DNA from: Cyclonatronum proteinivorum
GTDB lineage: Bacteria; Bacteroidota; Rhodothermia; Balneolales; Cyclonatronaceae
Assembly (NCBI RefSeq): GCF_003353065.1
Contig: NZ_CP027806.1
Location: forward strand, 682,001-746,000
Reading direction: 5' to 3'
Length of the DNA stretch: 64,000 nucleotides
Shown here: positions 1 through 64,000 of the stretch, one piece after another
Layout of the letters: every line of letters begins with the position of its first letter
Position numbering within the stretch: position 1 is the stretch's first letter
Program-made: the position numbers and the translations under genes
Notes under the pieces: generated by a model
Told to the model about the DNA's origin: nothing
Seen by the model: only the letters and a program-made list of their open reading frames with translations
Databases searched by the model: none

Positions 1-421
1 TGAACCTGTTTATTTATTTCTTTTTTTATCGAACAGGGAAAAGGGGATCAGCCCGAAAACCAAATATATGAGGCACTGATTTTAGTCAGTGTCTAAGTCT
101 TGACAAATTGCGGTTCAGATAGAATGCAGGTGAAATGCTGAGGTGCTTAAAAAAGGAAAACAGTAGTATATAATAAGCGGTATGCTGAATTAAACAAACC
201 TTTTTTTAAGCTTTATCATTTGCTAAGCTTTTGTACATACGCGCGTTGATATGCACTATTTCAACACCATGCCTTACGCGCATGCGCTCACGCATAATAT
301 TACAACAGGTCTGCCTAAAAAGAAGTAATTTATGAGGCTATAAAACTCAAGCCCCATAAGCATACCCTTGAATGCCGGGCCGGGGCTGGCATAACTTTTA
401 AGTACTAAACTTGTCACATAC
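1..421. other. Intergenic leader region, no gene seen
   Basis: I see no convincing coding sequence here. A short inverted repeat CACTGA-TTTTAG-TCAGTG lies near 74-91. A TATAAT-like hexamer lies near 169-174, but without a well placed -35 box. The A/T-rich composition and the following plus-strand gene at 422 suggest a 5' untranslated or promoter region, but no specific site can be assigned. Confidence 0.5.
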
Positions 422-1618
422 ATGATTGAAAACGGCATTTTTCACGCTAAGACGCATCACGGTTTAGAGGCGCTTCTGCAAGCTGAGCTTGAGCGTGCAG
501 GCGCTGAATATATCTTTGCGTTGCCGGGTGCCGTGCGGTTTCAGGCTGCGGATGAGCAGCTCTATCGTTTTTTGCTGCAAACGCGACTTACCACCGGTCT
601 CGAGCTCTGCCTGAGTCAGCCCTTAGACATCACGCAGACAGACCTGCCGGGCCTCGTAGCGTCGGTTGACTGGACGGAAGTGCTGCCTGTACATTCAACC
701 TATCGGGTGCAGGCGTTTGAAGATGGCGTGACCGGTGTTGGCCTGCAAAAACTTGCGACCGAACTCGAACGCGGAATCGGGCAGGTTTTTCAGCAAAAAT
801 TTGAAGCTGAACCCAAAGTTGTGAAAGAAGAAAATGAGCCCGAGTTTGTTGTTAATATCCAAATCAGCTCAAACGGAAGTTGTCAGATCATGCTTGAAGC
901 CGGTGGCGATGTGCTGCAAAGGCGGGGCAGGCTTGTATCACCTAAACACAGCGTGCTGAGCCCAGCCATGGCCGCCGGTCTTATTATGCTGAGCGACTGG
1001 GACGGCGAATCCCCCATGATTGATCCTTTTGCGAATGATGGCGTTTTGGTGCTTGAAGCTGCCCGCTACGCGAAAAAACGAACACCCCTTTTTGAAGATG
1101 ACAGTCTGCGCATGAAAAAATGGCGCACTTTCCGTCACGCCCTTTGGAAGAAAATGCGCGAAGAAGTTGTAGATCAGCTGCGGGATGATGTCGACTGGAT
1201 TATGGGTTTTGATTCGAACCCCGATAATATCTCCCGTATTCAGTTTAGCGCCAGAGCTGTGCGGCTGAACAATAACATCCGCTTGCGGGTATCAAAACCC
1301 AATATGCTAAACTACCCCAAAATGACGGGCCATATCATGACTGCGCCGCCCGTAGATGTGAACCTTAGGCTATTGGGAGATTTTGCCCGGAAAACCAAGA
1401 TGAGCGCCGGGGGTTACAAAATGGGGCTGTTTTCTTCGATCGCAAACCTTGATACCGTTGTGGGCATGAAACCCGAAAAAAACCGGCTCCTTGAATATAA
1501 CGGACGCCCGTTTTCCTTCATGGAGTTCACCATCTTCAATAAAAGCAGAGCCGGCCGTAAACCTTCAGCCCGCTCAAAAGCTGACGAAACCAGCACGCCC
1601 GGTCGCAAGCTGAAATAA
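422..1618 (+). CDS. THUMP-type class I SAM-dependent RNA methyltransferase, catalytic motifs degenerate
   Basis: The 398-residue protein has the layout of the RlmL/Trm14-type RNA methyltransferases. An N-terminal ferredoxin-like/THUMP region (about residues 8-165, opening with a THHGLEALLQAEL stretch) is followed by a Rossmann methyltransferase domain from about 175. The family's SAM-binding motif (usually DPFCGSGT) reads DPFANDG at residues 201-207. The usual NPPYG catalytic motif reads TAPPV at about 307-311. The fold therefore seems kept while key SAM and substrate residues are altered, so the protein may be a non-catalytic RNA-binding paralogue or have divergent chemistry. The C-terminal 25 residues are basic, which fits RNA contact. 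The start is an ATG with little room upstream for a clear Shine-Dalgarno site. Its neighbour hslO is about 600 bp away, so no operon is evident. The family call is firm; activity is uncertain. Confidence 0.75.
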   Translation: MIENGIFHAKTHHGLEALLQAELERAGAEYIFALPGAVRFQAADEQLYRFLLQTRLTTGLELCLSQPLDITQTDLPGLVASVDWTEVLPVHSTYRVQAFEDGVTGVGLQKLATELERGIGQVFQQKFEAEPKVVKEENEPEFVVNIQISSNGSCQIMLEAGGDVLQRRGRLVSPKHSVLSPAMAAGLIMLSDWDGESPMIDPFANDGVLVLEAARYAKKRTPLFEDDSLRMKKWRTFRHALWKKMREEVVDQLRDDVDWIMGFDSNPDNISRIQFSARAVRLNNNIRLRVSKPNMLNYPKMTGHIMTAPPVDVNLRLLGDFARKTKMSAGGYKMGLFSSIANLDTVVGMKPEKNRLLEYNGRPFSFMEFTIFNKSRAGRKPSARSKADETSTPGRKLK

Positions 1619-1818
1619 GCCGAAAGACCTTCCTTGTTGTTTTCATTCAGCTTAATCCTCCAAAGGGCTTTTCACTTTGCTAATGACTTTGAGCAATAAA
1701 TGTGTTATACTATGGAAGCGCTTTTCTAAGCTATAAAAGCTTATCTTAGCAAAGCTTCTTGTAGGAACTGTTTTGTCTCAAGTAAATTTATTCTCATATC
1801 TGCACTCATAGCACTAAG

Positions 1819-1853
1819 GACGATGTCATGCATGGCATCGTCTTTGTTTTTTT
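1819..1853 (+). terminator. Rho-independent terminator-like hairpin after the methyltransferase gene
   Basis: The near-perfect dyad GACGATGYCATG/CATGRCATCGTC is followed by TTTGTTTTTTT, which fits a plus-strand terminator. It lies about 200 nt after the stop at 1618. The rest of the 1619-2214 gap is A/T-rich and holds no recognisable gene. A GCGC-rich palindromic stretch (CGCGCATGCGCATCGCG) lies near 2118-2134. Confidence 0.6.
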
Positions 1854-2214
1854 AGGGGCTGGTCACACGGCTACACGTATCCCGCTTTAATTGCGATCAG
1901 GTATGCAGATTGATGTAAGCCCAAAGTCAGCCGGGTGCTCTGCATAAAAAGCCGATGTTCCGGTTTGGGCGTCATCATCCGTTTTACGGTCAATCATGCA
2001 GGTTATACATGCTGCCGAAATCTCTTAGCGGCTAATGCCGGTTAATTTGCACCAAGGCACTTAATTTGCCTGCATTATGTTTAATTTTGGGTACAAATAA
2101 AAGAAGTCCGATGAAGTGCGCGCATGCGCATCGCGCAGCTATGGTTTATTTGATTATTGAGTAAGCTTTTGCAACGGACTGCATTTCCAATATCTAAGAT
2201 TTTTAAAACACCGG

Positions 2215-3111
2215 ATGAACAAAGAAGACTTTCTGATCAAAGACCGAATTATCAAAGGCATCACAAATGACGGACATTTCCGCATTAGTGTAATCAAAAC
2301 TACCGAAGTCGTACAGCTTGCAGCCCAAAAACACGAGCTCTCCCTTCTTAATAAAGTTGTGCTTGGACGCGCACTCACCGGAACCATGTTGCTCGCATCC
2401 AGCCTGAAAGGCGAAGAGCGACTCAGGCTGCGCATGGAAGGAAAAGGTCCGATAGGCGTGCTTGTTACTGAAGCCAACAGTGTTGGCGAAATACGTGGCT
2501 TTGTGCAAAACCCCGACGCCGCAATAGATCCCAAAACCCAGGACATCGGAGACGGATTAGGCCTCGGTTTGCTCACCGTTACCAAAACCCTGTACAATGA
2601 AGCCGATCAGATCAGCGGAACAGTCGAACTCACCGACGGTACCGTATCCCCTGATATCGCCTACTATCTTGCGCAAAGCGAGCAGATTCCGTCGGCCATA
2701 CACCTCGATGTGAAACTCGATGACAGCGGTGACGTCACCTCAGCAGGCGGGGTACTCATTCAGGCCCTTCCGGACGCACCGGAAAACAAAATATTAACGC
2801 TTCAGGAAAACCTGCGGCAAATGAAGCCAGCCGGGGAACGCTTCCTTCAGGGCGATTACATCGATACCATCATGCATGATATCGGCAGACCCTACACCGT
2901 GAAAGAGCTTTCGCGCGGGCCGGTTCACTTTTTCTGCCGCTGCACAAAAGACCGCTTCCTTTCAGCCCTGCAAATGCTTGGCAAAGATGATCTGGAATCC
3001 ATCTCGGATGAAGGGCAGGAGCTTGTCTGTCAGTTTTGTAACGAGAAGTATCACATCAGTCAGCAGGAGATCAAAGGTATTCTCCGCGAAAAGCAGATAC
3101 AGATGAACTAA
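2215..3111 (+). CDS. hslO: Hsp33 family redox-regulated chaperone
   Basis: This 298-residue protein matches Hsp33, a cytosolic holdase activated by oxidative unfolding. The N-terminal core (residues 1 to about 180) contains the typical ALTGTMLLASSLKGEERL and GEIRGFVQNP segments. The C-terminal redox switch carries the zinc-binding cysteines as C-x-C (about 241/243) and C-x-x-C (about 272/275), so the sensor looks intact. The ATG at 2215 is followed directly by conserved-looking sequence. The gene converges on adk with a shared hairpin terminator between them. Length is normal for the family. Confidence 0.95.
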   Translation: MNKEDFLIKDRIIKGITNDGHFRISVIKTTEVVQLAAQKHELSLLNKVVLGRALTGTMLLASSLKGEERLRLRMEGKGPIGVLVTEANSVGEIRGFVQNPDAAIDPKTQDIGDGLGLGLLTVTKTLYNEADQISGTVELTDGTVSPDIAYYLAQSEQIPSAIHLDVKLDDSGDVTSAGGVLIQALPDAPENKILTLQENLRQMKPAGERFLQGDYIDTIMHDIGRPYTVKELSRGPVHFFCRCTKDRFLSALQMLGKDDLESISDEGQELVCQFCNEKYHISQQEIKGILREKQIQMN

Positions 3112-3130
3112 GGTTTTCTCCATAAACGAA

Positions 3131-3169
3131 AAAAAGGCTGACCGTTAACTAAAACAGTCAGCCTTTTTT
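3131..3169. terminator. Bidirectional terminator between hslO and adk
   Basis: The inverted repeat AAAAAGGCTGAC/GTCAGCCTTTTTT has a 14-nt loop, with an A-run on the left and a T-run on the right. It can therefore terminate both hslO (plus) and adk (minus), which converge here. Confidence 0.85.
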
Positions 3170-3291
3170 GGCTTAAACATCAAAGGCGTCATTTGTAATG
3201 CAATGACATTTGTTCCTCAGCTTGCAGCCTATGAAGCCCTTCTGAACCTCCTAACCTGCACCCGAAACCGAAAAGCAGAGAAGACCGAACC

Positions 3292-3849
3292 CTAAGCGTC
3301 AAGCACTTCTTTGATTCTCGCATAAATCTCATCAATACTGCCCATGCCGTCAATCGCGCGGTAAACACCCTGTTGCTTGTAGTAATTGAGCACGGGGGCC
3401 GTCTCTTCATTATAGACTTCCAGGCGCACTTTTACCTTTTCGGGCGTATCATCTGCGCGGCCTTCGCCACGGCTCAGAATACGCTTCATCAGCTCTTCAT
3501 CGGGCACTTCCAGAGAAAGGAACCCTTTAAGCTTTCGGCCTTTTTTCTTAAGGCGCTCCTCAAATGCTTTGGCCTGCGGTACGGTGCGCGGAAAACCGTC
3601 AAGAATATACCCGTCTTCGAAACGCGGGTCGTCAAGAGCTTCCTCTACCAGTTCAACAACGGTAGCGTCCGGAACAAGCTTACCGGAATCCAGAATATCC
3701 TTCACTTTTTTGCCAAGCGGGGTCTGATTTTTGATCGCAGCCCGAAACATATCGCCCGTTGAAAGCTGCGGAATGTTATATTCTTTTTCAATAAGCTTCG
3801 CTTGGGTACCCTTACCCGCACCGGGCGGGCCAAATAAAATAATTCGCAT
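3292..3849 (-). CDS. adk: Adenylate kinase, short (LID-less) form
   Basis: This enzyme interconverts ATP+AMP and 2 ADP in the cytosol. The P-loop GPPGAGKGTQ is at residues 7-16. The AMP-binding segment STGDMFRAA, the DGFPRT motif and the GRADDTPEKVKVRL region are all present. At 185 residues it is the short bacterial form, in which a brief loop replaces the large zinc-type LID insertion. The ATG at 3849 begins at the conserved MRIILFGPPG and leaves about 220 bp to the divergent mscS-like gene, presumably holding both promoters. Its 3' end faces hslO across a bidirectional terminator. Confidence 0.97.
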   Translation of the reverse strand: MRIILFGPPGAGKGTQAKLIEKEYNIPQLSTGDMFRAAIKNQTPLGKKVKDILDSGKLVPDATVVELVEEALDDPRFEDGYILDGFPRTVPQAKAFEERLKKKGRKLKGFLSLEVPDEELMKRILSRGEGRADDTPEKVKVRLEVYNEETAPVLNYYKQQGVYRAIDGMGSIDEIYARIKEVLDA

Positions 3850-4068
3850 GATGGATCAGAATTGATAGTTAAAATGAAATGATGGTTGAATGATTGTGAA
3901 CTTCCTTTATTAAATAATATCTCAGCGAAACAGGAACTTGCTTCAATAGAAAAAGACAAGCCGGCTTCAGGCTGAACCCGAACCCTCGGATAAGGCGAGA
4001 ACTAAATACCTGAATACTAAAATAAGTGTTGCTGAGAACTTATTGAAACCCCGATAACGAATATTTAT

Positions 4069-5031
4069 ATGAGATTTATCCAAATGCCGGCAGTATCCCT
4101 CGCCGCCATCAAAGAAGACGAAAGCGGTACGCTGTCAGACCTCACAGACACAACCCTCAGTGGTATCAATGAATTTTGGGTACAGCTGTGGGAAGTATTG
4201 AGCCTCGGTGTTTTCCATGTTAAAGGAAATCCCGTAACCCTTGGCAACCTTCTTGTATTCTCCGTTTTACTGATTCTCGTCTTTGCCAGTGCAAAAATCT
4301 TTTCTCACTTATTGTACTCGCGCATTCTCAAGAAAGTGAGAATGGAAGAAAGTATACGCTACACCCTGCAGCGTATCACGCACTATGTATTTCTGATTGT
4401 TGGCGTTCTCTTTTCACTGCAATTTGTCGGAATAGACCTCAGTGGCCTCGCTGTCATCTTTGGCTTGCTTTCGGTCGGAATCGGCTTTGGACTTCAAAAC
4501 CTGACCTCCAACTTTATTTCGGGCATTATGCTCCTGTTTGAACGCCCGATAAGCGTAGGCGACCGCATCGTAGTAGGGAGCCTTGAAGGGGATGTAAAGG
4601 AAATCAACATGCGGTCAACAACCATCAACTCGATTGATAACATCTCCATCATCGTCCCCAACTCTGATTTTGTTTCCAACCAGGTTATCAACTATTCGCA
4701 CGGAGACACCAAAATCCGCATGCGTGTACAGGTCGGCGTTTCCTACAATTCAGACCTCGACCTTGTGCTGAAAACCATGAAGCAAAGCGCGCTCGATCAC
4801 CCCGAAACCCTCAATGAGCCGGAACCCATTGTCTTGCTCCGTAATTTTGGCGACAGCGCCTGGGATATGCTCCTCCTGTGCTGGGTTCCGAATCCCAAAA
4901 TGCAGTACCGCATTGCCTCCGATATCCGCTGTGATCTTGTGCGCCGCTTCAGAGAGAACAATATCGAAATCCCGTTTCCGCAGCGCGATCTGCATCTCCG
5001 GTCTAACGAAGCTTTTAAAGAGCTCAGCTGA
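4069..5031 (+). CDS. MscS family mechanosensitive ion channel
   Basis: This 320-residue inner-membrane channel would open on hypo-osmotic shock. An N-terminal segment of about 55 residues precedes three membrane helices (about residues 58-80, 100-122 and 126-160). The third, pore-lining helix is glycine-rich (FGLLSVGIGFGLQNL) and is followed by the typical SNFISGIMLLFERPISVGD join to the beta domain. The middle domain carries VPNSDFVSNQVINYS, and the rest is the cytoplasmic alpha/beta vestibule. The start may be the ATG at 4069 or a second ATG at 4084; neither has a strong ribosome binding site. It is divergent from adk. Confidence 0.92.
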   Translation: MRFIQMPAVSLAAIKEDESGTLSDLTDTTLSGINEFWVQLWEVLSLGVFHVKGNPVTLGNLLVFSVLLILVFASAKIFSHLLYSRILKKVRMEESIRYTLQRITHYVFLIVGVLFSLQFVGIDLSGLAVIFGLLSVGIGFGLQNLTSNFISGIMLLFERPISVGDRIVVGSLEGDVKEINMRSTTINSIDNISIIVPNSDFVSNQVINYSHGDTKIRMRVQVGVSYNSDLDLVLKTMKQSALDHPETLNEPEPIVLLRNFGDSAWDMLLLCWVPNPKMQYRIASDIRCDLVRRFRENNIEIPFPQRDLHLRSNEAFKELS

Positions 5032-5079
5032 AACCCAAACCGGCATACGCCCCAAGCCCCGCTGCGCAGGCAGACATAG

Positions 5080-5172
5080 CTTTTTTATTTTTTGGGGGAA
5101 ATCCCGTGAGCATCACGGTCTTTCGTGGCAGATTAGCGTTCCCAAATCATAATTTGAATCCCTTGCTTTTTG
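5080..5172 (+). repeat. Dispersed intergenic repeat, copy 1
   Basis: This copy of the window's family of about 95 bp runs from CTTTTTTATTTTTTGGGGG through a CCGTGA-GCA-TCACGG dyad and CCCAAATC to CCCTTGCTTTTTGG. It begins 49 nt after the stop of the mscS-like gene and lies in the same sense. No reading frame runs through it. It matches copies at 12.9, 25.1 and 29.8 kb in the same orientation and at 8.1, 22.4 and 26.7 kb inverted. Confidence 0.7.
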
Positions 5173-5291
5173 GAACAGGTGCCGAAATTGGCAGGCAATA
5201 GAGAGCTGCCAAGCCGGTTAACACTGTAATTGACGCATTGCGTAAAATAAAACTTGCAATGAATGACGCACCGCGTTATATTACGGGTGTT

Positions 5292-5726
5292 ATGAAACGA
5301 ACCATTAAAAAATATGGCAACCGTAAGTTGTACGACGCGCAGCAAAGTCGCTACATCTCCATGAGTGAGCTCAAAGAAATCATCCGCAAGGGCGAAGACG
5401 TCGAAGTTATTGACACCCGAACCGGCGATGATATCACCTCTGAAGTGCTCACCAAAGCTATTGTTGAAGCCGGCGGCAAAGACGCGCTCTCAGCCGACGC
5501 CCTGCATTCCCTCATCAGATGGGGTACAACAGCCTTCGAAAGCGGACTCGCCTTTTTAGGCCGTTCCCTCCACAAGGTGCTGCCCCTCGCCGACCGGGCG
5601 GATGTGCAAGGGCTGATGGAGAAAGTCCGCACGCTCGAAACACGCGTCGAAGAATTACAGGATCAGTTAAAACAGCAGCAGGCAGACAGCACAACCAACG
5701 GCAAACAACCTCCGCTGACCAACTGA
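5292..5726 (+). CDS. PhaR-like polyhydroxyalkanoate synthesis regulator
   Basis: The protein opens with MKRTIKKYGNRKLYDAQQSRY, the hallmark of the PHA/PHB accumulation regulator DNA-binding domain. A second conserved block (EVIDTRTGDDITSEVLTKAI) follows, and the C-terminus (about residues 100-135) is predicted to form a coiled coil. Proteins of this family bind PHA granules and repress phasin genes. I chose the ATG at 5292 because the conserved domain begins there; in-frame ATGs at 5238 and 5259 would add unconserved residues. A phasin gene follows 63 bp downstream, supporting a PHA-granule role. No PHA synthase is in the window. Confidence 0.85.
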   Translation: MKRTIKKYGNRKLYDAQQSRYISMSELKEIIRKGEDVEVIDTRTGDDITSEVLTKAIVEAGGKDALSADALHSLIRWGTTAFESGLAFLGRSLHKVLPLADRADVQGLMEKVRTLETRVEELQDQLKQQQADSTTNGKQPPLTN

Positions 5727-5789
5727 GTTTTATTACCCCACTATAAAGAGATTCGAAATACAACACACCATCCCTAAACGGAGATCATT

Positions 5790-6245
5790 ATGAGTAAGCA
5801 AGTAGAAAAAGTAAAACACGAAGAAGAAATTAATGTAGTTGACTCTCTCACCGGTAAAGCACGCGAAGTATGGCTCGCCGGACTCGGCGCGCTTGCAAGC
5901 GTTGAAGAAGAAGGTCAGAAAGTATTCACCAAGCTTGTTGAAAAAGGCACGCACTTCGAAGCACGCGGCAAAAAGCAGCTCGACGAAACCTATGAAGAGC
6001 TTCTCGTAGCCTATAAAAAACTCGAAGACCGCGTAAAGTCCAGCTTTAACAAAGCGGAAGGCGAAATCGACGACAACATGCAGGAACTCATTCACAAAAT
6101 GGGCGTTCCTACACAGGATGAAATCAAAGAGCTCACCTCACAGGTTGAGAAACTCATCAACAAAGTCGATGACCTGTCCAAGAAAGTAGATCAGGCCGAT
6201 AAGAAGCCGGCTGCACCTGCAGCCGCTGCCAAAGCAGGCAAATAA
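5790..6245 (+). CDS. Phasin family (PhaF/PhaI-type) granule-associated protein
   Basis: The 151-residue protein contains the phasin signature AREVWLAGLGALASVEEEG (about residues 22-40), then long amphipathic helices rich in Glu and Lys with heptad spacing. It ends in an alanine/proline/lysine tail like PhaF-type histone-like tails, only shorter. Phasins coat polyhydroxyalkanoate granules. A good ribosome binding site (ACGGAGA) precedes the ATG. It probably forms an operon with the PhaR-like regulator upstream and ends at a strong hairpin terminator near 6322. Confidence 0.88.
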   Translation: MSKQVEKVKHEEEINVVDSLTGKAREVWLAGLGALASVEEEGQKVFTKLVEKGTHFEARGKKQLDETYEELLVAYKKLEDRVKSSFNKAEGEIDDNMQELIHKMGVPTQDEIKELTSQVEKLINKVDDLSKKVDQADKKPAAPAAAAKAGK

Positions 6246-6321
6246 GGCAAGGGTTCAACACCTTAGCCCCTGCAAGGCCCAATCAGCAATATTTCATTGA
6301 GAGACGTTTGCTGAGAACAAC

Positions 6322-6353
6322 AAAGGCCCCGGAGCATAGCTTCGGGGCCTTTT
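6322..6353. terminator. Terminator downstream of the phasin gene
   Basis: The stem AAAGGCCCCG/CGGGGCCTTTT has an 11-nt loop and a short T-run. It separates the plus-strand phasin gene from the converging minus-strand MFS gene and may serve both. Confidence 0.8.
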
Positions 6354-6439
6354 GTATATAAATCACAAGGGTTCAGTTGTCAGCGGATTCAATCTGGGCA
6401 AGCCATCATCAAACGTCCTTTACGGGCGGAACAGGCTGG

Positions 6440-7864
6440 TTAACTGTTCGTCATTTCTTCAAGGGTCCGGCCTTTGGTTTCGGATACAAATTTCTTCACG
6501 AAGAAATACGCAATAATGCCGAAGGCCGCATAGATTCCGTAGGAAACCCCCAGTCCAAAACTGGCGAGAAACACCGGGAAGGTCATCGTTATCAGGAAAT
6601 TCGCTCCCCATTGCATAAGTCCGCAGATGGCGAGCGCCGCCCCGCGGAACTGATTCGGGAACATCTCACCGAGCATTACCCACATGACGGGTCCCCAGGA
6701 GAACGCAAAAAACGCGATGTAGCCGTTGGCAGCCAGCAGAGCATACACCCCGGAATTCCCTTCCAGAATCAGATTTCCGTCCGCGCCTACGGTAGCGAAG
6801 TAGAAAATAAAAGCCATAATACCGAGCATCACCGCCTGACCCAGCGAGCCGACGAGCAGCAGGGGCCGGCGACCGACGCGGTCAATCAGCGCAATAGCCA
6901 CAAAGGTGAAAGCTACGTTCACGGTACCGCTGATCACGTTAACCATAAGTGCGTCGCCTTCTGTGAAACCCGCGGCCTGCCACAGTACGGCACCGTAATA
7001 AAACACCACGTTGATTCCGGTAAATTGCTGCAGTACGGCAAGTCCTGCACCGACCCAAACGATGGGATGAATTTTACCGGTCGTTCGCGAAATCACATCC
7101 TTTAGCCCGGGCTTGACATCCTTCAGCAGGGTTGCGCGGATCTCAGCGACCTTCGCAGAAAAATCCGCGCGGCTGAGCGTGAGAGATGACAGTACCCGAT
7201 TTGCTTCCTGTTCACGCCCCGCTGCCACCAGGAAGCGCGGAGATTCGGGTATGAAGAGCAGGCCTGTAAAGAAGAGCGAAGCCGGAATTATTTCCATCCA
7301 GAACATCCACTGCCAGGCGTTGAAGCCCCACCAAAAGCTGCCCATTGCGCCTTCAGCAGCGCCTGCAATAAGGTAGTTGCTGAGAAAAGCCACGAACAAG
7401 CCCAGAACGATCATCAGTTGCTGCAGACTTGCCAGCCGTCCGCGGATGTTGCTCGGTGCAATTTCACTGATGTATGCCGGGGTGAGAATACTCGCCGCCC
7501 CAACGGCCATGCCGCCCAGAATCCGGAAAAAGACAAACTGCCCGGAGCTCGCAGAAATACCGGATCCCCAGGCACTGATGATGAAGGCTACCGCTGTAAT
7601 AATCAGCACGGGTTTGCGGCCCATTTTGTCGGCCAGGGTTCCCGCGAAAAAGGCGCCCACCGCGCAGCCGAGCAGCATGGAAGCCACGTTGAAGCCCGTA
7701 CCCACAGCGTCAGAGTTAAAAGTTTCCCGAAGCGCGTCAACCGTACCATTAATTACGCCGCTGTCGAAACCAAACAAAAAGCCGCCCAGGGCAGCGATGA
7801 GAGATAGCAGAAGAATGCGGCCCAGGCTGTAGTCCTGTTCCTGTTGTTCCCCGTTTGTTTGCAT
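6440..7864 (-). CDS. Sugar porter family MFS transporter
   Basis: The 474-residue protein has twelve predicted membrane segments in the two-bundle MFS arrangement. Sugar-porter hallmarks are visible: GGFLFGFDSGVINGT in TM1, LADKMGRKPVL in loop 2-3, PESPRFLV before the central loop, QQFTGINVVFYYG in TM7, DRVGRRPLLLVGS in loop 8-9, and ETKGRTLEEM at the C-terminus. It probably takes up a monosaccharide such as glucose or xylose by H+ or Na+ symport; the substrate cannot be read from sequence. It is monocistronic as far as seen, with about 400 bp of non-coding DNA upstream. Confidence 0.92.
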   Translation of the reverse strand: MQTNGEQQEQDYSLGRILLLSLIAALGGFLFGFDSGVINGTVDALRETFNSDAVGTGFNVASMLLGCAVGAFFAGTLADKMGRKPVLIITAVAFIISAWGSGISASSGQFVFFRILGGMAVGAASILTPAYISEIAPSNIRGRLASLQQLMIVLGLFVAFLSNYLIAGAAEGAMGSFWWGFNAWQWMFWMEIIPASLFFTGLLFIPESPRFLVAAGREQEANRVLSSLTLSRADFSAKVAEIRATLLKDVKPGLKDVISRTTGKIHPIVWVGAGLAVLQQFTGINVVFYYGAVLWQAAGFTEGDALMVNVISGTVNVAFTFVAIALIDRVGRRPLLLVGSLGQAVMLGIMAFIFYFATVGADGNLILEGNSGVYALLAANGYIAFFAFSWGPVMWVMLGEMFPNQFRGAALAICGLMQWGANFLITMTFPVFLASFGLGVSYGIYAAFGIIAYFFVKKFVSETKGRTLEEMTNS

Positions 7865-8120
7865 GCGTTTGGAAGATTAGGTTAGTAGAAAATCCCAAAT
7901 CAGGCTTAAACAGCCATCATGCCCTGTATTTTCTGCGTCGGGAAATGAACATCACAGTCGTTGAGTTGTGCAGCATCATACTACAAAAAGACCGGCGCAG
8001 CAGGGTAGCGCAATATGCCGCTATTTACAGCCCATTTGCAAATACGGGTTTACAAGGGTTAAAAAGGCGTGCGGACAAACCGGCGGCGGTTTCAATTGGG
8101 GAGCTGCGTGCACCGTCTCT

Positions 8121-8214
8121 CCCCAAAAGCAAGGGACCCGTCTTAGGTTTGGGGGCTCGGAGCCTGCCCCGTTTCTCCTGATGTTCACGGAGTTTCCCCC
8201 AAAAAAAACAAAGC
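8121..8214 (-). repeat. Dispersed intergenic repeat, copy 2 (inverted)
   Basis: Read on the minus strand, this copy starts GCTTTGTTTTTTTTGGGGG, contains ACTCCGTGAACATCA and ends CCCTTGCTTTTGGGG. It begins 54 nt past the stop of the minus-strand gene at 8268, so it has the same sense and almost the same spacing as copies 1, 3 and 5 have to their upstream genes. It fills much of the 7865-8267 gap, which otherwise shows no gene. Confidence 0.7.
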
Positions 8215-8267
8215 AGTACTGCCCGTGCGGCATGTTGCAGGGCACTGCGGGCATAACCTGATTTCGC

Positions 8268-8549
8268 TTAGTCGTACTGAGCGGGCGGCTTTCTGAGCTC
8301 TTTGAGCCATTCGTAAATCTTACGGCTGTAATAGAAGGCAATCACGCCCATCACGGCGTAGGGATACCAGAGTACTTCCGCGCGACCGCGAATCACAGAT
8401 TCGAGCATAATGCTGAAAATCGCGGCGGCTCCGGCGTATTCAAGCAGCTGCAACTTGCGCCGCCGGCGCGCATCGCGGGTGAGAAAACCGCGCCCTTTGC
8501 TGAGCAGCAGCCATAATAAAAACAGCAGTCCGAAAACGAAGTATCCCAT
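8268..8549 (-). CDS. Small two-helix membrane protein, unknown function
   Basis: This short protein of about 93 residues has a hydrophobic N-terminal helix (GYFVFGLLFLLWLLL), a very basic loop (RDARRRRK), a second hydrophobic pair around AAAIFSIML and YAVMGVIAFYY, and a charged tail. I do not recognise a family. The ATG at 8549 is preferred over an upstream GTG at 8555. It lies about 50 bp behind recR on the same strand and so is probably the last gene of the dnaX-ybaB-recR operon. Confidence 0.6.
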   Translation of the reverse strand: MGYFVFGLLFLLWLLLSKGRGFLTRDARRRRKLQLLEYAGAAAIFSIMLESVIRGRAEVLWYPYAVMGVIAFYYSRKIYEWLKELRKPPAQYD

Positions 8550-8599
8550 AAGCACACCATCAGCACCAGCTTTTGGAGCCGGTGTATGATTTCTTCATT

Positions 8600-9205
8600 T
8601 TAGAAAATGTTGCGTCCGATGAAAGCTTTGCTGAGCGTCGCTTCATCAATGAATTCGAGCTCTGTACCCATGGGGATACCGTGCGCAATGCGGGTGACTT
8701 TCACGCCAAAGGGGCTGAGCATTTTGTGGATGTAGAAGGATGTCGCTTCGCCTTCAGCGTCCGGGTTGAGCGCCAGAATGACTTCCGACACCGGCTCGCT
8801 GTTGCTGTTTACCCGCGCAATGAGCTCTTTGATCCGGATATCGTCCGGCCCCACGTCGTCAAGGGGCGAAATGACGCCGCCGAGCACGTGATAGCTGCCC
8901 CGGAACTCATTCGTTTTTTCGATCACGTACACATCGCGGGATTCTTCCACCACGCAAAGCACGTTGCGCTGTCGTTTGGCCGAACGGCAGATGGGGCAGG
9001 GATCGTCGTCCGTAATCGTGAAACAGCTCGAACAGTAGCGGATTTTTTGTTTCAGGTCGATGAGCGCCTGCGCGAGCTGCAGCACCTGATCTTTATCTTG
9101 TTTTACCAGATGCATGGCCAGGCGCTGTGCCGATTTACGGCCCACGCCCGGCAATTTCGATAAATGCTCTACAGCCCGCTCAAGGGTTTCAGAAGTAAGT
9201 TGCAT
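8600..9205 (-). CDS. recR: Recombination mediator RecR
   Basis: The 201-residue protein is full length. An N-terminal helix-hairpin-helix (LSKLPGVGRKSAQRLAMHL) precedes a zinc finger with cysteines arranged C-x-x-C and C-x-x-C (CSSC and CPIC). A Toprim domain follows (VVEESRDVYVIE and ALNPDAEGEATSFY) and then the C-terminal IAHGIPMGTELEFID segment. RecR works with RecF/RecO to load RecA at gaps. It is 16 bp downstream of the ybaB gene and cotranscribed with dnaX, a widely conserved order. Confidence 0.97.
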   Translation of the reverse strand: MQLTSETLERAVEHLSKLPGVGRKSAQRLAMHLVKQDKDQVLQLAQALIDLKQKIRYCSSCFTITDDDPCPICRSAKRQRNVLCVVEESRDVYVIEKTNEFRGSYHVLGGVISPLDDVGPDDIRIKELIARVNSNSEPVSEVILALNPDAEGEATSFYIHKMLSPFGVKVTRIAHGIPMGTELEFIDEATLSKAFIGRNIF

Positions 9206-9221
9206 GCAGAATCAGCGGGGG

Positions 9222-9566
9222 TTACAGCCCGAACTTGCTCAGGTCCATGCCCGGCAGGCCGCCGCCCGGAATCATATTGCGCGCTACTTCCTGCATTTTT
9301 TCGGCAGAAGCACGCTCTGCGTCGGCAAGCGCCTTGTTGACACCCGCGATGATAAGATCTTCCAGCATATCGGAGTCGTCGGGGTCAATTACATCCCGCT
9401 CAATTTTGAGACGGGTGATTTGCCGGTTGCCGTTGGCCGTCACTTTCACCATACCGCCGCCGACTTCGGCATGCACTTCAATGGCAGCCGCTTCTTCTTT
9501 GGCTTCCTGCATTTTTTGCTGAAATTCGTTCATTTTGCCGAACAATTCGGCCATATTTGGATTCAT
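9222..9566 (-). CDS. ybaB: YbaB/EbfC family nucleoid-associated protein
   Basis: The 114-residue protein has the family core: an N-terminal amphipathic helix (ELFGKMNEFQQKMQEAKEE), then VEVHAEVGGGMVKVTANG-like strands, then LEDLIIAGVNKALADAE. The glycine/methionine-rich C-terminus (NMIPGGGLPGM) is typical. It forms dimers that bind DNA. Its position between dnaX and recR is the classical context. Confidence 0.95.
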   Translation of the reverse strand: MNPNMAELFGKMNEFQQKMQEAKEEAAAIEVHAEVGGGMVKVTANGNRQITRLKIERDVIDPDDSDMLEDLIIAGVNKALADAERASAEKMQEVARNMIPGGGLPGMDLSKFGL

Positions 9567-9667
9567 GGATATAGGATCTAAAAGGTTGAGAATTAAAAAA
9601 GCTGTTGCTTGATAGTGAGTTTGTTACCTGCCGGGGGAAACAGAACGGGGGTCCGCTTAATTCATCC

Positions 9668-11707
9668 TTAGCGGTAGTTCCAGTCTATTTCAGCACCAAA
9701 AAGCTCGACAATCTGCCGAAGCTTGGGGTCCTGTTTTTGCAGGCGCTCAAATTTGGCGAAGGGGTCTTCTTCGGTTTGCTCCGTATTTCCGACCTGAATA
9801 AGGCGTCCCTGTATCTTGAACCGCTGACCGAGATGGGGCTCAAGCTGTTCGCTGAGAAAACGGCTGTTCGTCTCAAGCATATCGAGCACAAAAGGGTCGG
9901 GGGTTTCAAGGGTGAGCAGCCGCCCTTTAAGGTCAGACGGTTTCACGCGGTCGAGCGCGAGAATGAGCGACTGCGAGACAGGCGGGTGAAGGTTTTTGAT
10001 GAAGGTATCCCAAACCTGTACGACCTGGTGCAGGTAAACCGGCTTATCGGCTGTGGACGGATCCGGCGCGCCCGAATTCATGAGCTGAACCGCCGGTGCG
10101 GGAGTGCTTTGCGGTTTAGCGGCCTGAGAGGTCGGTTTTCGGGCAGGCTGCGTAGCGAGAATGGCATTTTCCGGCGGAAGGTCTGCCGGTGCTGAAGCGG
10201 TTTGCGCTTTGGTTTCAGAACCTGAGTTTGAGTCTGAATCTGAATTCGTACGCGCCTTGTTCGTTGCCGCCCCGGTCTCTGTATGCGAAGGCGGGCTTGC
10301 CGGTGCTTTCACCGCGATGGATGGGGTTGGCTGTCCCGAAACAGCCTGTTTGTTGCGCATGCCGGGTTTACGGCGCAGGCCGCTCACCGGGGGCGCACCC
10401 GGAATATCTACGGCCGCTTTGGGGGCCGCCGGAGCCTGAGTCGGAGCGGGTGCCGGTGCAGCGGTTGAAGGGTTGCTCGCAGCCGGCGTTGCTGATGGGC
10501 TTGCCGGAGACTGCGTTTTGTAAGGCGCGGGTTCACTCGCCGTGCTGCCCTGCACGGAAGCCGCTGATTTCCCGGAACCGCCGCCTGTACTGAAGGCATT
10601 GCGCAGGCGCTCAAGCTCCTGCATAAGGCCTGAGAGACCTGCGGTTTTTTCCATGCGGATGAGTTTCAGGACCGTCATTTCCAGCAAAATACGCGGCTGA
10701 CGCGCATCACGCAGCCGGAACTGCGCCTCGTGCACGATGTGAAGCATGCGCATGAGATCATCGTCCGAAAAGGACTGTGCCGCCTTGTTGAGACGAAGTT
10801 TGACGTCCTTGCTCGTCTCGATAGCGTAAAAATTGCTGGGATCACGGGCGAGCAACAGGTTGCGCATAAATCCGGTCAGGCTGCCTAAAAACTCGGAAAT
10901 ATCGTGTCCTTCCATCAGCAAGTCAGAAATCAGCTGAATGCCGGCAACGCTGTCGCCGGAATCGATGTAGCCGGTCAGCTCAAACAGCCGCTCAAGTCCG
11001 ACAGCGTTGAAGGCCTTCATCAGCGCCTCATACTGAATATCGGTACCGCAAAGGGCAATCACCTGATCCAGAATCCCGAGCGCGTCGCGCAGGGCCCCGT
11101 CGGCTTTTACGGCAATCATGTGCAGGGAATCTTCATCTATGGTGATGTCTTCCCGCTCGCAAATAAAGCGAAGCCGGTCAACACTTTGCTGCACGCTAAT
11201 CGGCTTGAAATCGAAGCGCTGAACCCGCGAGAGAATGGTCGGAAGCACTTTGTGCGGCTCGGTTGTTGCAAAAATAAAAATGGCGTAAGCCGGCGGCTCT
11301 TCAAGGGTTTTGAGAAGGGCATTAAATGCTTGCTTCGACAGCATGTGCACCTCATCAATAATATAGATCTTGTAGTTGCCCGACTGCGGCGGAACCCGGA
11401 CAGACTCCCGAATGCGGTGCGCGTCGTCAACCTTATTGTTCGAAGCCGCATCCACCTCAATGATGTTCAGCGTTTGGTTCAGCATTTCGCCATCCACATC
11501 ATCCCCGATATCGTTCAGCGTACGGGCGAGCACGCGCGCCATGGTTGTTTTCCCAACCCCTCTGGGACCGCAAAACAGATAGGCATGAGAAATGCGACCG
11601 CTCTCAATCGCATTCTGAAGCGTTGAGCTCACATGCTCCTGTGAAACAATATCTGAAAAACGAACGGGGCGATACTTGCGGGTTAAGGCTTTGTAATGCG
11701 ATGACAT
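9668..11707 (-). CDS. dnaX: DNA polymerase III subunit tau (DnaX)
   Basis: This 679-residue clamp-loader ATPase has Walker A GPRGVGKTT (about residues 47-55), Walker B IIDEVHML and sensor-1 IFATTEPHKVLPTILSR. Domain III is followed by a long Ala/Pro/Ser/Thr-rich linker (about 375-555) and a C-terminal tau domain reaching residue 679. The four-cysteine zinc module normally found between Walker A and the DAAS segment is absent: ARTLNDIGDDVDGEMLNQTLN stands there with no cysteine. The tau-type full length is encoded in one frame. It heads the operon dnaX-ybaB-recR. Confidence 0.95.
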   Translation of the reverse strand: MSSHYKALTRKYRPVRFSDIVSQEHVSSTLQNAIESGRISHAYLFCGPRGVGKTTMARVLARTLNDIGDDVDGEMLNQTLNIIEVDAASNNKVDDAHRIRESVRVPPQSGNYKIYIIDEVHMLSKQAFNALLKTLEEPPAYAIFIFATTEPHKVLPTILSRVQRFDFKPISVQQSVDRLRFICEREDITIDEDSLHMIAVKADGALRDALGILDQVIALCGTDIQYEALMKAFNAVGLERLFELTGYIDSGDSVAGIQLISDLLMEGHDISEFLGSLTGFMRNLLLARDPSNFYAIETSKDVKLRLNKAAQSFSDDDLMRMLHIVHEAQFRLRDARQPRILLEMTVLKLIRMEKTAGLSGLMQELERLRNAFSTGGGSGKSAASVQGSTASEPAPYKTQSPASPSATPAASNPSTAAPAPAPTQAPAAPKAAVDIPGAPPVSGLRRKPGMRNKQAVSGQPTPSIAVKAPASPPSHTETGAATNKARTNSDSDSNSGSETKAQTASAPADLPPENAILATQPARKPTSQAAKPQSTPAPAVQLMNSGAPDPSTADKPVYLHQVVQVWDTFIKNLHPPVSQSLILALDRVKPSDLKGRLLTLETPDPFVLDMLETNSRFLSEQLEPHLGQRFKIQGRLIQVGNTEQTEEDPFAKFERLQKQDPKLRQIVELFGAEIDWNYR

Positions 11708-11894
11708 ACGGGCTGTGGCGTTTAATTTGAAAACTGGTTTTTGCTTATTCTTTCAATTTACCAAAAAAACAGCCCAATAATAAACCTGCGTAAAGCTGAA
11801 CGATCCTGCCGAAATCTTGTTGAAACAATCAGATGGGTAACATCGCCCGTCAAATCAATTCAGAATCATCGCACTAAACTAACGGATAGAAACT

Positions 11895-12059
11895 ATGACA
11901 ACCCTTGTAATTTTCATGCTGATAGCTACTGTAGCGGGCATCACATCCATCTACTACTACTCGCTGAAGGATGAACCCCGCGTAAACAACAAAACCAAGG
12001 TCGAAGTCCCCACAGACTACGATGGCATGGGAACTTTCAGCCGGTACATCAACAAATAA
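11895..12059 (+). CDS. Small single-helix membrane protein (54 aa)
   Basis: This 54-codon frame starts ATGACAACC and ends TAA. It encodes one N-terminal membrane helix (TTLVIFMLIATVAGITSIYYY) and a polar tail with DEPRVNNKTKVEVPTDYDG. I do not know a family. A good terminator hairpin 38 nt after its stop, and its isolation between dnaX (minus) and the TA module, support a real transcript. The ribosome binding site is weak. Confidence 0.5.
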   Translation: MTTLVIFMLIATVAGITSIYYYSLKDEPRVNNKTKVEVPTDYDGMGTFSRYINK

Positions 12060-12096
12060 ATAATCACCATGTTTAAATCGCCAATAGTGGTACCCT

Positions 12097-12130
12097 AAAA
12101 GCCTCTGATCTCACCATCAGGGGCTTTTTT
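12097..12130 (+). terminator. Terminator after the 54-aa gene
   Basis: The stem AAAAGCCTCTGAT/ATCAGGGGCTTTTTT has a 6-nt loop and a T-run. It sits just after the small membrane protein gene and isolates it from the following toxin gene. Confidence 0.85.
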
Positions 12131-12231
12131 GTTTGGTGGGAATGTCCGGTTACCTGAACAATCAATGCTGCAATGCCTTTTTTTATGCTGTCAAAATCCT
12201 TAGATTTGTATCCAAATGAATACACCTGCCT

Positions 12232-12531
12232 ATGTATAAAATCCAAAAGACAGCTGAATTTGATAAGTGGCTAAGAAAACTGAAGGATCATCGCGCTAAA
12301 GCGAAAATCCTTTTTCGAATTCAAAAAATAGAGACCGATGGGCACTTTGGAAGCTGTGAATCCGTCGGAGACGGTGTACGTGAATTGAAAATTGATTATG
12401 CTAAAGGATACAGGGTTTACTTTAGGCAAAAAGGTGACACAATAATCATCCTTCTTATGGGTGGTGACAAGTCAACACAGCAAAGAGATATTGAAAAGGC
12501 GAAGCTCATTTTAAAACAATTAGAAAATTAA
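12232..12531 (+). CDS. RelE/ParE-superfamily toxin (addiction-module killer type)
   Basis: The 99-residue protein matches the putative addiction-module killer (HigB-like) branch of RelE/ParE toxins. Visible landmarks are EFDKWLRKLKDHRAKAKILFRIQKIE, then GVRELKIDYAKGYRVYFRQ, then LLMGGDKSTQQRDIEKAK. Such toxins are usually ribosome-dependent mRNA interferases. The order is toxin first, with the antitoxin 4 bp downstream, typical of this subclass. Confidence 0.9.
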   Translation: MYKIQKTAEFDKWLRKLKDHRAKAKILFRIQKIETDGHFGSCESVGDGVRELKIDYAKGYRVYFRQKGDTIIILLMGGDKSTQQRDIEKAKLILKQLEN

Positions 12532-12535
12532 GTTT

Positions 12536-12835
12536 ATGGAAATCTCACAGTTCCAAATCTCCGACTATCTCGACAGCAACGAAATGATTGCAGCGTACCT
12601 GAACACCGTTTTGACTGAAGGTGACGAACAAGATTTGATTTTGGCTATCGGACATATTGCCAAATCTATTGGCATGTCCAAAATTGCAGCGCAAACGGGC
12701 ATGAGCAGACCCAGTTTGTATAAGGCCTTATCTGAAGGTGCCAAACCTCAGTTCGGCACCATAATGAAAGTACTCCGTGCCATTGGGGGCGACATTCAGA
12801 TAGCGCCCCAGCCTGCACAGCCAAACAGGCCCTGA
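12536..12835 (+). CDS. HTH antitoxin of the addiction-module antidote family
   Basis: The 99-residue partner has the family opening SDYLDSNEMIAAYLN and a helix-turn-helix (SKIAAQTGMSRPSLYKALSE) followed by GTIMKVLRAIGGDI. It is expected to neutralise the toxin directly upstream and to autorepress the operon. The 4-bp gap implies translational coupling. A dispersed repeat copy follows 69 nt after its stop. Confidence 0.9.
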   Translation: MEISQFQISDYLDSNEMIAAYLNTVLTEGDEQDLILAIGHIAKSIGMSKIAAQTGMSRPSLYKALSEGAKPQFGTIMKVLRAIGGDIQIAPQPAQPNRP

Positions 12836-12903
12836 GTACCAGTAACAGATTGGCGATAGCCAAAAGTGCACTCAATCACCCTGATCCTGACCTCCGGGGT
12901 GCG

Positions 12904-13001
12904 CCCGCTTTTTATTTTTTGGGTAAAACTCCGAGAGCATCAATGCTTACGTAGCAGATTATAAGCCCCGGACCTAAGACAGGCTCCTTGTTTTTTTTAG
13001 T
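12904..13001 (+). repeat. Dispersed intergenic repeat, copy 3
   Basis: It starts CCCGCTTTTTATTTTTTGGG, has ACTCCGAGAGCATCA, and ends with CCTAAGACAGG and CTCCTTGTTTTTTTT. It is in the sense of the upstream antitoxin gene. The rest of the 12836-13183 gap shows only A/T-rich promoter-like sequence ahead of the YfcC-type gene. Confidence 0.7.
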
Positions 13002-13183
13002 GCGCAGGTTTAAAAAACGTTTTCCCTTCAATCCATCACGCGGTAGTAACAGCGATGTGTTTTTGTGAGTCCGGATAAATTGGTCACAGACTCCTAAGGC
13101 TTTTCCCTATATTAAGGCAAAATTTTACATCTAACCCCGGCGGGTGTTGCCGTCCGCCATTCTGAAACAGGAAAAGCCTGCCT

Positions 13184-14578
13184 ATGAATTGGAACATTAA
13201 AGCCCCTAACACCCTCATTCTGGTCTTGCTGGTGATGGTTTTCTTCGCCGCCCTCACCTGGGTGATACCCGGCGGTCAGTTTGATATGGTTGAAGTAAAC
13301 GGACGCGAAGTCGTAGATCCGGAGTCGTTTCAATACATTGATTCAAGCCCTACTTCCCTCACCGAGCTCTTTCTTGCACCCGTACGCGGTTTCAACGATC
13401 CTTACGGCATGGCCATCATCGTGTTCGTCTTTATCGTTGCCGGAAGCTTTTCCATCATTTCCAAAACAGGCGCCTTCGACGTCGTGATTCGCCGGGCTGC
13501 CAAGTTCTTTTCCGAAAATCCCGCCTGGCGCCCGGTTTACATCCCGTTTTTCATGGTACTGTTTTCGGTGATGGGCGCAACCTTCGGGATGAGCGAAGAA
13601 ACCATCGTGTTCATCCCGCTTTTTGTGACGCTCTCCCTGGCGCTGGGCTACGACTCCATAACAGGGGTAGCGATCCCTTACGTAGGGGCGCATATCGGAT
13701 TTGCGGGCGCCGTGTACAACCCGTTTACCGTCGGTATCGCGCAGGGACTGGCCGAAATTCCCGTCTTTTCCGGAGCCGGATTCCGAATGCTCTTATGGGC
13801 TGCCGTAACCGTGACGGGCATTATCATTGTGTACATCTATGCGTCGCGCATCCACAAAAATCCCAAGAAATCGCCGGTTTACGACATCGACAAAAACCGC
13901 AAAGCTTCCGAAGATGACGGCATCATTCCGCCCATCAAAGCCGGTCATATCATTGTCTTGCTGTTGTTTTTCGGCACGCTTGGCCTCCTCATTTACGGGG
14001 TCGTGCAGCTGGGCTGGTACATCGAAGAGCTGTCGGCCCTGTTCATCGGCCTTGCGGTGCTCTCCGCCATTTTTGGCCGTCTCAGCGGGGATGAAGCCGC
14101 CAACGCCTTCCTTGCCGGTATGAAAGATGTGATGGGGGCCGCGGTCATCATCGCGCTTTCCCGCGCCATTCTCATCATCATCACCGACGGACAGATTGTG
14201 GATACCATCCTCTTTCACCTGTCCGCTTCCCTCGATAACCTGAACATCTACGCCTCCGCGGGACTCATGCTGGGCGTACAGAGCCTCCTGAACGTTATTG
14301 TACCGAGCGGCAGCGGTCAGGCCGCGCTCACCATCCCCATTATGGCACCCCTGGGTGACCTGATCGGCATCACCCGGCAGACCGTAGTACTCATTTTCCA
14401 GCTTGGCGACGGCATCACCAACATGATTATCCCGACCTCCGGCGTACTCATGGGCGTACTCGGCATCGCACGCATCCCCTGGGAAGTCTGGGCGAAGTGG
14501 CTGTTCATCAAAATGCTGATTTTGTATGCCGTCGCCCTTGTCTTTATCGTGATTGCCGTGGCAATGGGCTATCAATAA
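13184..14578 (+). CDS. YfcC family (DcuC-like) membrane carrier
   Basis: The 464-residue protein has about twelve membrane segments. It matches the YfcC/C4-dicarboxylate anaerobic carrier superfamily: WVIPGGQFD after TM1, the MGATFGMSEETIVFIPLFV block, PYVGAHIGFAGAVYNPFTVG, and the C-terminal VPSGSGQAALTIPIMAPLGDL and GDGITNMIIPTSG hairpin. Members have been linked to dicarboxylate, short-chain carboxylate or amino-acid transport; the substrate is not evident here. A Rof-like gene follows 57 bp later on the same strand. Confidence 0.88.
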   Translation: MNWNIKAPNTLILVLLVMVFFAALTWVIPGGQFDMVEVNGREVVDPESFQYIDSSPTSLTELFLAPVRGFNDPYGMAIIVFVFIVAGSFSIISKTGAFDVVIRRAAKFFSENPAWRPVYIPFFMVLFSVMGATFGMSEETIVFIPLFVTLSLALGYDSITGVAIPYVGAHIGFAGAVYNPFTVGIAQGLAEIPVFSGAGFRMLLWAAVTVTGIIIVYIYASRIHKNPKKSPVYDIDKNRKASEDDGIIPPIKAGHIIVLLLFFGTLGLLIYGVVQLGWYIEELSALFIGLAVLSAIFGRLSGDEAANAFLAGMKDVMGAAVIIALSRAILIIITDGQIVDTILFHLSASLDNLNIYASAGLMLGVQSLLNVIVPSGSGQAALTIPIMAPLGDLIGITRQTVVLIFQLGDGITNMIIPTSGVLMGVLGIARIPWEVWAKWLFIKMLILYAVALVFIVIAVAMGYQ

Positions 14579-14635
14579 ATAAAGTGATACCGCAAAATTC
14601 TCTGACAAACACCGATCCACAGTCAAGCCAACATC

Positions 14636-14890
14636 ATGAGCGAATCTGAAGCACCCTACACCCCCATCGCCTGCGCGCTGTATGACGAACTCGAGCGCCT
14701 CGCCATCCGTCGCGAAGAAGTCCGCATCGTTTTCCGCGACCTGGGCCAGGAGCACAGCCGCACCGACGTCATCGCGGATGTATTCAGCCGCGACAAACAG
14801 GAATTCATCAAACTGAAATCCGGCATGGAAATCCGCCTCGACCGGCTGGTCTCGGCAGGGGGGATTCGGTTTGCAGGGGATCATTGCTGA
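14636..14890 (+). CDS. Rof-like Rho-binding antiterminator
   Basis: The 84-residue protein has the Rof/ROF layout: YTPIACALYDELERLAIRRE at the N-terminus, a middle strand with VIADVFSRDKQEFIKL, and a basic LRLDRL-like end (MEIRLDRLVSAGGI). Rof binds Rho and inhibits termination. The length is typical. The assignment rests on motif order and is fairly good but not certain. It sits between the YfcC carrier and a nuclease gene on the same strand. Confidence 0.7.
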   Translation: MSESEAPYTPIACALYDELERLAIRREEVRIVFRDLGQEHSRTDVIADVFSRDKQEFIKLKSGMEIRLDRLVSAGGIRFAGDHC

Positions 14891-14931
14891 GTAGTCCGCC
14901 ATCATTTTATTGATTCGACAAATCAACTATC

Positions 14932-16053
14932 ATGAGTCTCAAAAGTCATTTAGAAAAAATTCAGAGAAAACTACGTGAAGGGGCCTTCACCTCAGAAGCA
15001 TCTGTCTCTCAGGGCATTTTGCTTCCAACACTCAATGAGCTTGGCTGGCCCGTTTTTGATACCTCCATCGTAAGTCCGGAGTTCACCGTTGAAAACCGTC
15101 GTGTGGATTACGCCCTGTGTCATCCCAAAAACAAACCGGCCATTTTCATCGAAGTAAAAAATGTAGGGCTCTCCGATGGTGCGGACCGGCAGCTGTTTGA
15201 GTATGCTTTCCATACCGGAGTACCTATGGCAATTCTGACCGACGGACAGGAGTGGAGCTTTTATTTGCCCGGAGAGCAAGGGCGGTACGACGAGCGCAGG
15301 GTCTATAAAATTGATTGTTTAGAGCGAAGCATCACAGAAATCGAAGAGCGGCTGGTCAGATATCTCAATTACCAAAGAGTCGCTTCAGGCGACGCGCTCC
15401 GTGCAGCCCGTGATGACTACCGGAATGTGTCGCGACACCGCATCATCGCAGCTAACATCCCCAAAGCCTGGGTCATGATACTTAAGGAACAGGATGCGGC
15501 TTTGCTGGACTTGCTCGCCGAAAAAGTGGAAGATCTGTGCGGCTTCAAACCAGACCTCGATGTGTGCGGTGAATTTTTGAGTGATCAGGTGAGCTTCCGT
15601 GCGGAAAGTCCTGTTGTTCAAGGAACGGGTGGTAGAAATAAAGGTAAGACTTCAGAAGACGTTAAACCCGGCCAAAAGCATCCAGAGAATTCAAAACCCC
15701 GTCCACGTAAAATGCAGCCGATTTCCTGGGAACTTGATGGCGAGAAATTGACATCACGTTCTGCCCGGCAAGTCATGACCACCCTGTTTGAAAGGCTTGC
15801 GGAAAAAGACGACACTTTTCTTGAAAGGTTTGCATCAAGGAAGCATGGGCGAAAAAGGCGTTATCTGGCCAGAAACAAATACGAACTTTACCCTGGACGA
15901 TCCGACTTGGCAGAAAAAAACGCAGTGGAAATCGCACAAGGCTGGTGGTTGGGTACGAATTACAGCAAGAGAAATGTCCAGGAAATTATTGATCTTGCCC
16001 TTGAAGTCACTGATCCCGCATTAAGGCGAAAAATCAAAGTGAGCGTGATTTAA
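14932..16053 (+). CDS. Solitary type I restriction HsdR-N-like (PD-(D/E)XK) nuclease-domain protein
   Basis: The N-terminal 150 residues resemble the HsdR N-terminal nuclease domain: ILLPTLNELGW, the core VDYAL ... AIFIEVKN (Asp and Glu-x-Lys of PD-(D/E)XK), then QLFEYAFHTGVPMAILTDG and WSFYLPG. A middle part (about 155-260) ends in a Lys/Pro-rich linker. A separate C-terminal domain of about 110 residues begins near WELDGEKLTSRSARQVM and ends GWWLGTNYSKRNVQEIIDLA. No helicase motor, methylase or specificity subunit is nearby, so this is not a type I system. Such orphans occur in many genomes; a defence or repair role is only inferred. Confidence 0.75.
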   Translation: MSLKSHLEKIQRKLREGAFTSEASVSQGILLPTLNELGWPVFDTSIVSPEFTVENRRVDYALCHPKNKPAIFIEVKNVGLSDGADRQLFEYAFHTGVPMAILTDGQEWSFYLPGEQGRYDERRVYKIDCLERSITEIEERLVRYLNYQRVASGDALRAARDDYRNVSRHRIIAANIPKAWVMILKEQDAALLDLLAEKVEDLCGFKPDLDVCGEFLSDQVSFRAESPVVQGTGGRNKGKTSEDVKPGQKHPENSKPRPRKMQPISWELDGEKLTSRSARQVMTTLFERLAEKDDTFLERFASRKHGRKRRYLARNKYELYPGRSDLAEKNAVEIAQGWWLGTNYSKRNVQEIIDLALEVTDPALRRKIKVSVI

Positions 16054-16077
16054 CCCTGGTATTAGTCCACACGTATA

Positions 16078-16779
16078 ATGAACCGATTAAGGCGCATAGT
16101 AGAAAAAGACGATACCCGTGCGGGTCGTTTTTTTGACCTCACGATCAAAGCGCTGATCCTGTTTTCGCTGATTACCTTCTCGGTCTCGACCATTCCGGGT
16201 TTGAGTGAGCAGACCATCCGGTTTCTGTACTATTCGAAAATCCTGACGGTCGGCATTTTTACCCTGGAGTACCTGCTGCGCATCATAGTAGCTGAAAAGA
16301 AGCTGAGCTACATCTTTAGCTTCTATGGCATGATTGATTTGCTGGCCATTATGCCTTTTTTTCTTGCAGCGGGTACCGATTTGCGGGCGCTGCGCATTCT
16401 CCGGTTTTTGCGGTTGTTTACCCTGCTTAAAGCAACGCGCTATACCCGCTCGGTCGAACGCTTCCGGAAAGTGTACCATCTGGTGAAAGCCGACATCGTT
16501 GTTTTTCTGACCGCAACGGTTATGCTGATGTATCTGGGCGCAGTCGGCATTTATTATTTTGAAAACCCGGTTCAGCCGGAAACCTTCAAATCTGTTTTCC
16601 ACAGCATGTGGTGGTCGGTCGCGACGGTTACGACAGTTGGGTATGGCGACATTTACCCCGTAACAGCGGGCGGCAGGGTTTTCACTTTTCTGATTTTACT
16701 CCTCAGCATCTGTATCGTTGCCATACCGGCAGGTCTGATCGCCTCAGCTTTTCAGCGGGTCAATCAGGATGAGGACTGA
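16078..16779 (+). CDS. Voltage-gated-like potassium channel (6TM ion transporter)
   Basis: The 233-residue protein has six predicted helices. S4 carries regularly spaced arginines (DLRALRILRFLRLFTLLKATR, about residues 101-121). The pore loop has the K+ selectivity filter TVGYGD at 186-191, followed by S6 ending AIPAGLIASAF. It resembles bacterial Kv-type channels such as KvAP. It lies 24 bp after the nuclease gene on the same strand, so cotranscription is possible. A Kv-beta-like aldo/keto reductase lies 3 kb downstream. Confidence 0.92.
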   Translation: MNRLRRIVEKDDTRAGRFFDLTIKALILFSLITFSVSTIPGLSEQTIRFLYYSKILTVGIFTLEYLLRIIVAEKKLSYIFSFYGMIDLLAIMPFFLAAGTDLRALRILRFLRLFTLLKATRYTRSVERFRKVYHLVKADIVVFLTATVMLMYLGAVGIYYFENPVQPETFKSVFHSMWWSVATVTTVGYGDIYPVTAGGRVFTFLILLLSICIVAIPAGLIASAFQRVNQDED

Positions 16780-16788
16780 GCCGTAGTT

Positions 16789-17958
16789 TTACCCCAGCGC
16801 CTGCGCCACATCGTTCAAAATATCGGTGTGATGCTCCAATCCGACCGCGATGCGGATGAGTCCCGGCGTGATGCCGACGGCAAGGCGCTCTTCCTCCGTG
16901 AGCTTGGAGTGCGTGGTCGTAGCGGGGTGCGTCACAATGGTGCGGGTGTCGCCGAGGTTGGCCGAGCGCGAAAGCATGGTGATGCGGTCCATAAACCGGA
17001 CAGCGCCCGAAATGCCGCCGCTGACTTCAAAACAGACGACGCCTCCGCCGCGCTTCATTTGCTTCAGCGCCAGTTCCCGCTGCGGATGGTCTTTATGGAA
17101 GGGGTACTTCACCCAACTCACCTTTGGGTGTTCGCCGAGAAAATCCGCGAGTTTTTCCGCATTGTCGCAGTGCCGCTCCATGCGAACCGGCAAAGTCTCC
17201 AGACTTTTGCTGAACAGCCACGCATTGAAAGGCGAGAGCGACGGACCTGTGTGGCGCATAAAGAAGCGAATCGGCTCGATGTATTTTTCGCTTCCGGCAA
17301 TTACCCCGCCAATAGCACGGCCCTGACCGTCAATAAACTTGGTGGCCGAGTGCTGAATGAGATCGGCCCCAAAGGCGATGGGTTGCTGCAGGTAGGGCGT
17401 GGCAAAGCAGTTGTCCACCAGGAAAATGAGATTGTGGGCTTTGGCCAGCTCTCCGGCCCACGCCAAATCGACCAAATCCAGGCCCGGATTGGAGGGCGTT
17501 TCCAGAAACAGCATTTTGGTTTCGGGACGAATCAGGGACTCCCAGCTTTCGGGTCGCGCCGTATCTGCGTAGGTGTAGCTGATGCCCCAGCGCGGCAGAA
17601 TCTGACTCAGAATCTGATGCGAAGACCCGAACAGCGAGCGCGACGCCAGCACATGATCGCCCTGATTGAGAAGTCCCGCAAGACAGCCAAACAGGGCCGC
17701 CATGCCCGAAGCCGCCGCAAGCCCGGACTCCGCCCCTTCCATCGCACAGATTTTCGCCACAAACTCATCGGTATTCGGGTTGGAGTAGCGGCTGTACACA
17801 TTGCCATCCACTTCATTCGCGAACAACGCCCGCGCATGCTCAGCGGAATCGAAGGTGAAGCCGGAGGTCATGTACAGCGGCACAGAATGCTCCCGCGCAG
17901 CACTGCCGGGAGCCTGAATACGGATGGCATCGGTTTCGAAATGACGGGAATCGGGCAT
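16789..17958 (-). CDS. metZ: O-succinylhomoserine sulfhydrylase / trans-sulfuration PLP enzyme
   Basis: This is a Cys/Met-metabolism PLP-dependent enzyme. Visible features are the N-terminal RHFETDAIR, YSRYSNPNTDEF, the GMAALFG turn, FLETPSNPGLDLVD, the Asp in VDNCFATP, the PLP lysine in SATKFIDGQGRAIGG, and SANLGDTRTIVTHPATTTHS near the C-terminus. The GQGR after the lysine favours O-succinylhomoserine sulfhydrylase over cystathionine gamma-synthase. It would make homocysteine from O-succinylhomoserine and sulfide. The ATG at 17958 starts at the conserved region; an in-frame extension to 18009 adds 17 unconserved residues. It converges on the K+ channel gene, only 9 bp apart. Confidence 0.85.
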   Translation of the reverse strand: MPDSRHFETDAIRIQAPGSAAREHSVPLYMTSGFTFDSAEHARALFANEVDGNVYSRYSNPNTDEFVAKICAMEGAESGLAAASGMAALFGCLAGLLNQGDHVLASRSLFGSSHQILSQILPRWGISYTYADTARPESWESLIRPETKMLFLETPSNPGLDLVDLAWAGELAKAHNLIFLVDNCFATPYLQQPIAFGADLIQHSATKFIDGQGRAIGGVIAGSEKYIEPIRFFMRHTGPSLSPFNAWLFSKSLETLPVRMERHCDNAEKLADFLGEHPKVSWVKYPFHKDHPQRELALKQMKRGGGVVCFEVSGGISGAVRFMDRITMLSRSANLGDTRTIVTHPATTTHSKLTEEERLAVGITPGLIRIAVGLEHHTDILNDVAQALG

Positions 17959-18275
17959 GGGGGAGTTCAGAAGGTTAGAGCGGTGTGTAAAATTAAGCTG
18001 TTCACCCAAAAAATGATAGGGATGTACGCACGAAGAAAAATGAAGTACAGTAGCTGACGGTTTTTAAACTACCTGTTTTTGCCGTCGCAATCTACCCTTG
18101 TATGTAGCGAGCCGCTTAGTAGTAGCGCGAATCAATATTTTCAAGCTTAATTGAATTGAGTACATTAGTATGGAGATTAAAGTCAATCTTAAAGCGATGA
18201 GCAAGGGCTATCTTTATGAAGTAGCCGATAATTGCTCAGCTTAATATTTTGCGAGAGTAAAAGCCCGGAATACCC

Positions 18276-19055
18276 ATGAATAAAACAGGTTTTTTTGAAA
18301 TTCGAATTTTTGGTAAGGTGGGAAGCATGGATCTAAAACCGGATCTCTTTGATATTAGGGATGTTGGTCGGTTGTTAGAGGTCGCGGAAAACTTGCTGTA
18401 CCCGGTTGAGAAGCGCGGACGCCCGACAATTAGTTATAGCGTTGAAAGTGGTTCCGTTTCACATCAGTTCCGGACATCTCTGCAGGTCATCATCGGACTT
18501 AACGCAGTTTTGGGGCAGGTAGCCATCCAAAAAAACATTGATTTCTTGGCACTTAACTCAGCCAAAGCCTTTGAAACGCTGCAAGCTACAGCCGATGAGA
18601 AGGGTTATGAAATCAGGTTACGTACCTCCCTGCCACAAACACACGAAATACAAATTGATAAAACAACCACTTACAGGCGCTTGTCATCAGTATGGGTTGA
18701 TGCCACCTTTTATTTTTATGGAAAAGTGACAAGTGCCGGCGGCAAAGAAAAGAGCAGTATTCGTATCAGCACCGTGGACTATGGAACTCTCAACATTCAG
18801 ACTCCAATAGATGTCCTGGCTCAATATGAACACAATATGCTTTATAAGGACATTGGAATTCACGCAAGCGGGAAGCAGCACTCGGAGACAGGCGATCTTG
18901 ATCTAAGCTCTTTGAAATTCGTTGAATTTATCGACTTCAGCCCCAAATATGATGCAGCCTATCTTGACGGGTTGATTGAGAAAGCTACCGGTTCATGGGC
19001 CGGAATAGACGATAAGCAAAAGTGGTTAAGAGAGGTGCGGGGCAGTTATGACTGA
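18276..19055 (+). CDS. Protein of unknown function paired with a PIN-domain gene (antitoxin candidate)
   Basis: I do not recognise a named family for this 259-residue protein. It has no signal peptide or membrane segment. Residues 1-125 look alpha/beta with several helices. Residues 140-215 look beta-rich (FYFYGKVTSAGG, SIRISTVDYGTLNIQTP, IHASGKQHSETG), OB- or barrel-like. The end, KYDAAYLDGLIEKATGSW, is helical. The last 8 nt overlap the start of the PIN-domain gene, so the two are translationally coupled. That arrangement suggests a toxin-antitoxin-like pair, though the protein is much larger than usual PIN antitoxins. The gap upstream (18010-18275) holds no gene. Confidence 0.6.
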   Translation: MNKTGFFEIRIFGKVGSMDLKPDLFDIRDVGRLLEVAENLLYPVEKRGRPTISYSVESGSVSHQFRTSLQVIIGLNAVLGQVAIQKNIDFLALNSAKAFETLQATADEKGYEIRLRTSLPQTHEIQIDKTTTYRRLSSVWVDATFYFYGKVTSAGGKEKSSIRISTVDYGTLNIQTPIDVLAQYEHNMLYKDIGIHASGKQHSETGDLDLSSLKFVEFIDFSPKYDAAYLDGLIEKATGSWAGIDDKQKWLREVRGSYD

Positions 19056-19527
19056 AAATGGCGCTTTTTGTGACACCAGCTTCTTTATCCGCTTGCTGGA
19101 TAAAACCGATCCCTTACATATAAATGCAAGAAACTACTATCAGTATTTGCTTGAAAATAACAAAGAGCTCTACGTCAGTACTATTGCAGTTGCAGAATAC
19201 TGTGTGGGTGGAAGAGTTGATGCACTGCCCATTAAAAACCTCAAAATTGTTGCATTTAATCTTCATCACGCTGAAAGGGCAGGGGAATTAGCCCAAATTG
19301 TTTTCAGACATAAAAACAAACTTCGGTACAAGGAAAGGAATATTATTCCAAATGATACAAAGCTCTTCACGCAGTCAGACCTCGAAAAACAAGCGGGTAT
19401 TTACCTTTCCTCAGACAGCGAGAGCCTGAAAATCTACAGACTTCTGAATCAATACGTGGCGCTCGATTTCAGATTTGTGGATATAAATACGCCCTATGAT
19501 CAGGCATTTGGTGTGTTTCGGTTGTAA
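19048..19527 (+). CDS. PIN-domain protein (VapC-like ribonuclease candidate)
   Basis: The 159-residue protein begins GAFCDTSFFIRLLDKTDPLHINARNYY, with the conserved first Asp of PIN domains and the T/S after it. It continues with VSTIAVAEYC, carrying the conserved Glu. A later Asp lies in IIPNDTKLF. The C-terminal acidic residue of the active site is less obvious (RFVDINTPYD). PIN domains are Mg-dependent RNases, often toxins. It overlaps the preceding gene by 8 nt. The spacing of the acidic residues is wider than in compact VapC, because an insertion (about residues 90-130) separates the core. Confidence 0.75.
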   Translation: MTENGAFCDTSFFIRLLDKTDPLHINARNYYQYLLENNKELYVSTIAVAEYCVGGRVDALPIKNLKIVAFNLHHAERAGELAQIVFRHKNKLRYKERNIIPNDTKLFTQSDLEKQAGIYLSSDSESLKIYRLLNQYVALDFRFVDINTPYDQAFGVFRL

Positions 19528-19678
19528 CCCGTTTATCAGCAGGGAAACAGAACTTTATCATCCATTTCCATCTTTAGCTGACGCTCAGCTTTACAACAGA
19601 AAAAATCATCATTAGCTCTTTTTTATATTACGGAAGCAAACAGAACTATCCATCAACCCCAATCACACCCCCAATACC

Positions 19679-20680
19679 ATGCAATACAGATTTTTAGGAA
19701 AATCAGGACTCAAAGTTTCGGCCCTTTCATTCGGCTCGTGGGTCACTTTCGGAGAGCAGGTCGATACCGGCCTGGCGTATGAGCAGATGAAGGCCGCCTA
19801 CGATGCGGGCGTCAATTTTTTTGACAATGCGGAGGCCTACGAAAACGGCAAATCAGAAGAGATCATGGGGCAGGTGCTCCGCAAGGCCGGCTGGAAACGG
19901 TCGGATCTGGTGATCTCCACGAAAATATTCTGGGGTGGTGAAGGACCCAATGATACCGGACTCTCCTTCAAGCACATCAAAGAAGGAACCGAGGCTGCCC
20001 TGAAGCGCATGCAGCTTGATTATGTGGATTTGCTGTTTTGTCACCGGCCCGATCTGCACACGCCGATGGAAGAAACCGTGTGGGCCATGGATCAGATGAT
20101 CCGCGAAGGCAAGGCCCTGTACTGGGGCACGAGCGAGTGGAGTGCCGAAGAAATCCGGATGGCGTACGAAATCGCCCGGCGCGAACATCTGCGCCCACCG
20201 CTGATGGAGCAGCCGCAGTACAACATGTTTCACCGGGAGCGGGTCGAGCAGGAGTACGCCCGCCTGTACCGGGATATCGGGCTTGGCACGACGATCTGGA
20301 GTCCGCTTGCGAGCGGGTTACTCACCGGAAAGTACAACGACGGCATCCCGGAGGGCTCGCGTCTTCATCTCGAGAAATACAGCTGGCTGCGAAAGGCGCT
20401 TCTCGAAACGGAAGAAGGTCGTGCCAAACTCGAAAAAGTCAAACAGCTCGCACCGCTTGCCGCCGATTTGGGTATCACCCTGCCTCAAATGGCGCTGGCC
20501 TGGTGCCTCAAAAATCCGGATGTCAGTACGGTTATTACCGGAGCCTCAACGGTTGAGCAGGTGAAACAAAACATGAGCGCGATGGACGCGGTAGCCAAAC
20601 TCGACGACAGCGCCATGGAGCGCATCGAAGCCATCCTCAGCAACAAACCCTCCGCCGCACCCGACTGGCGGGAAATGTAG
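19679..20680 (+). CDS. Aldo/keto reductase, Kv channel beta-subunit-like (AKR6)
   Basis: The 333-residue TIM-barrel oxidoreductase uses NADPH. The catalytic tetrad is visible: Asp and Tyr in [18 protein letters not shown], Lys in [10 protein letters not shown], and His in [12 protein letters not shown]. The Kv-beta-type features [36 protein letters not shown] and [12 protein letters not shown] are present. It probably reduces aldehydes. A strong terminator follows. Its nearness to a Kv-like channel gene (3 kb) is suggestive, but two other transcription units lie between. Confidence 0.93.
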
Positions 20681-20712
20681 TTCGGTTTTTTGGAATGCAA
20701 CCAAGTGTCCGT

Positions 20713-20757
20713 AAAGCCGGGGAGGAGCAAGCAATCTGCTGCCTCCCCGGCTTTTTT
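20713..20757 (+). terminator. Strong terminator after the aldo/keto reductase gene
   Basis: The stem AAAGCCGGGGAGG/CCTCCCCGGCTTT, with further GC pairing near the loop, is followed by TTTTTTT. It sits 32 nt after the stop. Confidence 0.9.
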
Positions 20758-20921
20758 TGAGATGTCGTTCATTCACAGGGCGCTTTTCGGACAAGTCGTT
20801 ATCAGCGAAAAATTAAATCCGTGTTGTTACCAACAACTGCACAGCTGTCCAAAACGATTTAAAATCTGGGAAATACCGATTCGTGCGGCTGTTTAGGACA
20901 GATTATATCGATTTTAGCAAA

Positions 20922-22106
20922 TCAATCCCCCCACTCAAATAAACTCATCTGTATGGGGGCTGTTTCAACAACGGTTTCTGGTGGTTTAAAAGGCTCGTTC
21001 AGCAGTTTTTGCAGATCAAACTTCACGAACAGGTTTACCCGAAGAAAGGCAACCATGTTGGACAAACACCAGCCATAGGTTGCGATGGCCTTCATGTACT
21101 TCAGGATCAGGATCGTAATCATTGCTGTCCAAATCTGAATAAGCACGGCATTGGTCGTGGTACCCAGAAATGATTTGATTTTGAGTAGCTGCTTGATGTC
21201 TTTGAAGAACTGTTCGATATCCCAACGGGCTCTGTACAGCTCACTGATGGTGTTTGCTGTCCAGGAAAACTGGTTGGTGATCAGTTCGATGGTTTGATCT
21301 TTTTCGGCGTCATAAGCCACCACCCGGCGTAATTTAGCAGGATAGTTCTTATAGCTTTCAGGCTTGCTCAGTTCGACATATTCATCGATGAGTATGTGCT
21401 GATGGCGGTTGTCTGGCAGAGGTTTTTCGGCGAGCCGCTTGAACTGGACAGATTTTTTAAGGCGTATCACAAAATAGCTGCCCTCGGTTTTCCATCGGTA
21501 CAAGGTCGGAAAATCAACATAAGCGCGGTCGGCAACGACTACTGAATCCGCTGGCAACGACAATGTTTTGGCAACAGTGGAGTCGTGCGGCTTGCCATCG
21601 GTCATCTGTATAAAAACCGGCAGGCAACCGTCATAATCCAGCAGGGTATGTAGTTTTATGGCGCCCTTCTTTTTGCGGAATTTGGCCCAATCGTACAGAC
21701 CCAGACATAAACTGATGGTCGTTGAATCCAACAGCAGGATCTTGCTTTTGATCCTGAAGCGGGTTTGTCGGAAACGCCCCATTGCAGCCAGTTTCTTCAT
21801 CATCACAAAGTAGTAGTCTTTGAAAAGGCCCCACTCGCGATGCTTATTTTGATAGGAAAGCGAGGATTTACAAGGTGCTCTGTTGACACCTAAATGGTTA
21901 AGATTGCCACTGGAGGATTTTAACCCGTTACAAACATCTCGCAGGGAACTTAACTTGGAGAACTGGCAAAACAGCATAGTCACCAAATGAGTCCAGCTGG
22001 TAATACCTTTAACATGTTTGTCTGAACTGTATTTTTTAACCAGCTTTTTGAAGCCTGGTCGGTCCAGGGTCTGCATAATCTGCGCAAATAACGTTACATT
22101 GGCCAT
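20922..22106 (-). CDS. IS4 family transposase (DUF4372 N-terminal domain)
   Basis: The 394-residue DDE transposase is intact. The N-terminal DUF4372-type domain (TLFAQIMQTLDRPGFKKLV ... WTHLVTMLFCQFSKLSSLRDV) precedes the catalytic core. The first Asp is in LLLDSTTISL, the second in VVADRAYVDF, and the Glu in the IS4 signature YRARWDIEQFFKDIKQ (Y-2-R-3-E-6-K). No frameshift or stop interrupts it, so it may still be active. Confidence 0.95.
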   Translation of the reverse strand: MANVTLFAQIMQTLDRPGFKKLVKKYSSDKHVKGITSWTHLVTMLFCQFSKLSSLRDVCNGLKSSSGNLNHLGVNRAPCKSSLSYQNKHREWGLFKDYYFVMMKKLAAMGRFRQTRFRIKSKILLLDSTTISLCLGLYDWAKFRKKKGAIKLHTLLDYDGCLPVFIQMTDGKPHDSTVAKTLSLPADSVVVADRAYVDFPTLYRWKTEGSYFVIRLKKSVQFKRLAEKPLPDNRHQHILIDEYVELSKPESYKNYPAKLRRVVAYDAEKDQTIELITNQFSWTANTISELYRARWDIEQFFKDIKQLLKIKSFLGTTTNAVLIQIWTAMITILILKYMKAIATYGWCLSNMVAFLRVNLFVKFDLQKLLNEPFKPPETVVETAPIQMSLFEWGD

Positions 22107-22148
22107 AGTCAGTGATATTTTAGGTTGGGTAGGACCTCCTAAAATAAC

Positions 22149-22170
22149 AAAGCCCCGGCTTCGGGGCTTT
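22149..22170. terminator. Hairpin inside the IS between its right end and the transposase start
   Basis: AAAGCCCCG/CGGGGCTTT with a 4-nt loop lies upstream of the transposase gene on the minus strand. IS elements often place such a hairpin there to block read-through transcription or translation entering from flanking DNA. The T-run is short, so an RNA structural role is as likely as termination. Confidence 0.6.
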
Positions 22171-22382
22171 CACTGGCTACTTTTCAAACGTTTTGGACAG
22201 ATGTGCAACAACTGGTGTGTATGGCTCCACAAAAAAACGGATTATCCGGTTCAACACCGACAACTCCCATGCCATCAACGCCTCGTGCCCGTGCCCTGTA
22301 GGGGCACCCTGTGGGTAGAAAGCCGAGACGCCTCCCCGATTTATTGCGTGCCGTAGGTACGCCATGTGCCTGCGGGCGTCAG

Positions 22383-22477
22383 CAAAAAAAGCAAGGGACC
22401 TGTCTTTGATTTGGGGGTTCTGATCTTCCACGAAAGACCTTGATGTTCACGGAGTTTTCCCCAAAAAAAGAAAAAGC
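22383..22477 (-). repeat. Dispersed intergenic repeat, copy 4 (inverted)
   Basis: On the minus strand it reads GCTTTTTCTTTTTTTGGGG, then ACTCCGTGAACATCAAGG, TCTTTCGTGG, and CCCAAATCAAAGACAGG, ending CCCTTGCTTTTTTTG. It is the closest match to copy 5 at 25.1 kb. It is antisense to both flanking genes, unlike most other copies. Confidence 0.75.
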
Positions 22478-22622
22478 GGGCTTGGCAAGGCAGCCGGTTG
22501 CAGGCTCACTTTTTTTGGAATGAACCTGCCCAAAAGTGCCCGAAAACCGATATGTTGCGGCTTTGCTTGGCGGGCGTGCTGCGGTGCGGGTAGCGGTTAA
22601 AACGCACGGATCGTAATCGCGG

Positions 22623-22856
22623 TTAACCCGCATTATTCACCAAGAAATTTTCTTGCTGGCAAGGCGAAGCTGAAAACTCGGCGGAGGGGTACCTAAGTAC
22701 CCTGAGCATGAGTTTTCAGCTTCAACGCCGCCAGCGGGGAAATTTCGCAGCCTTTACACCACACCCAAATTTGGGCTTCAAGTGTTTTTCGTTAAGCCCA
22801 ACTTAAACTATTATTTAGCATATTAATCCTGTTTAATTGTGAATAATGCGGGTTAA
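22623..22856. mobile_element. MITE-like palindromic element with perfect 18-bp terminal inverted repeats
   Basis: The ends TTAACCCGCATTATTCAC (22623-22640) and GTGAATAATGCGGGTTAA (22839-22856) are perfect inverted repeats bounding 234 bp with no gene. Inside, 22644-22746 forms a long imperfect palindrome. Its outer arms are GAAATTT/AAATTTC, then GCTGGC/GCCAGC, a perfect 14-bp inner arm GAAGCTGAAAACTC/GAGTTTTCAGCTTC, and GGGTAC/GTACCC at the tip. No transposase is inside, and no clear target duplication is seen outside. The right end abuts the oligopeptidase gene and supplies an artificial upstream ATG at 22846. Confidence 0.75.
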
Positions 22857-22914
22857 GGCTGTACTTTCATCAAAATACATCATCAAACTTTATGCTGCCC
22901 GATGCGCACTGATT

Positions 22915-25014
22915 ATGAACGAACTGAACCAACATCGCAAACACAGCTCCGGACCCGCTTTTCCGGAAGGCATTCAGCCGCCGGTTGCGCGGCAGATTCC
23001 GGTTGAACTGAGCATGCACGGGCACACCCGCATCGATCCGTTTTTCTGGATGAAAGACCGCGATAATCCGGCTGTAATCGACTACCTGAAGGCCGAAAAT
23101 GATTATCTCAAGGCCATAACGGGGCACACGGACGCCTTTCAGGAAGCGCTGTTCAGCGAGATGCGGGCGCGGATTAAGGAAGATGACAGCTCGGTGCCGT
23201 ATTTCCTGAACGGCTATTTTTACTACACCCGCTACGAAGAAGGGCAGGAGTATCCGATCTATGCCCGGCGTTTTGAGACCATGGAATCCGATGAAGAAAT
23301 CATTCTGAACGTAAATGAGCTCGCCGAAGGGCAGTCGTACACTTCGGTTGGCGGCGTTTCCGTTAGTAATGACGCCCGCCTGCTCGCTTTTTCGGTCGAT
23401 CATGTGGGGCGGCGGATTTACACTATCCGGTTCAAAAACCTGGAGACCGGTGCGTTTCTCGAAGATGAAATCCCGGACGTGACCGGTAATCTGAGCTGGG
23501 CCGCCGATAACGCCACCATCTTCTACAGCAAACAGGATCCCCAAACCCTGCGCTCGTATCAGATATATCGTCACCGCCTTGGCAGCAATCCGGCAGCGAA
23601 CGCGCTGGTGTTTCAGGAAGATGACGAGACCTTTACCACCTACGTGAAGCGCACGAAATCGCGCGCGTACATCATGCTGGTTTCGTACAGCACGGTCAGC
23701 ACCGAGTACCGTTTTATCCCCGCAGATAAGCCGACGGCTACCCCTGAGCTGCTGCAGGCGCGGGCACGGCACCACGAATATTTTGCGGACCATTTCGGGG
23801 ATCATTTCTACATCCGCACCAATCACGAAGCGCAGAATTTCCGGCTCATGCGCGTGCCGGTCGCTGCGCCGGGCATGGCGAACTGGGAGGAAATCATCCC
23901 GCACCGACCGGATGTGCTGCTCGAAGGCATTGACATATTTGCCCGGTACCTCGTGCTCAGTGAAGTGCAGAACGGCCTACCGGTGATCCGAATCCGCGAG
24001 TGGGAAAGCGGCGCGGAGCACTACATGGCTTTTGATGAGCCCGCCTACCTCGCCTATACGACGACCAATCTCGCGTTCGATACGCCGGTGCTGCGCTACG
24101 GCTACACCTCCCTCACTACGCCGAACTCCATCTACGAATACAACATGGAAACCCGCGCGCATACGCTCCTGAAGCAACAGGAAGTGCGCGGTGATTTCAG
24201 CCGGGAAAACTACGTGACGGAACGACATTTCGCTACCGCTGCCGACGGCACCCGCATTCCGGTGTCGCTCGTGTACCGCAAAGGGCTGCGCAAAAACGGG
24301 CAGAATCCGCTGCTGCAGTACGGCTACGGCTCCTACGGCTACAGCATGCCGCCGACCTTCAGCAGTGCGCGCCTGAGTTTGCTCGACCGCGGATTCGCGT
24401 TTGCCATCGCGCACGTGCGGGGCGGCGAAGAGATGGGGCGCGCGTGGTATGAGCAAGGCAAGCTCGAAAACAAGATGAACACCTTTACCGATTTTATCGC
24501 GGTTTCCGAATATCTGATCGCGCAGCGCTTCACCAACCCCTCACAGCTCTACGCGATGGGCGGCAGCGCCGGCGGCCTGCTTGTGGGCGCGGTCATGAAC
24601 CTGCGGCCCGACCTCTACAACGGCATTGTCGCGCAGGTCCCCTTCGTGGATGTGGTCACGACCATGCTCGACGACAGCATCCCCCTCACCACCGGCGAGT
24701 ACGACGAGTGGGGCAATCCCAACGACCCGCATTTTTATGAAATCATGCTGGCCTACTCCCCCTACGATCAGGTCAGCGCGCAGGCTTACCCGCACCTGCT
24801 CGTGACCTCCGGCCTGCACGACTCGCAGGTGCAGTACTGGGAGCCGACCAAATGGGTGGCCCGCCTCCGCGAGCGGAACACCTCGGAAAACGTCATCCTG
24901 CTCAACACCAACATGGATGCCGGTCACGGCGGCGCCTCCGGACGCTTTCAGCGCCTGTGCGAAGTCGCCATGGAATACGCCTTCCTGCTCGAACTCGAAG
25001 GCATTCGCAGCTAA
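22915..25014 (+). CDS. ptrB: Oligopeptidase B (S9 family serine peptidase)
   Basis: This is a prolyl-oligopeptidase family enzyme of about 699 residues that cleaves short peptides after basic residues. The N-terminal RIDPFFWMKDRDNPAVIDYLKAEN block precedes a seven-bladed propeller (about 80-400) and then the alpha/beta hydrolase domain. The nucleophile Ser is in AMGGSAGGLLVGAVMN, the Asp region around VTSGLHDSQVQYWEPTKW, and the His in DAGHGGASGR. There is no signal peptide, so it is cytosolic. The frame is open from 22846, but that ATG lies in the terminal repeat of the MITE-like element. The ATG at 22915 is the likely start. A dispersed repeat follows 70 nt after the stop. Confidence 0.93.
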   Translation: MNELNQHRKHSSGPAFPEGIQPPVARQIPVELSMHGHTRIDPFFWMKDRDNPAVIDYLKAENDYLKAITGHTDAFQEALFSEMRARIKEDDSSVPYFLNGYFYYTRYEEGQEYPIYARRFETMESDEEIILNVNELAEGQSYTSVGGVSVSNDARLLAFSVDHVGRRIYTIRFKNLETGAFLEDEIPDVTGNLSWAADNATIFYSKQDPQTLRSYQIYRHRLGSNPAANALVFQEDDETFTTYVKRTKSRAYIMLVSYSTVSTEYRFIPADKPTATPELLQARARHHEYFADHFGDHFYIRTNHEAQNFRLMRVPVAAPGMANWEEIIPHRPDVLLEGIDIFARYLVLSEVQNGLPVIRIREWESGAEHYMAFDEPAYLAYTTTNLAFDTPVLRYGYTSLTTPNSIYEYNMETRAHTLLKQQEVRGDFSRENYVTERHFATAADGTRIPVSLVYRKGLRKNGQNPLLQYGYGSYGYSMPPTFSSARLSLLDRGFAFAIAHVRGGEEMGRAWYEQGKLENKMNTFTDFIAVSEYLIAQRFTNPSQLYAMGGSAGGLLVGAVMNLRPDLYNGIVAQVPFVDVVTTMLDDSIPLTTGEYDEWGNPNDPHFYEIMLAYSPYDQVSAQAYPHLLVTSGLHDSQVQYWEPTKWVARLRERNTSENVILLNTNMDAGHGGASGRFQRLCEVAMEYAFLLELEGIRS

Positions 25015-25083
25015 ACTGCTCGCCTGTTCCCGGTGCCGCTTCGTGCAGGATGGGGCTGAAACCCGGCGTTATAGGCATTTCCG

Positions 25084-25177
25084 GCTTTTTTATTTTTTGG
25101 GTAAAACTCCGAGAACATCAAGGTCTTTCGAGGCAGATCGAATACCCCAAATCAAAGACAGGTCCCTTGCTTTTTGT
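25084..25177 (+). repeat. Dispersed intergenic repeat, copy 5
   Basis: It runs GCTTTTTTATTTTTTGGG, ACTCCGAGAACATCAAGG, TCTTTCGAGGCAGATC, CCCCAAATCAAAGACAGG, and CCCTTGCTTTTTG. Internal pairings TTTGGG/CCCAAA and GTCTTT/AAAGAC are possible. It is in the sense of ptrB. The remaining 25178-25418 stretch shows only A/T-rich sequence that presumably holds the TA promoter. Confidence 0.75.
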
Positions 25178-25418
25178 GGGCAGGCCAAGCTTCTGGTGGG
25201 GGAAGGGGAAGGTTGGGGTTGACCTAAGTTTACTCGTTAATGGATGGACTCTTGTCACCGATTCTCAGGATTAGCTAATAACCTTGGTGTGAGCGAGAAA
25301 AGAGGGATTGAAACAGATGTGATTTTACCCGGAACTTGATTTATTAGCGGGCTAATGGATATTATCTTGCTTAGAAGATGACAGTATCAAAACTTAAACC
25401 ATATCTCCTGGCTTCAAA

Positions 25419-25598
25419 ATGGAACTGAAAGCGGAAATCACAGAAATCGTAAATAATTTGCCGGATGAAGCTTTAGAAGAGTTGCTGGCTTATCTGAAGC
25501 AGGTGGAAAAAAGAACTGCTGAAAAGTCCAGGAGAGCGGCTGACCTAAAAAAAATTTTAGCGGAAGACCGAGAGCTTCTTGATAAACTGTCAAAATGA
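25419..25598 (+). CDS. Small antitoxin candidate (DUF2281-like, 59 aa)
   Basis: This 59-codon frame overlaps the Doc-type toxin by 4 nt (ATGA). Its sequence (AEITEIVNNLPDEALEELLAYLKQVEKR) resembles DUF2281-type small antitoxins, which have the LPEELLxEVLDFIEFL motif, and is followed by a charged helix. It is likely the cognate antitoxin. It has no DNA-binding motif of its own that I can see. Confidence 0.75.
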   Translation: MELKAEITEIVNNLPDEALEELLAYLKQVEKRTAEKSRRAADLKKILAEDRELLDKLSK

Positions 25599-25972
25599 TC
25601 AGCTATGAGGAAGTTCTGGAAATCCATCAGCTTTTGATTCAGGAGTTTGGAGGATTGCCGGGTATCAGGGATGAAAACGGATTACAGTCAGCGCTGGAGC
25701 GACCGTTTAGCGGATTTGGAGGTGAAGAATTTTATCCAACTCCTGAAGAAAAGGCCGCTGCTGTAATAGAAAGCCTTCTGAGTAATCATCCCTTTTTGGA
25801 TGGAAATAAAAGGACCGGTTATGTACTTCTGAGATTGATTCTAATGTCTTATGGCAAAGATATACAAGCGTCACAGGAAGAAAAGTACGATTTTGTAATC
25901 TCTGTAGCTTCAGGTAACTACGCTTTTAAAGATGTTGTAAAGTGGATTCAGCAGCGCGTTGTTGACCGGTAA
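25595..25972 (+). CDS. Doc/Fic family toxin (death-on-curing)
   Basis: The 125-residue protein starts ISYEEVLEIHQLLIQEFGG, contains GIRDENGLQSALERP, and carries the Fic motif HPFLDGNKRTGYVLL (His, Phe, Asp, Gly-Asn-Lys-Arg). Doc proteins phosphorylate EF-Tu and arrest translation; other Fic proteins AMPylate. The Doc-type length and the coupled upstream antitoxin support a TA operon. Confidence 0.93.
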   Translation: MISYEEVLEIHQLLIQEFGGLPGIRDENGLQSALERPFSGFGGEEFYPTPEEKAAAVIESLLSNHPFLDGNKRTGYVLLRLILMSYGKDIQASQEEKYDFVISVASGNYAFKDVVKWIQQRVVDR

Positions 25973-26152
25973 GCAAGGGGCAGCAAGGTAATTAACCACA
26001 TCAGCTATACCCGTATTTGAGCTGGGAGCAGCTGTTGAGCCCGACCACGGCATTGCTATCCTTCAATCAAAAAGCCTGGTAAACAGGTCTTGCAAATGCC
26101 CGCAAACGAGCTTCAAGCTGATTTTCAATCTCAACATTCAACTTCAATCCCC

Positions 26153-26638
26153 ATGACCATCACCGTAAAAATTGCCGACTACGAAGACCCGCAGGATGCC
26201 GCGGCCCTGCTCAATATCCTGAACAGCTACAGCCGCGACACAATGGGGCAGGGGCATAACCTTGATCCTTATGTGATTGAAAACCTGATTGCCGAGCTCG
26301 AAGACTTCCCGACCGCGGTCAGCTTCCTCGCGTACGCCGACGGTCAGCCTGCCGGGCTTGCGAACTGTTTTCTCGGCCTCTCCACCTTCAGCGCCCGCCG
26401 CCTGATGAACATTCACGACCTCGCCGTACTGCCGGAATTCCGCGGACATGGCGTGGGCCGCAAGCTGCTCGAAGCCGTCGAAACCCGGGCCCGGCAAATG
26501 CGCTGCTGCAAAATCACCCTTGAAGTCCGCGACGACAACCGCGCCAAAGCCCTCTACCTCCGGCACGGCTACAAGCCCGGAACCCCCGAAATGCTGTTCT
26601 GGTCGAAGGGTTTAGAGGTTAGGGGTGAGGGGGGATAA
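26153..26638 (+). CDS. GNAT family N-acetyltransferase
   Basis: The protein of about 161 residues has the GNAT core: LLNILNSYSRDTMGQGH, the beta4 strand with NIHDLAVLPEFRGHGVGRKLLEAVE (acetyl-CoA pyrophosphate loop R/Q-x-x-G-x-G/A as RGHGVG), and the C-terminal VRDDNRAKALYLRHGYKPG. The substrate is unknown. An in-frame ATG at 26090 would add 21 unconserved residues; 26153 fits the domain better. Confidence 0.85.
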   Translation: MTITVKIADYEDPQDAAALLNILNSYSRDTMGQGHNLDPYVIENLIAELEDFPTAVSFLAYADGQPAGLANCFLGLSTFSARRLMNIHDLAVLPEFRGHGVGRKLLEAVETRARQMRCCKITLEVRDDNRAKALYLRHGYKPGTPEMLFWSKGLEVRGEGG

Positions 26639-26731
26639 ATCAGAATACGGCATGTCAAGGTAAGGCAGAGCAGACTCCATCCTATACATCTGCAACGCTT
26701 CATTCGGTTTTGCCTAAACCGCATTGATAGC

Positions 26732-26830
26732 GCAAAAACAAAAAGCAAGGGACCTTGCCGTAGGTTTGGGATATATCGGGTTGGCAACACAGACAGTGAT
26801 GCGCACGGAGTTCCCCCTAAATAAAAAATA
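26732..26830 (-). repeat. Dispersed intergenic repeat, copy 6 (inverted, divergent)
   Basis: On the minus strand it reads CTATTTTTTATTTAGGGGG, ACTCCGTGCGCATCAC, CCCAAACCTACGGCAAGG and TCCCTTGCTTTTTG. The middle is more diverged than in other copies. It lies between the GNAT gene and lpdA, antisense to both. It occupies the central part of the 26639-27032 gap. Confidence 0.65.
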
Positions 26831-26984
26831 GAACCTGAAAGCAGTAGTTTGGTGCATCAGGATGATGCTTGCGTTGCGGTCTCAACTTGCAATCCGCGTA
26901 GGGCTGCACAAATTACCGTTTCCGGCGGCTCGGTACTCCTCCATCCCCGGTTCTTAACATTTTCACCTAAAATGCCTATTTTAA

Positions 26985-26999
26985 TGAGAATGAATCTCA
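26985..26999. promoter_or_regulatory. Dyad TGAGA-ATGAA-TCTCA upstream of lpdA
   Basis: A 5-bp inverted repeat with a 5-bp spacer lies 34 nt before the lpdA ATG, in an A/T-rich promoter-like region. It resembles a Fur-type box only partly, since the 7-1-7 symmetry fails. It is a candidate operator with no assigned regulator. Confidence 0.3.
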
Positions 27000-27032
27000 A
27001 CCGATAGTATTAACCCGCTCAAAAAAAATATT

Positions 27033-28451
27033 ATGGCAAAAGAATATGATGTAGTTGTGATTGGTACCGGCCCCGGCGGTTACGTAGCCGCCATTCGTGC
27101 CTCGCAGCTTGGCCTGAAAACCGCAGTTATTGAAAAAAGAGACTTAGGGGGCGTTTGCCTCAACATCGGATGTATCCCAACCAAAGCACTGCTTAAGTCA
27201 GCTGAAACCCTCGAAAAAATTTCCCATGCAGCAGAGTTTGGTCTTGAAGTTGGTGAAGCCAAAGTTAACTTCCCTAATGTGATTAAGCGCAGCCGCGGTG
27301 TGGCTGACAAAATGAGCAAGGGCGTTCAGTTTCTGATGAAAGCCAATAAAATTGATGTGGTGCGGGGCAAAGGCCTCCTCGCCGGTAATGGCGAAGTAAA
27401 GGTCGTGGATGACAGCAACAAAGAAACCGACCGCCTCAAAGCTGAGCACATCATTATTGCAACCGGTGCACGCAGCCGCGAGCTGCCAAGCCTCAAATTC
27501 GATAACGAAACTGTTATCAATTCCGAGCGCGCCATGAAGCTTGAGAAGCAGCCCAAAAAACTCGTAATTGCCGGTGCAGGTGCAATCGGTGTGGAATTCG
27601 CCTACTTCTATCACACCATTGGCACGGAAGTGACCATCATCGAGCTTCAGAAATACATTGTTCCCGCCGAAGATGAAGACGTGAGTAAAGAACTCGCCAA
27701 AATCTACAAGAAAAAAGGCATGAACATCATGACCGAAAGCTCTGTGGAGAAGGTCACCAAAAAAGGCAACGGCGTTGAAGTCATCGTGAAAACCAAGAAA
27801 GGCGAAGAGAAAATCGAAGCCGACATGGTACTTTCCGCAGTCGGCGTTGTGGGCAACGTGGAAGGCATCGGTCTTGAAGAGGCCGGCGTTAAGGTCGAGC
27901 GCGGTTCAATCGTCGTGAAGCCCAACACCTACGAAACCGACGCGAAAGGCGTATATGCGATCGGCGATGTCATCGGCGGACCCTGGCTCGCACACAAGGC
28001 TTCGCACGAAGCTGTTGAATGTGTAGAGCGTATTGCAGGCCTCGATCCCATCCCCGTTAACCACAAAAACATCCCCGGCTGTACCTACTGCCATCCCGAG
28101 ATTGCATCCGTAGGGCTCACCGAAAAAGCGGCCAAAGAAGCCGGCTATGAAGTGAAAGTCGGCAAGTTCCCGTTTCAGGCGAGCGGCAAGGCTTCCGCAG
28201 CCGGTGCCAATGACGGCTTTGTGAAGGTCGTCTTTGATGCCAAATACGGCGAATGGCTCGGCTGTCACATGATCGGCGAAAACGTTACCGAGATGATCGC
28301 CTCCCCGGTACTCGCACGCGATCTTGAGACGACCGGACACGAAGTTATCGCCTCCATCCATCCGCACCCGACCCTCAGCGAAGCGGTGATGGAAGCCGTT
28401 GCCGAAGCTTACGGCGAAGGTGTACACCTCGGCACTCCGCCTAAGAAGTAA
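27033..28451 (+). CDS. lpdA: Dihydrolipoyl dehydrogenase (E3)
   Basis: This 472-residue flavoprotein reoxidises dihydrolipoamide in 2-oxoacid dehydrogenase and glycine cleavage complexes. The FAD site GTGPGGY is at residues 11-17 and the redox disulfide is in GGVCLNIGCIPTK. The NAD site GAGAIGVEFAYF, the second FAD motif GVYAIGDV, and the C-terminal catalytic His-Glu in HPHPTLSEAVMEA are present. It appears monocistronic, with a terminator 68 nt after the stop. No E1 or E2 genes are nearby. Confidence 0.97.
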   Translation: MAKEYDVVVIGTGPGGYVAAIRASQLGLKTAVIEKRDLGGVCLNIGCIPTKALLKSAETLEKISHAAEFGLEVGEAKVNFPNVIKRSRGVADKMSKGVQFLMKANKIDVVRGKGLLAGNGEVKVVDDSNKETDRLKAEHIIIATGARSRELPSLKFDNETVINSERAMKLEKQPKKLVIAGAGAIGVEFAYFYHTIGTEVTIIELQKYIVPAEDEDVSKELAKIYKKKGMNIMTESSVEKVTKKGNGVEVIVKTKKGEEKIEADMVLSAVGVVGNVEGIGLEEAGVKVERGSIVVKPNTYETDAKGVYAIGDVIGGPWLAHKASHEAVECVERIAGLDPIPVNHKNIPGCTYCHPEIASVGLTEKAAKEAGYEVKVGKFPFQASGKASAAGANDGFVKVVFDAKYGEWLGCHMIGENVTEMIASPVLARDLETTGHEVIASIHPHPTLSEAVMEAVAEAYGEGVHLGTPPKK

Positions 28452-28518
28452 AAAAAACAAATTATGCGGCCTTTGTTTTAGGGGATGTTCCCCCTCACAT
28501 ACCGCAGATGAACATCAG

Positions 28519-28555
28519 GCCGGCTTTCCTTTTTTGGGGAAGGCCGGCTTTTTTT
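28519..28555 (+). terminator. Terminator after lpdA
   Basis: GCCGGCTTTCC pairs with GGAAGGCCGGC (one G-T), with a T-rich loop and TTTTTTT after it. Confidence 0.85.
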
Positions 28556-28666
28556 ATGGAATCAGGTACTTAGCCCGTTTACTCTCTTGATTCTCTTTTA
28601 AAAAAAATGCACTATTAAGGGTGACTTAATCCATCGACTGAACACAAACCTTAATGGGGATCGACC

Positions 28667-29107
28667 ATGCAAATCAAAGAAATACTCAAGGTGAAAGGAA
28701 CAGATGTGTATCATATTGCCCCGGATGCAACCGTGTACGATGCAGTAAAGCTGATGTCTGACTTAAATGTAGGCGGTTTGCTTGTGATGCGCGCGCGCAA
28801 AATGGCGGGAATTATTACCGAGCGGGATTACAGAAATAAAATTATCCTGAAAGGCCGGGCGTCAAAAGAAACAGCTGTGGAAGAAATTATGACGACTGAG
28901 GTCTTGTGTGTGAAGGACACCGAAACCGTAGAAAGCTGCCTGCAGATAATGACCGAAAAGAAAATCCGCCATCTTCCGGTAATGAATGATGACAACACCG
29001 TCGGCGGGATGATTTCCATCGGAGATTTGGTCAAGGCCGTTATCAACAAGCAAAAAGTGGAGATATCAACCCTTAAAAGCTACATTTACGGGGATTCCCC
29101 CCTGTAA
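28667..29107 (+). CDS. Tandem CBS-domain protein
   Basis: The 146-residue protein is just two CBS motifs forming one Bateman module: ATVYDAVKLMSDLNVGGLLVMRARKMAGIITERDY and DTETVESCLQIMTEKKIRHLPVMNDDNTVGGMISIGDLV. Such stand-alone modules sense adenine nucleotides or SAM. A conserved-looking IITERDYR and the C-terminal STLKSYIYG segment are typical of the COG2905/COG0517-like small CBS proteins. A ribosome binding site (TGGGGA) lies upstream. Confidence 0.93.
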   Translation: MQIKEILKVKGTDVYHIAPDATVYDAVKLMSDLNVGGLLVMRARKMAGIITERDYRNKIILKGRASKETAVEEIMTTEVLCVKDTETVESCLQIMTEKKIRHLPVMNDDNTVGGMISIGDLVKAVINKQKVEISTLKSYIYGDSPL

Positions 29108-29162
29108 CGATTTTGCCGTTTTTAGCAGAAAAAGCCGTCTAAATTTGGTAGATTAAGAAATT

Positions 29163-29209
29163 CCGGTTCGGTCGGAAGCACCAAAATTATTTCAAAAGCA
29201 CCGAACCGG
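29163..29209. other. Intergenic inverted repeat between the CBS gene and the membrane protein
   Basis: The perfect 10-bp arms CCGGTTCGGT and ACCGAACCGG are 27 nt apart. No T-run follows, so it could be an operator, an RNA structure or a weak terminator. Confidence 0.45.
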
Positions 29210-29257
29210 ATCTTTGCTGCTATTTCACATCATTCACTAACCTGATTTTTTTCTGCT

Positions 29258-29635
29258 ATGCTTAATACCTGGGTACTCATCCACCTGATTGGTGTTTTCT
29301 TTGTTTTTATGGCCCTTGGCGGCACCTTTATTCACGTCATTAACGGCGGCACTAAAGACACCAACAAATGGGCAAAAGGTCTCGCTGCCATGCACGGCGC
29401 CGGTCTGCTTGTTATTGTTGTGTTTGGTTTGCTTGGCCTTGTTTCTTTGGGCGTGAAGCCCTCCGAGTTCAACATGTACGTATATCTGAAACTGCTGATT
29501 TGGCTCTTCCTCGGGGCCTCGCTCACCATCCCCTACAAAGTAGAAGGCAGCGCCAAAGTGCTGATGTTCGTCATCCCGCTGCTCGCAGCTGTTTCCACCT
29601 ACGTCGGTCTGAACTACCTGATGCGCATTGGATAG
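29258..29635 (+). CDS. Four-helix integral membrane protein, unknown function
   Basis: The 125-residue protein has four predicted helices: WVLIHLIGVFFVFMALGGTFI, GAGLLVIVVFGLLGLVSLG, YLKLLIWLFLGASLTIPY and VLMFVIPLLAAVSTYVGLNYL. His-containing first and second helices (LIHLIG and MHGAG) might bind heme or a quinone, but I see no known family signature. It is likely monocistronic, ending at a strong terminator at 29655. Confidence 0.75.
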   Translation: MLNTWVLIHLIGVFFVFMALGGTFIHVINGGTKDTNKWAKGLAAMHGAGLLVIVVFGLLGLVSLGVKPSEFNMYVYLKLLIWLFLGASLTIPYKVEGSAKVLMFVIPLLAAVSTYVGLNYLMRIG

Positions 29636-29654
29636 TAGCCTGTCCCTGTTTTTA

Positions 29655-29700
29655 AACCAACAAAGCCCCGTTGTTCTCACATCGGGGCTTTGTTGGTTTT
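29655..29700 (+). terminator. Strong terminator after the membrane protein gene
   Basis: The perfect 16-bp arms AACCAACAAAGCCCCG/CGGGGCTTTGTTGGTT are 12 nt apart and followed by TT. Confidence 0.9.
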
Positions 29701-29805
29701 GGGAGTATGGCCGGATTGATTCAAATCAAAGCGGATTAACCAAATTTTCCGAAAACCCACGGGAAAGCTGCTGTGTGTAAGCCCGGAGCGCACAGGCAAG
29801 ACAAG

Positions 29806-29902
29806 CATCTTTATTTTTTGGGTGAAATTCCGAGAGCATCACGGTCAGCATAGCTTGTGAAAAATCCCAAATCAACGGAGTGGCCCGTGGTTTTTTTGGG
29901 GG
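29806..29902 (+). repeat. Dispersed intergenic repeat, copy 7
   Basis: It runs CATCTTTATTTTTTGGG, ATTCCGAGAGCATCACGG, then a diverged middle, AATCCCAAATCAACGG, and GTGGCCCGTGGTTTTTTTGG. It is in the sense of the upstream membrane-protein gene, 171 nt after its stop. Confidence 0.65.
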
Positions 29903-30024
29903 GGCAGCTTCGCATCCAAGTGGTTGAAGGGGGCGTTTTTGACTCAAATGCCAGGTGAATCCAATTAGTGATTCAAAAAAAATAGGGGATACCCGGAGAT
30001 TTATGGCTCATTCCTCATACACCG

Positions 30025-30343
30025 TTATTGCTTCTCGCCCTGCTGCATTACATTCTTATAAAAAGGAGTTACGCAGTGTTTTTGATGCCACTCTTTTTGT
30101 GAATAAACATTTTGGGCTGATTATTTGGCCCGTATCAAACTCAAGGTCGTAAAGCGGAGAAGTAATTTCCCGCTCCAACTCGGAAGTAACCGCATCAGCA
30201 CTAAGAAGGATCAAAATGTCCTAATCGGATTCCGGATGTACATTCCCCCTTGCGCGGGAACCGTTCAGATAAACTTCCGCACAAGGATCATACTGCTGTA
30301 TGATAGACTTAATTTTGCGAATGATATGTGGCTTGGCGTTCAT
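30025..30343 (-). pseudogene. MNT-type nucleotidyltransferase remnant (nonsense plus frameshift)
   Basis: On the minus strand the frame from 30343 reads KPHIIRKIKSIIQQYDPCAE and then VYLNGSRARGNVHPESD, the GSxAxG ... SDxD nucleotidyltransferase motif. The expected Trp codon in SDWD is TAG. After ISPK an extra T shifts the frame, and the continuing frame reads VYSQKEWHQKHCVTPFYKN and ends at TAA (30025). These proteins normally pair with a HEPN protein as an MNT/HEPN antitoxin-toxin unit. Here only a few codons (MRNEP then stop) remain where the HEPN gene would begin. The 29903-30486 gap holds nothing else. Confidence 0.8.
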
Positions 30344-30486
30344 CAGACTCAAATAGTAGGTATAGATGCAGAATAGTTGTGATGAACTGGGAAGAAGGAG
30401 TTTGAAAGATTGAGATCACTCAGGCCGACCCAAATTTGTGTATCACAGCAGAAAAGCCTTTGGCTTTCAACAATGCGTCCCCCCCC

Positions 30487-31566
30487 TCACTCCTCCCCGT
30501 AACGCTGCCGGATTTCACTCCACTCGGGGCTGCTGATGAATTCGAGCAGCACGGTATTGATCGCATTTCGGTAGGGAGCGCCAAGCGGCAGGGCGATGCC
30601 GTAGTATTGATCGTTGAAGCTGCGGGGCAGCACCTGCACCTCGTTGCGGAACTGCTGATCGGCCTCATACCGGATGATAGGCGCATCGTGCACAAAAGCA
30701 TCAATGCGGCCGTCGCGGACCGATTCGAGTCCTTCGCGAATGGAGCCGTAGGTCGTGAAACGGATGCGTCTTTCTTCCAGCATGCCAACAGTAGCCGAGC
30801 CGCTGAGTACGCCGGTGCGCACAAAGGGCAGGTCCTCAGGGCCTCCGACTTTGCTGTCGAGCTGTGTGATGGTCAGGCTTGACGCAATGGATGCCGTAAA
30901 AAAGGAAATCACAATCACCCCGGCGAACATCCATACAAAGCCGACAACGCGCCCGCCCAGCGTACGGGGAGATTTGTCGCCATAGCCCACGGTCGTCATC
31001 GTTACGGCTGCCCACCAAAAGCCGGAGCCAATACCCTCAGCCGGACTTCCGCCGAATTCCTGATTTCCCCTGCGCTCAAAAATCCAGACAAGCACGCCCC
31101 AAAAGAGCAGCACCCCGAGCAGCAGCGCGAGTATGAACAGAAACTCCGGACTAAACACGGCTAAAAAAGCCTGCCAAACGCCCCGGGGGGTATAGCCGGT
31201 TGCAATGCCGAGGCCCGTAACATAAAACGGATGGGTGAAATCCACGACGGCTTCCCGCTCAGCGGTGATGGTGAGGGCTGCCGCCGCGGCAAAAAGGCTG
31301 CCATCCTGCACGCCGCTGAGCAGTCCTTCGATATCGCGGGCTTCATACCGGAACGGAATATTCAGCTCTCCGGCGATGTGCTCCCACAGGCTGATGGTGA
31401 TGCCGGAATAGGTGCCGTCTGCCTCCTCAATAACAAAGGGCGGCGCAATCCGGATACCTACAACAACTTCCTCCTCTGCCGGAAAGCCTGCCGCAGCGGC
31501 TTGCAGGGGTTGGGTGATGGAACCGAAAAACAGGATGAGCAGGGTGAAGCAGGAGAACGTTTTCAT
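30487..31566 (-). CDS. GluR0-type ligand-gated potassium channel (prokaryotic ionotropic glutamate receptor-like)
   Basis: The 359-residue protein has a signal peptide (about 1-24) and a solute-binding lobe S1 (VVVGIRIAPPFVIEEADGTYSGI ... LTITAEREAVVDFTHPFYVTG, about 33-125). M1 is about 141-163, a pore loop carries the K+ filter TVGYGD at 192-197, and M2 is about 206-228 with SFFTASIASSLT, close to the iGluR SYTANLAAF signature. The second lobe S2 is about 235-350. This S1-M1-P-M2-S2 order matches cyanobacterial GluR0. It would be an amino-acid-gated K+ channel of the inner membrane, with its binding domain in the periplasm. It is divergent from the BspA-like gene. Confidence 0.9.
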   Translation of the reverse strand: MKTFSCFTLLILFFGSITQPLQAAAAGFPAEEEVVVGIRIAPPFVIEEADGTYSGITISLWEHIAGELNIPFRYEARDIEGLLSGVQDGSLFAAAAALTITAEREAVVDFTHPFYVTGLGIATGYTPRGVWQAFLAVFSPEFLFILALLLGVLLFWGVLVWIFERRGNQEFGGSPAEGIGSGFWWAAVTMTTVGYGDKSPRTLGGRVVGFVWMFAGVIVISFFTASIASSLTITQLDSKVGGPEDLPFVRTGVLSGSATVGMLEERRIRFTTYGSIREGLESVRDGRIDAFVHDAPIIRYEADQQFRNEVQVLPRSFNDQYYGIALPLGAPYRNAINTVLLEFISSPEWSEIRQRYGEE

Positions 31567-31824
31567 AATAACCAGGATAAGAAAGCATGGGGTAGATGCA
31601 GCAATTTGGCAATTCAGCCGTGGAAAAGCAAACCAAGTGTGAAGTCAGCCTGTGTCGGTTGGGTGAAATGCCGGAAAAAGGTCATCCCAAAAACCGCTTA
31701 CAATATCATAGGTACCGTTCATGAACTTGTTGTTCGGTTTTTAAGGTCGTGTCCGTAGGTTTGGCCTCCAAAGTATGGTTCAACTAAATCAATAATTTAT
31801 CACTAAATAACTGTTTAAATTGAT

Positions 31825-33849
31825 ATGAAAATATACTTTATTATTGCGGCATTATTTTGCCTGTTCATCGTGCCGGCTGCGGCAACGGCACAGGGAAGCT
31901 TCTTTCTCGATTCGAACGGCGTAACCATCAAATGCCCCGGCGCAGCGCCCGGCGAAACCGGAACGGTTAACGGCGTGACCTATGAAGCGGTTGACTCGGA
32001 TTTGCTCATAGCACGTATTGCAGAAGGTGCTGACTTAACGGTAGTGTGCACAACACCTGTTATCAGTCTGCAAGGTTACTTTTCAGGAAATTCAACATTT
32101 AACCAGGATATTAGCAGCTGGGATGTGAGCAATGTGACTATTACAAGATTCCTGTTTGCGAGCGCCACCTCTTTCAATCAGGACATCAGCAACTGGAATA
32201 CGGAAAACGTTACCAACATGGGATTAATGTTTCAAGACGCAACCTCTTTTAATCAGGATATTGGCGGATGGAACACGAGCAATGTCACAACCATCGAAGG
32301 TATATTTCTTGGCGCATCAGCCTTCAATCAGGATATTAGTGGCTGGGATGTGAGCAACGTCACGAATATGTCGACCGCATTTGAATCAATGGCCGCTTTT
32401 AACCAGCCATTGAACAATTGGGATACCGGAAGTGTAGTCAGCATGGAGCGTACTTTCCAGAATTCACCGGTTTTTAATCAGCCTTTGGATAACTGGGATG
32501 TAAGCAATGTGACCAACATGGTGCAGATGTTTGCAGGTGCTGCCGCTTTCAACCAGGATCTGAACAGCTGGGATGTAAGCAATGTAACCAACATGGCGCA
32601 GATGTTCAGCGGTGCAACCGCATTTAACGGAGATATCAGTGCCTGGAATCCGGTATCCGTTCAAAACATGGCAGCTATGTTTAACGGGGCATCTTCCTTT
32701 AACCAGGCTATCGGGGGATGGAACACGAGTAGTCTAACGAACATGGTTCAAATGTTTCGCGATGCAGCTTCCTTTAATCAGAATTTGAATGGTTGGGATG
32801 TGAGTAATATCAGCAGTTTATTTTCTTTATTTGTCAATAGCGGTTTTAACGGCAATATCAATAACTGGGATGTAAGTAATGTTCAGAACATGTCCCTGTT
32901 GTTCAGCAATACGCCCTTTGACCAGGATATTAGCTCTTGGGATGTGAGTAATGTTGAGAATATGTCAAGTATGTTCGAAAACGCTACCTTCAACCAGGAT
33001 ATCAGCACCTGGGATGTGAGCAATGTTAAACTCTTGTTTAACATGTTTGGAAATAACAGCGCATTCAATCAACCCTTAGACAGTTGGGATGTGAGTGGTG
33101 TTGTGAATATGAGCAGAATGTTTTCAAATGCGACTTCCTTTAATCAGAATATCAATAGCTGGGATACGGGAAGTGTTACTGATTTTAATTTCATGTTCGA
33201 TGGTGCCGCTTCTTTTAATCAGCCCCTTGACAACTGGGATATGAGCAGCGCCACACAAATCGCATTTATGTTTCGCAATGCGACTGCGTTTAATCAGCCA
33301 ATCGGAAGTTGGGATGTGAGCAATGTGACTAACATGAACTATGTTTTTAACAATGCTGAAAGCTTCAATCAGCCGCTTGCAAACTGGGATGTAAGCAGTG
33401 CAACATTCATGAGCTTCATGTTTCGGGATGCAGCTTCTTTCAACCAAAATCTGAGCGGATGGTGCGTGGATAACATCACAAGCGAACCGGATCAGTTTGC
33501 CGCAGGTGCGCCGCTCGACCCGGCCTTTTTTCCGGTTTGGGGTACCTGTAACCCAACAAGTATTGGTGAGGGCAGCGAGTTTGTCACCACATTTTCCCTT
33601 AACCAAAACTACCCCAACCCCTTCAACCCGACAACGCAAATCAGCTACGCCCTGCCCGAAGCGGCGGAGGTGAGGCTTGAGGTGTACAATCTTGCTGGTC
33701 AGCGGGTAGCGGTGCTGGTGAACGGCATGCAGACCGCCGGCACGCACACGGTTTCTTTCAATGCCGAGAGCCTTTCGAGCGGGCTGTACCTGTACCGCAT
33801 CACGGCCGGCAGCTTTACCGAAACCCGGAAAATGATGATGATCAAATAA
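31825..33849 (+). CDS. BspA-like (DUF285) repeat surface protein with T9SS type A sorting domain
   Basis: The 674-residue secreted protein has a signal peptide (1 to about 22, ending AATAQG). A head domain follows ([19 protein letters not shown] ...) and then 18 full repeats of about 24 residues on the pattern [20 protein letters not shown]. A capping half repeat [14 protein letters not shown] ends the array. A linker (PVWGTCNP) leads to the C-terminal T9SS type A domain (about 590-674) with [27 protein letters not shown] and the final ETRKMMMIK. BspA-like repeats mediate adhesion in other bacteria. A paralogue follows at 34529. Confidence 0.93.
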
Positions 33850-33895
33850 GCGTACATCAGCCGTAATTACGGCAGCTTACTGGTTTAACCATAGG

Positions 33896-33928
33896 GGGGA
33901 CTGCATCTTTGCTGCGGTCCCCTTTTTT
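33896..33928 (+). terminator. Terminator after the first BspA-like gene
   Basis: GGGGACTGCA pairs with TGCGGTCCCC (one G-T), followed by TTTTTT. Almost the same terminator and upstream 45 bp recur at 39041, after the orphan sorting-domain fragment. Confidence 0.85.
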
Positions 33929-34528
33929 ATGTGCCGTAATTTTTGGGGGAGGACAACACTCCGGCTGACGCCCTGTTCCGGATCAGGCTTAGCCGGGCAG
34001 GCGGTATTCAGATGAGGTGGACTAATCACCAAAACGAGAATAGTGAAACAAAGCAGGATTTTATTCTTGAGAATAAGTTGAAACAGGCACATGCAGTATA
34101 AAAATGGCTGCAATAACAGGACAATATATTTATGATTAATTGGCAAATAATGAAGGTATTAAAATTATAAATACAATAAGTTAAAGGGTAAGACATAGTC
34201 AGGGTGATCGTAGATTTAAAAGAGAAAATACGCCACCCAAAAAAAACACCGAAACAACTATGTTATCCGGTATAATAAAGAGGTTGATTGATAGCAGTTC
34301 CCCGCTTTCAGGCAAATTTTATGAGAAGAAAAAAAGCTGTTCAAATGCTGCCGGATTTCTTATACTCGCATTTAATTTGCGCATAAAACCCTGAAATTTT
34401 GAAGGATAGGCCGGATATTTTTGTTTGGGTGTTATTGTAAAGCAAGGCAAGGGGCCTTAGGTTGTAAGCGTTTGTGTGTAGCTTATATGCAGTTTTCACC
34501 GGCACTATTTTATTCTAATCATTGAATC
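33929..34528. other. Long A/T-rich intergenic region before the second BspA-like gene
   Basis: About 600 bp without a supported gene. The first 60 bp (AATTTTTGGGGGAGGACAAC and after) and a stretch near 34440-34470 (AAGCAAGGCAAGGGGCCTT) weakly resemble the two ends of the dispersed repeat family and may be decayed copies. The rest is low in GC and may hold the promoter of the gene at 34529. Confidence 0.4.
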
Positions 34529-37500
34529 ATGAAAATACAAAAGGGTATTATTCTTTTGCTTGCAATTCTGTTCGTCCGGCTTGTTTTTACAGCACCGGAC
34601 GTGAAAGCCGACCCCCCGGCATTATTCTATCTAGCACCCAACGACGTAACCGTGTTATGCCCGGATGCCAACGTGGATGATAAAGGCACCGTGACCATAA
34701 ATGATGTCGGTATTGAATTCACCAAGCTCGATCGTAACGGAATTTTGGCATTGTTAGGTGATGATGAAAACAATCCGCTGCTGTCAACAACCTGCACCAG
34801 CGGTATCACAGATATGAGTGAGTTGTTTTTGAACCGTTCAACCTTTAACCAGCCTATTGGAAGTTGGGATGTTTCCAGTGTAACAAACATGACAGAGATG
34901 TTCCGAGCAGCGACTGCCTTTAATCAGCCTATTGGAGATTGGGATACTTCAAATGTTACGAGTATGCAAACTATGTTTGGAAGTGCAGGCAGTTTCAATC
35001 AGGCCATTGGAGGTTGGGATACCTCAAGTGTTACGACTATGTTTTACATGTTTTGGGTTGCATCTAATTTCGATCAGCCCATAGGAGATTGGGATACCTC
35101 TAGTGTTACGAATATGGACGGAATGTTTGTATCTGCAGCCAGTTTTAATCAGAATCTGAGTGGATGGTGTGTTTCGTTGATAACCTCTACACCATCATTT
35201 TTTGATTTCGGTGCATCAGCATGGGTGTTGCCCAATAGCCGGCCTGTTTGGGGTACGTGTCCTACATTCCTGCTTGCATCTAACGGCGTAACCATAACCT
35301 GTGTCGCAGCAAATATCGGAGATAAAGGCTTTGTAGGAGCAGATGAATACACCAAGCTCGATCGCGACGGCCTTGACGCGTTACTTACCGCAAATCCTAA
35401 CAATCCCGAATTCGCCACCACCTGTACCAGTGGTATATTAGATATGAGCAGCTTATTTCAAAACAGGCAAACCTTTAATCAGCCCATTGGAAGTTGGGAT
35501 GTCTCCAGCGTTACTAATATGTCAAATATGTTTAGTGAGGCCAGGGCTTTTAATCAGGATATCGGCAGCTGGAATGTAAGCAGCGTTACTCGAATGGACG
35601 GAATGTTTATGGTTGCCTTTGCCTTCGATCGGGATATTGGCAGTTGGAACGTGAGCAGCGTTACTGATATGGTTAATATGTTTAATGCTGCCATTGCCTT
35701 CAATCAGGATATAGGCAGTTGGAATGTGAGCAGCGTTACTGATATGTCTAATATGTTTAGAGATGCCAGGGTATTCAATCATGATATCGGCAGCTGGGAT
35801 GTGAGCAGCGTGACAAATATGCAATTTATGTTTCTCAGAGCCATGCTTTTTAACCAAGATATTGGTAGCTGGGATGTTAGCAGCGTGACGGGTATGCAAG
35901 CAATGTTTAATACCACCCCTTTCAACCAGAATATTGGCAGCTGGGATGTGAGCAACGTGACTCAAATGGTTGGAATGTTTAGAGATAACAGTGCCTTCAA
36001 TCAGGATATTGGCAATTGGGATGTGAGCAGCGTTACTGATATGTCTAACATGTTTACAAATGCCACTGCCTTCAATCGGGACCTCCGCTGCTGGGAGGTG
36101 ATGCAAATTACTAATGAGCCCACTGGATTCGGAACATTTGCCAACAAGCCCATCTGGGGTACACGCGGCCATTGCCTGTGGACCGGGAGCACAGATGGCG
36201 ATCTAAACACAGGCTCCAACTGGGCCGGTAATACTGTCCCGCCCACCAACCTTCCGATGATTTTTGAAAATAATTCCTTGGTGTTAGCCACAGGCACCGA
36301 TTTCCAAAACGAGGTTCGCGTACGCAGCAGCGGGAGCCTGGTAATTGGCTCCGGCGTACCCGTGCTTTTTTCCGGTGGGATTACCGGAGGCGAAGAGGTT
36401 ACATTTCAGCGCGATATTAACAGTCACTCCCGCTGGGTAGGTTTTTCGACTCCGGTTTCCGGCGCTGCATTCGCCGGCAATGACGGTCTGTTCAACGCCC
36501 TCTGGACTCAGGGATTCCCCGGCTCTGATGATCCCAATGCATCCGCATCATCGGCCAACGTTATTTTTTATGACGAGGCCAGCGCCACGTTTACAGCGCC
36601 CGGGTCAAATACAATAGAAGCCGGTAAAGGGTATTTTATCTACGTGTTTGAACGAAAAGACCGTGATGATGAGAATACAGCCCTCGAATTTCCTCTAACT
36701 ACGCAGCTTACGGGCCCCGAAAACAGCTTTGGTGCCGAAAACCGCTTCACGTTCTCTGTAAGCCAGGAAAGCACTGACGGCTGGAACCTGCTCGGTAACC
36801 CGTTTGCCGCCTCGCTCGACTGGGCGAATGGGGACTGGACTAAAACCGGTATAGATAATTTCGCCTATCTGTGGAATCCGGCCACCGGCAACTATCAGGT
36901 TACGACCGGCGGCAGTGATAGCCCAGATAACGTTGAAGGCATCACAGCAAGTAACCATATTGCGCCCTTTCAGGCCTTTTTTGTGAAAGCCAACAGCGCA
37001 GGGCCTGAACTCTCTGTTCCAGCAACTGCCCGCTCAGTCAATGCTGCAAATGCCGGTTTGTTCAGCGAATCACCGGCTCCGGTATTTACGCTCAAATTAG
37101 AAGCAGGCGGTCACGAATCCTTCACCGGTTTCCGGTTTGGCGAAGAATATTCACAGGAGTTCGGCCACAACGATGCCTACTTCCTGTCACCAATGGCGAC
37201 ATCCTTTGCCTACACCTACTCGGTTAAGGGTAACAACGCTACCATGCTGAACTCGCTTCCCCTCGATATGGATGAGGCTGTGTCCTTCCCGATTGCGGCG
37301 GGCGCGTTCGCCGATTATCAGTTCTATGAAGGCGAAGCGACCTTCAGCTGGCCGACCTTTTCGAACATTCCATCAGGCATGGTCATCACCCTTACCGACA
37401 CGCATACCGGGGCGGTAATCGACCTTCGCGAAGAGCAGTCGTACAGTTTCCAGATGTCAGCAGCCGGACTCATGCAGAAAGGGGCAGAAGTTAAGAACTT

Positions 37501-37882
37501 CCGTGATCTTCAGGCGGATGGCAGCCCGGTCATGAGCCCGATGTTTGCCGGCGAGCGCTTTGTGCTCACCATCGACCCGGAAATCACAACTGACATTCCA
37601 ACCGATGGGCAGCTGCCGGCCGAGTTCGCGCTCCATCAAAACTACCCCAACCCCTTCAACCCGGCTACGCAGATTCGCTACGAACTGCCCGAAAGCGCGG
37701 AGGTGAGGTTGGATGTGTTCAACATTCAGGGTCAGCGCGTTGCTACGCTGGTAAACGGGCAACAAAACCCGGGCATCCATACCGTTCGATTCAACGGTTC
37801 AGCCCTGTCAAGTGGGGTGTACCTGTACCGGCTTCAGGCGGGAACGAAGGTACTCACCCAAAAAATGACGCTCATCAAATAA
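34529..37882 (+). CDS. Large BspA-like surface protein with two repeat modules and T9SS type A domain
   Basis: The 1117-residue secreted protein has a signal peptide (about 1-27). Module 1 is a head (FYLAPNDVTVLCPDANVDDKG ... TTCTSGITDMSELF), four full DUF285 repeats and a cap ending WCVSLIT ... VWGTCP. Module 2 is a duplicate head (FLLASNGVTITCVAANIGDKG ... TTCTSGILDMSSLF), eight full repeats and a cap ending WGTRGHC. Residues from about 550 to 1030 are beta-rich with Gly/Asn/Thr, including a GWNLLGNPFAASLDW segment common in T9SS-exported proteins. The end (about 1035-1117) is a T9SS type A domain ([18 protein letters not shown] ... VLTQKMTLIK). Confidence 0.93.
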   Translation: MKIQKGIILLLAILFVRLVFTAPDVKADPPALFYLAPNDVTVLCPDANVDDKGTVTINDVGIEFTKLDRNGILALLGDDENNPLLSTTCTSGITDMSELFLNRSTFNQPIGSWDVSSVTNMTEMFRAATAFNQPIGDWDTSNVTSMQTMFGSAGSFNQAIGGWDTSSVTTMFYMFWVASNFDQPIGDWDTSSVTNMDGMFVSAASFNQNLSGWCVSLITSTPSFFDFGASAWVLPNSRPVWGTCPTFLLASNGVTITCVAANIGDKGFVGADEYTKLDRDGLDALLTANPNNPEFATTCTSGILDMSSLFQNRQTFNQPIGSWDVSSVTNMSNMFSEARAFNQDIGSWNVSSVTRMDGMFMVAFAFDRDIGSWNVSSVTDMVNMFNAAIAFNQDIGSWNVSSVTDMSNMFRDARVFNHDIGSWDVSSVTNMQFMFLRAMLFNQDIGSWDVSSVTGMQAMFNTTPFNQNIGSWDVSNVTQMVGMFRDNSAFNQDIGNWDVSSVTDMSNMFTNATAFNRDLRCWEVMQITNEPTGFGTFANKPIWGTRGHCLWTGSTDGDLNTGSNWAGNTVPPTNLPMIFENNSLVLATGTDFQNEVRVRSSGSLVIGSGVPVLFSGGITGGEEVTFQRDINSHSRWVGFSTPVSGAAFAGNDGLFNALWTQGFPGSDDPNASASSANVIFYDEASATFTAPGSNTIEAGKGYFIYVFERKDRDDENTALEFPLTTQLTGPENSFGAENRFTFSVSQESTDGWNLLGNPFAASLDWANGDWTKTGIDNFAYLWNPATGNYQVTTGGSDSPDNVEGITASNHIAPFQAFFVKANSAGPELSVPATARSVNAANAGLFSESPAPVFTLKLEAGGHESFTGFRFGEEYSQEFGHNDAYFLSPMATSFAYTYSVKGNNATMLNSLPLDMDEAVSFPIAAGAFADYQFYEGEATFSWPTFSNIPSGMVITLTDTHTGAVIDLREEQSYSFQMSAAGLMQKGAEVKNFRDLQADGSPVMSPMFAGERFVLTIDPEITTDIPTDGQLPAEFALHQNYPNPFNPATQIRYELPESAEVRLDVFNIQGQRVATLVNGQQNPGIHTVRFNGSALSSGVYLYRLQAGTKVLTQKMTLIK

Positions 37883-37934
37883 GCCGTCAATTTAACGTAC
37901 GCAGCAACTACTGCGCCTGACCTAAAACCCATTT

Positions 37935-37965
37935 AACCGAAGCCGGCAATTTTCCGGCTTCGGTT
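37935..37965. terminator. Hairpin after the second BspA-like gene
   Basis: AACCGAAGCCGG pairs with CCGGCTTCGGTT around a 7-nt A/T loop. The T-run is minimal, but position and strength suggest termination. Confidence 0.65.
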
Positions 37966-38002
37966 GTAACAGCAAATTTACCGAACACTCTTTCTTTCAG
38001 CC

Positions 38003-38245
38003 ATGAAATTCCTTTTATCCGCACTTACCGTTACCCTTTTTCTGCTCTGTGCAGATTTCACCCCAACCGTTGCGCAGGACCGCAGTCAGCAGCTTTGGCA
38101 GGACAATGCGCCCGCGCAGCCCATGAACAACCCCGGTCCGCCGCAGCTGCCGGGTGCACCAACCCAAACCCCGATCGGCAGCGGACTTGCACTGCTGCTT
38201 GCCGCCGGCGGAGCTTATGCGGTCAAAAAACTCCGGGATAAATAA
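38003..38245 (+). CDS. Small exported protein with PID-CTERM-like sorting tail
   Basis: The 80-residue protein has a signal peptide (MKFLLSALTVTLFLLCADF ... VAQD). A short Pro/Gln/Asn-rich middle (about residues 35-55) precedes a C-terminal TPIGSGLALLLAAGGAYAVK hydrophobic helix with a basic LRDK end. That tripartite tail resembles the PID-CTERM protein-sorting signal seen in Bacteroidota, with PIG replacing PID. The function is unknown. It follows a T9SS substrate but carries a different C-terminal signal. Confidence 0.7.
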   Translation: MKFLLSALTVTLFLLCADFTPTVAQDRSQQLWQDNAPAQPMNNPGPPQLPGAPTQTPIGSGLALLLAAGGAYAVKKLRDK

Positions 38246-38494
38246 CAGCGCGCCAAACCCGAATTACAACGATTCCGCTATCCCCGCCCTTCTGATCGGG
38301 CTGCTTACTTGCAGCTCCGGAGAAGTTGGGCGGGAGGAACAGCGCCGGTCGTTTGCCGGCCAAATGATACAGCATTACCTGTTTTGAGCGCTTAGAACGA
38401 CAGGGGCGATTGGGGGGCAAAACAGTCGTTAGGTATGCCTTAACACAAGCCCGGAAAACAGGTATCAGGTTCGGGTCATGGTTGGGTCAAGGTC

Positions 38495-38545
38495 GGGTCA
38501 TGCTTTGGTCATGCTTTGGTCATGCTTTGGTCATCCTTTAGTCAA
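38495..38545. repeat. Short tandem repeat, 11-bp unit
   Basis: The unit GGTCATGCTTT occurs three times in a row, with degenerate flanking copies (GGTCAAGGTC, GGTCATCCTTTA). It lies just upstream of the orphan sorting-domain fragment, in otherwise non-coding DNA (38246-38674). Confidence 0.7.
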
Positions 38546-38674
38546 GCTTTGCAGAGTCTGCTGTATGCGTTGGGGTAAACTTGGGCGGCTCCGCTTGGGT
38601 ACAAACGCACACCCGAAGGACACCAAAGCGAGACAAGAAGGTGACCCAACGCAGATAAAAGTAGTGCCCGCTTT

Positions 38675-38995
38675 GTGCTCACCATCGATCCGGGAATAAG
38701 CACCGACATCCCGTCCGAGGGTCAGCTCCCAACCGCGTTCGCGCTCCATCAAAACTACCCCAACCCCTTCAACCCGGCTACGCAGATTCGCTACGAACTG
38801 CCCGAAAGCGCGGAGGTGAGCCTTGAAGTGTACAACCTTGCCGGTCAGCGGGTAGCGGTGCTGGTGAACGGCACGCAGACGGCCGGCACGCACACGGTTT
38901 CTTTCAATGCCGAGAGCCTTTCAAGCGGGCTGTATTTGTACCGCATCACGGCCGGCAGCTTTACCGAAACCCGGAAAATGATGATGATCAAATAA
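38675..38995 (+). pseudogene. Orphan T9SS type A sorting-domain fragment (mosaic gene remnant)
   Basis: Only the last stretch of about 105 residues of a T9SS substrate is present, starting in the middle of the conserved [18 protein letters not shown] segment with no signal peptide or passenger domain. Its first part matches the gene ending at 37882, with 84 bp identical (37624-37707 versus 38737-38820). From [15 protein letters not shown] onward it matches the gene ending at 33849 nearly base for base, including the terminator. It looks like a recombinant remnant of a deleted paralogue. Confidence 0.75.
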
Positions 38996-39040
38996 GCGTA
39001 CATCACCGTTCTTGCGCAGCTTACGGGCTTAACCTTAGGG

Positions 39041-39073
39041 GGGGACTGCATCTGTGTTGCGGTCCCCTTTTTT
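39041..39073 (+). terminator. Terminator after the orphan sorting-domain fragment
   Basis: GGGGACTGCA pairs with TGCGGTCCCC and is followed by TTTTTT. It is a near copy of the terminator at 33896. Just after it (39077-39150) a stretch with AATTTTTGGGGGAGG and CTTACCTTAGG may be a decayed copy of the dispersed repeat. Confidence 0.85.
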
Positions 39074-39225
39074 ATGCCGGAATTTTTGGGGGAGGATGAA
39101 ATTCCCCTGAAGGCACAAGGATGCTTTTCCTTACCTTAGGTTTTTAGGCCTGCATTTTTCTTTTGCGAACGCAACCGTTTGCCGGATTTCCTCAACCCCC
39201 GTCAATTATCCTTTAAAGGCTCATT

Positions 39226-39729
39226 ATGAATAAAATGCTTTTCCTGCTTACTGTGGCCGTAATTTTGGGAGGATGTTCTGCATCCTCCGATCATGCGGGG
39301 GATGAAGCCGGTTTACAGACCCCTTTGACTGAAAGCGGGACTCAGCTGTTTGATGCTGCACTCGCTGAAGAACTCGGTGCCGATCTGTACGGGATGCGCC
39401 TGTATGTGATGGCATTCCTGAAGGCAGGGCCAAATCAGGAGATGTCCGCTGAACAGGCAGCGGAGCTGCAGCGCGGACACATGGCGCACATCAGGCAGCT
39501 TGCGGAAGCGGGCGAGCTGATTCTTGCAGGGCCGTTTGTCGGCAGTGCAGATGTACGGGGAATATTCCTGTTCCGGACCGATTCGGTAGAGCACGCCCGT
39601 ACCCTTACGGCACAGGACCCGGCCGTAGCCGCAGGACGACTTGAGATGGAGCTGCATCAGTGGTACGGTTCGGCGGCACTGCTTCAGACCCCCGATTTCC
39701 ATGCCCGGATTGCAAGGGAAAATCCCTGA
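39226..39729 (+). CDS. Lipoprotein with YciI-like domain
   Basis: The 167-residue protein has a lipoprotein signal (LLTVAVILGGC, Cys about 17). After a short linker it has a YciI-like ferredoxin fold: LYVMAFLKAGPNQEMSAEQ, LQRGHMAHIRQLAEAGELILAGPF, GIFLFRTDSVEHARTLTAQDP, ending MELHQWYGS. YciI-like proteins are often enzymes or components with a conserved His/Asp pair; the HMAHI and AQDP residues are present. A periplasmic, membrane-anchored form is inferred. It ends near the uvrA 3' end, convergent. Confidence 0.85.
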   Translation: MNKMLFLLTVAVILGGCSASSDHAGDEAGLQTPLTESGTQLFDAALAEELGADLYGMRLYVMAFLKAGPNQEMSAEQAAELQRGHMAHIRQLAEAGELILAGPFVGSADVRGIFLFRTDSVEHARTLTAQDPAVAAGRLEMELHQWYGSAALLQTPDFHARIARENP

Positions 39730-39797
39730 GGCCATCCTGTCCGGGCTTCTTTCGGTACGGTTTTAAAAAAATGATGCCGGACCGGGCCTGGCAACCA

Positions 39798-42635
39798 TCA
39801 TCCTAACAAATCCTTCAGGAAGCGTCCCGTGTGGCTTTCTGGGATTAGTGCAATTTCCTCCGGCGTGCCGGTGCCCACAATGGTGCCGCCCCCGTAGCCG
39901 CCCTCCGGACCCACATCAATAATCCAGTCGGCGCTTTTGATGACATCCATGTTGTGCTCGATGATGATGACCGAGTTGCCGATTTCAATCAGCCGCTGAA
40001 AGCTTTTGAGGAGGCGGTTTACGTCGTCGAAGTGCAGACCCGTTGTGGGCTCATCGAAGAAGTACAGGGTGTGTCCGCTGTCGTTGAAGGAAAGGAAGCG
40101 GGCGAGCTTTACGCGCTGCGCCTCACCGCCGCTAAGGGTGTTGCCGCTCTGACCCAGCCGGAGATAGCCCAGACCCACATCTTCCATGACTTGCAGGCGG
40201 TTGGTGATGGCGCTTTCATCCACGAAAAATTCCAGCGCCTCCGAAATGCTCATTTCCAGCACCTGCCAGATGTTGCGCCCCCGGTACTCGACGGTGAGCA
40301 GGTCTTTGCGGTAGCGCTTGCCACCGCAGGCTTCGCAGGGCAGCTCGATATCGGCCAGAAACTGCATTTCGATGGTTTGGATGCCTTCTCCCTGACACGC
40401 TTCGCAGCGGCCACCGGGTTTGTTGAAGGAGAAATCGCCCGCATTAAAGCCCATGATTTTGGCCTGCCGCGTATTCGCAAACACATCGCGGATGCCGTCG
40501 AAAGCCTTGGTGTAGGTCGCCGGATTGGAGCGCGAGGAGCGCCCGATGGGCGACTGATCGACCATTTCAACTTTGTCGATGTGGTGAATGCCTTCCAGCT
40601 TTTTGAAACGCCCGACCTTGCCGCTGTAGCTGCCCAGCTCTTTTTGCAGGCCCGCGTACAGGGTGTGATGGGTGAGGGTTGACTTGCCGGAACCGCTCAC
40701 GCCGGTTACGCAGGTGAGCACGCCGAGCGGGAATTCGGCGTCCACGTTTTTGAGGTTGTGTTCGGATGCGCCTTTGAGCCGGAGCCAGTTGGTGGCTGTG
40801 CGGCGTATGGCGGGCAGCGGAATTTCATCCTTGTTGCTGAGGTAGCGCCCGGTAAGCGTTTTGGCTTTAAGTAAATCCGGGAAGGGACCGTGGAAAACGA
40901 CTTCGCCCCCATGAATACCGGCGAAGGGGCCGATATCGATGATGTTGTCGGCGGATTTCATCATTTCGGGGTCGTGCTCCACTACGAGCACGGTGTTACC
41001 GATGTCGCGCAGCGTTTTGAGGATGCCGATGAGGCGCGTATTGTCGCGCGGGTGCAGGCCGATGGTCGGCTCGTCGAGCACATAGAGGCTGCCGATGAGC
41101 GAGCTGCCGAGCGAGTTGGCGAGGCTGATGCGCTGCGCTTCACCGCCGCTGAGGGTGTTGGTGAGGCGGTCGAGGGTGAGGTAGTCAAGCCCCACATCAT
41201 TCAGGTACTTGAGCCGCTTGCGGATTTCGTATAAAATCTGACTCGCAATGCCGAGCTCGTATTCGCTGAGTTCGAGCTTATCGAAATATTCCTGTGCGTG
41301 CCCGATGGTCATCTCACAAACTTCCCCGATGTGCAGGCCCCCGACTTTCACGTACTGCGCGTCCCGGCGGATGCGGTAGCCGTCGCACTCGGGACACCGG
41401 CTGTACCCGCGGAACCGCGCGTAAAAAATGCGCATGTGCATTTTGTAAAACTCGCTTTTGATCCCTTCAAAAAAGCTGTTGAGGCCGATGTATTCGTCCC
41501 TGCCCTTCCATAAAATGTCTTTGACGGTTTTGGGAAGTTCGCGGTAGGGGGTGTCGATGGGCAGCTGATACCGGGCCGCAACTTTAATGAGATCGCGCAG
41601 GTTGTCGGAGAAGCGCGCGCCGCTGTAGGGTGCGATGGCGCCGCCGCGGATGGTCTGATCGGGATCGGGAATTACGAGATCTTCATCAATTCCCGTTACC
41701 CGCCCGAAGCCTTCGCAGTGCTTGCAGGCGCCGAAGGGATTGTTGAAGGAAAACATCTGCGGCGTTGGCTCTTCGAAAGCCATACCGTCGAGTTCGAAGC
41801 GGTCGCTGAACACGTGCTCGTCCCCGCCCCGCATGCGGATGTAGCACACGCCGAAGCCTTCGCGAAAAGCGGTCTCGATGGAGTCGGCCATGCGGCTGCG
41901 TACTTCGCGATCATCTTTCAGGATGAGGCGGTCAACCAGAACCCGGTGCACGTTGCGCTTGATTTGCTGCGGGGTGTATTCGTCACGGCTGAGGTCCAGG
42001 ATGCTTTCATCTGCGGTTAGGATGCGGGTGAAGCCTTTTTCGCGGAGCACGTCGAGTTCTTCCGTTACTTTCTGATCCCGGTTGGGGATGCCAAAAAGCA
42101 CGTAAAACCGGCTCCCTTCTTCAAATTCCCGGAACAAAAAATCTATGACCGTAAACGGATTCTCTTTTTGTACCTGCCGTCCGGATACCGGCGAAAAAGT
42201 CTTGCCGGCGCGTGCGAAGAGCAAGCGGCAGTAGTCGTAAATCTCGGTTGTAGTACCGACTGTGGAGCGCGGGTTGGAGGTTGTATTCTTTTGCTGAATC
42301 GCCATGGCCGGTGAGATTCCCTGAATGAAATCCACATCGGGCTTATCCATGCGCTCGAGAAACTGACGGGCGTAGCTCGAAAGGCTTTCTACGTAGCGGC
42401 GCTGCCCTTCGGCGTAGATGGTGTCGAACGCCAGACTCGATTTCCCCGAACCCGATACCCCGGTAATCACGGTGAGTTTGTTTCGGGGGATGGTGACATC
42501 GATGTTTTTCAGGTTGTGTACCCGTGCCCCTTTTATGATGAGCGGGCGTTCCTGTGCCTGACGGCTTGCTGCCGTTTGGGTAATGGATTCGGATTCAGCG
42601 GGCGTTTCGGATGGGTTCATGGATGCGTGCTGCAT
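39798..42635 (-). CDS. uvrA: Excinuclease ABC subunit A
   Basis: The 945-residue nucleotide excision repair damage sensor has two ABC ATPase halves, with P-loops [14 protein letters not shown] and [14 protein letters not shown]. Signatures are [11 protein letters not shown] and [11 protein letters not shown], and Walker B is [13 protein letters not shown] and [13 protein letters not shown]. Zinc-finger cysteine pairs [16 protein letters not shown] and CEACQGEG ... CEACGGKRY are visible. The N-terminal 20 residues are variable, so the start may be the second ATG at 42620. Length is standard. Confidence 0.98.
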
Positions 42636-42858
42636 TTCGTGACATGAGATTACGGACCAATTAAACCGAACAAGGCCACCATGGAAAACATTCTGAGACC
42701 TTTGCTTTCGGGGAAAGAGAACGGTCTTTAAAATACGGAACCTGAGACTGGTGTACCGGAATTGTTTAACCCGTTAATCATAACAAACACCAGCTTATTG
42801 ACGCATAAGTAATGCAGATAAGAGCTGTAAGGCCATCATCCCAAAATACAAGCCAAAA

Positions 42859-42890
42859 AAAACGGGCCCGCCTCTCCGGCAAGACCCGTT
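42859..42890. terminator. Terminator-like hairpin between uvrA and the LruC gene
   Basis: AAACGGG pairs with CCCGTTT with additional GC pairing. The A-run on the left (AAAAAAAA) makes it a minus-strand terminator for the LruC gene ending at 42958. The rest of the 42636-42957 gap shows no gene. Confidence 0.6.
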
Positions 42891-42957
42891 TCAACCATGA
42901 AAAATCTGATACTTAAGCTGCGTTTAGTTCAAACGGAGCCTGACTGTTTTTTTGTTA

Positions 42958-45018
42958 TTAATCTTCTCCGTTACCGTTGCCGGTGTTTGGATTGACAAAG
43001 AGCTTGCTGTTATCGCGGAAGCCGGGTTCGTCACGGTACCAGTTTTTGTAAACATCACCCCCGGACTCAGCCCAATCAGCGAAGCGCAGCATAGCGTTGG
43101 TCATGTCAACGTTTTCGCGGGGATAGGGTACGCTTTCAGGGATGTTGATGCCCCAGTTCATGTTGGCACGGCTTTGATACCAGCGCCCCTGATCAGGCTT
43201 GGAGCCATCGTCGCGGGTACCGAACAGGCTCATGTCGGCGAGCGCGGTTGGTTTCGTACCGGGAAGGTGAATTTCGCGCTTGCGCTCATTATTCCGGAAC
43301 GTAAAAGGATTGTAGGGAGCAGCGCCAAGCTGTGCACGGGACACCGGATTCACGAAGGTAACGGTGATGGTGAGTTCGTCGTAAGGTACTGCGCGCGCCG
43401 GATCAAGCACATTCGCAAAGCCGGGCAGGTTGTAGTTGGCATCATCAAAAGCGATGATGACCGCGTTCGGATGGCCTGCTTCAAGACCATTTGGAAGGGT
43501 TTCAATCGTACCGGTTGTCAGACGGTTACCGCTTACGCTGGCAATATTCGATGCAGGTACATTATCAAGCGAAATTCCAAAAGCGTTACGGAAAGCTGCT
43601 CCGGTAGCGCGAATCCGCAGGCTGATTTCAATTTCTTCAACATTATTGTTGGCGTTGGCGGTTTCCTTCACCTGATAATCTACAACGAGGTCGTTCATGT
43701 CATAGTCGCCGTAAGAAGGCCACAGGTCTTCGAAAGCGAGGGTACCGAAACGGTCCTCTGCTGGAGCGAAATTTTCAATTTTTCTTACGGGTGCTTCAGG
43801 GTTACCAAGAACCGGTACTTCCGACATATCAACGCTCTGTACAGGATTCCAGGAGGTAAAAAACATCACATCATTGAAGTCTTCATCGCTTGAACCCTGA
43901 CGGGAAATATCCTCCCAGCCTAATACCAGTTTTTCTTCAGCCGCATCATAAACAACCACAAGATGCTCTCTTTTTGTAGGATCTGAAATATGAGTGTTGA
44001 GATTCCGGTCAGAGTAGTGAATCCAGCGGCCTGAGGTAAGCTCACTGCTGCTTGGTTTCCAGCCATCAGCAATCAGGAAAAACCCGATACGTGTACCTGC
44101 CGGGAAAGCCTGAAAATCGAGTTCACCATCGAGAGGGCCTACAAGCTGTACCTTATCTCCTGCATTCAGCGCGCCATCACGGAAGTGGGCATGCGGGAAA
44201 ATGATGTAATGTGTATCAATGTCGGCAGGAGTTTGTGGCTTGGTATCTTCCGTGTAATAGTAGTAGCCCATTGCGTTTCTGTAACCGGCACCTGTACCGA
44301 TAAAGGTTACCCATACGTGTGCATCTTCAGTAAGGACAATGTCACGTGGAATATTGGGATCCAGTAATTCCGGCTTATCACGCGGTACACGCTGATTGCC
44401 AGGCAAAAAAGCATCAATTCTGTCCAGAAATGCCATGTCAAGCTCGTCAGGTACAGTCAGATAATCCGGACGGCCAACGCTGTTCCATGTGCCGATCGGG
44501 GTGAATGTGATATCCTGAAGGCGGAGCGGCTCAGGCATGGTCTGCTCAGAGTTAAAAGGAGCGGGTTCATTTACATTTCTGAACATGCTTTGTGTAGCTG
44601 CGGGCTGATAGACGTATGAGGCCGTACGATTTGCGATGGGCACCTCCGCGAAGCTTTCCACACCAATGAAATCAGTAGTAATAAAGAGGCTTTCAAGCCG
44701 GGTGGGAACAGTGATCGTCGTGTTAAGCTGACCGCTGCTGTCCAGAAAGAAAGAGCCAAGCCGGCTTCCTGGTTCGTCTTCGTCAGCGGGATCCGCATCA
44801 TACACGTGATAGATGACGTTAGCGACCGGCTGACCGTTCGCAAGTCTTGAAGTGATGTTAAGCTCAACTTCCTGTGTGCTGCTGAAGGTAAAACCTGAGG
44901 GCACATTTAATCCGGCAAAACCATCGCGATCATTGTCACTTCCCGGAGCGCTTGAGTTACACGCTGTAAGAGCTGCGCCGGTCAGCATTACAAAAATGAG
45001 GTAAAGGAGATTTTTCAT
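42958..45018 (-). CDS. LruC-domain lipoprotein, paralogue 1
   Basis: This protein of about 686 residues has a lipoprotein signal (FVMLTGAALTAC, Cys about 20). The order of segments is an N-terminal beta domain (SGFTFSSTQEVELNITSRLANGQPV), a DUF4114-like middle (VWVTFIGTGAGYRNAMGYY ... YIIFPHAHF ... GDKVQLVG ... VLGWEDISRQGSSDEDFNDVMF), and the LruC/DUF4842 domain (AEDRFGTLAFEDLWPSYGDYDMNDLVVDY ... EIHLPGTKPTALAD). It is anchored in the outer membrane or on the surface. The DYDMND segment looks calcium-binding. It is close to the gene just upstream on the same strand. The start at 45018 is chosen for the lipoprotein signal. Confidence 0.9.
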   Translation of the reverse strand: MKNLLYLIFVMLTGAALTACNSSAPGSDNDRDGFAGLNVPSGFTFSSTQEVELNITSRLANGQPVANVIYHVYDADPADEDEPGSRLGSFFLDSSGQLNTTITVPTRLESLFITTDFIGVESFAEVPIANRTASYVYQPAATQSMFRNVNEPAPFNSEQTMPEPLRLQDITFTPIGTWNSVGRPDYLTVPDELDMAFLDRIDAFLPGNQRVPRDKPELLDPNIPRDIVLTEDAHVWVTFIGTGAGYRNAMGYYYYTEDTKPQTPADIDTHYIIFPHAHFRDGALNAGDKVQLVGPLDGELDFQAFPAGTRIGFFLIADGWKPSSSELTSGRWIHYSDRNLNTHISDPTKREHLVVVYDAAEEKLVLGWEDISRQGSSDEDFNDVMFFTSWNPVQSVDMSEVPVLGNPEAPVRKIENFAPAEDRFGTLAFEDLWPSYGDYDMNDLVVDYQVKETANANNNVEEIEISLRIRATGAAFRNAFGISLDNVPASNIASVSGNRLTTGTIETLPNGLEAGHPNAVIIAFDDANYNLPGFANVLDPARAVPYDELTITVTFVNPVSRAQLGAAPYNPFTFRNNERKREIHLPGTKPTALADMSLFGTRDDGSKPDQGRWYQSRANMNWGINIPESVPYPRENVDMTNAMLRFADWAESGGDVYKNWYRDEPGFRDNSKLFVNPNTGNGNGED

Positions 45019-45252
45019 AGCATAATTAATTAAATTGTTCATTGCTTATATATGATAAGAATACCGCGGTCAATATTGCGGGAAAATTCGATAAATACGC
45101 CGGAAACCAAGATAAACAGGGCATAATTGCTCATAAGCCAATTTGGCGGAGCGGAAAAACGGTTAGGCTTCAAATCAGAACTCACCAAATCGAAAATAAA
45201 CTTTGGTTTATACCGGTCTTTTACAGGTGTGATAGCAGGCTGTTCTCAAGGC

Positions 45253-45287
45253 AAAAAAAGAGCCCAACCGGTCAGGGAAGGGCTCTT
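45253..45287 (-). terminator. Terminator after LruC paralogue 2
   Basis: Read on the minus strand, AAGAGCCC pairs with GGGCTCTT and is followed by TTTTT. It ends the gene at 45343 and separates the two LruC paralogues, so each is probably its own transcript. The remaining bases to 45018 show no gene. Confidence 0.8.
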
Positions 45288-45342
45288 GTATGGGTATATA
45301 TGTTTTAGTAAAGTTGAGTTTCTATCACCAGGCTATGAGAGA

Positions 45343-47400
45343 TTAGTCTTCCTCATCACCTTCATTGCCACCCGCATTCGGGTTTATGTATAGAGCGCTC
45401 TGGTTTCTGTTTTCGCCTTCGTCTTTGTACCAATTTGCGTGGTCTGAACCACCGCTTTGGGCCCAATCGCCAAAGTATTTGTAGGCTTGCAGGAAGCTGG
45501 CGTTTTCATGCGGATAGGGGATCTGATCCGGTACATTCAACGCCCAATTCAGATTGCCATTGCTAATGTAGAATCTTCCTGCCGATGGGTCGGAGTCATC
45601 ATCACGTGTACCAAACTTGCTCGTATCAGCAAGATTCGAAGGCTTTCGGCCAGGCAGGTGTATTTCGTGACTCCGCTCGTTGGTACGGAATGAGAAAACA
45701 TTGTACGGGCTGCTTCCCAAAAGCATTTTGGGTACAGGGTTTGTAAAAGTTACGGTAACAGTAACAGTGTCATAGTCAACATGTGCCCGGTGCGGATAGA
45801 CATTGCTAAAAGTTGGCATGTTAAGGTTCGAATCATCAAAAGCGATGATGGTTGCCCACTGCTGCTCGTTTTCGGTGCCATTGCCATTGGTTGTGATATT
45901 GCCGGAAGTGAGGCGATTCCCGCTAACACTCGCAACATTTGAAGGGGGAACATTATCAAACATGAAACCCAATCCGCTGCTGATGGTCGCCCCTGTTGCC
46001 CGAATTACAAGGGTAAATTCAATTTCTTCCACATTGTTGTTGATATTAGCTGTTTCTTTTGACTGATAGCTAACAACAAGGTCGTTCATGTCATAGTCGC
46101 CATAAGATGGCCATAGATCTTCAAACAAAAGAGTGCCAAAGCGGTCTTCGGCCGGGCCGTAATTGTAGATTTTAGGATCAGAGTTGTTCGGATCTGGTAA
46201 AACGGGAACACCGTCAGGATCAACTGCCCCTTCAAGGGTCCATGTGGCATAAAAAATCAAATCATTGAAATCGTTACTGGATCTGTTATTAGCACTTCTG
46301 ACCATGTCTTCCCAACCAAAAACCAGTTTCGATTCTTGAACGTCATATAGCACAACAAGATGCTCCTCTAAACCTGGATCAGAGTGATCGGTGTTATGCT
46401 CGTAATTAGATGAATGGGTATGAAGATGGCCTCTTTCTCTTACCGAGCCATCGTTATGCCATCCGTTTGCTACAAGAAACCAACCAATGTAGGTGCCGGC
46501 AGGAAAAATACCGTCAGTTCCCGGAATGCGAAGCTGAACTTTATCGCCTGCGTTTAAAATTCCGTCCTCTAAGCGCGCTCTTGGAAATATGATATATTTG
46601 TCATCAATATCATCCATTGATTGAGGTTTGGTATCAGCAGTATAAGTATAGAATCCAAGGGCATTATTGTAGCGGGCGTCAGGATCACTATGCACAAAGG
46701 TAACCCAGACCTGCCCTTCAGACTCTAAGTAAAGGTCTCTTGGTATGGTGCTGTTCAGCAGCTCAGGTCTGTGTACAGCAATGTTAGATCCGTCTAAAAC
46801 ATCATTGATACGTTCTAAAAAATCATAATTTAAATCGTCGGGAATTACAAGGTAGTCTGGCCGTCCAGTTGTTAGATCCCATTCACCGATTGGCGTAAAT
46901 TGACTGTTGAGGAGTCCGGCAGGCTGATTCAGGAAAGAATCAGAGGTACTTGCCATCTCCTGTGGGTTTGCAACAGCTCGCGAAGCAGCAGGTTGATGGG
47001 TATAGTGAATTGAGTTGCCGGATACGGGTACGGGGGTCAGGTGGGCAGCGCCAATGAAGTTGGTTGAAATATATACTTCGTCGAGATGCGCGGGTATTTC
47101 AAGGGTTGTGTTCAGCGAGCCGTTATCATCCAGAAAAAAGGAGGAGAGGCGTGAACCGCCCTCGTTGGGGTGACCGTCCCAAATATGATATACAGCCCTT
47201 GCAAGGGGTTGACCACTCGGCAGTTTGGCACTGATGGAGATTTGTGCCTCTTTGGTTGAAGAAAACAGGAAGGAATCCGGAATGTTTAAACCGAAGGGGT
47301 TGCTGTCTTTTTCGTCATGGGGCTGGAGAGAATTTCCTGAACATGCAGAAAGCATGAATAGCAGGACGACTAAGGCGGATAGATTATTTATAGGTGTCAT
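45343..47400 (-). CDS. LruC-domain lipoprotein, paralogue 2
   Basis: This protein of about 685 residues has the same order of segments as its neighbour: lipobox LLFMLSAC, the DSFLFSSTKEAQISISAKLPSGQPL domain, a DUF4114-like VWVTFVHSDPDARYNNALGFY ... VFGWEDMVRSANNRSSNDFNDLIF region, and an LruC domain with AEDRFGTLLFEDLWPSYGDYDMNDLVVSY and EIHLPGRKPSNLAD. It is clearly a tandem duplicate, with many substitutions. A more distal in-frame start at 47430 would hide the lipobox too far inside. Function is unknown beyond a surface role. Confidence 0.9.
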   Translation of the reverse strand: MTPINNLSALVVLLFMLSACSGNSLQPHDEKDSNPFGLNIPDSFLFSSTKEAQISISAKLPSGQPLARAVYHIWDGHPNEGGSRLSSFFLDDNGSLNTTLEIPAHLDEVYISTNFIGAAHLTPVPVSGNSIHYTHQPAASRAVANPQEMASTSDSFLNQPAGLLNSQFTPIGEWDLTTGRPDYLVIPDDLNYDFLERINDVLDGSNIAVHRPELLNSTIPRDLYLESEGQVWVTFVHSDPDARYNNALGFYTYTADTKPQSMDDIDDKYIIFPRARLEDGILNAGDKVQLRIPGTDGIFPAGTYIGWFLVANGWHNDGSVRERGHLHTHSSNYEHNTDHSDPGLEEHLVVLYDVQESKLVFGWEDMVRSANNRSSNDFNDLIFYATWTLEGAVDPDGVPVLPDPNNSDPKIYNYGPAEDRFGTLLFEDLWPSYGDYDMNDLVVSYQSKETANINNNVEEIEFTLVIRATGATISSGLGFMFDNVPPSNVASVSGNRLTSGNITTNGNGTENEQQWATIIAFDDSNLNMPTFSNVYPHRAHVDYDTVTVTVTFTNPVPKMLLGSSPYNVFSFRTNERSHEIHLPGRKPSNLADTSKFGTRDDDSDPSAGRFYISNGNLNWALNVPDQIPYPHENASFLQAYKYFGDWAQSGGSDHANWYKDEGENRNQSALYINPNAGGNEGDEED

Positions 47401-47738
47401 AGCGTTGTACCTTGGAAAATTTAAAAGCACGTAAAATGTAACTCCGGTGGTGCTAAGTTGAATATCCGTACTAATGCCTACATTGAAAAGTAGCTTTCGA
47501 TGAACACCCCTAATTCTTCGATGAATTAAGGAGCCTTAGCCTGAGCACCCCGTAAAACCGGCAAATTATTCTTAATCAATCGTTTAATTCGCTGGAGAGT
47601 GGCTATACTACAGCTACAGATACCTGATTTTAGGGTAAAATGCCGGGTAGTCACTGGTATGTTGCCGGGAGGAAAGTACGCGGGTTTTTACGGAAGATAT
47701 GCCCGGATAAACCGGTATTGGTTAGCGGAAAATTTTTT

Positions 47739-47845
47739 GGTAACAGCTTCAAGATCGCAAGCAAGTTAATTTTATATCCCATTGGGAGTGCACAACTTAA
47801 GGCCATTGCTATCATACCTTAAGAAGCTGTTACCTGATTGCTTGC
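47739..47845. other. Interlocking inverted repeats, candidate structured RNA or regulatory site
   Basis: GGTAACAGCTTC (47739-47750) is the exact reverse complement of GAAGCTGTTACC (47823-47834). GCAAGCAA (47757-47764) is that of TTGCTTGC (47838-47845). CTTAAGG and CCTTAAG form a third pair between them. The first two pairs interlock (A-B-A'-B'), a pseudoknot-like order. It lies in the 47401-47978 gap between the divergent LruC gene and polX, 134 nt before the polX ATG. No reading frame is supported. Confidence 0.45.
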
Positions 47846-47978
47846 ATTGAGTTAAATGGATGTAACATCATTAATGGGTGCTAATCAATGTCGCTCACTG
47901 TTTCAACGCTTGTGTATCTTAAGGTGTTAGCACAAAGCACTAATCCTAACTTTTTAATTGAACCGTTCGCTTTTAAAT

Positions 47979-49748
47979 ATGCCCTCACTCGATAACAAAA
48001 CCATCGCTGGTTTACTGGAAGAGACCGCCGTTTACATGCGCCTCGCAGGCGTTAACGATTTCAAAGCCATTGCCTTTGACCGGGCCGCACGAACCATTGA
48101 AACCCTTGAAAACAGTATTGAGCCCCTCATCACGGAAAAAAAGCTTACCGACATCAAAGGTATTGGGAAATCCATCGCACAGGATCTCTATGCCTACGCT
48201 GAAACCGGTGCCATTCCGGTGTTGGAAGAACTAAAGGAGCAGGTGCCTGAATCGCTTGTAGCCTGGCTCAACATTTCAGGGCTGGGACCCAAAAAGATCT
48301 ACAAAATCCACAAAGCACTGGGCATTTCAACCATTGAAGAGCTGCAGGAAAAGTGCGCGGATGGCTCGGTGGCGAAGCTGAGCGGGATGGGGGCTAAGTC
48401 AGCCGAGAAAATCCTGAAATCCATCGAATGGATGCAGCAGTTTTCCGAGCGCTGCCGTCTCGATGAGGCAACAGAAATTGCACAGCGCTTCTACGACGAC
48501 CTCAAATCCGTCAAAGGCGTACAGGAAATTTCCATCGCGGGCTCGCTGCGCCGGAGTGCAGAAACCATTGGGGATATTGATATTCTGATTGCTGCGGAAA
48601 AAGCGGACACCGCTGCCATTTTCGAGACCTTTCTGGCGCATGAAAGCGTGCTTGAAGTGCTGGGGCAGGGGGACACCAAGGCTTCGGTCCGCACCAAAGA
48701 AGGGCGGCAGGTCGATGTGCGTATTGTCGGGCAGAAGGAATTCCCGGCAGCGCTCATGTACTTTACCGGCAGCAAGGAACATAATGTCGTGATGCGGCAG
48801 CGCGCCCGGGATCAAAAGCTGACCCTCAACGAGTACGGACTCTTCCACATGGATGGCGCAGGGAATACTGATTTTGAAAGACCTGTGGAAACCGGCAGCG
48901 AGGCCGACATATATAAGGAGCTCGGTCTCAGTTTTGTGCCGCCAGAGCTCCGCGAAGACCGCGGGGAGTTTGCCTTTTTTGAGAAACACAAGCTCGATGA
49001 TGCAAACCTCCCGGAAGTTTCGGATATCCGCGGGGTACTGCATGCTCACAGCACCTGGAGCGACGGGAAGTACTCCATCCGTGAGATGGCGGAGGCCTGC
49101 ATGGCCAAGGGCTTCGAGTACCTCGGGCTCACCGATCATTCCCGGACTGCGGCCTATGCCGGCGGTCTCACGATTGAGCGGGTGAAAAAACAGTGGGAAG
49201 AAATTGATGCGCTGAACAGTGAATTTGCGAATAACGGAAAGAACTTCCGGATTTTTAAGGGTATCGAGTCCGACATGCTGCCGGATGGCAGTCTCGACTA
49301 CCCCGACGACATCCTCGCAGGCTTCGATTTTGTGATTGCCTCCCTCCATGCTTCCCTTGATATGGCACCTGAGAAAATGCTTGAGCGCTACCTGCGCGCC
49401 ATCGAAAATCCGTACACCCGTATTGTCGGGCACCCGACCGCGCGGCTGTTGCTTAAGCGCGACGGCTCCAAAGTGGATCTCAACAAGATGATTGAAGCGG
49501 CTGCCGCGCACAACACGGCCATCGAAATTAATGCGAGTCCGTGGCGGCTTGATATTGACTGGCGCTACGGGCAAAAAGCAAAAAAAGAAGGTCTTATGAC
49601 CGCCATTTGTCCTGACGCACACGACATCGAAGGGATTGACGATACCGCTTATGGCGTAGCAATTGCCCGTAAAGGCTGGTTTAGCAAGGACCGGATTCTG
49701 AATACAATGAGCGCGGCAGAACTGCAGCAATGGTTTGACAACCGCTGA
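47979..49748 (+). CDS. polX: DNA polymerase X family protein with PHP domain
   Basis: This protein of about 589 residues has the bacterial PolX layout. An N-terminal 8-kDa-like and helix-hairpin-helix region (KTIAGLLEETAVYMRLAG, DIKGIGKSIAQDL, ISGLGPKKIYKIHKALG) precedes a nucleotidyltransferase palm with GSLRRSAETIGDIDILIAA (catalytic Asp-x-Asp) and RQVDVRIV (third Asp). The C-terminal PHP exonuclease domain has LHAHSTWSDGK, YLGLTDHS, ESDMLPDGSLDYPDD, ASLHAS, GHPTARLLLKRDG and CPDAHD. It fills gaps in base-excision repair. The frame opens at a TTG at 47958, but the ATG at 47979 (PSLDNKTIAG) is preferred. Confidence 0.95.
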   Translation: MPSLDNKTIAGLLEETAVYMRLAGVNDFKAIAFDRAARTIETLENSIEPLITEKKLTDIKGIGKSIAQDLYAYAETGAIPVLEELKEQVPESLVAWLNISGLGPKKIYKIHKALGISTIEELQEKCADGSVAKLSGMGAKSAEKILKSIEWMQQFSERCRLDEATEIAQRFYDDLKSVKGVQEISIAGSLRRSAETIGDIDILIAAEKADTAAIFETFLAHESVLEVLGQGDTKASVRTKEGRQVDVRIVGQKEFPAALMYFTGSKEHNVVMRQRARDQKLTLNEYGLFHMDGAGNTDFERPVETGSEADIYKELGLSFVPPELREDRGEFAFFEKHKLDDANLPEVSDIRGVLHAHSTWSDGKYSIREMAEACMAKGFEYLGLTDHSRTAAYAGGLTIERVKKQWEEIDALNSEFANNGKNFRIFKGIESDMLPDGSLDYPDDILAGFDFVIASLHASLDMAPEKMLERYLRAIENPYTRIVGHPTARLLLKRDGSKVDLNKMIEAAAAHNTAIEINASPWRLDIDWRYGQKAKKEGLMTAICPDAHDIEGIDDTAYGVAIARKGWFSKDRILNTMSAAELQQWFDNR

Positions 49749-49814
49749 ACTTAGGTACTATTAATGTCAGGGATTTGGCGGATTGGGAAGGATGCTTTCC
49801 GTCCGCCGCTGTCT

Positions 49815-49922
49815 CTCCTCAAAAGCAAAGGTAGTTCAGAGTTAGGGGGCTGGGCTAAACCAGTCTTGCACGTGTGTGATGGGGGATGCAGATGGTGATC
49901 GCGAAATTCCTCAAAGCAAAGC
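49815..49922 (-). repeat. Decayed copy of the dispersed repeat (copy 8)
   Basis: On the plus strand TCTCCTCAAAAGCAAAGG, GTTAGGGGGCTGGG and a weak GGTGATCGCGAAATTCC block echo the inverted form of copy 2. The match is partial. The rest of the 49749-50203 gap shows no gene apart from the TetR promoter region. Confidence 0.4.
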
Positions 49923-50168
49923 AATCATATAACTCCGCAGAATGCTGGTAACTGCGGCAATCTTTTTTGGGGATGATGCCGTATTCCCGTGCCGAATATC
50001 TGGGACTGGCAGGGAGCGGGTTTCAGGTTTAAGCCAGTGGTAATTGATGGGATGAAGGGGATGGGCGCCATTAGCGGTGATAAAAAAGCGCTTGCAGTAA
50101 ATCCGGCATAATCGGCAAATAAATACTGAACGATGTTTGCAGCGGATAAGTTAAACGGCTTAACTTTT

Positions 50169-50191
50169 GGTCAGTAAATGACCGTCAGTCA
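50169..50191. promoter_or_regulatory. Candidate TetR operator upstream of the efflux regulator
   Basis: GGTCA-GTAAA-TGACC is a perfect palindrome, followed at once by the related GTCAGTCA. It ends 12 nt before the ATG at 50204, where a repressor would block the whole efflux operon. A related dyad TGAC-TCTTG-GTCA overlaps the regulator's stop codon at 50867-50879, ahead of the TolC gene. Confidence 0.6.
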
Positions 50192-50203
50192 TAAATTATC
50201 CGA

Positions 50204-50869
50204 ATGTCAACAACAGAGAGAAAAAAAAGAGAGCGGGAAAAGCGCAAACAGGTCATACTGAACGCTACGCAGCGTCTGATTACAGAGCGGGGATTTGAGT
50301 CCGTCACCATGGATGAAATCGCTGTTGCTTCAGAAGTCAGTAAGGGTACGCTTTATTTGTACTTCAAAAGCAAATCTGAGATCGCGCTTGCCCTGCACGG
50401 TATTGGTATGCAGGCCATGCTTAAGAAGCTTGCTGAACTGATCGCGGCTTCAGGTTCAGGGCTGGAAATCATTCAGAAAATGGGACGCTTGCTGGTCGAT
50501 TTTGTCCGCGACAACCCCCCGTTTTTTAAGTGCATTGTTTATCTGGAAAGCATTGGCATTGAGAGCTATAAACAGCTCAAGGGCACCGATACTTTTGAAG
50601 CACTGCAAACCCTTGACGAATCCCTGTTTAATTACATCCGACGGGCTGTGCAAATTGGCATTCAGGACGGCAGTATTGATGCGACCTACAAGCCTGAATT
50701 ACTTACGCTGCAGATCATGGCTACCGCGCGCGGACTGATGCAGTTCATCATTTTTCGCGATGCCGGGCTTTTCCTTGTTGCGGGCTTGGAAGCGGCAAAT
50801 ATCACCCTTGAACATCTCATGGATGACTACTCAGCCTTGCTTGTCAGGGCGCTTAATCCAAAACACTGA
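50204..50869 (+). CDS. TetR/AcrR family transcriptional regulator
   Basis: The 221-residue protein has a very basic N-terminus (TERKKREREKRKQVILNATQ), then the TetR helix-turn-helix (ERGFESVTMDEIAVASEVSKGTLYLYFKSKSEI, about 28-60) and an all-helical ligand domain. It starts the efflux cluster and probably represses it from the palindrome at 50169. Confidence 0.93.
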   Translation: MSTTERKKREREKRKQVILNATQRLITERGFESVTMDEIAVASEVSKGTLYLYFKSKSEIALALHGIGMQAMLKKLAELIAASGSGLEIIQKMGRLLVDFVRDNPPFFKCIVYLESIGIESYKQLKGTDTFEALQTLDESLFNYIRRAVQIGIQDGSIDATYKPELLTLQIMATARGLMQFIIFRDAGLFLVAGLEAANITLEHLMDDYSALLVRALNPKH

Positions 50870-50969
50870 CTCTTGGTCATATTTTTGATAACTTCCGTAT
50901 GTCTGATTCGTAACAGCACCACATCTTTCCGAAAAAAATAACGCATATTCACAAAACAACACCTTACTA

Positions 50970-52568
50970 ATGGCAAGGGCCTATACCTTAATTTTCCTGA
51001 TAAGCGGATTGCTGCTTCTGCCGGATTTGCTTCCGGCTCAGCAAACTTCCGCAGCCGTGTCTGCCACCACTTCCGTTTCGGAAGCCTCTGCAGATTCGGT
51101 TTCCATCACGCTGGATGAAGCCATTCAGATTGCGATGGTTAACAACTACATGATCCGCCGCGGATTGCTGGATATCGACAATGCGAACGCGCAGATTCGC
51201 GAAGCATGGGGGGCTGTATATCCGCAAATCAACGCTTCCGCTCAGTACACGCGGAACATTGAGATTCCCAATCCATTTGCCGGCTCAGACGCAGGTGGCA
51301 TTTTTGAAGCATTTGGCGCCCTCGAGTGGCTCGCTTTTAATGAAGGCCGCCGTACAGACGGCGACCCCGGTACTTCGCCGATTCCATTTGATGAATTTCT
51401 CGAAAGGCAGGCGCAGGGGTACCGCGATGCCGGCCTTACGCCGCCCGGCTTTGATTCCGACAACCCTTTTGCTATTGAGAATGAGTTTCAGTTCGGGATA
51501 AACCTGACGCAGGCGCTGTACAATGGTGCCGCCTTTGCAGCTATCCGGGGCGCGGAACAGCTTCGGAAAATTAACCTTGAACAGGTGGAACGCGACCGGC
51601 AAATCATCACCGACCAAATTACGGAAGCATTTTATGGCGCATTGCTTGCGCGCGAACAGTATCAGGTGCTTGACCTGAGTGTGGAGCGGCTTCAGAAAAC
51701 GGTGGATGAAACCCGCCGGGCCGTACAGTCAGGCGTGCTGTCGCGGGTAGACCGGCTGAGTGCGGAAGTGGAGCTTGTGAATCTGGAAACCGATCTTATT
51801 CAGCTGGAGAATCAGGTCGAGCTTGCGGTAAAAAACCTGAACCTGATTCTGGGCATACCGGTAAGCACAAACCTGATACTTGACGGCAGCCTGATTTTTG
51901 ATGAAAGCATGGCGACCCTCGTGCCTGATGTTGAAGAGTCGTATCAGATTGCGATGCAGCGCCGTCCGGATGTTTCGCAGGTTGATAATCTCATTGAGCT
52001 TTTGGATGTGCAGCGCAACATCAGCCGCTCACAGTACTTTCCGACCGTGAACGCATTTGCAAACTATGCTTACATCGGGCAGGTACCTGATAACCGGCAG
52101 CTCGTAACGCAGGTACAGGGGCAGGACTTTCAGTTCGAGTCTTCGAACCGTTCGTTTTTCGACAGCGCCTACTGGAACCCGGCCTTCAATGTGGGGATAA
52201 GCCTAAACTGGAATATTTTCAACGGCTTTCAGACGCAGTCGCGGGTGCAACAGGCAACCATTGAAAGGCGTCAGGCACAAATTGACCGGGAAATGCTGCG
52301 TAATGCCGTGTATCTCGAAATTGAAGCGGCGGTGCGGAATCTTGAAAACGCTTATCGCCGCATTATGAGTCAGCAACGGAACATTGAACAGGCTGAGCTC
52401 AACTATGAGATTGCCTCGCAGCGGCTGCGGGAAGGCTTGGGCACCGCCCTTGAAGAGCGGCAGGCTTCCTCCCTTCTTGATCAGAGCCGCCTGAATCATC
52501 TTGCCGCCATTTTTGACTACAAAGTAGCGCTCAGTCAGTACAACACGGCTGTCGGGCTAACGCAGTAA
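50970..52568 (+). CDS. TolC family outer-membrane efflux protein
   Basis: The 532-residue protein has a signal peptide (about 1-25, ending LLPAQQ). A DEAIQIAMVNNYMIRRG motif opens the first OEP repeat. Long alpha-helical coiled coils follow, with the second repeat starting at EESYQIAMQRRPDV and ending EGLGTALEERQASSLLDQSRL. It forms the outer-membrane channel of the tripartite pump. It is 100 bp behind the regulator and 63 bp before the adaptor. Confidence 0.93.
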   Translation: MARAYTLIFLISGLLLLPDLLPAQQTSAAVSATTSVSEASADSVSITLDEAIQIAMVNNYMIRRGLLDIDNANAQIREAWGAVYPQINASAQYTRNIEIPNPFAGSDAGGIFEAFGALEWLAFNEGRRTDGDPGTSPIPFDEFLERQAQGYRDAGLTPPGFDSDNPFAIENEFQFGINLTQALYNGAAFAAIRGAEQLRKINLEQVERDRQIITDQITEAFYGALLAREQYQVLDLSVERLQKTVDETRRAVQSGVLSRVDRLSAEVELVNLETDLIQLENQVELAVKNLNLILGIPVSTNLILDGSLIFDESMATLVPDVEESYQIAMQRRPDVSQVDNLIELLDVQRNISRSQYFPTVNAFANYAYIGQVPDNRQLVTQVQGQDFQFESSNRSFFDSAYWNPAFNVGISLNWNIFNGFQTQSRVQQATIERRQAQIDREMLRNAVYLEIEAAVRNLENAYRRIMSQQRNIEQAELNYEIASQRLREGLGTALEERQASSLLDQSRLNHLAAIFDYKVALSQYNTAVGLTQ

Positions 52569-52631
52569 ATCATATCCCAAACCGATTAAATCGCCTGTAA
52601 TTTTCATCAGAAATAATAGTCACTTTCCATC

Positions 52632-53744
52632 ATGAACAAACTCTCAATTTTATTTACAGCCGCTTTGCTGGGCTTGTTTATCACCGCTTGTGATGAGCTT
52701 AACGAAAACGAAGAAAATGGTGAGCGGGTCCGCGAGATAGCCGTCGAAACCATCACGCTTACCGCAGACCGGTTTGATGACTTCATCCGGCTTACCGGTT
52801 CGGTTGAAGCTGTCAGCGACGCCGTTATTTCCGCGGAAGCGAGCGGGCAGGTGCTGCGTATTGCCGAACGGGGTCAGCGGGTAAACCGCAACGGACTCAT
52901 TGCCAGTCTCGACGACCGTATGCTTGAAGCCAACGTAAGAGCGGCCCGTGCAGGTTTTGATTTTGCGGAAGAAACCCTGCAACGTTTGGAGCCCCTTTAT
53001 GCCGATTCCATAGTTTCTGTGCAGGATTACCGCGCGGCCTTAACCGAGCGCGATGCGCGTCGCGCGCAGCTTGATCAGGCAGAGAAAGCCCTTCAGGATG
53101 CAGAAATTCGTGCACCGTTCAGCGGCAGAATCGAAGAGCGCATGGTGCGCACCGGTGAGCTGATCAACCCCGGCATGCCAGTCGTGCGGCTGGTGAATAC
53201 CGATCGGGTACGCATTCGTGCAGGTGTCCCCGAGCGCTACAGCGCGGAAATCAGAGAAGGGAGTGAAGCCATCGTGAGCCTGCGTAGCTATGGCGGGGGG
53301 GAAGTGAACAGCGCCGTAACTTTTGCCGGCAGCGTAATTGATCCCGACCGTCGTACCTATACGGTGGAAATTGAAATGGAAAATCCCGACGGTCTTATCA
53401 AGCCCGAAATGGTGGTGAATCTGCGGCTCAAGCGTCGTGCCATAGAAGACGCGCTGATTATTCCGCGTACGGCAATCATTCGGGATGAAGGGAGCGAGAA
53501 TATTTTCGTGGCCCGTGAAGAAAACGGGCACCTTGTGGCGGCGCTCACAGAAATCAGAACAGGTACCGCAACCGGCTCACTTATTGAAGTACTCGAAGGA
53601 CTGCAGGAAGGCGATCAGGTGATTGTTTCCGGCATGAGTGCACTGAGTGTGGGCGACCGGTTGAATGTGCTGCGCAATGAAAACAGTGCTGAACGCTTTT
53701 CCCGGCTGAATTCCGGCAGCAACGGCATGGCGCAGGCCCGGTAG
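52632..53744 (+). CDS. RND efflux periplasmic adaptor (membrane fusion) lipoprotein
   Basis: The 370-residue protein has a lipobox (LFITAC, Cys about 20). A lipoyl half-motif AEASGQVLRIAERGQRVNRNGLIASLDDR (about 75-103) precedes a short helical hairpin, the second lipoyl half (RAPFSGRIEERMVRTGELINPGMPVVRLV), a beta barrel and a membrane-proximal domain ending GLQEGDQVIVSGMSAL. It bridges the inner-membrane pump to the TolC channel. Confidence 0.94.
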   Translation: MNKLSILFTAALLGLFITACDELNENEENGERVREIAVETITLTADRFDDFIRLTGSVEAVSDAVISAEASGQVLRIAERGQRVNRNGLIASLDDRMLEANVRAARAGFDFAEETLQRLEPLYADSIVSVQDYRAALTERDARRAQLDQAEKALQDAEIRAPFSGRIEERMVRTGELINPGMPVVRLVNTDRVRIRAGVPERYSAEIREGSEAIVSLRSYGGGEVNSAVTFAGSVIDPDRRTYTVEIEMENPDGLIKPEMVVNLRLKRRAIEDALIIPRTAIIRDEGSENIFVAREENGHLVAALTEIRTGTATGSLIEVLEGLQEGDQVIVSGMSALSVGDRLNVLRNENSAERFSRLNSGSNGMAQAR

Positions 53745-53839
53745 CCATCATCCCCCAAAACCCAAATGACAGATTTTAAACGCACTTTAAATGCCGTTTT
53801 TAGGACACGGTCCTTGTCAGCGGTGAAGCGAATTACTCT

Positions 53840-56800
53840 ATGAAATTAAACGAAATTACGCTAAAAAACCGGACGGTCATTCTGGTGCTTGCGGTGATTC
53901 TGGTTTTTGCCGGCGCCTACTCTTACAGCACCATCCCCAAAGAGTCGAACCCGTCTATTGAGATTCCTATTTTTATCGTCAATACCATTTATCCCGGTAT
54001 TAGTCCGGCGGATATGGAAGCGCTGGTGACACAGCCCATTGAGCGGGAGCTGCAGGGGATTAACGGAGTGAAAGACATCCGCTCTACTACGCTGGAAAGT
54101 GTGAGTAGCGTTGTGGTAGAATTTGATCTCGATGTTTCCAATATCGAAGCGAGTCAGCGGGTGCGCGAGCGGGTTGATATTGCGCGCGCCGAGCTGCCGC
54201 CGGATGTGGAAGAGCCCATTATTATCGAAATTGATCTGGATGACTTTCCGATTCTGACCGTCAACCTTGCGGCGGATTACCCGCTTTCGCGGCTGACCGA
54301 AGTCGCCAACCGCATGAGCGATATGCTCGAAACCGTATCCGGTGTCCGTGAAGTGGATATGATCGGTGATGTGGAGCGCGAAGTGCAGGTAAATGTGGAT
54401 ATTGACGCCCTGAATAGTTTTGGCATTCCGCTTCAGGCCCTGGTAGGCGCCATTCAGGGGCAGAATCTCACGATTCCGGGCGGCACCATAGATGTGGACC
54501 GTATGAGCTACCTGATTCGTATCAGCGGGGAGTTTGATGATCCGGACGAAATCAATGATTTGGTCATTGTTGGCGGCGGGGGCGGGGGCGAAGGCCCGGC
54601 TCCTGAAGGACTCGTCTATATGCGGGATGTAGCGGAAGTTATTTTCGGGTTTAAAGACCGGGAGAGTTTTGCCCGCCTGCGTTCCTACAAAGTCAATGAA
54701 AACGGCGAGCTCGTTGATCTGCCCGCCGAAGATATTCAGGACCTTGAAGTCATTTCTCTCAACATCAAAAAGCGGCCCGCAGCCAACATTCTCGAAACGG
54801 TTGAAGCCGTGCTTGCAGCCGTAGAAGACTATCCGCTGCCCGGTGGCACGCAGGTTGTTATTACAGGTGATCAGAGCGAAGATGTTCGGAATCTGATCAG
54901 CGATCTCGAAAACAGTATTATCAGCGGAATGCTGTTCGTGGTGCTCGTGCTGGTGTTTTTCCTCGGTATCCGGAATGCGCTGCTCGTAGGAACCGCGGTG
55001 CCGCTTTCGATTCTGGTAGGCTTCATCGTGCTGCTCAGCCTGGGATACACGGCCAACTTCGTAATTCTCTTCAGTTTAATCATTGCGCTGGGGCTGCTGG
55101 TTGATAACTCCATTGTAGTGGTGGAGAACATCTACCGCTACCGGGAGATGGGCTACGAACGCTTTGAAGCGGCGAAACGCGGTGCTGATGAAGTCGGCTA
55201 CGCGCTGATCGCTGCGACATCAACCCTGCTGGCGGCCTTCATCCCGATGACCTTCTGGCCGGGAATTATCGGGCAGTTCATGGGATATCTCCCTTTCACC
55301 CTGATTGTGGTACTGCTGTGTTCGCTGTTCATCGCGCTGGTGATTTATCCGGTGCTGACAGCCTACCTGGTAAAGCTTGACGGTGAAGAATCCCGCCCGC
55401 GTTCGAAAGGCTTCAAAATGCTGCAATATGGTCTGGGCGTTTTTCTCGTGGTAGCGATTGGTATGGCGAACCCTGTCACCCTGCTGGTAACCGTGCTGGT
55501 TGCGCTGTTCTTTGTGCTCACGTTTAAATTTATGATTAAGCCGCTTTCGGCCGTATTCATGGAGCGGACCCTGCCGGCCATTCTCGACTGGTACCGAAAT
55601 TTCCTGAACTGGATGTTGCGCCGGAACTATAAAATCCGGTATGCAATGCTCCGGAATACTTTCGCCCTCGGCATGCTCTCGGCAGGAGCACTGTTTGCCG
55701 TGCTGGGTGCCGTTGTCAGTATTTTATCCCCTGCGGGGCAGCTACTGATTCTTTTAGGGGGCGTATTTGCCGGACTTGGGGTGATCGGAATTCTGATTCA
55801 CTTTGTGGAAATCATGCTGCGCGGGAACAAGTACTCTATGTACTCCGGTCTGGTACTGGCAGCGTTTATCGGAATCATTCTCGGGGCTGTTTCCCTCGGC
55901 ACGGAGGTCAGTCTCCTGGTTTGGGTTACGCTTATGGGACTGCCGGTTGCACTTGTCATTTTAGGCGGCATTGGGCTCCTTATTGGCACCCGAACGGATA
56001 AACCGCTGTTGGTAACAGACAACCGCGCCCTGCTGCTCAACAGCGTGCTGGGACTCATGGTCAGCATATTCTTCTTATTCACGGTTATCCCTACCGGGGT
56101 GGAATTCTTTCCTGAAACCGACCCCAACCGTATCATTATTGAGCTGGAAGGTCCCATCGGGATGAACGTACATGCAAGCAACGCAACGGCTTACGATGTT
56201 CAGCAACGTCTCTATCAGCTGATAGACGAAGACCCTAAGGTGAAGGCGAATATTGAGAATATTCAGATCAATGTTGGGGTAGCGGGAGATCCGTTTTTTG
56301 GGGGTGGAAACCAGAGTCCGGAACTGTCGCGCCTTACCGTAAATCTGGTGGATTACGGCGACCGGGCTGAACCATCTGCCATCACACTGCGCAAAATGAG
56401 AAGCGTTATCACCGATTTGCCTGACATCATCGTGAGTATTGAAGGGGAAGAAGTCGGTCCCCCAACCGGCGCTCCGGTCAATATTGAAGTGTCAGGAGAA
56501 GATTTTGATGAAGTGGTTCGGATTACCCGTGAAATCACGCAAAAGCTGATTGAAGCCTCAACGACCCGGCAGATTCCCGGTTTGGTGGATATCCGCAACA
56601 ACATCAGCGGCGGCTTACCGGAATACCGGATTCTGGTCGATTACGAGCGCGCCAACCGTTTCGGCCTAAGCCTGGCTGACATCGCTCAGACCGTGCGGAT
56701 TGCCAACAACGGGCTTGAAGCAAGCAAGTGGCGCGACGGCGAGGATGAATACGACATCGTCGTTCGACTGCGCGAAGAAGACCGTCAGAACCTCGAGAGC

Positions 56801-57652
56801 CTCGCCGGACTCAAAATCGGCTCCCCCTCCGGACTGATTCCGCTGGTTGCCGTCGCTTCCTTTGAAGAAGGAACCGGTCTTGGCAGCATCACCCGTCTCA
56901 ACCTGAGCCGTACGGCAACGATCGAAGGTCAGGCAGAGAGCGGCTTCTCCGGCCCGGAGGTGCTTTCACAGGTACAGACCTTGCTGGCTGATTATGTGGC
57001 TGACCTGCCGCTCGGCTACACCGTGCGCTACACCGGCGAAAGCGAAGATCAGGAGGAAGCTTTCGGGTTCCTCACCACAGCCCTGCTGGTTGGCTTTGCG
57101 CTCATCTTCCTCATCATGCTGGCGAAGTTCAACAATGTGAAATCGCCCCTGATCATCATGACTGCCGTAGGGCTGAGTCTGATTGGTGTACTGCTCGGCC
57201 TCATTCTCACGCGCACGCCCTTTGGCCTTATGACCTTCATCGGGGTTATCTCGCTGGCCGGTATTGTGTGCGTGAACAATGTCGTACTGCTCGATTATGT
57301 GAAACAGCTCACGGAAAAAGGCATGAGCAAGCGCGAAGCGATTGTGGAGGCGGGCACCATCCGTTTCCGTCCGGTAATGCTCACCGCGCTCACGACCATT
57401 CTGGGTCTTGTTCCGCTGACCTTCGGCATCAACATCGACTATGTCGGCCTATTTGCCAACCTCGACCCGAACCTGCAGTTTGGCTCTGAAAGCACTGCTT
57501 TCTGGGGACCGATGGGCATCGCCATCATCAGCGGCCTCACCTTTGCGACCTTCCTCACCCTGGTCGTTGTGCCGGTGCTGTACTCCGCTTTCGACTCCGT
57601 AGCCGACCGTCTCAGCAAAAACGTGTACGCAGAGCAGTCAGCCGACGCATAG
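53840..57652 (+). CDS. RND efflux transporter permease with an extended membrane insertion
   Basis: The 1270-residue inner-membrane pump is a proton-driven HAE-type exporter. TM1 ([25 protein letters not shown]), the first porter domain, TM2-6 with [21 protein letters not shown], the second porter domain ([12 protein letters not shown] ...) and TM8-12 are in normal order. It is about 200 residues longer than usual. Residues of about 525-735 contain several extra hydrophobic stretches ([69 protein letters not shown]) between TM6 and TM7. The order of genes and the operator fit a drug or bile-like compound pump. Confidence 0.93.
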
Positions 57653-57688
57653 ACCATTTCCTAATTTATCCCACTATCAAAGTTGAAG

Positions 57689-57719
57689 GGGCATCCGGTG
57701 ATTCGGATGCCCTTTTTTT
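57689..57719 (+). terminator. Terminator after the RND operon
   Basis: GGGCATCCG pairs with CGGATGCCC around a 6-nt loop and is followed by TTTTTTT. It ends the efflux operon 36 nt after the permease stop. Confidence 0.9.
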
Positions 57720-57792
57720 ATGCAAATGAAGCCGGATTTCAGCATATTTCCAAAGCTTATGTTTCCACCATACCCTAACCAAAATTACGATT

Positions 57793-58203
57793 ATGAATAA
57801 AATTGAGCACATCGGCATCGCCGTCAGCAATCTGGAAGAAGCCATCAAAACCTGGGAAACCCTGCTCAGCACGCCCTGCTACAAGCGGGAAGCCGTCGAA
57901 TCCGAAAAAGTTGATACGGCTTTTTTCCAAACCGGCGAATCAAAAGTTGAGCTCTTGGGCGCGACATCCGAGCAATCCGTCATTCACAGCTTTATCGAAA
58001 AGCGCGGGCAGGGCCTGCATCATGTGGCCTTCGAGGTGGATGACATCCGCGCGGAAATGCAGCGCCTGCGTGAGGCTGGCTTCCGGCTGCTTCAGGAGGA
58101 ACCAAAGCGTGGCGCCGACAACAAACTGATTGCCTTCGTCCATCCCAAAAACAGCACCGGCGTGCTCATGGAGCTCTGCCAAAGTATGCCGGAATCCGAA
58201 TAA
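57793..58203 (+). CDS. mce: Methylmalonyl-CoA epimerase
   Basis: The 136-residue VOC-fold enzyme converts (S)- to (R)-methylmalonyl-CoA in propionate metabolism. Metal ligands appear in IEHIGIAVSN, GLHHVAFEVDD and the terminal TGVLMELCQ (His, His, Glu). The GESKVELLGAT strand and the FVHPKNSTG loop are typical. Length is normal. No mutase genes are in the window. The next gene starts 45 bp later in the same direction. Confidence 0.93.
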   Translation: MNKIEHIGIAVSNLEEAIKTWETLLSTPCYKREAVESEKVDTAFFQTGESKVELLGATSEQSVIHSFIEKRGQGLHHVAFEVDDIRAEMQRLREAGFRLLQEEPKRGADNKLIAFVHPKNSTGVLMELCQSMPESE

Positions 58204-58248
58204 GGTCCGGAAGCCCATCCCCCGAAAATCCCTAAAACCAAAGCCGTT

Positions 58249-59871
58249 TTGACTCATTCACCGCTATCACCTTACCGTTTTTTCGTCCGTCTTATTCAAA
58301 AACACGCCGTATTTGTCGCGCTTTTCGCAGGGATTTTTTGGGGGATGATGAGTTCCCTGCCCGTTCAGGCGCAAGAGGCCGAAACCACAGTTCCGGCAGT
58401 TCCGGATGCGCTGATAAGCTGGATTGAAGCCGGCATGGCAGACTGGGATATTCCGGGGATGGCGGTTTCCATTGTGAAGGAGGATGAGGTCGTGTTCGCG
58501 CGTGGCTTTGGGCTCCGGAAACTCGGTGAGCCGGAGCCGGTGGATGAACACACGCTTTTTGGGATTGCGTCCACAACCAAAGCCATGACCGCCACCATAC
58601 TCGGCATGCTGGTGGATGAAGGTCTCATCGGCTGGGATGATCCCGTTACGCGTCACCTCCCGACCTTTGAGCTTTACGATCCCTACGTGACGCGCACCCT
58701 CACCATCCGCGACCTGCTCACGCACCGGAGCGGTCTCGGACGCATGACCGGCAACCGGATTCAGTTCATGCCCAACCGCGAACCGGCCGAGCTGATGTAC
58801 CGCATGCGTTACATGGAGCCAGAGCGCCCGTTTCGGGAAGGTTACGTGTACAGCAACATGATGTACATGGTAGCGGGTGAGGTCGTTCGCGCGGTCACCG
58901 GCGAGGGCTGGGACAGCTTCATGGAGCGGCGGCTGTTTGCGCCGCTGGGCATGGCGCGCAGCAACACGAGCATCACCCAAATTCCGGAATGGGAAAATGC
59001 GGCCTGGCCGCATCAGCTTATCGAGGGGGAGCTGAAGACCATTCCGCGGCGGAATTTCGACAACGTCGGCGCTTCCGCCTCGGTTAACAGCAGCGCTGCG
59101 GATATGGCGCAGTGGATGCGACTGAACCTGGGCGAAGCCGGCACATTTGAGGGTGAACGGCTTCTCAGCCCTGAAACGGCCCGCGAGCTGTACCGGATTG
59201 TGACGCCCATCCCCGGTAACAACCGCGAAGCGGCTATCACGGCCTACGCCCTCGGCTGGACGGTCACCTCCTGGAACGGGCGCACCATCTACCGGCACGG
59301 CGGCGCGACCGACGGGATGAACACCAACCTCATCCTCATCCCCGAAGAAAATGTGGGCATTTTTATTACGACCAACACCTTCAACACCTTCATGAATGCG
59401 CTGGGCCGCATGCTGAAAGACTACTACACCGGCGCGGAATTCCGCGACTGGCACGCGGTCTATTTGCGCGGCTTCGAGCAACAGTTCGCCCGGGTGCAGG
59501 CGCTGCGGGATGAAATCCATGAGGCACGGCTACCCGGCACACAGCCAAGCCGGATGCTCAGTGCCTACACCGGCCTATTCCACGATCCGCTCTACGACGA
59601 GGTGCGCGTCGTGCTGGCGGAAGCCGGTCTCGAACTGCATTTCTGGGATGACCCGACCCAAGTTGCCGACCTCGAGCACTGGCACTACGACACTTTCCGC
59701 GCGGTCTGGCGTAACCCCGCTCAACGCGAAAAATTCGTCTGGTTCAAACTGGGCCGCGACGGTCAGCCGGACGAGCTGCACGTACAGTTCAGTTTGCGCC
59801 CGCTCCTGCTGCAGGTGGGGGCTTATCCTACGAATTATTATAGGATTGTGAGGTACGGGCGGGTGGAGTGA
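58249..59871 (+). CDS. Beta-lactamase-like serine hydrolase (class C/DD-peptidase fold), exported
   Basis: The 540-residue protein starts at a TTG (58249) with a signal peptide (FVALFAGIFWGMMSSLPVQAQ). The serine-active-site motif S-x-x-K reads ASTTKAMTA (about 105), the YxN motif is VYSNMMYM, and the third element HGGATDGMN is near 360. The C-terminal 120 residues are a DUF3471-like beta domain. It is probably a periplasmic peptidase or esterase rather than an antibiotic beta-lactamase. The unusual start codon is favoured because no in-frame ATG precedes the signal helix. Confidence 0.88.
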   Translation: MTHSPLSPYRFFVRLIQKHAVFVALFAGIFWGMMSSLPVQAQEAETTVPAVPDALISWIEAGMADWDIPGMAVSIVKEDEVVFARGFGLRKLGEPEPVDEHTLFGIASTTKAMTATILGMLVDEGLIGWDDPVTRHLPTFELYDPYVTRTLTIRDLLTHRSGLGRMTGNRIQFMPNREPAELMYRMRYMEPERPFREGYVYSNMMYMVAGEVVRAVTGEGWDSFMERRLFAPLGMARSNTSITQIPEWENAAWPHQLIEGELKTIPRRNFDNVGASASVNSSAADMAQWMRLNLGEAGTFEGERLLSPETARELYRIVTPIPGNNREAAITAYALGWTVTSWNGRTIYRHGGATDGMNTNLILIPEENVGIFITTNTFNTFMNALGRMLKDYYTGAEFRDWHAVYLRGFEQQFARVQALRDEIHEARLPGTQPSRMLSAYTGLFHDPLYDEVRVVLAEAGLELHFWDDPTQVADLEHWHYDTFRAVWRNPAQREKFVWFKLGRDGQPDELHVQFSLRPLLLQVGAYPTNYYRIVRYGRVE

Positions 59872-60223
59872 GTTTGGTTTAGCACTCCCGGATTGCCCCA
59901 AAATCTTCATACATCCCCTCAGGGCTGAGATCAATCCCAACGCCATCCCTGCAAGCGGGGAGTCTTTGTCTTTGACGGATTTCAGCATGCAGGTTTGGTG
60001 ACACGTGTCCTGATACCGGCATCATCGTCAAAACAGGGTTCTTCGGACCGTTTGGCTTACTGTTACCGGATTGCGGAACAAAAAAGGTCGGAATGATAGT
60101 GGGATAGGTTAGTAGTAAACCTCAGTAGTTTATGCCGCAAAAATGGGGGGGGTACTTTGGCTTATTTCCCCGAACTGAAAAAGTAGTAAGTTAGGAAGAC
60201 CAACTTTACTGATAACCCAACCC
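59872..60223. other. Intergenic region before the MFS gene, no gene seen
   Basis: About 350 bp without a supported reading frame. A GACACGTGTC palindrome lies near 60000-60010. The last 80 bp are A/T-rich and may hold the promoter of the following gene. Confidence 0.5.
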
Positions 60224-61495
60224 ATGACTTTCTACACCTTTTTTCGCAAAAATACACGTCTGTTGCTGTTCGGAGTGCTGCTCACTTTTTTTGCAGGCTT
60301 TGGACAGACCTTCATGTTTTCGCTTTTTTTACCCGCCTGGCAGGAAACTTTCGGGTTGAGCAGCGGCAGCTTCGGAACCTTCTATTCGGCCATCACCCTG
60401 ACATCAGCCCTGCTGCTGCCTTACACGGGCGGCCTGCTCGATCGGGTGCCCCTTCAGAAATATACCTTCGCGGTTCTTGGGGTGATGCTGGTCTCAGCCC
60501 TTCTGCTATCGTTTGCGCATACCCTTATCGTACTCTTTCTGGCAATTTTGGGCGTACGTCATACAGGGCAGGGCCTGATGGGGCATATTTCGCAGACAAC
60601 CATGGCCCGGCGTTTTGATGCTGACCGGGGCAAAGCGCTGAGCGTATCATCAGTGGGTTTTTCCCTCGGGGAGGCCGTGCTGCCGGTGAGTGTGGCCCTG
60701 CTGATCGGCGCCATTGGCTGGCGCAGCAGCTGGATGCTTATTGCAGGATTCGTGCTTTTGTGTGCCGCACTCATCATCCCCCTGCTGCTGAAAAATTACA
60801 ATGAGACAGCCCCTGAACCTGAGCGGTTTGGTGCTGCCATAGATGCAGGATCCGATCCGGAAACCCATCCCCCGAAAGAAAAAACATCCCCCGAGACCAA
60901 CCGCTCCTGGACCCGCGCTGAGATGCTGCGTGACCCGAGGTTTTATTTTATACTGCCTGCCGGTTTGGCATCACCAATTTTACTGACCGGTTTTTTCCTC
61001 TATCAGCTGCCGCTTGCTGAATCAAAAGGCTGGAGCATGGCGTGGATGGCGTCCTGCTTCATTGGTTTTGCCGGTGCCAAGATGGTTTTCTCGCTGGGGA
61101 TTGGTCCCGTCATTGACCGTTTCACGGCGCGGGCGGTGTATCCGTTTATGCTGATTCCGATGGTGGTCGGGTTTGTGGTGCTGCTGTTGGGCAGCCATCC
61201 CGTAACGGCGCTGATCTATATGCTGCTCCTCGGTGCAACGGAAGGCATTAGCGGGAATACTAAAACGGCCCTGTTTGCCGAAATCTATGGAGTCACACAT
61301 TTAGGTGCCATCCGTTCGACCCTCGTGACCCTCATGGTTTTTTCGACAGCTTCCGCACCCGTGCTGTTCGGGAATCTGCTGGATGCGGGGGTTGTGTTCA
61401 GCACGATTATTCTCGGGGCGATAGCGTTTGTACTGCTCTCGATGCTGCTTGCGCTTCGGATTACGCCCTGGGCGGAAGCTATATGGGGAAGCTGA
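60224..61495 (+). CDS. MFS transporter, unknown substrate
   Basis: The 423-residue protein has twelve predicted membrane helices in two sets of six. A long polar central loop (ETAPEPERFGAAIDAGSDPETHPPKEKTSPETNRSW fragment region, about 195-235) separates the halves. The GGLLDRVPLQKY loop 2-3 replaces the usual GRxxDRxGRR motif, and SVGFSLGEAVLPVSV fits TM5 of MFS antiporters. It resembles NarK/OxlT-like or drug carriers only in general layout; the substrate is unknown. Confidence 0.85.
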   Translation: MTFYTFFRKNTRLLLFGVLLTFFAGFGQTFMFSLFLPAWQETFGLSSGSFGTFYSAITLTSALLLPYTGGLLDRVPLQKYTFAVLGVMLVSALLLSFAHTLIVLFLAILGVRHTGQGLMGHISQTTMARRFDADRGKALSVSSVGFSLGEAVLPVSVALLIGAIGWRSSWMLIAGFVLLCAALIIPLLLKNYNETAPEPERFGAAIDAGSDPETHPPKEKTSPETNRSWTRAEMLRDPRFYFILPAGLASPILLTGFFLYQLPLAESKGWSMAWMASCFIGFAGAKMVFSLGIGPVIDRFTARAVYPFMLIPMVVGFVVLLLGSHPVTALIYMLLLGATEGISGNTKTALFAEIYGVTHLGAIRSTLVTLMVFSTASAPVLFGNLLDAGVVFSTIILGAIAFVLLSMLLALRITPWAEAIWGS

Positions 61496-61498
61496 GGT

Positions 61499-61524
61499 AA
61501 GCCGCAAGCCGCAAGCCGCAAGCC
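61499..61524. repeat. Short tandem repeat AAGCCGC x3
   Basis: Three perfect copies of AAGCCGC and a partial fourth lie 3 bp after the MFS stop codon, between convergent genes. Confidence 0.7.
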
Positions 61525-61554
61525 CTGACCTGAATCGCTGAAACCTGATTGGTA

Positions 61555-62997
61555 TCACCGCAGCAGCACCGTGCTGACCCGCTCAAATGCTGCAGGATTG
61601 TTTTCGACCGATTTCACCATAAACCAGCAGGTGATGAGCACGAGCAGATAGGCGGCTGTGAAGATGAAGTAGAACCCGCTGATGAGTAGGAGGGTAAGCC
61701 CCAAAAAGAGGGTAGTCTCAAAAAAGCTGACGAGGGCCGAGGTGTTGTTCATGGTACGGCTGAAGGAGATCACGGTGGAGCCGTCCCGTACTTTTTTAGG
61801 GAGGCGGATGCTCGACCAGTAGCCGGTCAGCAGGGCGGGCGGACTAAGCAGGATGAAGACGAGGAGCTGCTTCCATTCAAATTGCCCGATAAAAAATAAG
61901 ACCGGAAAAGCCAGCACCGCATACCAGCCAAGTACCCGCCAAAGGGAGCCGGTGTAAAACTGCCAGCGCAGTTTTCGGGCTTTGGGACTGATGCTTTGGC
62001 TGCTCCAAAGTTCCGGGAAAAAGCCCCAGTAGTTGTTGTGCAGGTAGCTGAACGGCAGCAGCGGGATGGCCAGCAAATATGCAATATAAGCGGGCAGGTA
62101 TCCCTGAATGAGATAGAGGTAAACCCCGCCCAAAATCAGGATGACAGGGATGACCAGGTAGAGCTGACGGGAGGTCTCGCGCCGGTTATAGAGTTGCGCC
62201 GCGTAGCCCGAAAGGCTGCCCGGTGCTTTGAGCAGGCTGACAAGGGTACTGTTATCGGTTGTGTCGCGGATATGCCGGATTTCGGCGTAACGCTGTGTCA
62301 GAAACATGTAGAACGCCACTGCTGAAACCGCAGCGGTAAACAGCAGGATGCTGCCGGTCCAGGGCATGGTTCCGTAAAATACCGGACGAAACCAGAAGTA
62401 CAGGCCTGCAAAACAGACAGAAGCGGTCGCCGCAAGCAGTGCCGTGAGGGCAGCTTCGGGGCTGATGAGCGGCGCGCCCTCCGTTTGCCGGGAGGCCCGC
62501 CAGAGCTGCACGCTGTGCTTCGTGCCGAAATCAAGCGCCGAAGCTGCGATGATGACAAATAGCCCGTCGAGAAAGAGCCAGGGACCGAGGCTGTAGCTCA
62601 GGATGCTCAGGATGATGAGAAACCAGATGCCGTACACCGTGCCGGGGCGCGTCGTGTTATACAACAGATTGAGCGCACCCGCAGCACGTTCCGATACCGG
62701 GGCATAGGCCGGGATGATGCGTACCGGAAACCGGATGATCGGGAATACGCCGCTGAAAAAAATGATGAAGGCAAGGCTGATCAGAACCGCACTTTCAATC
62801 AGCAGCCGCTGTTCCGTTTCGAGCGTGAGCAGCGCGAGCGCACCAAAGCTGCCGTACAGCAGCAGCACAACCAGAATCAAAATCCGGCCGATGTTCAGCA
62901 GCTTGTTTTCTTCGCCCGTTACCAGCATTTTGGTGCGGGTCTTTATAATAAAGGCCGCCAACCGGATGGTGTTTGGTCTTGTAAGGGTGTTTTCCAT
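61555..62997 (-). CDS. ABC-type transporter permease-like membrane protein
   Basis: This protein of about 480 residues has roughly ten to twelve hydrophobic segments. It has no known motif beyond those, but lies 25 bp behind an ABC ATPase gene on the same strand, so it is probably its membrane subunit. The open frame extends upstream to 63219, but its first 74 residues overlap the ATPase gene and look like an out-of-frame shadow. The ATG at 62997 (MENTLTRPNTIRLAAF) is the credible start. Export of an unknown substrate or lipid is inferred. Confidence 0.75.
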   Translation of the reverse strand: MENTLTRPNTIRLAAFIIKTRTKMLVTGEENKLLNIGRILILVVLLLYGSFGALALLTLETEQRLLIESAVLISLAFIIFFSGVFPIIRFPVRIIPAYAPVSERAAGALNLLYNTTRPGTVYGIWFLIILSILSYSLGPWLFLDGLFVIIAASALDFGTKHSVQLWRASRQTEGAPLISPEAALTALLAATASVCFAGLYFWFRPVFYGTMPWTGSILLFTAAVSAVAFYMFLTQRYAEIRHIRDTTDNSTLVSLLKAPGSLSGYAAQLYNRRETSRQLYLVIPVILILGGVYLYLIQGYLPAYIAYLLAIPLLPFSYLHNNYWGFFPELWSSQSISPKARKLRWQFYTGSLWRVLGWYAVLAFPVLFFIGQFEWKQLLVFILLSPPALLTGYWSSIRLPKKVRDGSTVISFSRTMNNTSALVSFFETTLFLGLTLLLISGFYFIFTAAYLLVLITCWFMVKSVENNPAAFERVSTVLLR

Positions 62998-63022
62998 AGG
63001 AGGCGGCTGTGGCAGGGTGTAC

Positions 63023-63787
63023 TTAACTGAGAAGACGGCGCAGCTGATCGGTACTTTTTTCTTCGGGGGCCAGCAGTTGCATGAGCGAGCTTTCAAGCTG
63101 CGACTGACCGCTGCTTGTAAAGGCATCCATCGTGCCGAAAAAACGGAATTCCGTTTCATGCAGCACAGCAAGATGTGTTGCGACCTGCTCCACATACGAG
63201 AGGTTGTGGGAGGAAACAACTATCACGCGATCGCTGCGGCTGTAGGCGTTCAGGAAGTTGATTACGAGCCGCGCGGAGCCGGGATCAAGGCCGGAGAAGG
63301 GTTCATCGAGCAGCACGAGCCGCGGCTTGTGCAAAAAAGCGAGGATGAGGCCGAGCTTCTTTTTCATCCCGGTCGAAAAAGTCGCACAGCGTTTTTCGAG
63401 CACGCTCAAATCTTCAAACAAATACTCGGCCATGGCCATGACCTGATCCATGTTGCTGCTTAAATCGATGCCGTACAGCAGGGCCGTGAACCGCAGCTGT
63501 TCTGCGGCGGTGAGCTCGGGATTCAGCTGACCCTGCTCGGGCAGCACGCCAATCTGACGGCGCAGGCTGTCGTGTTGTGCCGCATCCAGCCAGCTTTTCC
63601 CGTCAATGAGCAGCACCCCCGAATCCGGCTGATGAATGCCGGTCAGCAGATGAATGAGGGTCGATTTTCCCGCCCCATTGTTGCCCAGCAACCCAAGTAC
63701 GCTGCCTTCCTGCACCCGAAAGGTGAGGCCGTTGAGTACAATCTGTCTCCCATACGATTTGGTGAGGTTTTCTGCCCCTATTTCCAT
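63023..63787 (-). CDS. ABC transporter ATP-binding protein
   Basis: The protein of about 254 residues has Walker A GNNGAGKST, Q-loop GVLPEQGQL, a signature reading FSTGMKKKLGL instead of LSGGQ, Walker B RLVLLDEPFSGLDPGS and the H-loop VVSSHNLSY. The signature form and length fit ABC-2-type exporters such as NatA or CcmA. The ATG at 63787 lies 1 bp from the upstream gene's stop. A TTG 9 bp earlier is less likely. Confidence 0.92.
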   Translation of the reverse strand: MEIGAENLTKSYGRQIVLNGLTFRVQEGSVLGLLGNNGAGKSTLIHLLTGIHQPDSGVLLIDGKSWLDAAQHDSLRRQIGVLPEQGQLNPELTAAEQLRFTALLYGIDLSSNMDQVMAMAEYLFEDLSVLEKRCATFSTGMKKKLGLILAFLHKPRLVLLDEPFSGLDPGSARLVINFLNAYSRSDRVIVVSSHNLSYVEQVATHLAVLHETEFRFFGTMDAFTSSGQSQLESSLMQLLAPEEKSTDQLRRLLS

Positions 63788-63788
63788 G

Positions 63789-64000
63789 CTATACAAAGGT
63801 TACGGGTTCTTTCAGTGCCTGTCTGAGCAGCGTTTTGTAGCGGCTTGCGGGAATCTCCCGGCAGCCAAACTGACCCAAATGCTTGGTGAAAAATTGCGCA
63901 TCCCAAAGCGTAAATCCCCTTTCTGTGAGATGCCGGTGACAAAACCACAGCGCGGCTTTGTGTGCTTCCGGTTCATCCTGAAATACAGATTCAGCGAAAA
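63789..64000 (-). CDS. aat: Leucyl/phenylalanyl-tRNA-protein transferase, 3' part (partial at window edge)
   Basis: The minus-strand frame runs into the window end. The last 70 residues read EAHKAALWFCHRHLTERGF, TLWDAQFFTKHLGQFGC and REIPASRYKTLLRQAL, matching the C-terminal part of Aat, which adds Leu or Phe to N-terminal Lys/Arg of proteins marked for ClpAP. The TAG stop is at 63789-63791. It is the first gene of the aat-ABC ATPase-permease cluster as far as visible. Confidence 0.85.
   Translation of the reverse strand, partial: FAESVFQDEPEAHKAALWFCHRHLTERGFTLWDAQFFTKHLGQFGCREIPASRYKTLLRQALKEPVTFV

Follow-up and report, generated by a model that had tools for sequence, protein, structure and literature searches.

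The question raised by this locus is what a short stretch of DNA with inverted ends and a long internal palindrome is doing upstream of a peptidase gene in Cyclonatronum proteinivorum, which transposase brought it there and what has preserved its hairpin. We analyzed it within a stretch of 64,000 nucleotides (positions 682,001 to 746,000 of contig NZ_CP027806.1), called the window here and numbered from its first letter. The reading that we hold with good confidence is that this is a non-autonomous 226-bp MITE, probably inserted by an IS1380-family transposase, and that the hairpin it carries is conserved as part of the mobile element.

The original prediction, made from the sequence of the window, described a 234-bp element with perfect 18-bp inverted ends and no gene inside. 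The sequences at 22623-22640 and 22839-22856 are indeed exact inverted repeats, in a window in which 0.06 matches to the end would be expected at up to three mismatches, but not all 18 bp belong to the terminal repeat. In other copies, the outer 4 bases covary as direct repeats (e.g., CTAA/CTAA and TTAG/TTAG). Because these 4-mers vary together in this way, the outer TTAA is a target-site duplication and the element itself is the 226 bp from 22627 to 22852, bounded by terminal inverted repeats that match at 14 of 14 bp (CCCGCATTATTCAC). We found no gene within it, neither a transposase gene nor any other open reading frame of note. The features of the locus are as follows.

22623..22626, no strand: target-site duplication, left copy (TTAA); the flanking 4-mers are direct repeats in 61 of 87 copies
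22627..22640, plus strand: left 14-bp terminal inverted repeat, CCCGCATTATTCAC, from end comparison
22641..22748, plus strand: conserved bulged hairpin, found by covariance model R1 with its best match on the plus strand; paired part ~22644-22746
22666..22679, plus strand: 5' arm of the perfect 14-bp stem, an inverted-repeat match
22710..22723, plus strand: 3' arm of the perfect 14-bp stem, an inverted-repeat match
22749..22838, plus strand: A+T-rich variable tail with the recurring motif CACCCAAATTTGGG, from the alignment of 87 copies
22839..22852, minus strand: right 14-bp terminal inverted repeat, from end comparison
22853..22856, no strand: target-site duplication, right copy (TTAA), from the flanking 4-mers of other copies
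22918..25014, plus strand: prolyl oligopeptidase family S9 gene (ptrB-like), with 22918 as its likelier start

The ends are by no means peculiar to this locus, since the genome (4.29 Mb in one contig) holds 234 matches to the end sequence, compared with 1 for a reversed-pattern control, and in the genome-wide list, a CTAA at one end is matched by a TTAG read on the other strand at its partner, which makes the two direct repeats. For flank comparison and alignment, we extracted 87 paired copies and found that the flanking 4-mers were identical in 61 of them, compared with a mean of 18.7 and a maximum of 30 when partners were shuffled. The duplications were mainly TTAA (26), CTAA (19) and TTAG (6), with a few others, and 52 of the 61 fit YTAR. 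The copies fall into a 226-bp class (32 copies) and a 254-bp class (14 copies), the latter having one added 28-bp module (GGGAATCGCTTCGCTCGGTGC...) just upstream of the tail motif; the window copy is without it. Two insertions have an empty counterpart in the same genus: homologous sequence runs uninterrupted through the L202 site in G005 and G004 and through the L200 site in G005. With roughly 100 copies, target duplications, empty sites and, as described below, an IS family with ends of the same kind, the MITE-like reading of the original prediction is borne out.

Copies sit between genes, often near gene ends, and across the genome neither their position nor their orientation follows the genes in any consistent way; in tandem gene pairs, the two orientations were found at 11:9 and 7:4. 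At L202, the insertion hit the upstream gene at its stop codon. Among the own-genome copies L189-L288, 13 neighboring gene ends (with open reading frames called mechanically) coincide exactly with the YTAR duplication; YTAR contains TAA or TAG, so such insertions leave the stop codon intact. Copies that lack the hairpin resemble in situ deletions between short direct repeats (TTCAC and GAAATTT).

It had also been suggested that the hairpin lies in the leader of the ptrB-like gene and may affect its expression, and this idea did not find support. The formal longest reading frame of that gene does start within the MITE, at an in-frame ATG in its right end (22846), but the MITE ends 65 bp upstream of the likelier start, neither a terminator-like site nor a forward promoter-like site was found within the element (hence we rejected the hairpin as an intrinsic terminator), and copies genome-wide show no common orientation. 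The orthologue in G005 (L409) is 84% identical and starts with a lipoprotein-like signal peptide, which the window gene lacks; DNA homology between the two loci extends upstream only to a point shortly after the gene start, which is downstream of the MITE, and the G005 contig has too little upstream sequence to bear on any part played by the MITE.

Two other repeats lie close by. Upstream of the MITE, at 20922-22106 (minus strand), is a DDE_Tnp_1/DUF4372 transposase gene that belongs to a repeat reaching ~22207; the genome has at least three copies of this gene, and its closeness to the MITE looks incidental. A second, unrelated dispersed repeat of ~90 to 120 bp has the core CTCCGTGAACATCA(A/C)GGTCTTTCGTGGCAGATC...CCCAAATCAAAGACAGGTCCCTTGC after a T-rich run, with five copies in the window (22383-22480, 25081-25178, 12903-12998, 8125-8214 and 5079-5171) and further copies in the flanks of other loci of this genome; we saw neither inverted ends nor an Rfam match for it.

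The interior palindrome is a hairpin of ~103 bp, as predicted, with perfect 14-bp arms. Folded as RNA it reaches −66.9 kcal/mol (z = −11.1 against shuffles), and the whole element folded as single-stranded DNA gives z = −8.95. Alignment of thirty hairpins, nine from this genome and the rest from relatives, yielded a consensus of 39 pairs, 23 of which show two-sided compensatory changes. For each of the five covariation measures, the observed value was above that of every one of 500 shuffles (two-sided cells, for instance, numbered 101 compared with 26.4), and when the partner was slid by 1 to 3 columns, the proportion of paired cells fell from 94% to at most 49%. Few columns vary less than the unpaired bulges (CAAGGC, CAACG and parts of CGGAAG and TGAG). 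With covariance model R1, the hairpin was detected in 27 of 98 genomes (this one included) and 12 of 33 genera; among 394 genomes sampled across the phylum, it was found only within the order (14 genomes). Wherever the ends can be read, the hairpin almost always lies inside an element bounded by terminal inverted repeats: most of the 30 loci examined are of this kind and 212 to 255 bp long, and the remainder run off a contig or have ends that have diverged. Genomes with a single copy carry it at unrelated loci; we rejected a shared locus, the only common neighbor being an ECF sigma factor/FecR gene pair in differing arrangements. A Bacteroidales MITE with the same ends (L158:1235-1326) gives a weak R1 match (25.8 bits) and keeps CAAGGCG and CAACGCAG; this is possibly an echo of the hairpin, and we regard it as a lead only. 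A search of Rfam returned three matches, all far below the gathering score, which places the hairpin in no known Rfam RNA family.

What, then, preserves this structure? Among the copies in this genome, mean identity to the consensus is 96.4% in the hairpin, 85.7% in the tail and 98 to 99% in the ends; copies were found in part by their ends and by the initial bases of the hairpin. Copies with decayed duplications are more diverged than those with intact ones by 2.5% in the hairpin and 2.4% in the tail, with a wide 95% interval for the difference (−3.6 to +3.8%), and we saw no sign of selection after insertion in this comparison. Because the hairpin and the tail erode at about the same rate in decayed copies, selection on spread is the more likely, and the data hint, in a suggestive rather than decisive way, that constraint acts on which copies multiply and not on a host function. 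A private-mutation test pointed the same way, but we dropped it when simulation showed its sensitivity in the tail to be ~10-fold below that in the hairpin; a nearest-pair comparison was set aside as biased, its pairs being picked on total distance, which is dominated by the tail. We put forward, tentatively, that the hairpin may be a cis-acting structured signal, in folded DNA or RNA, that non-autonomous derivatives of DDE transposons need in order to spread. Under such a reading, an internal structure might be read in addition to the terminal repeats, order-wide and perhaps as far as the Bacteroidales element L158, a possibility that we hold no more firmly.

Compensatory change could also be mimicked by a passive palindrome in which one arm corrects the other or template switching occurs, as palindromes are known to do. 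In keeping with this, several copies carry deletions between short direct repeats, and in one, L207 (G000:C1:969200-970500), the hairpin center runs in the opposite sense to that of the other copies read, as template switching within the palindrome could produce. Arm-to-arm correction should, however, erase mismatched bulges, yet the bulges belong to the most invariant columns over 12 genera, and we consider this account unlikely. We find it still harder to credit that the hairpin is an RNA structure serving the host in processing, stability or attenuation and selected at many loci. A role of this kind has been proposed for some MITEs that join mRNAs, covariation around fixed bulges resembles a functional nucleic acid structure, and the positions of copies near gene ends would suit it; against it stand the similar loss of hairpin and tail in old copies (within the wide interval given above), the lack of an orientation preference, the unrelated loci of single-copy genomes and the absence of an Rfam family.

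The preferred reading, a cis-acting part of a mobile element, requires a transposase. Searching for these ends around a transposase gene in the same genome, as had been proposed, gave a negative answer: its single contig holds six full IS1380 copies, all with ends CCTRAATCCGTGA, which differ from those of the MITE, so we rejected them as the partner and found no IS1380 element with matching ends there. IS1380 came to light as the likely partner family on a viral contig, L311, where CTAA-CCCGAATTATTCAT is found upstream of a 446-amino-acid transposase (PF13701, 1.8e-160); the opposite end fits less well (12 of 14 positions), with the flank off by one base. In order-level relatives, CCCGGATTATTCAT is found at two IS1380 loci: at L330 on the one side present in its contig, and at L331 at both ends of a truncated copy whose flanking 4-mers differ. 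The ends of these three loci (CCCGGATTATTCAT or CCCGAATTATTCAT) are one or two positions off those of the window element, and none of the loci examined was an intact IS1380 with exactly CCCGCATTATTCAC at both ends.

We also searched nine plasmid IS1380 loci for ends de novo. Inverted repeats matching at 14 of 14 positions (CCCGGATNTYTCAY) with CTAG duplications bound L365 and L368, and 13-of-14 ends with a CTAG duplication bound L364; L360, L361 and L367 gave only 10 of 14 with YTAR duplications, in a scoring that favored duplications, and L362, L363 and L366 gave no clear ends. The plasmid duplications (CTAG, CTAA or TTAG) are of the same YTAR type as those of the MITE. The MITE thus shares with the IS1380 family (PF13701) ends of the type CCCGNAT(T/A)(A/T)TTCAY and 4-bp YTAR target duplications but differs in having no transposase gene and in its interior, which is unrelated to those of the IS copies seen; outside the ends, no common sequence was recognized. 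From the shared ends and targets, we infer that an IS1380-type transposase most likely moved the MITE in trans. Since none of the six own IS1380 copies has matching ends, the family is probably stranded here, its cognate transposase absent or lost. In relatives, hairpin-bearing elements (L397 and L405) have ends CCNGNATTTCTCA in place of CCCGNATTATTCA, resembling those of the plasmid IS1380 element L368; the ends of MITE and IS may have diverged together.

We give very little chance to mobilization by another transposase family such as IS701 (PF13546), which is known for 4-bp YTAR targets and has PF13546 matches in this genome: none of 13 PF13546 loci was bounded by MITE ends, the only end matches there belonging to separate nearby MITEs, whereas IS1380 loci do carry ends of the MITE type. 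A literature search found no paper joining IS701 with YTAR.

Among species-representative genomes, at least 119 stretches contain the 18-mer end, with Bacteroidota, Mariprofundia, Nitrospira, Planctomycetota, gammaproteobacteria and others among the matches listed. Many of these matches mark elements that are bounded by terminal inverted repeats, are ~120 to 300 bp long and have lineage-specific interiors. We considered as partners the open reading frame families that recur beside the cross-phylum ends and rejected them, as they are mostly ordinary genes with no bounding transposase. We found no paper on the end sequence itself, and the portions of the literature seen on IS1380 together with MITEs described no IS1380-mobilized MITE.

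In kind, the element is ordinary. Like other bacterial MITEs (e.g., those of Anabaena sp. 90; PMC3542288), it is short, gene-less, multicopy, mostly intergenic and hairpin forming, with inverted ends. It differs from bacterial MITEs in general in that a likely partner family is identified by ends and targets and in that its interior holds an unusually well-supported structured module, in which pairs covary around bulges that stay fixed in many genera. Correia elements (NEMIS) of Neisseria are likewise abundant intergenic MITEs with hairpin potential, but they have other ends and a TA duplication, and their hairpin arises from the ends rather than from a separate interior module. REP/RAYT elements are also bulged palindromes dispersed between genes; a REP is a single palindrome without inverted ends or duplication, whereas the window element has both, of the DDE type, and we rejected that assignment.

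Taken together, these results suggest a model in which an IS1380-family transposase (DDE type, PF13701) would recognize ends of the form CCCGNATTATTCAY and insert the element into a YTAR target, here TTAA, duplicating 4 bp. The family has multiplied to roughly 100 copies and is probably stranded here, with no matching IS1380 found in the genome. Spreading copies would have had to keep the hairpin, much like their ends, and as folded single-stranded DNA or RNA it would presumably act in cis in mobilization, its control or survival of the element; of this function we are less sure than of mobilization in trans. The analysis links a widespread and apparently unnamed group of bacterial MITEs to IS1380, a tie that is relevant because IS1380, with its PF13701 transposases, serves as the prokaryotic outgroup to eukaryotic piggyBac (PMC10813416). 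A MITE with a conserved, covarying, bulged structure in its interior, and not just in its ends, makes a role for such a hairpin in DDE-type mobilization directly testable.
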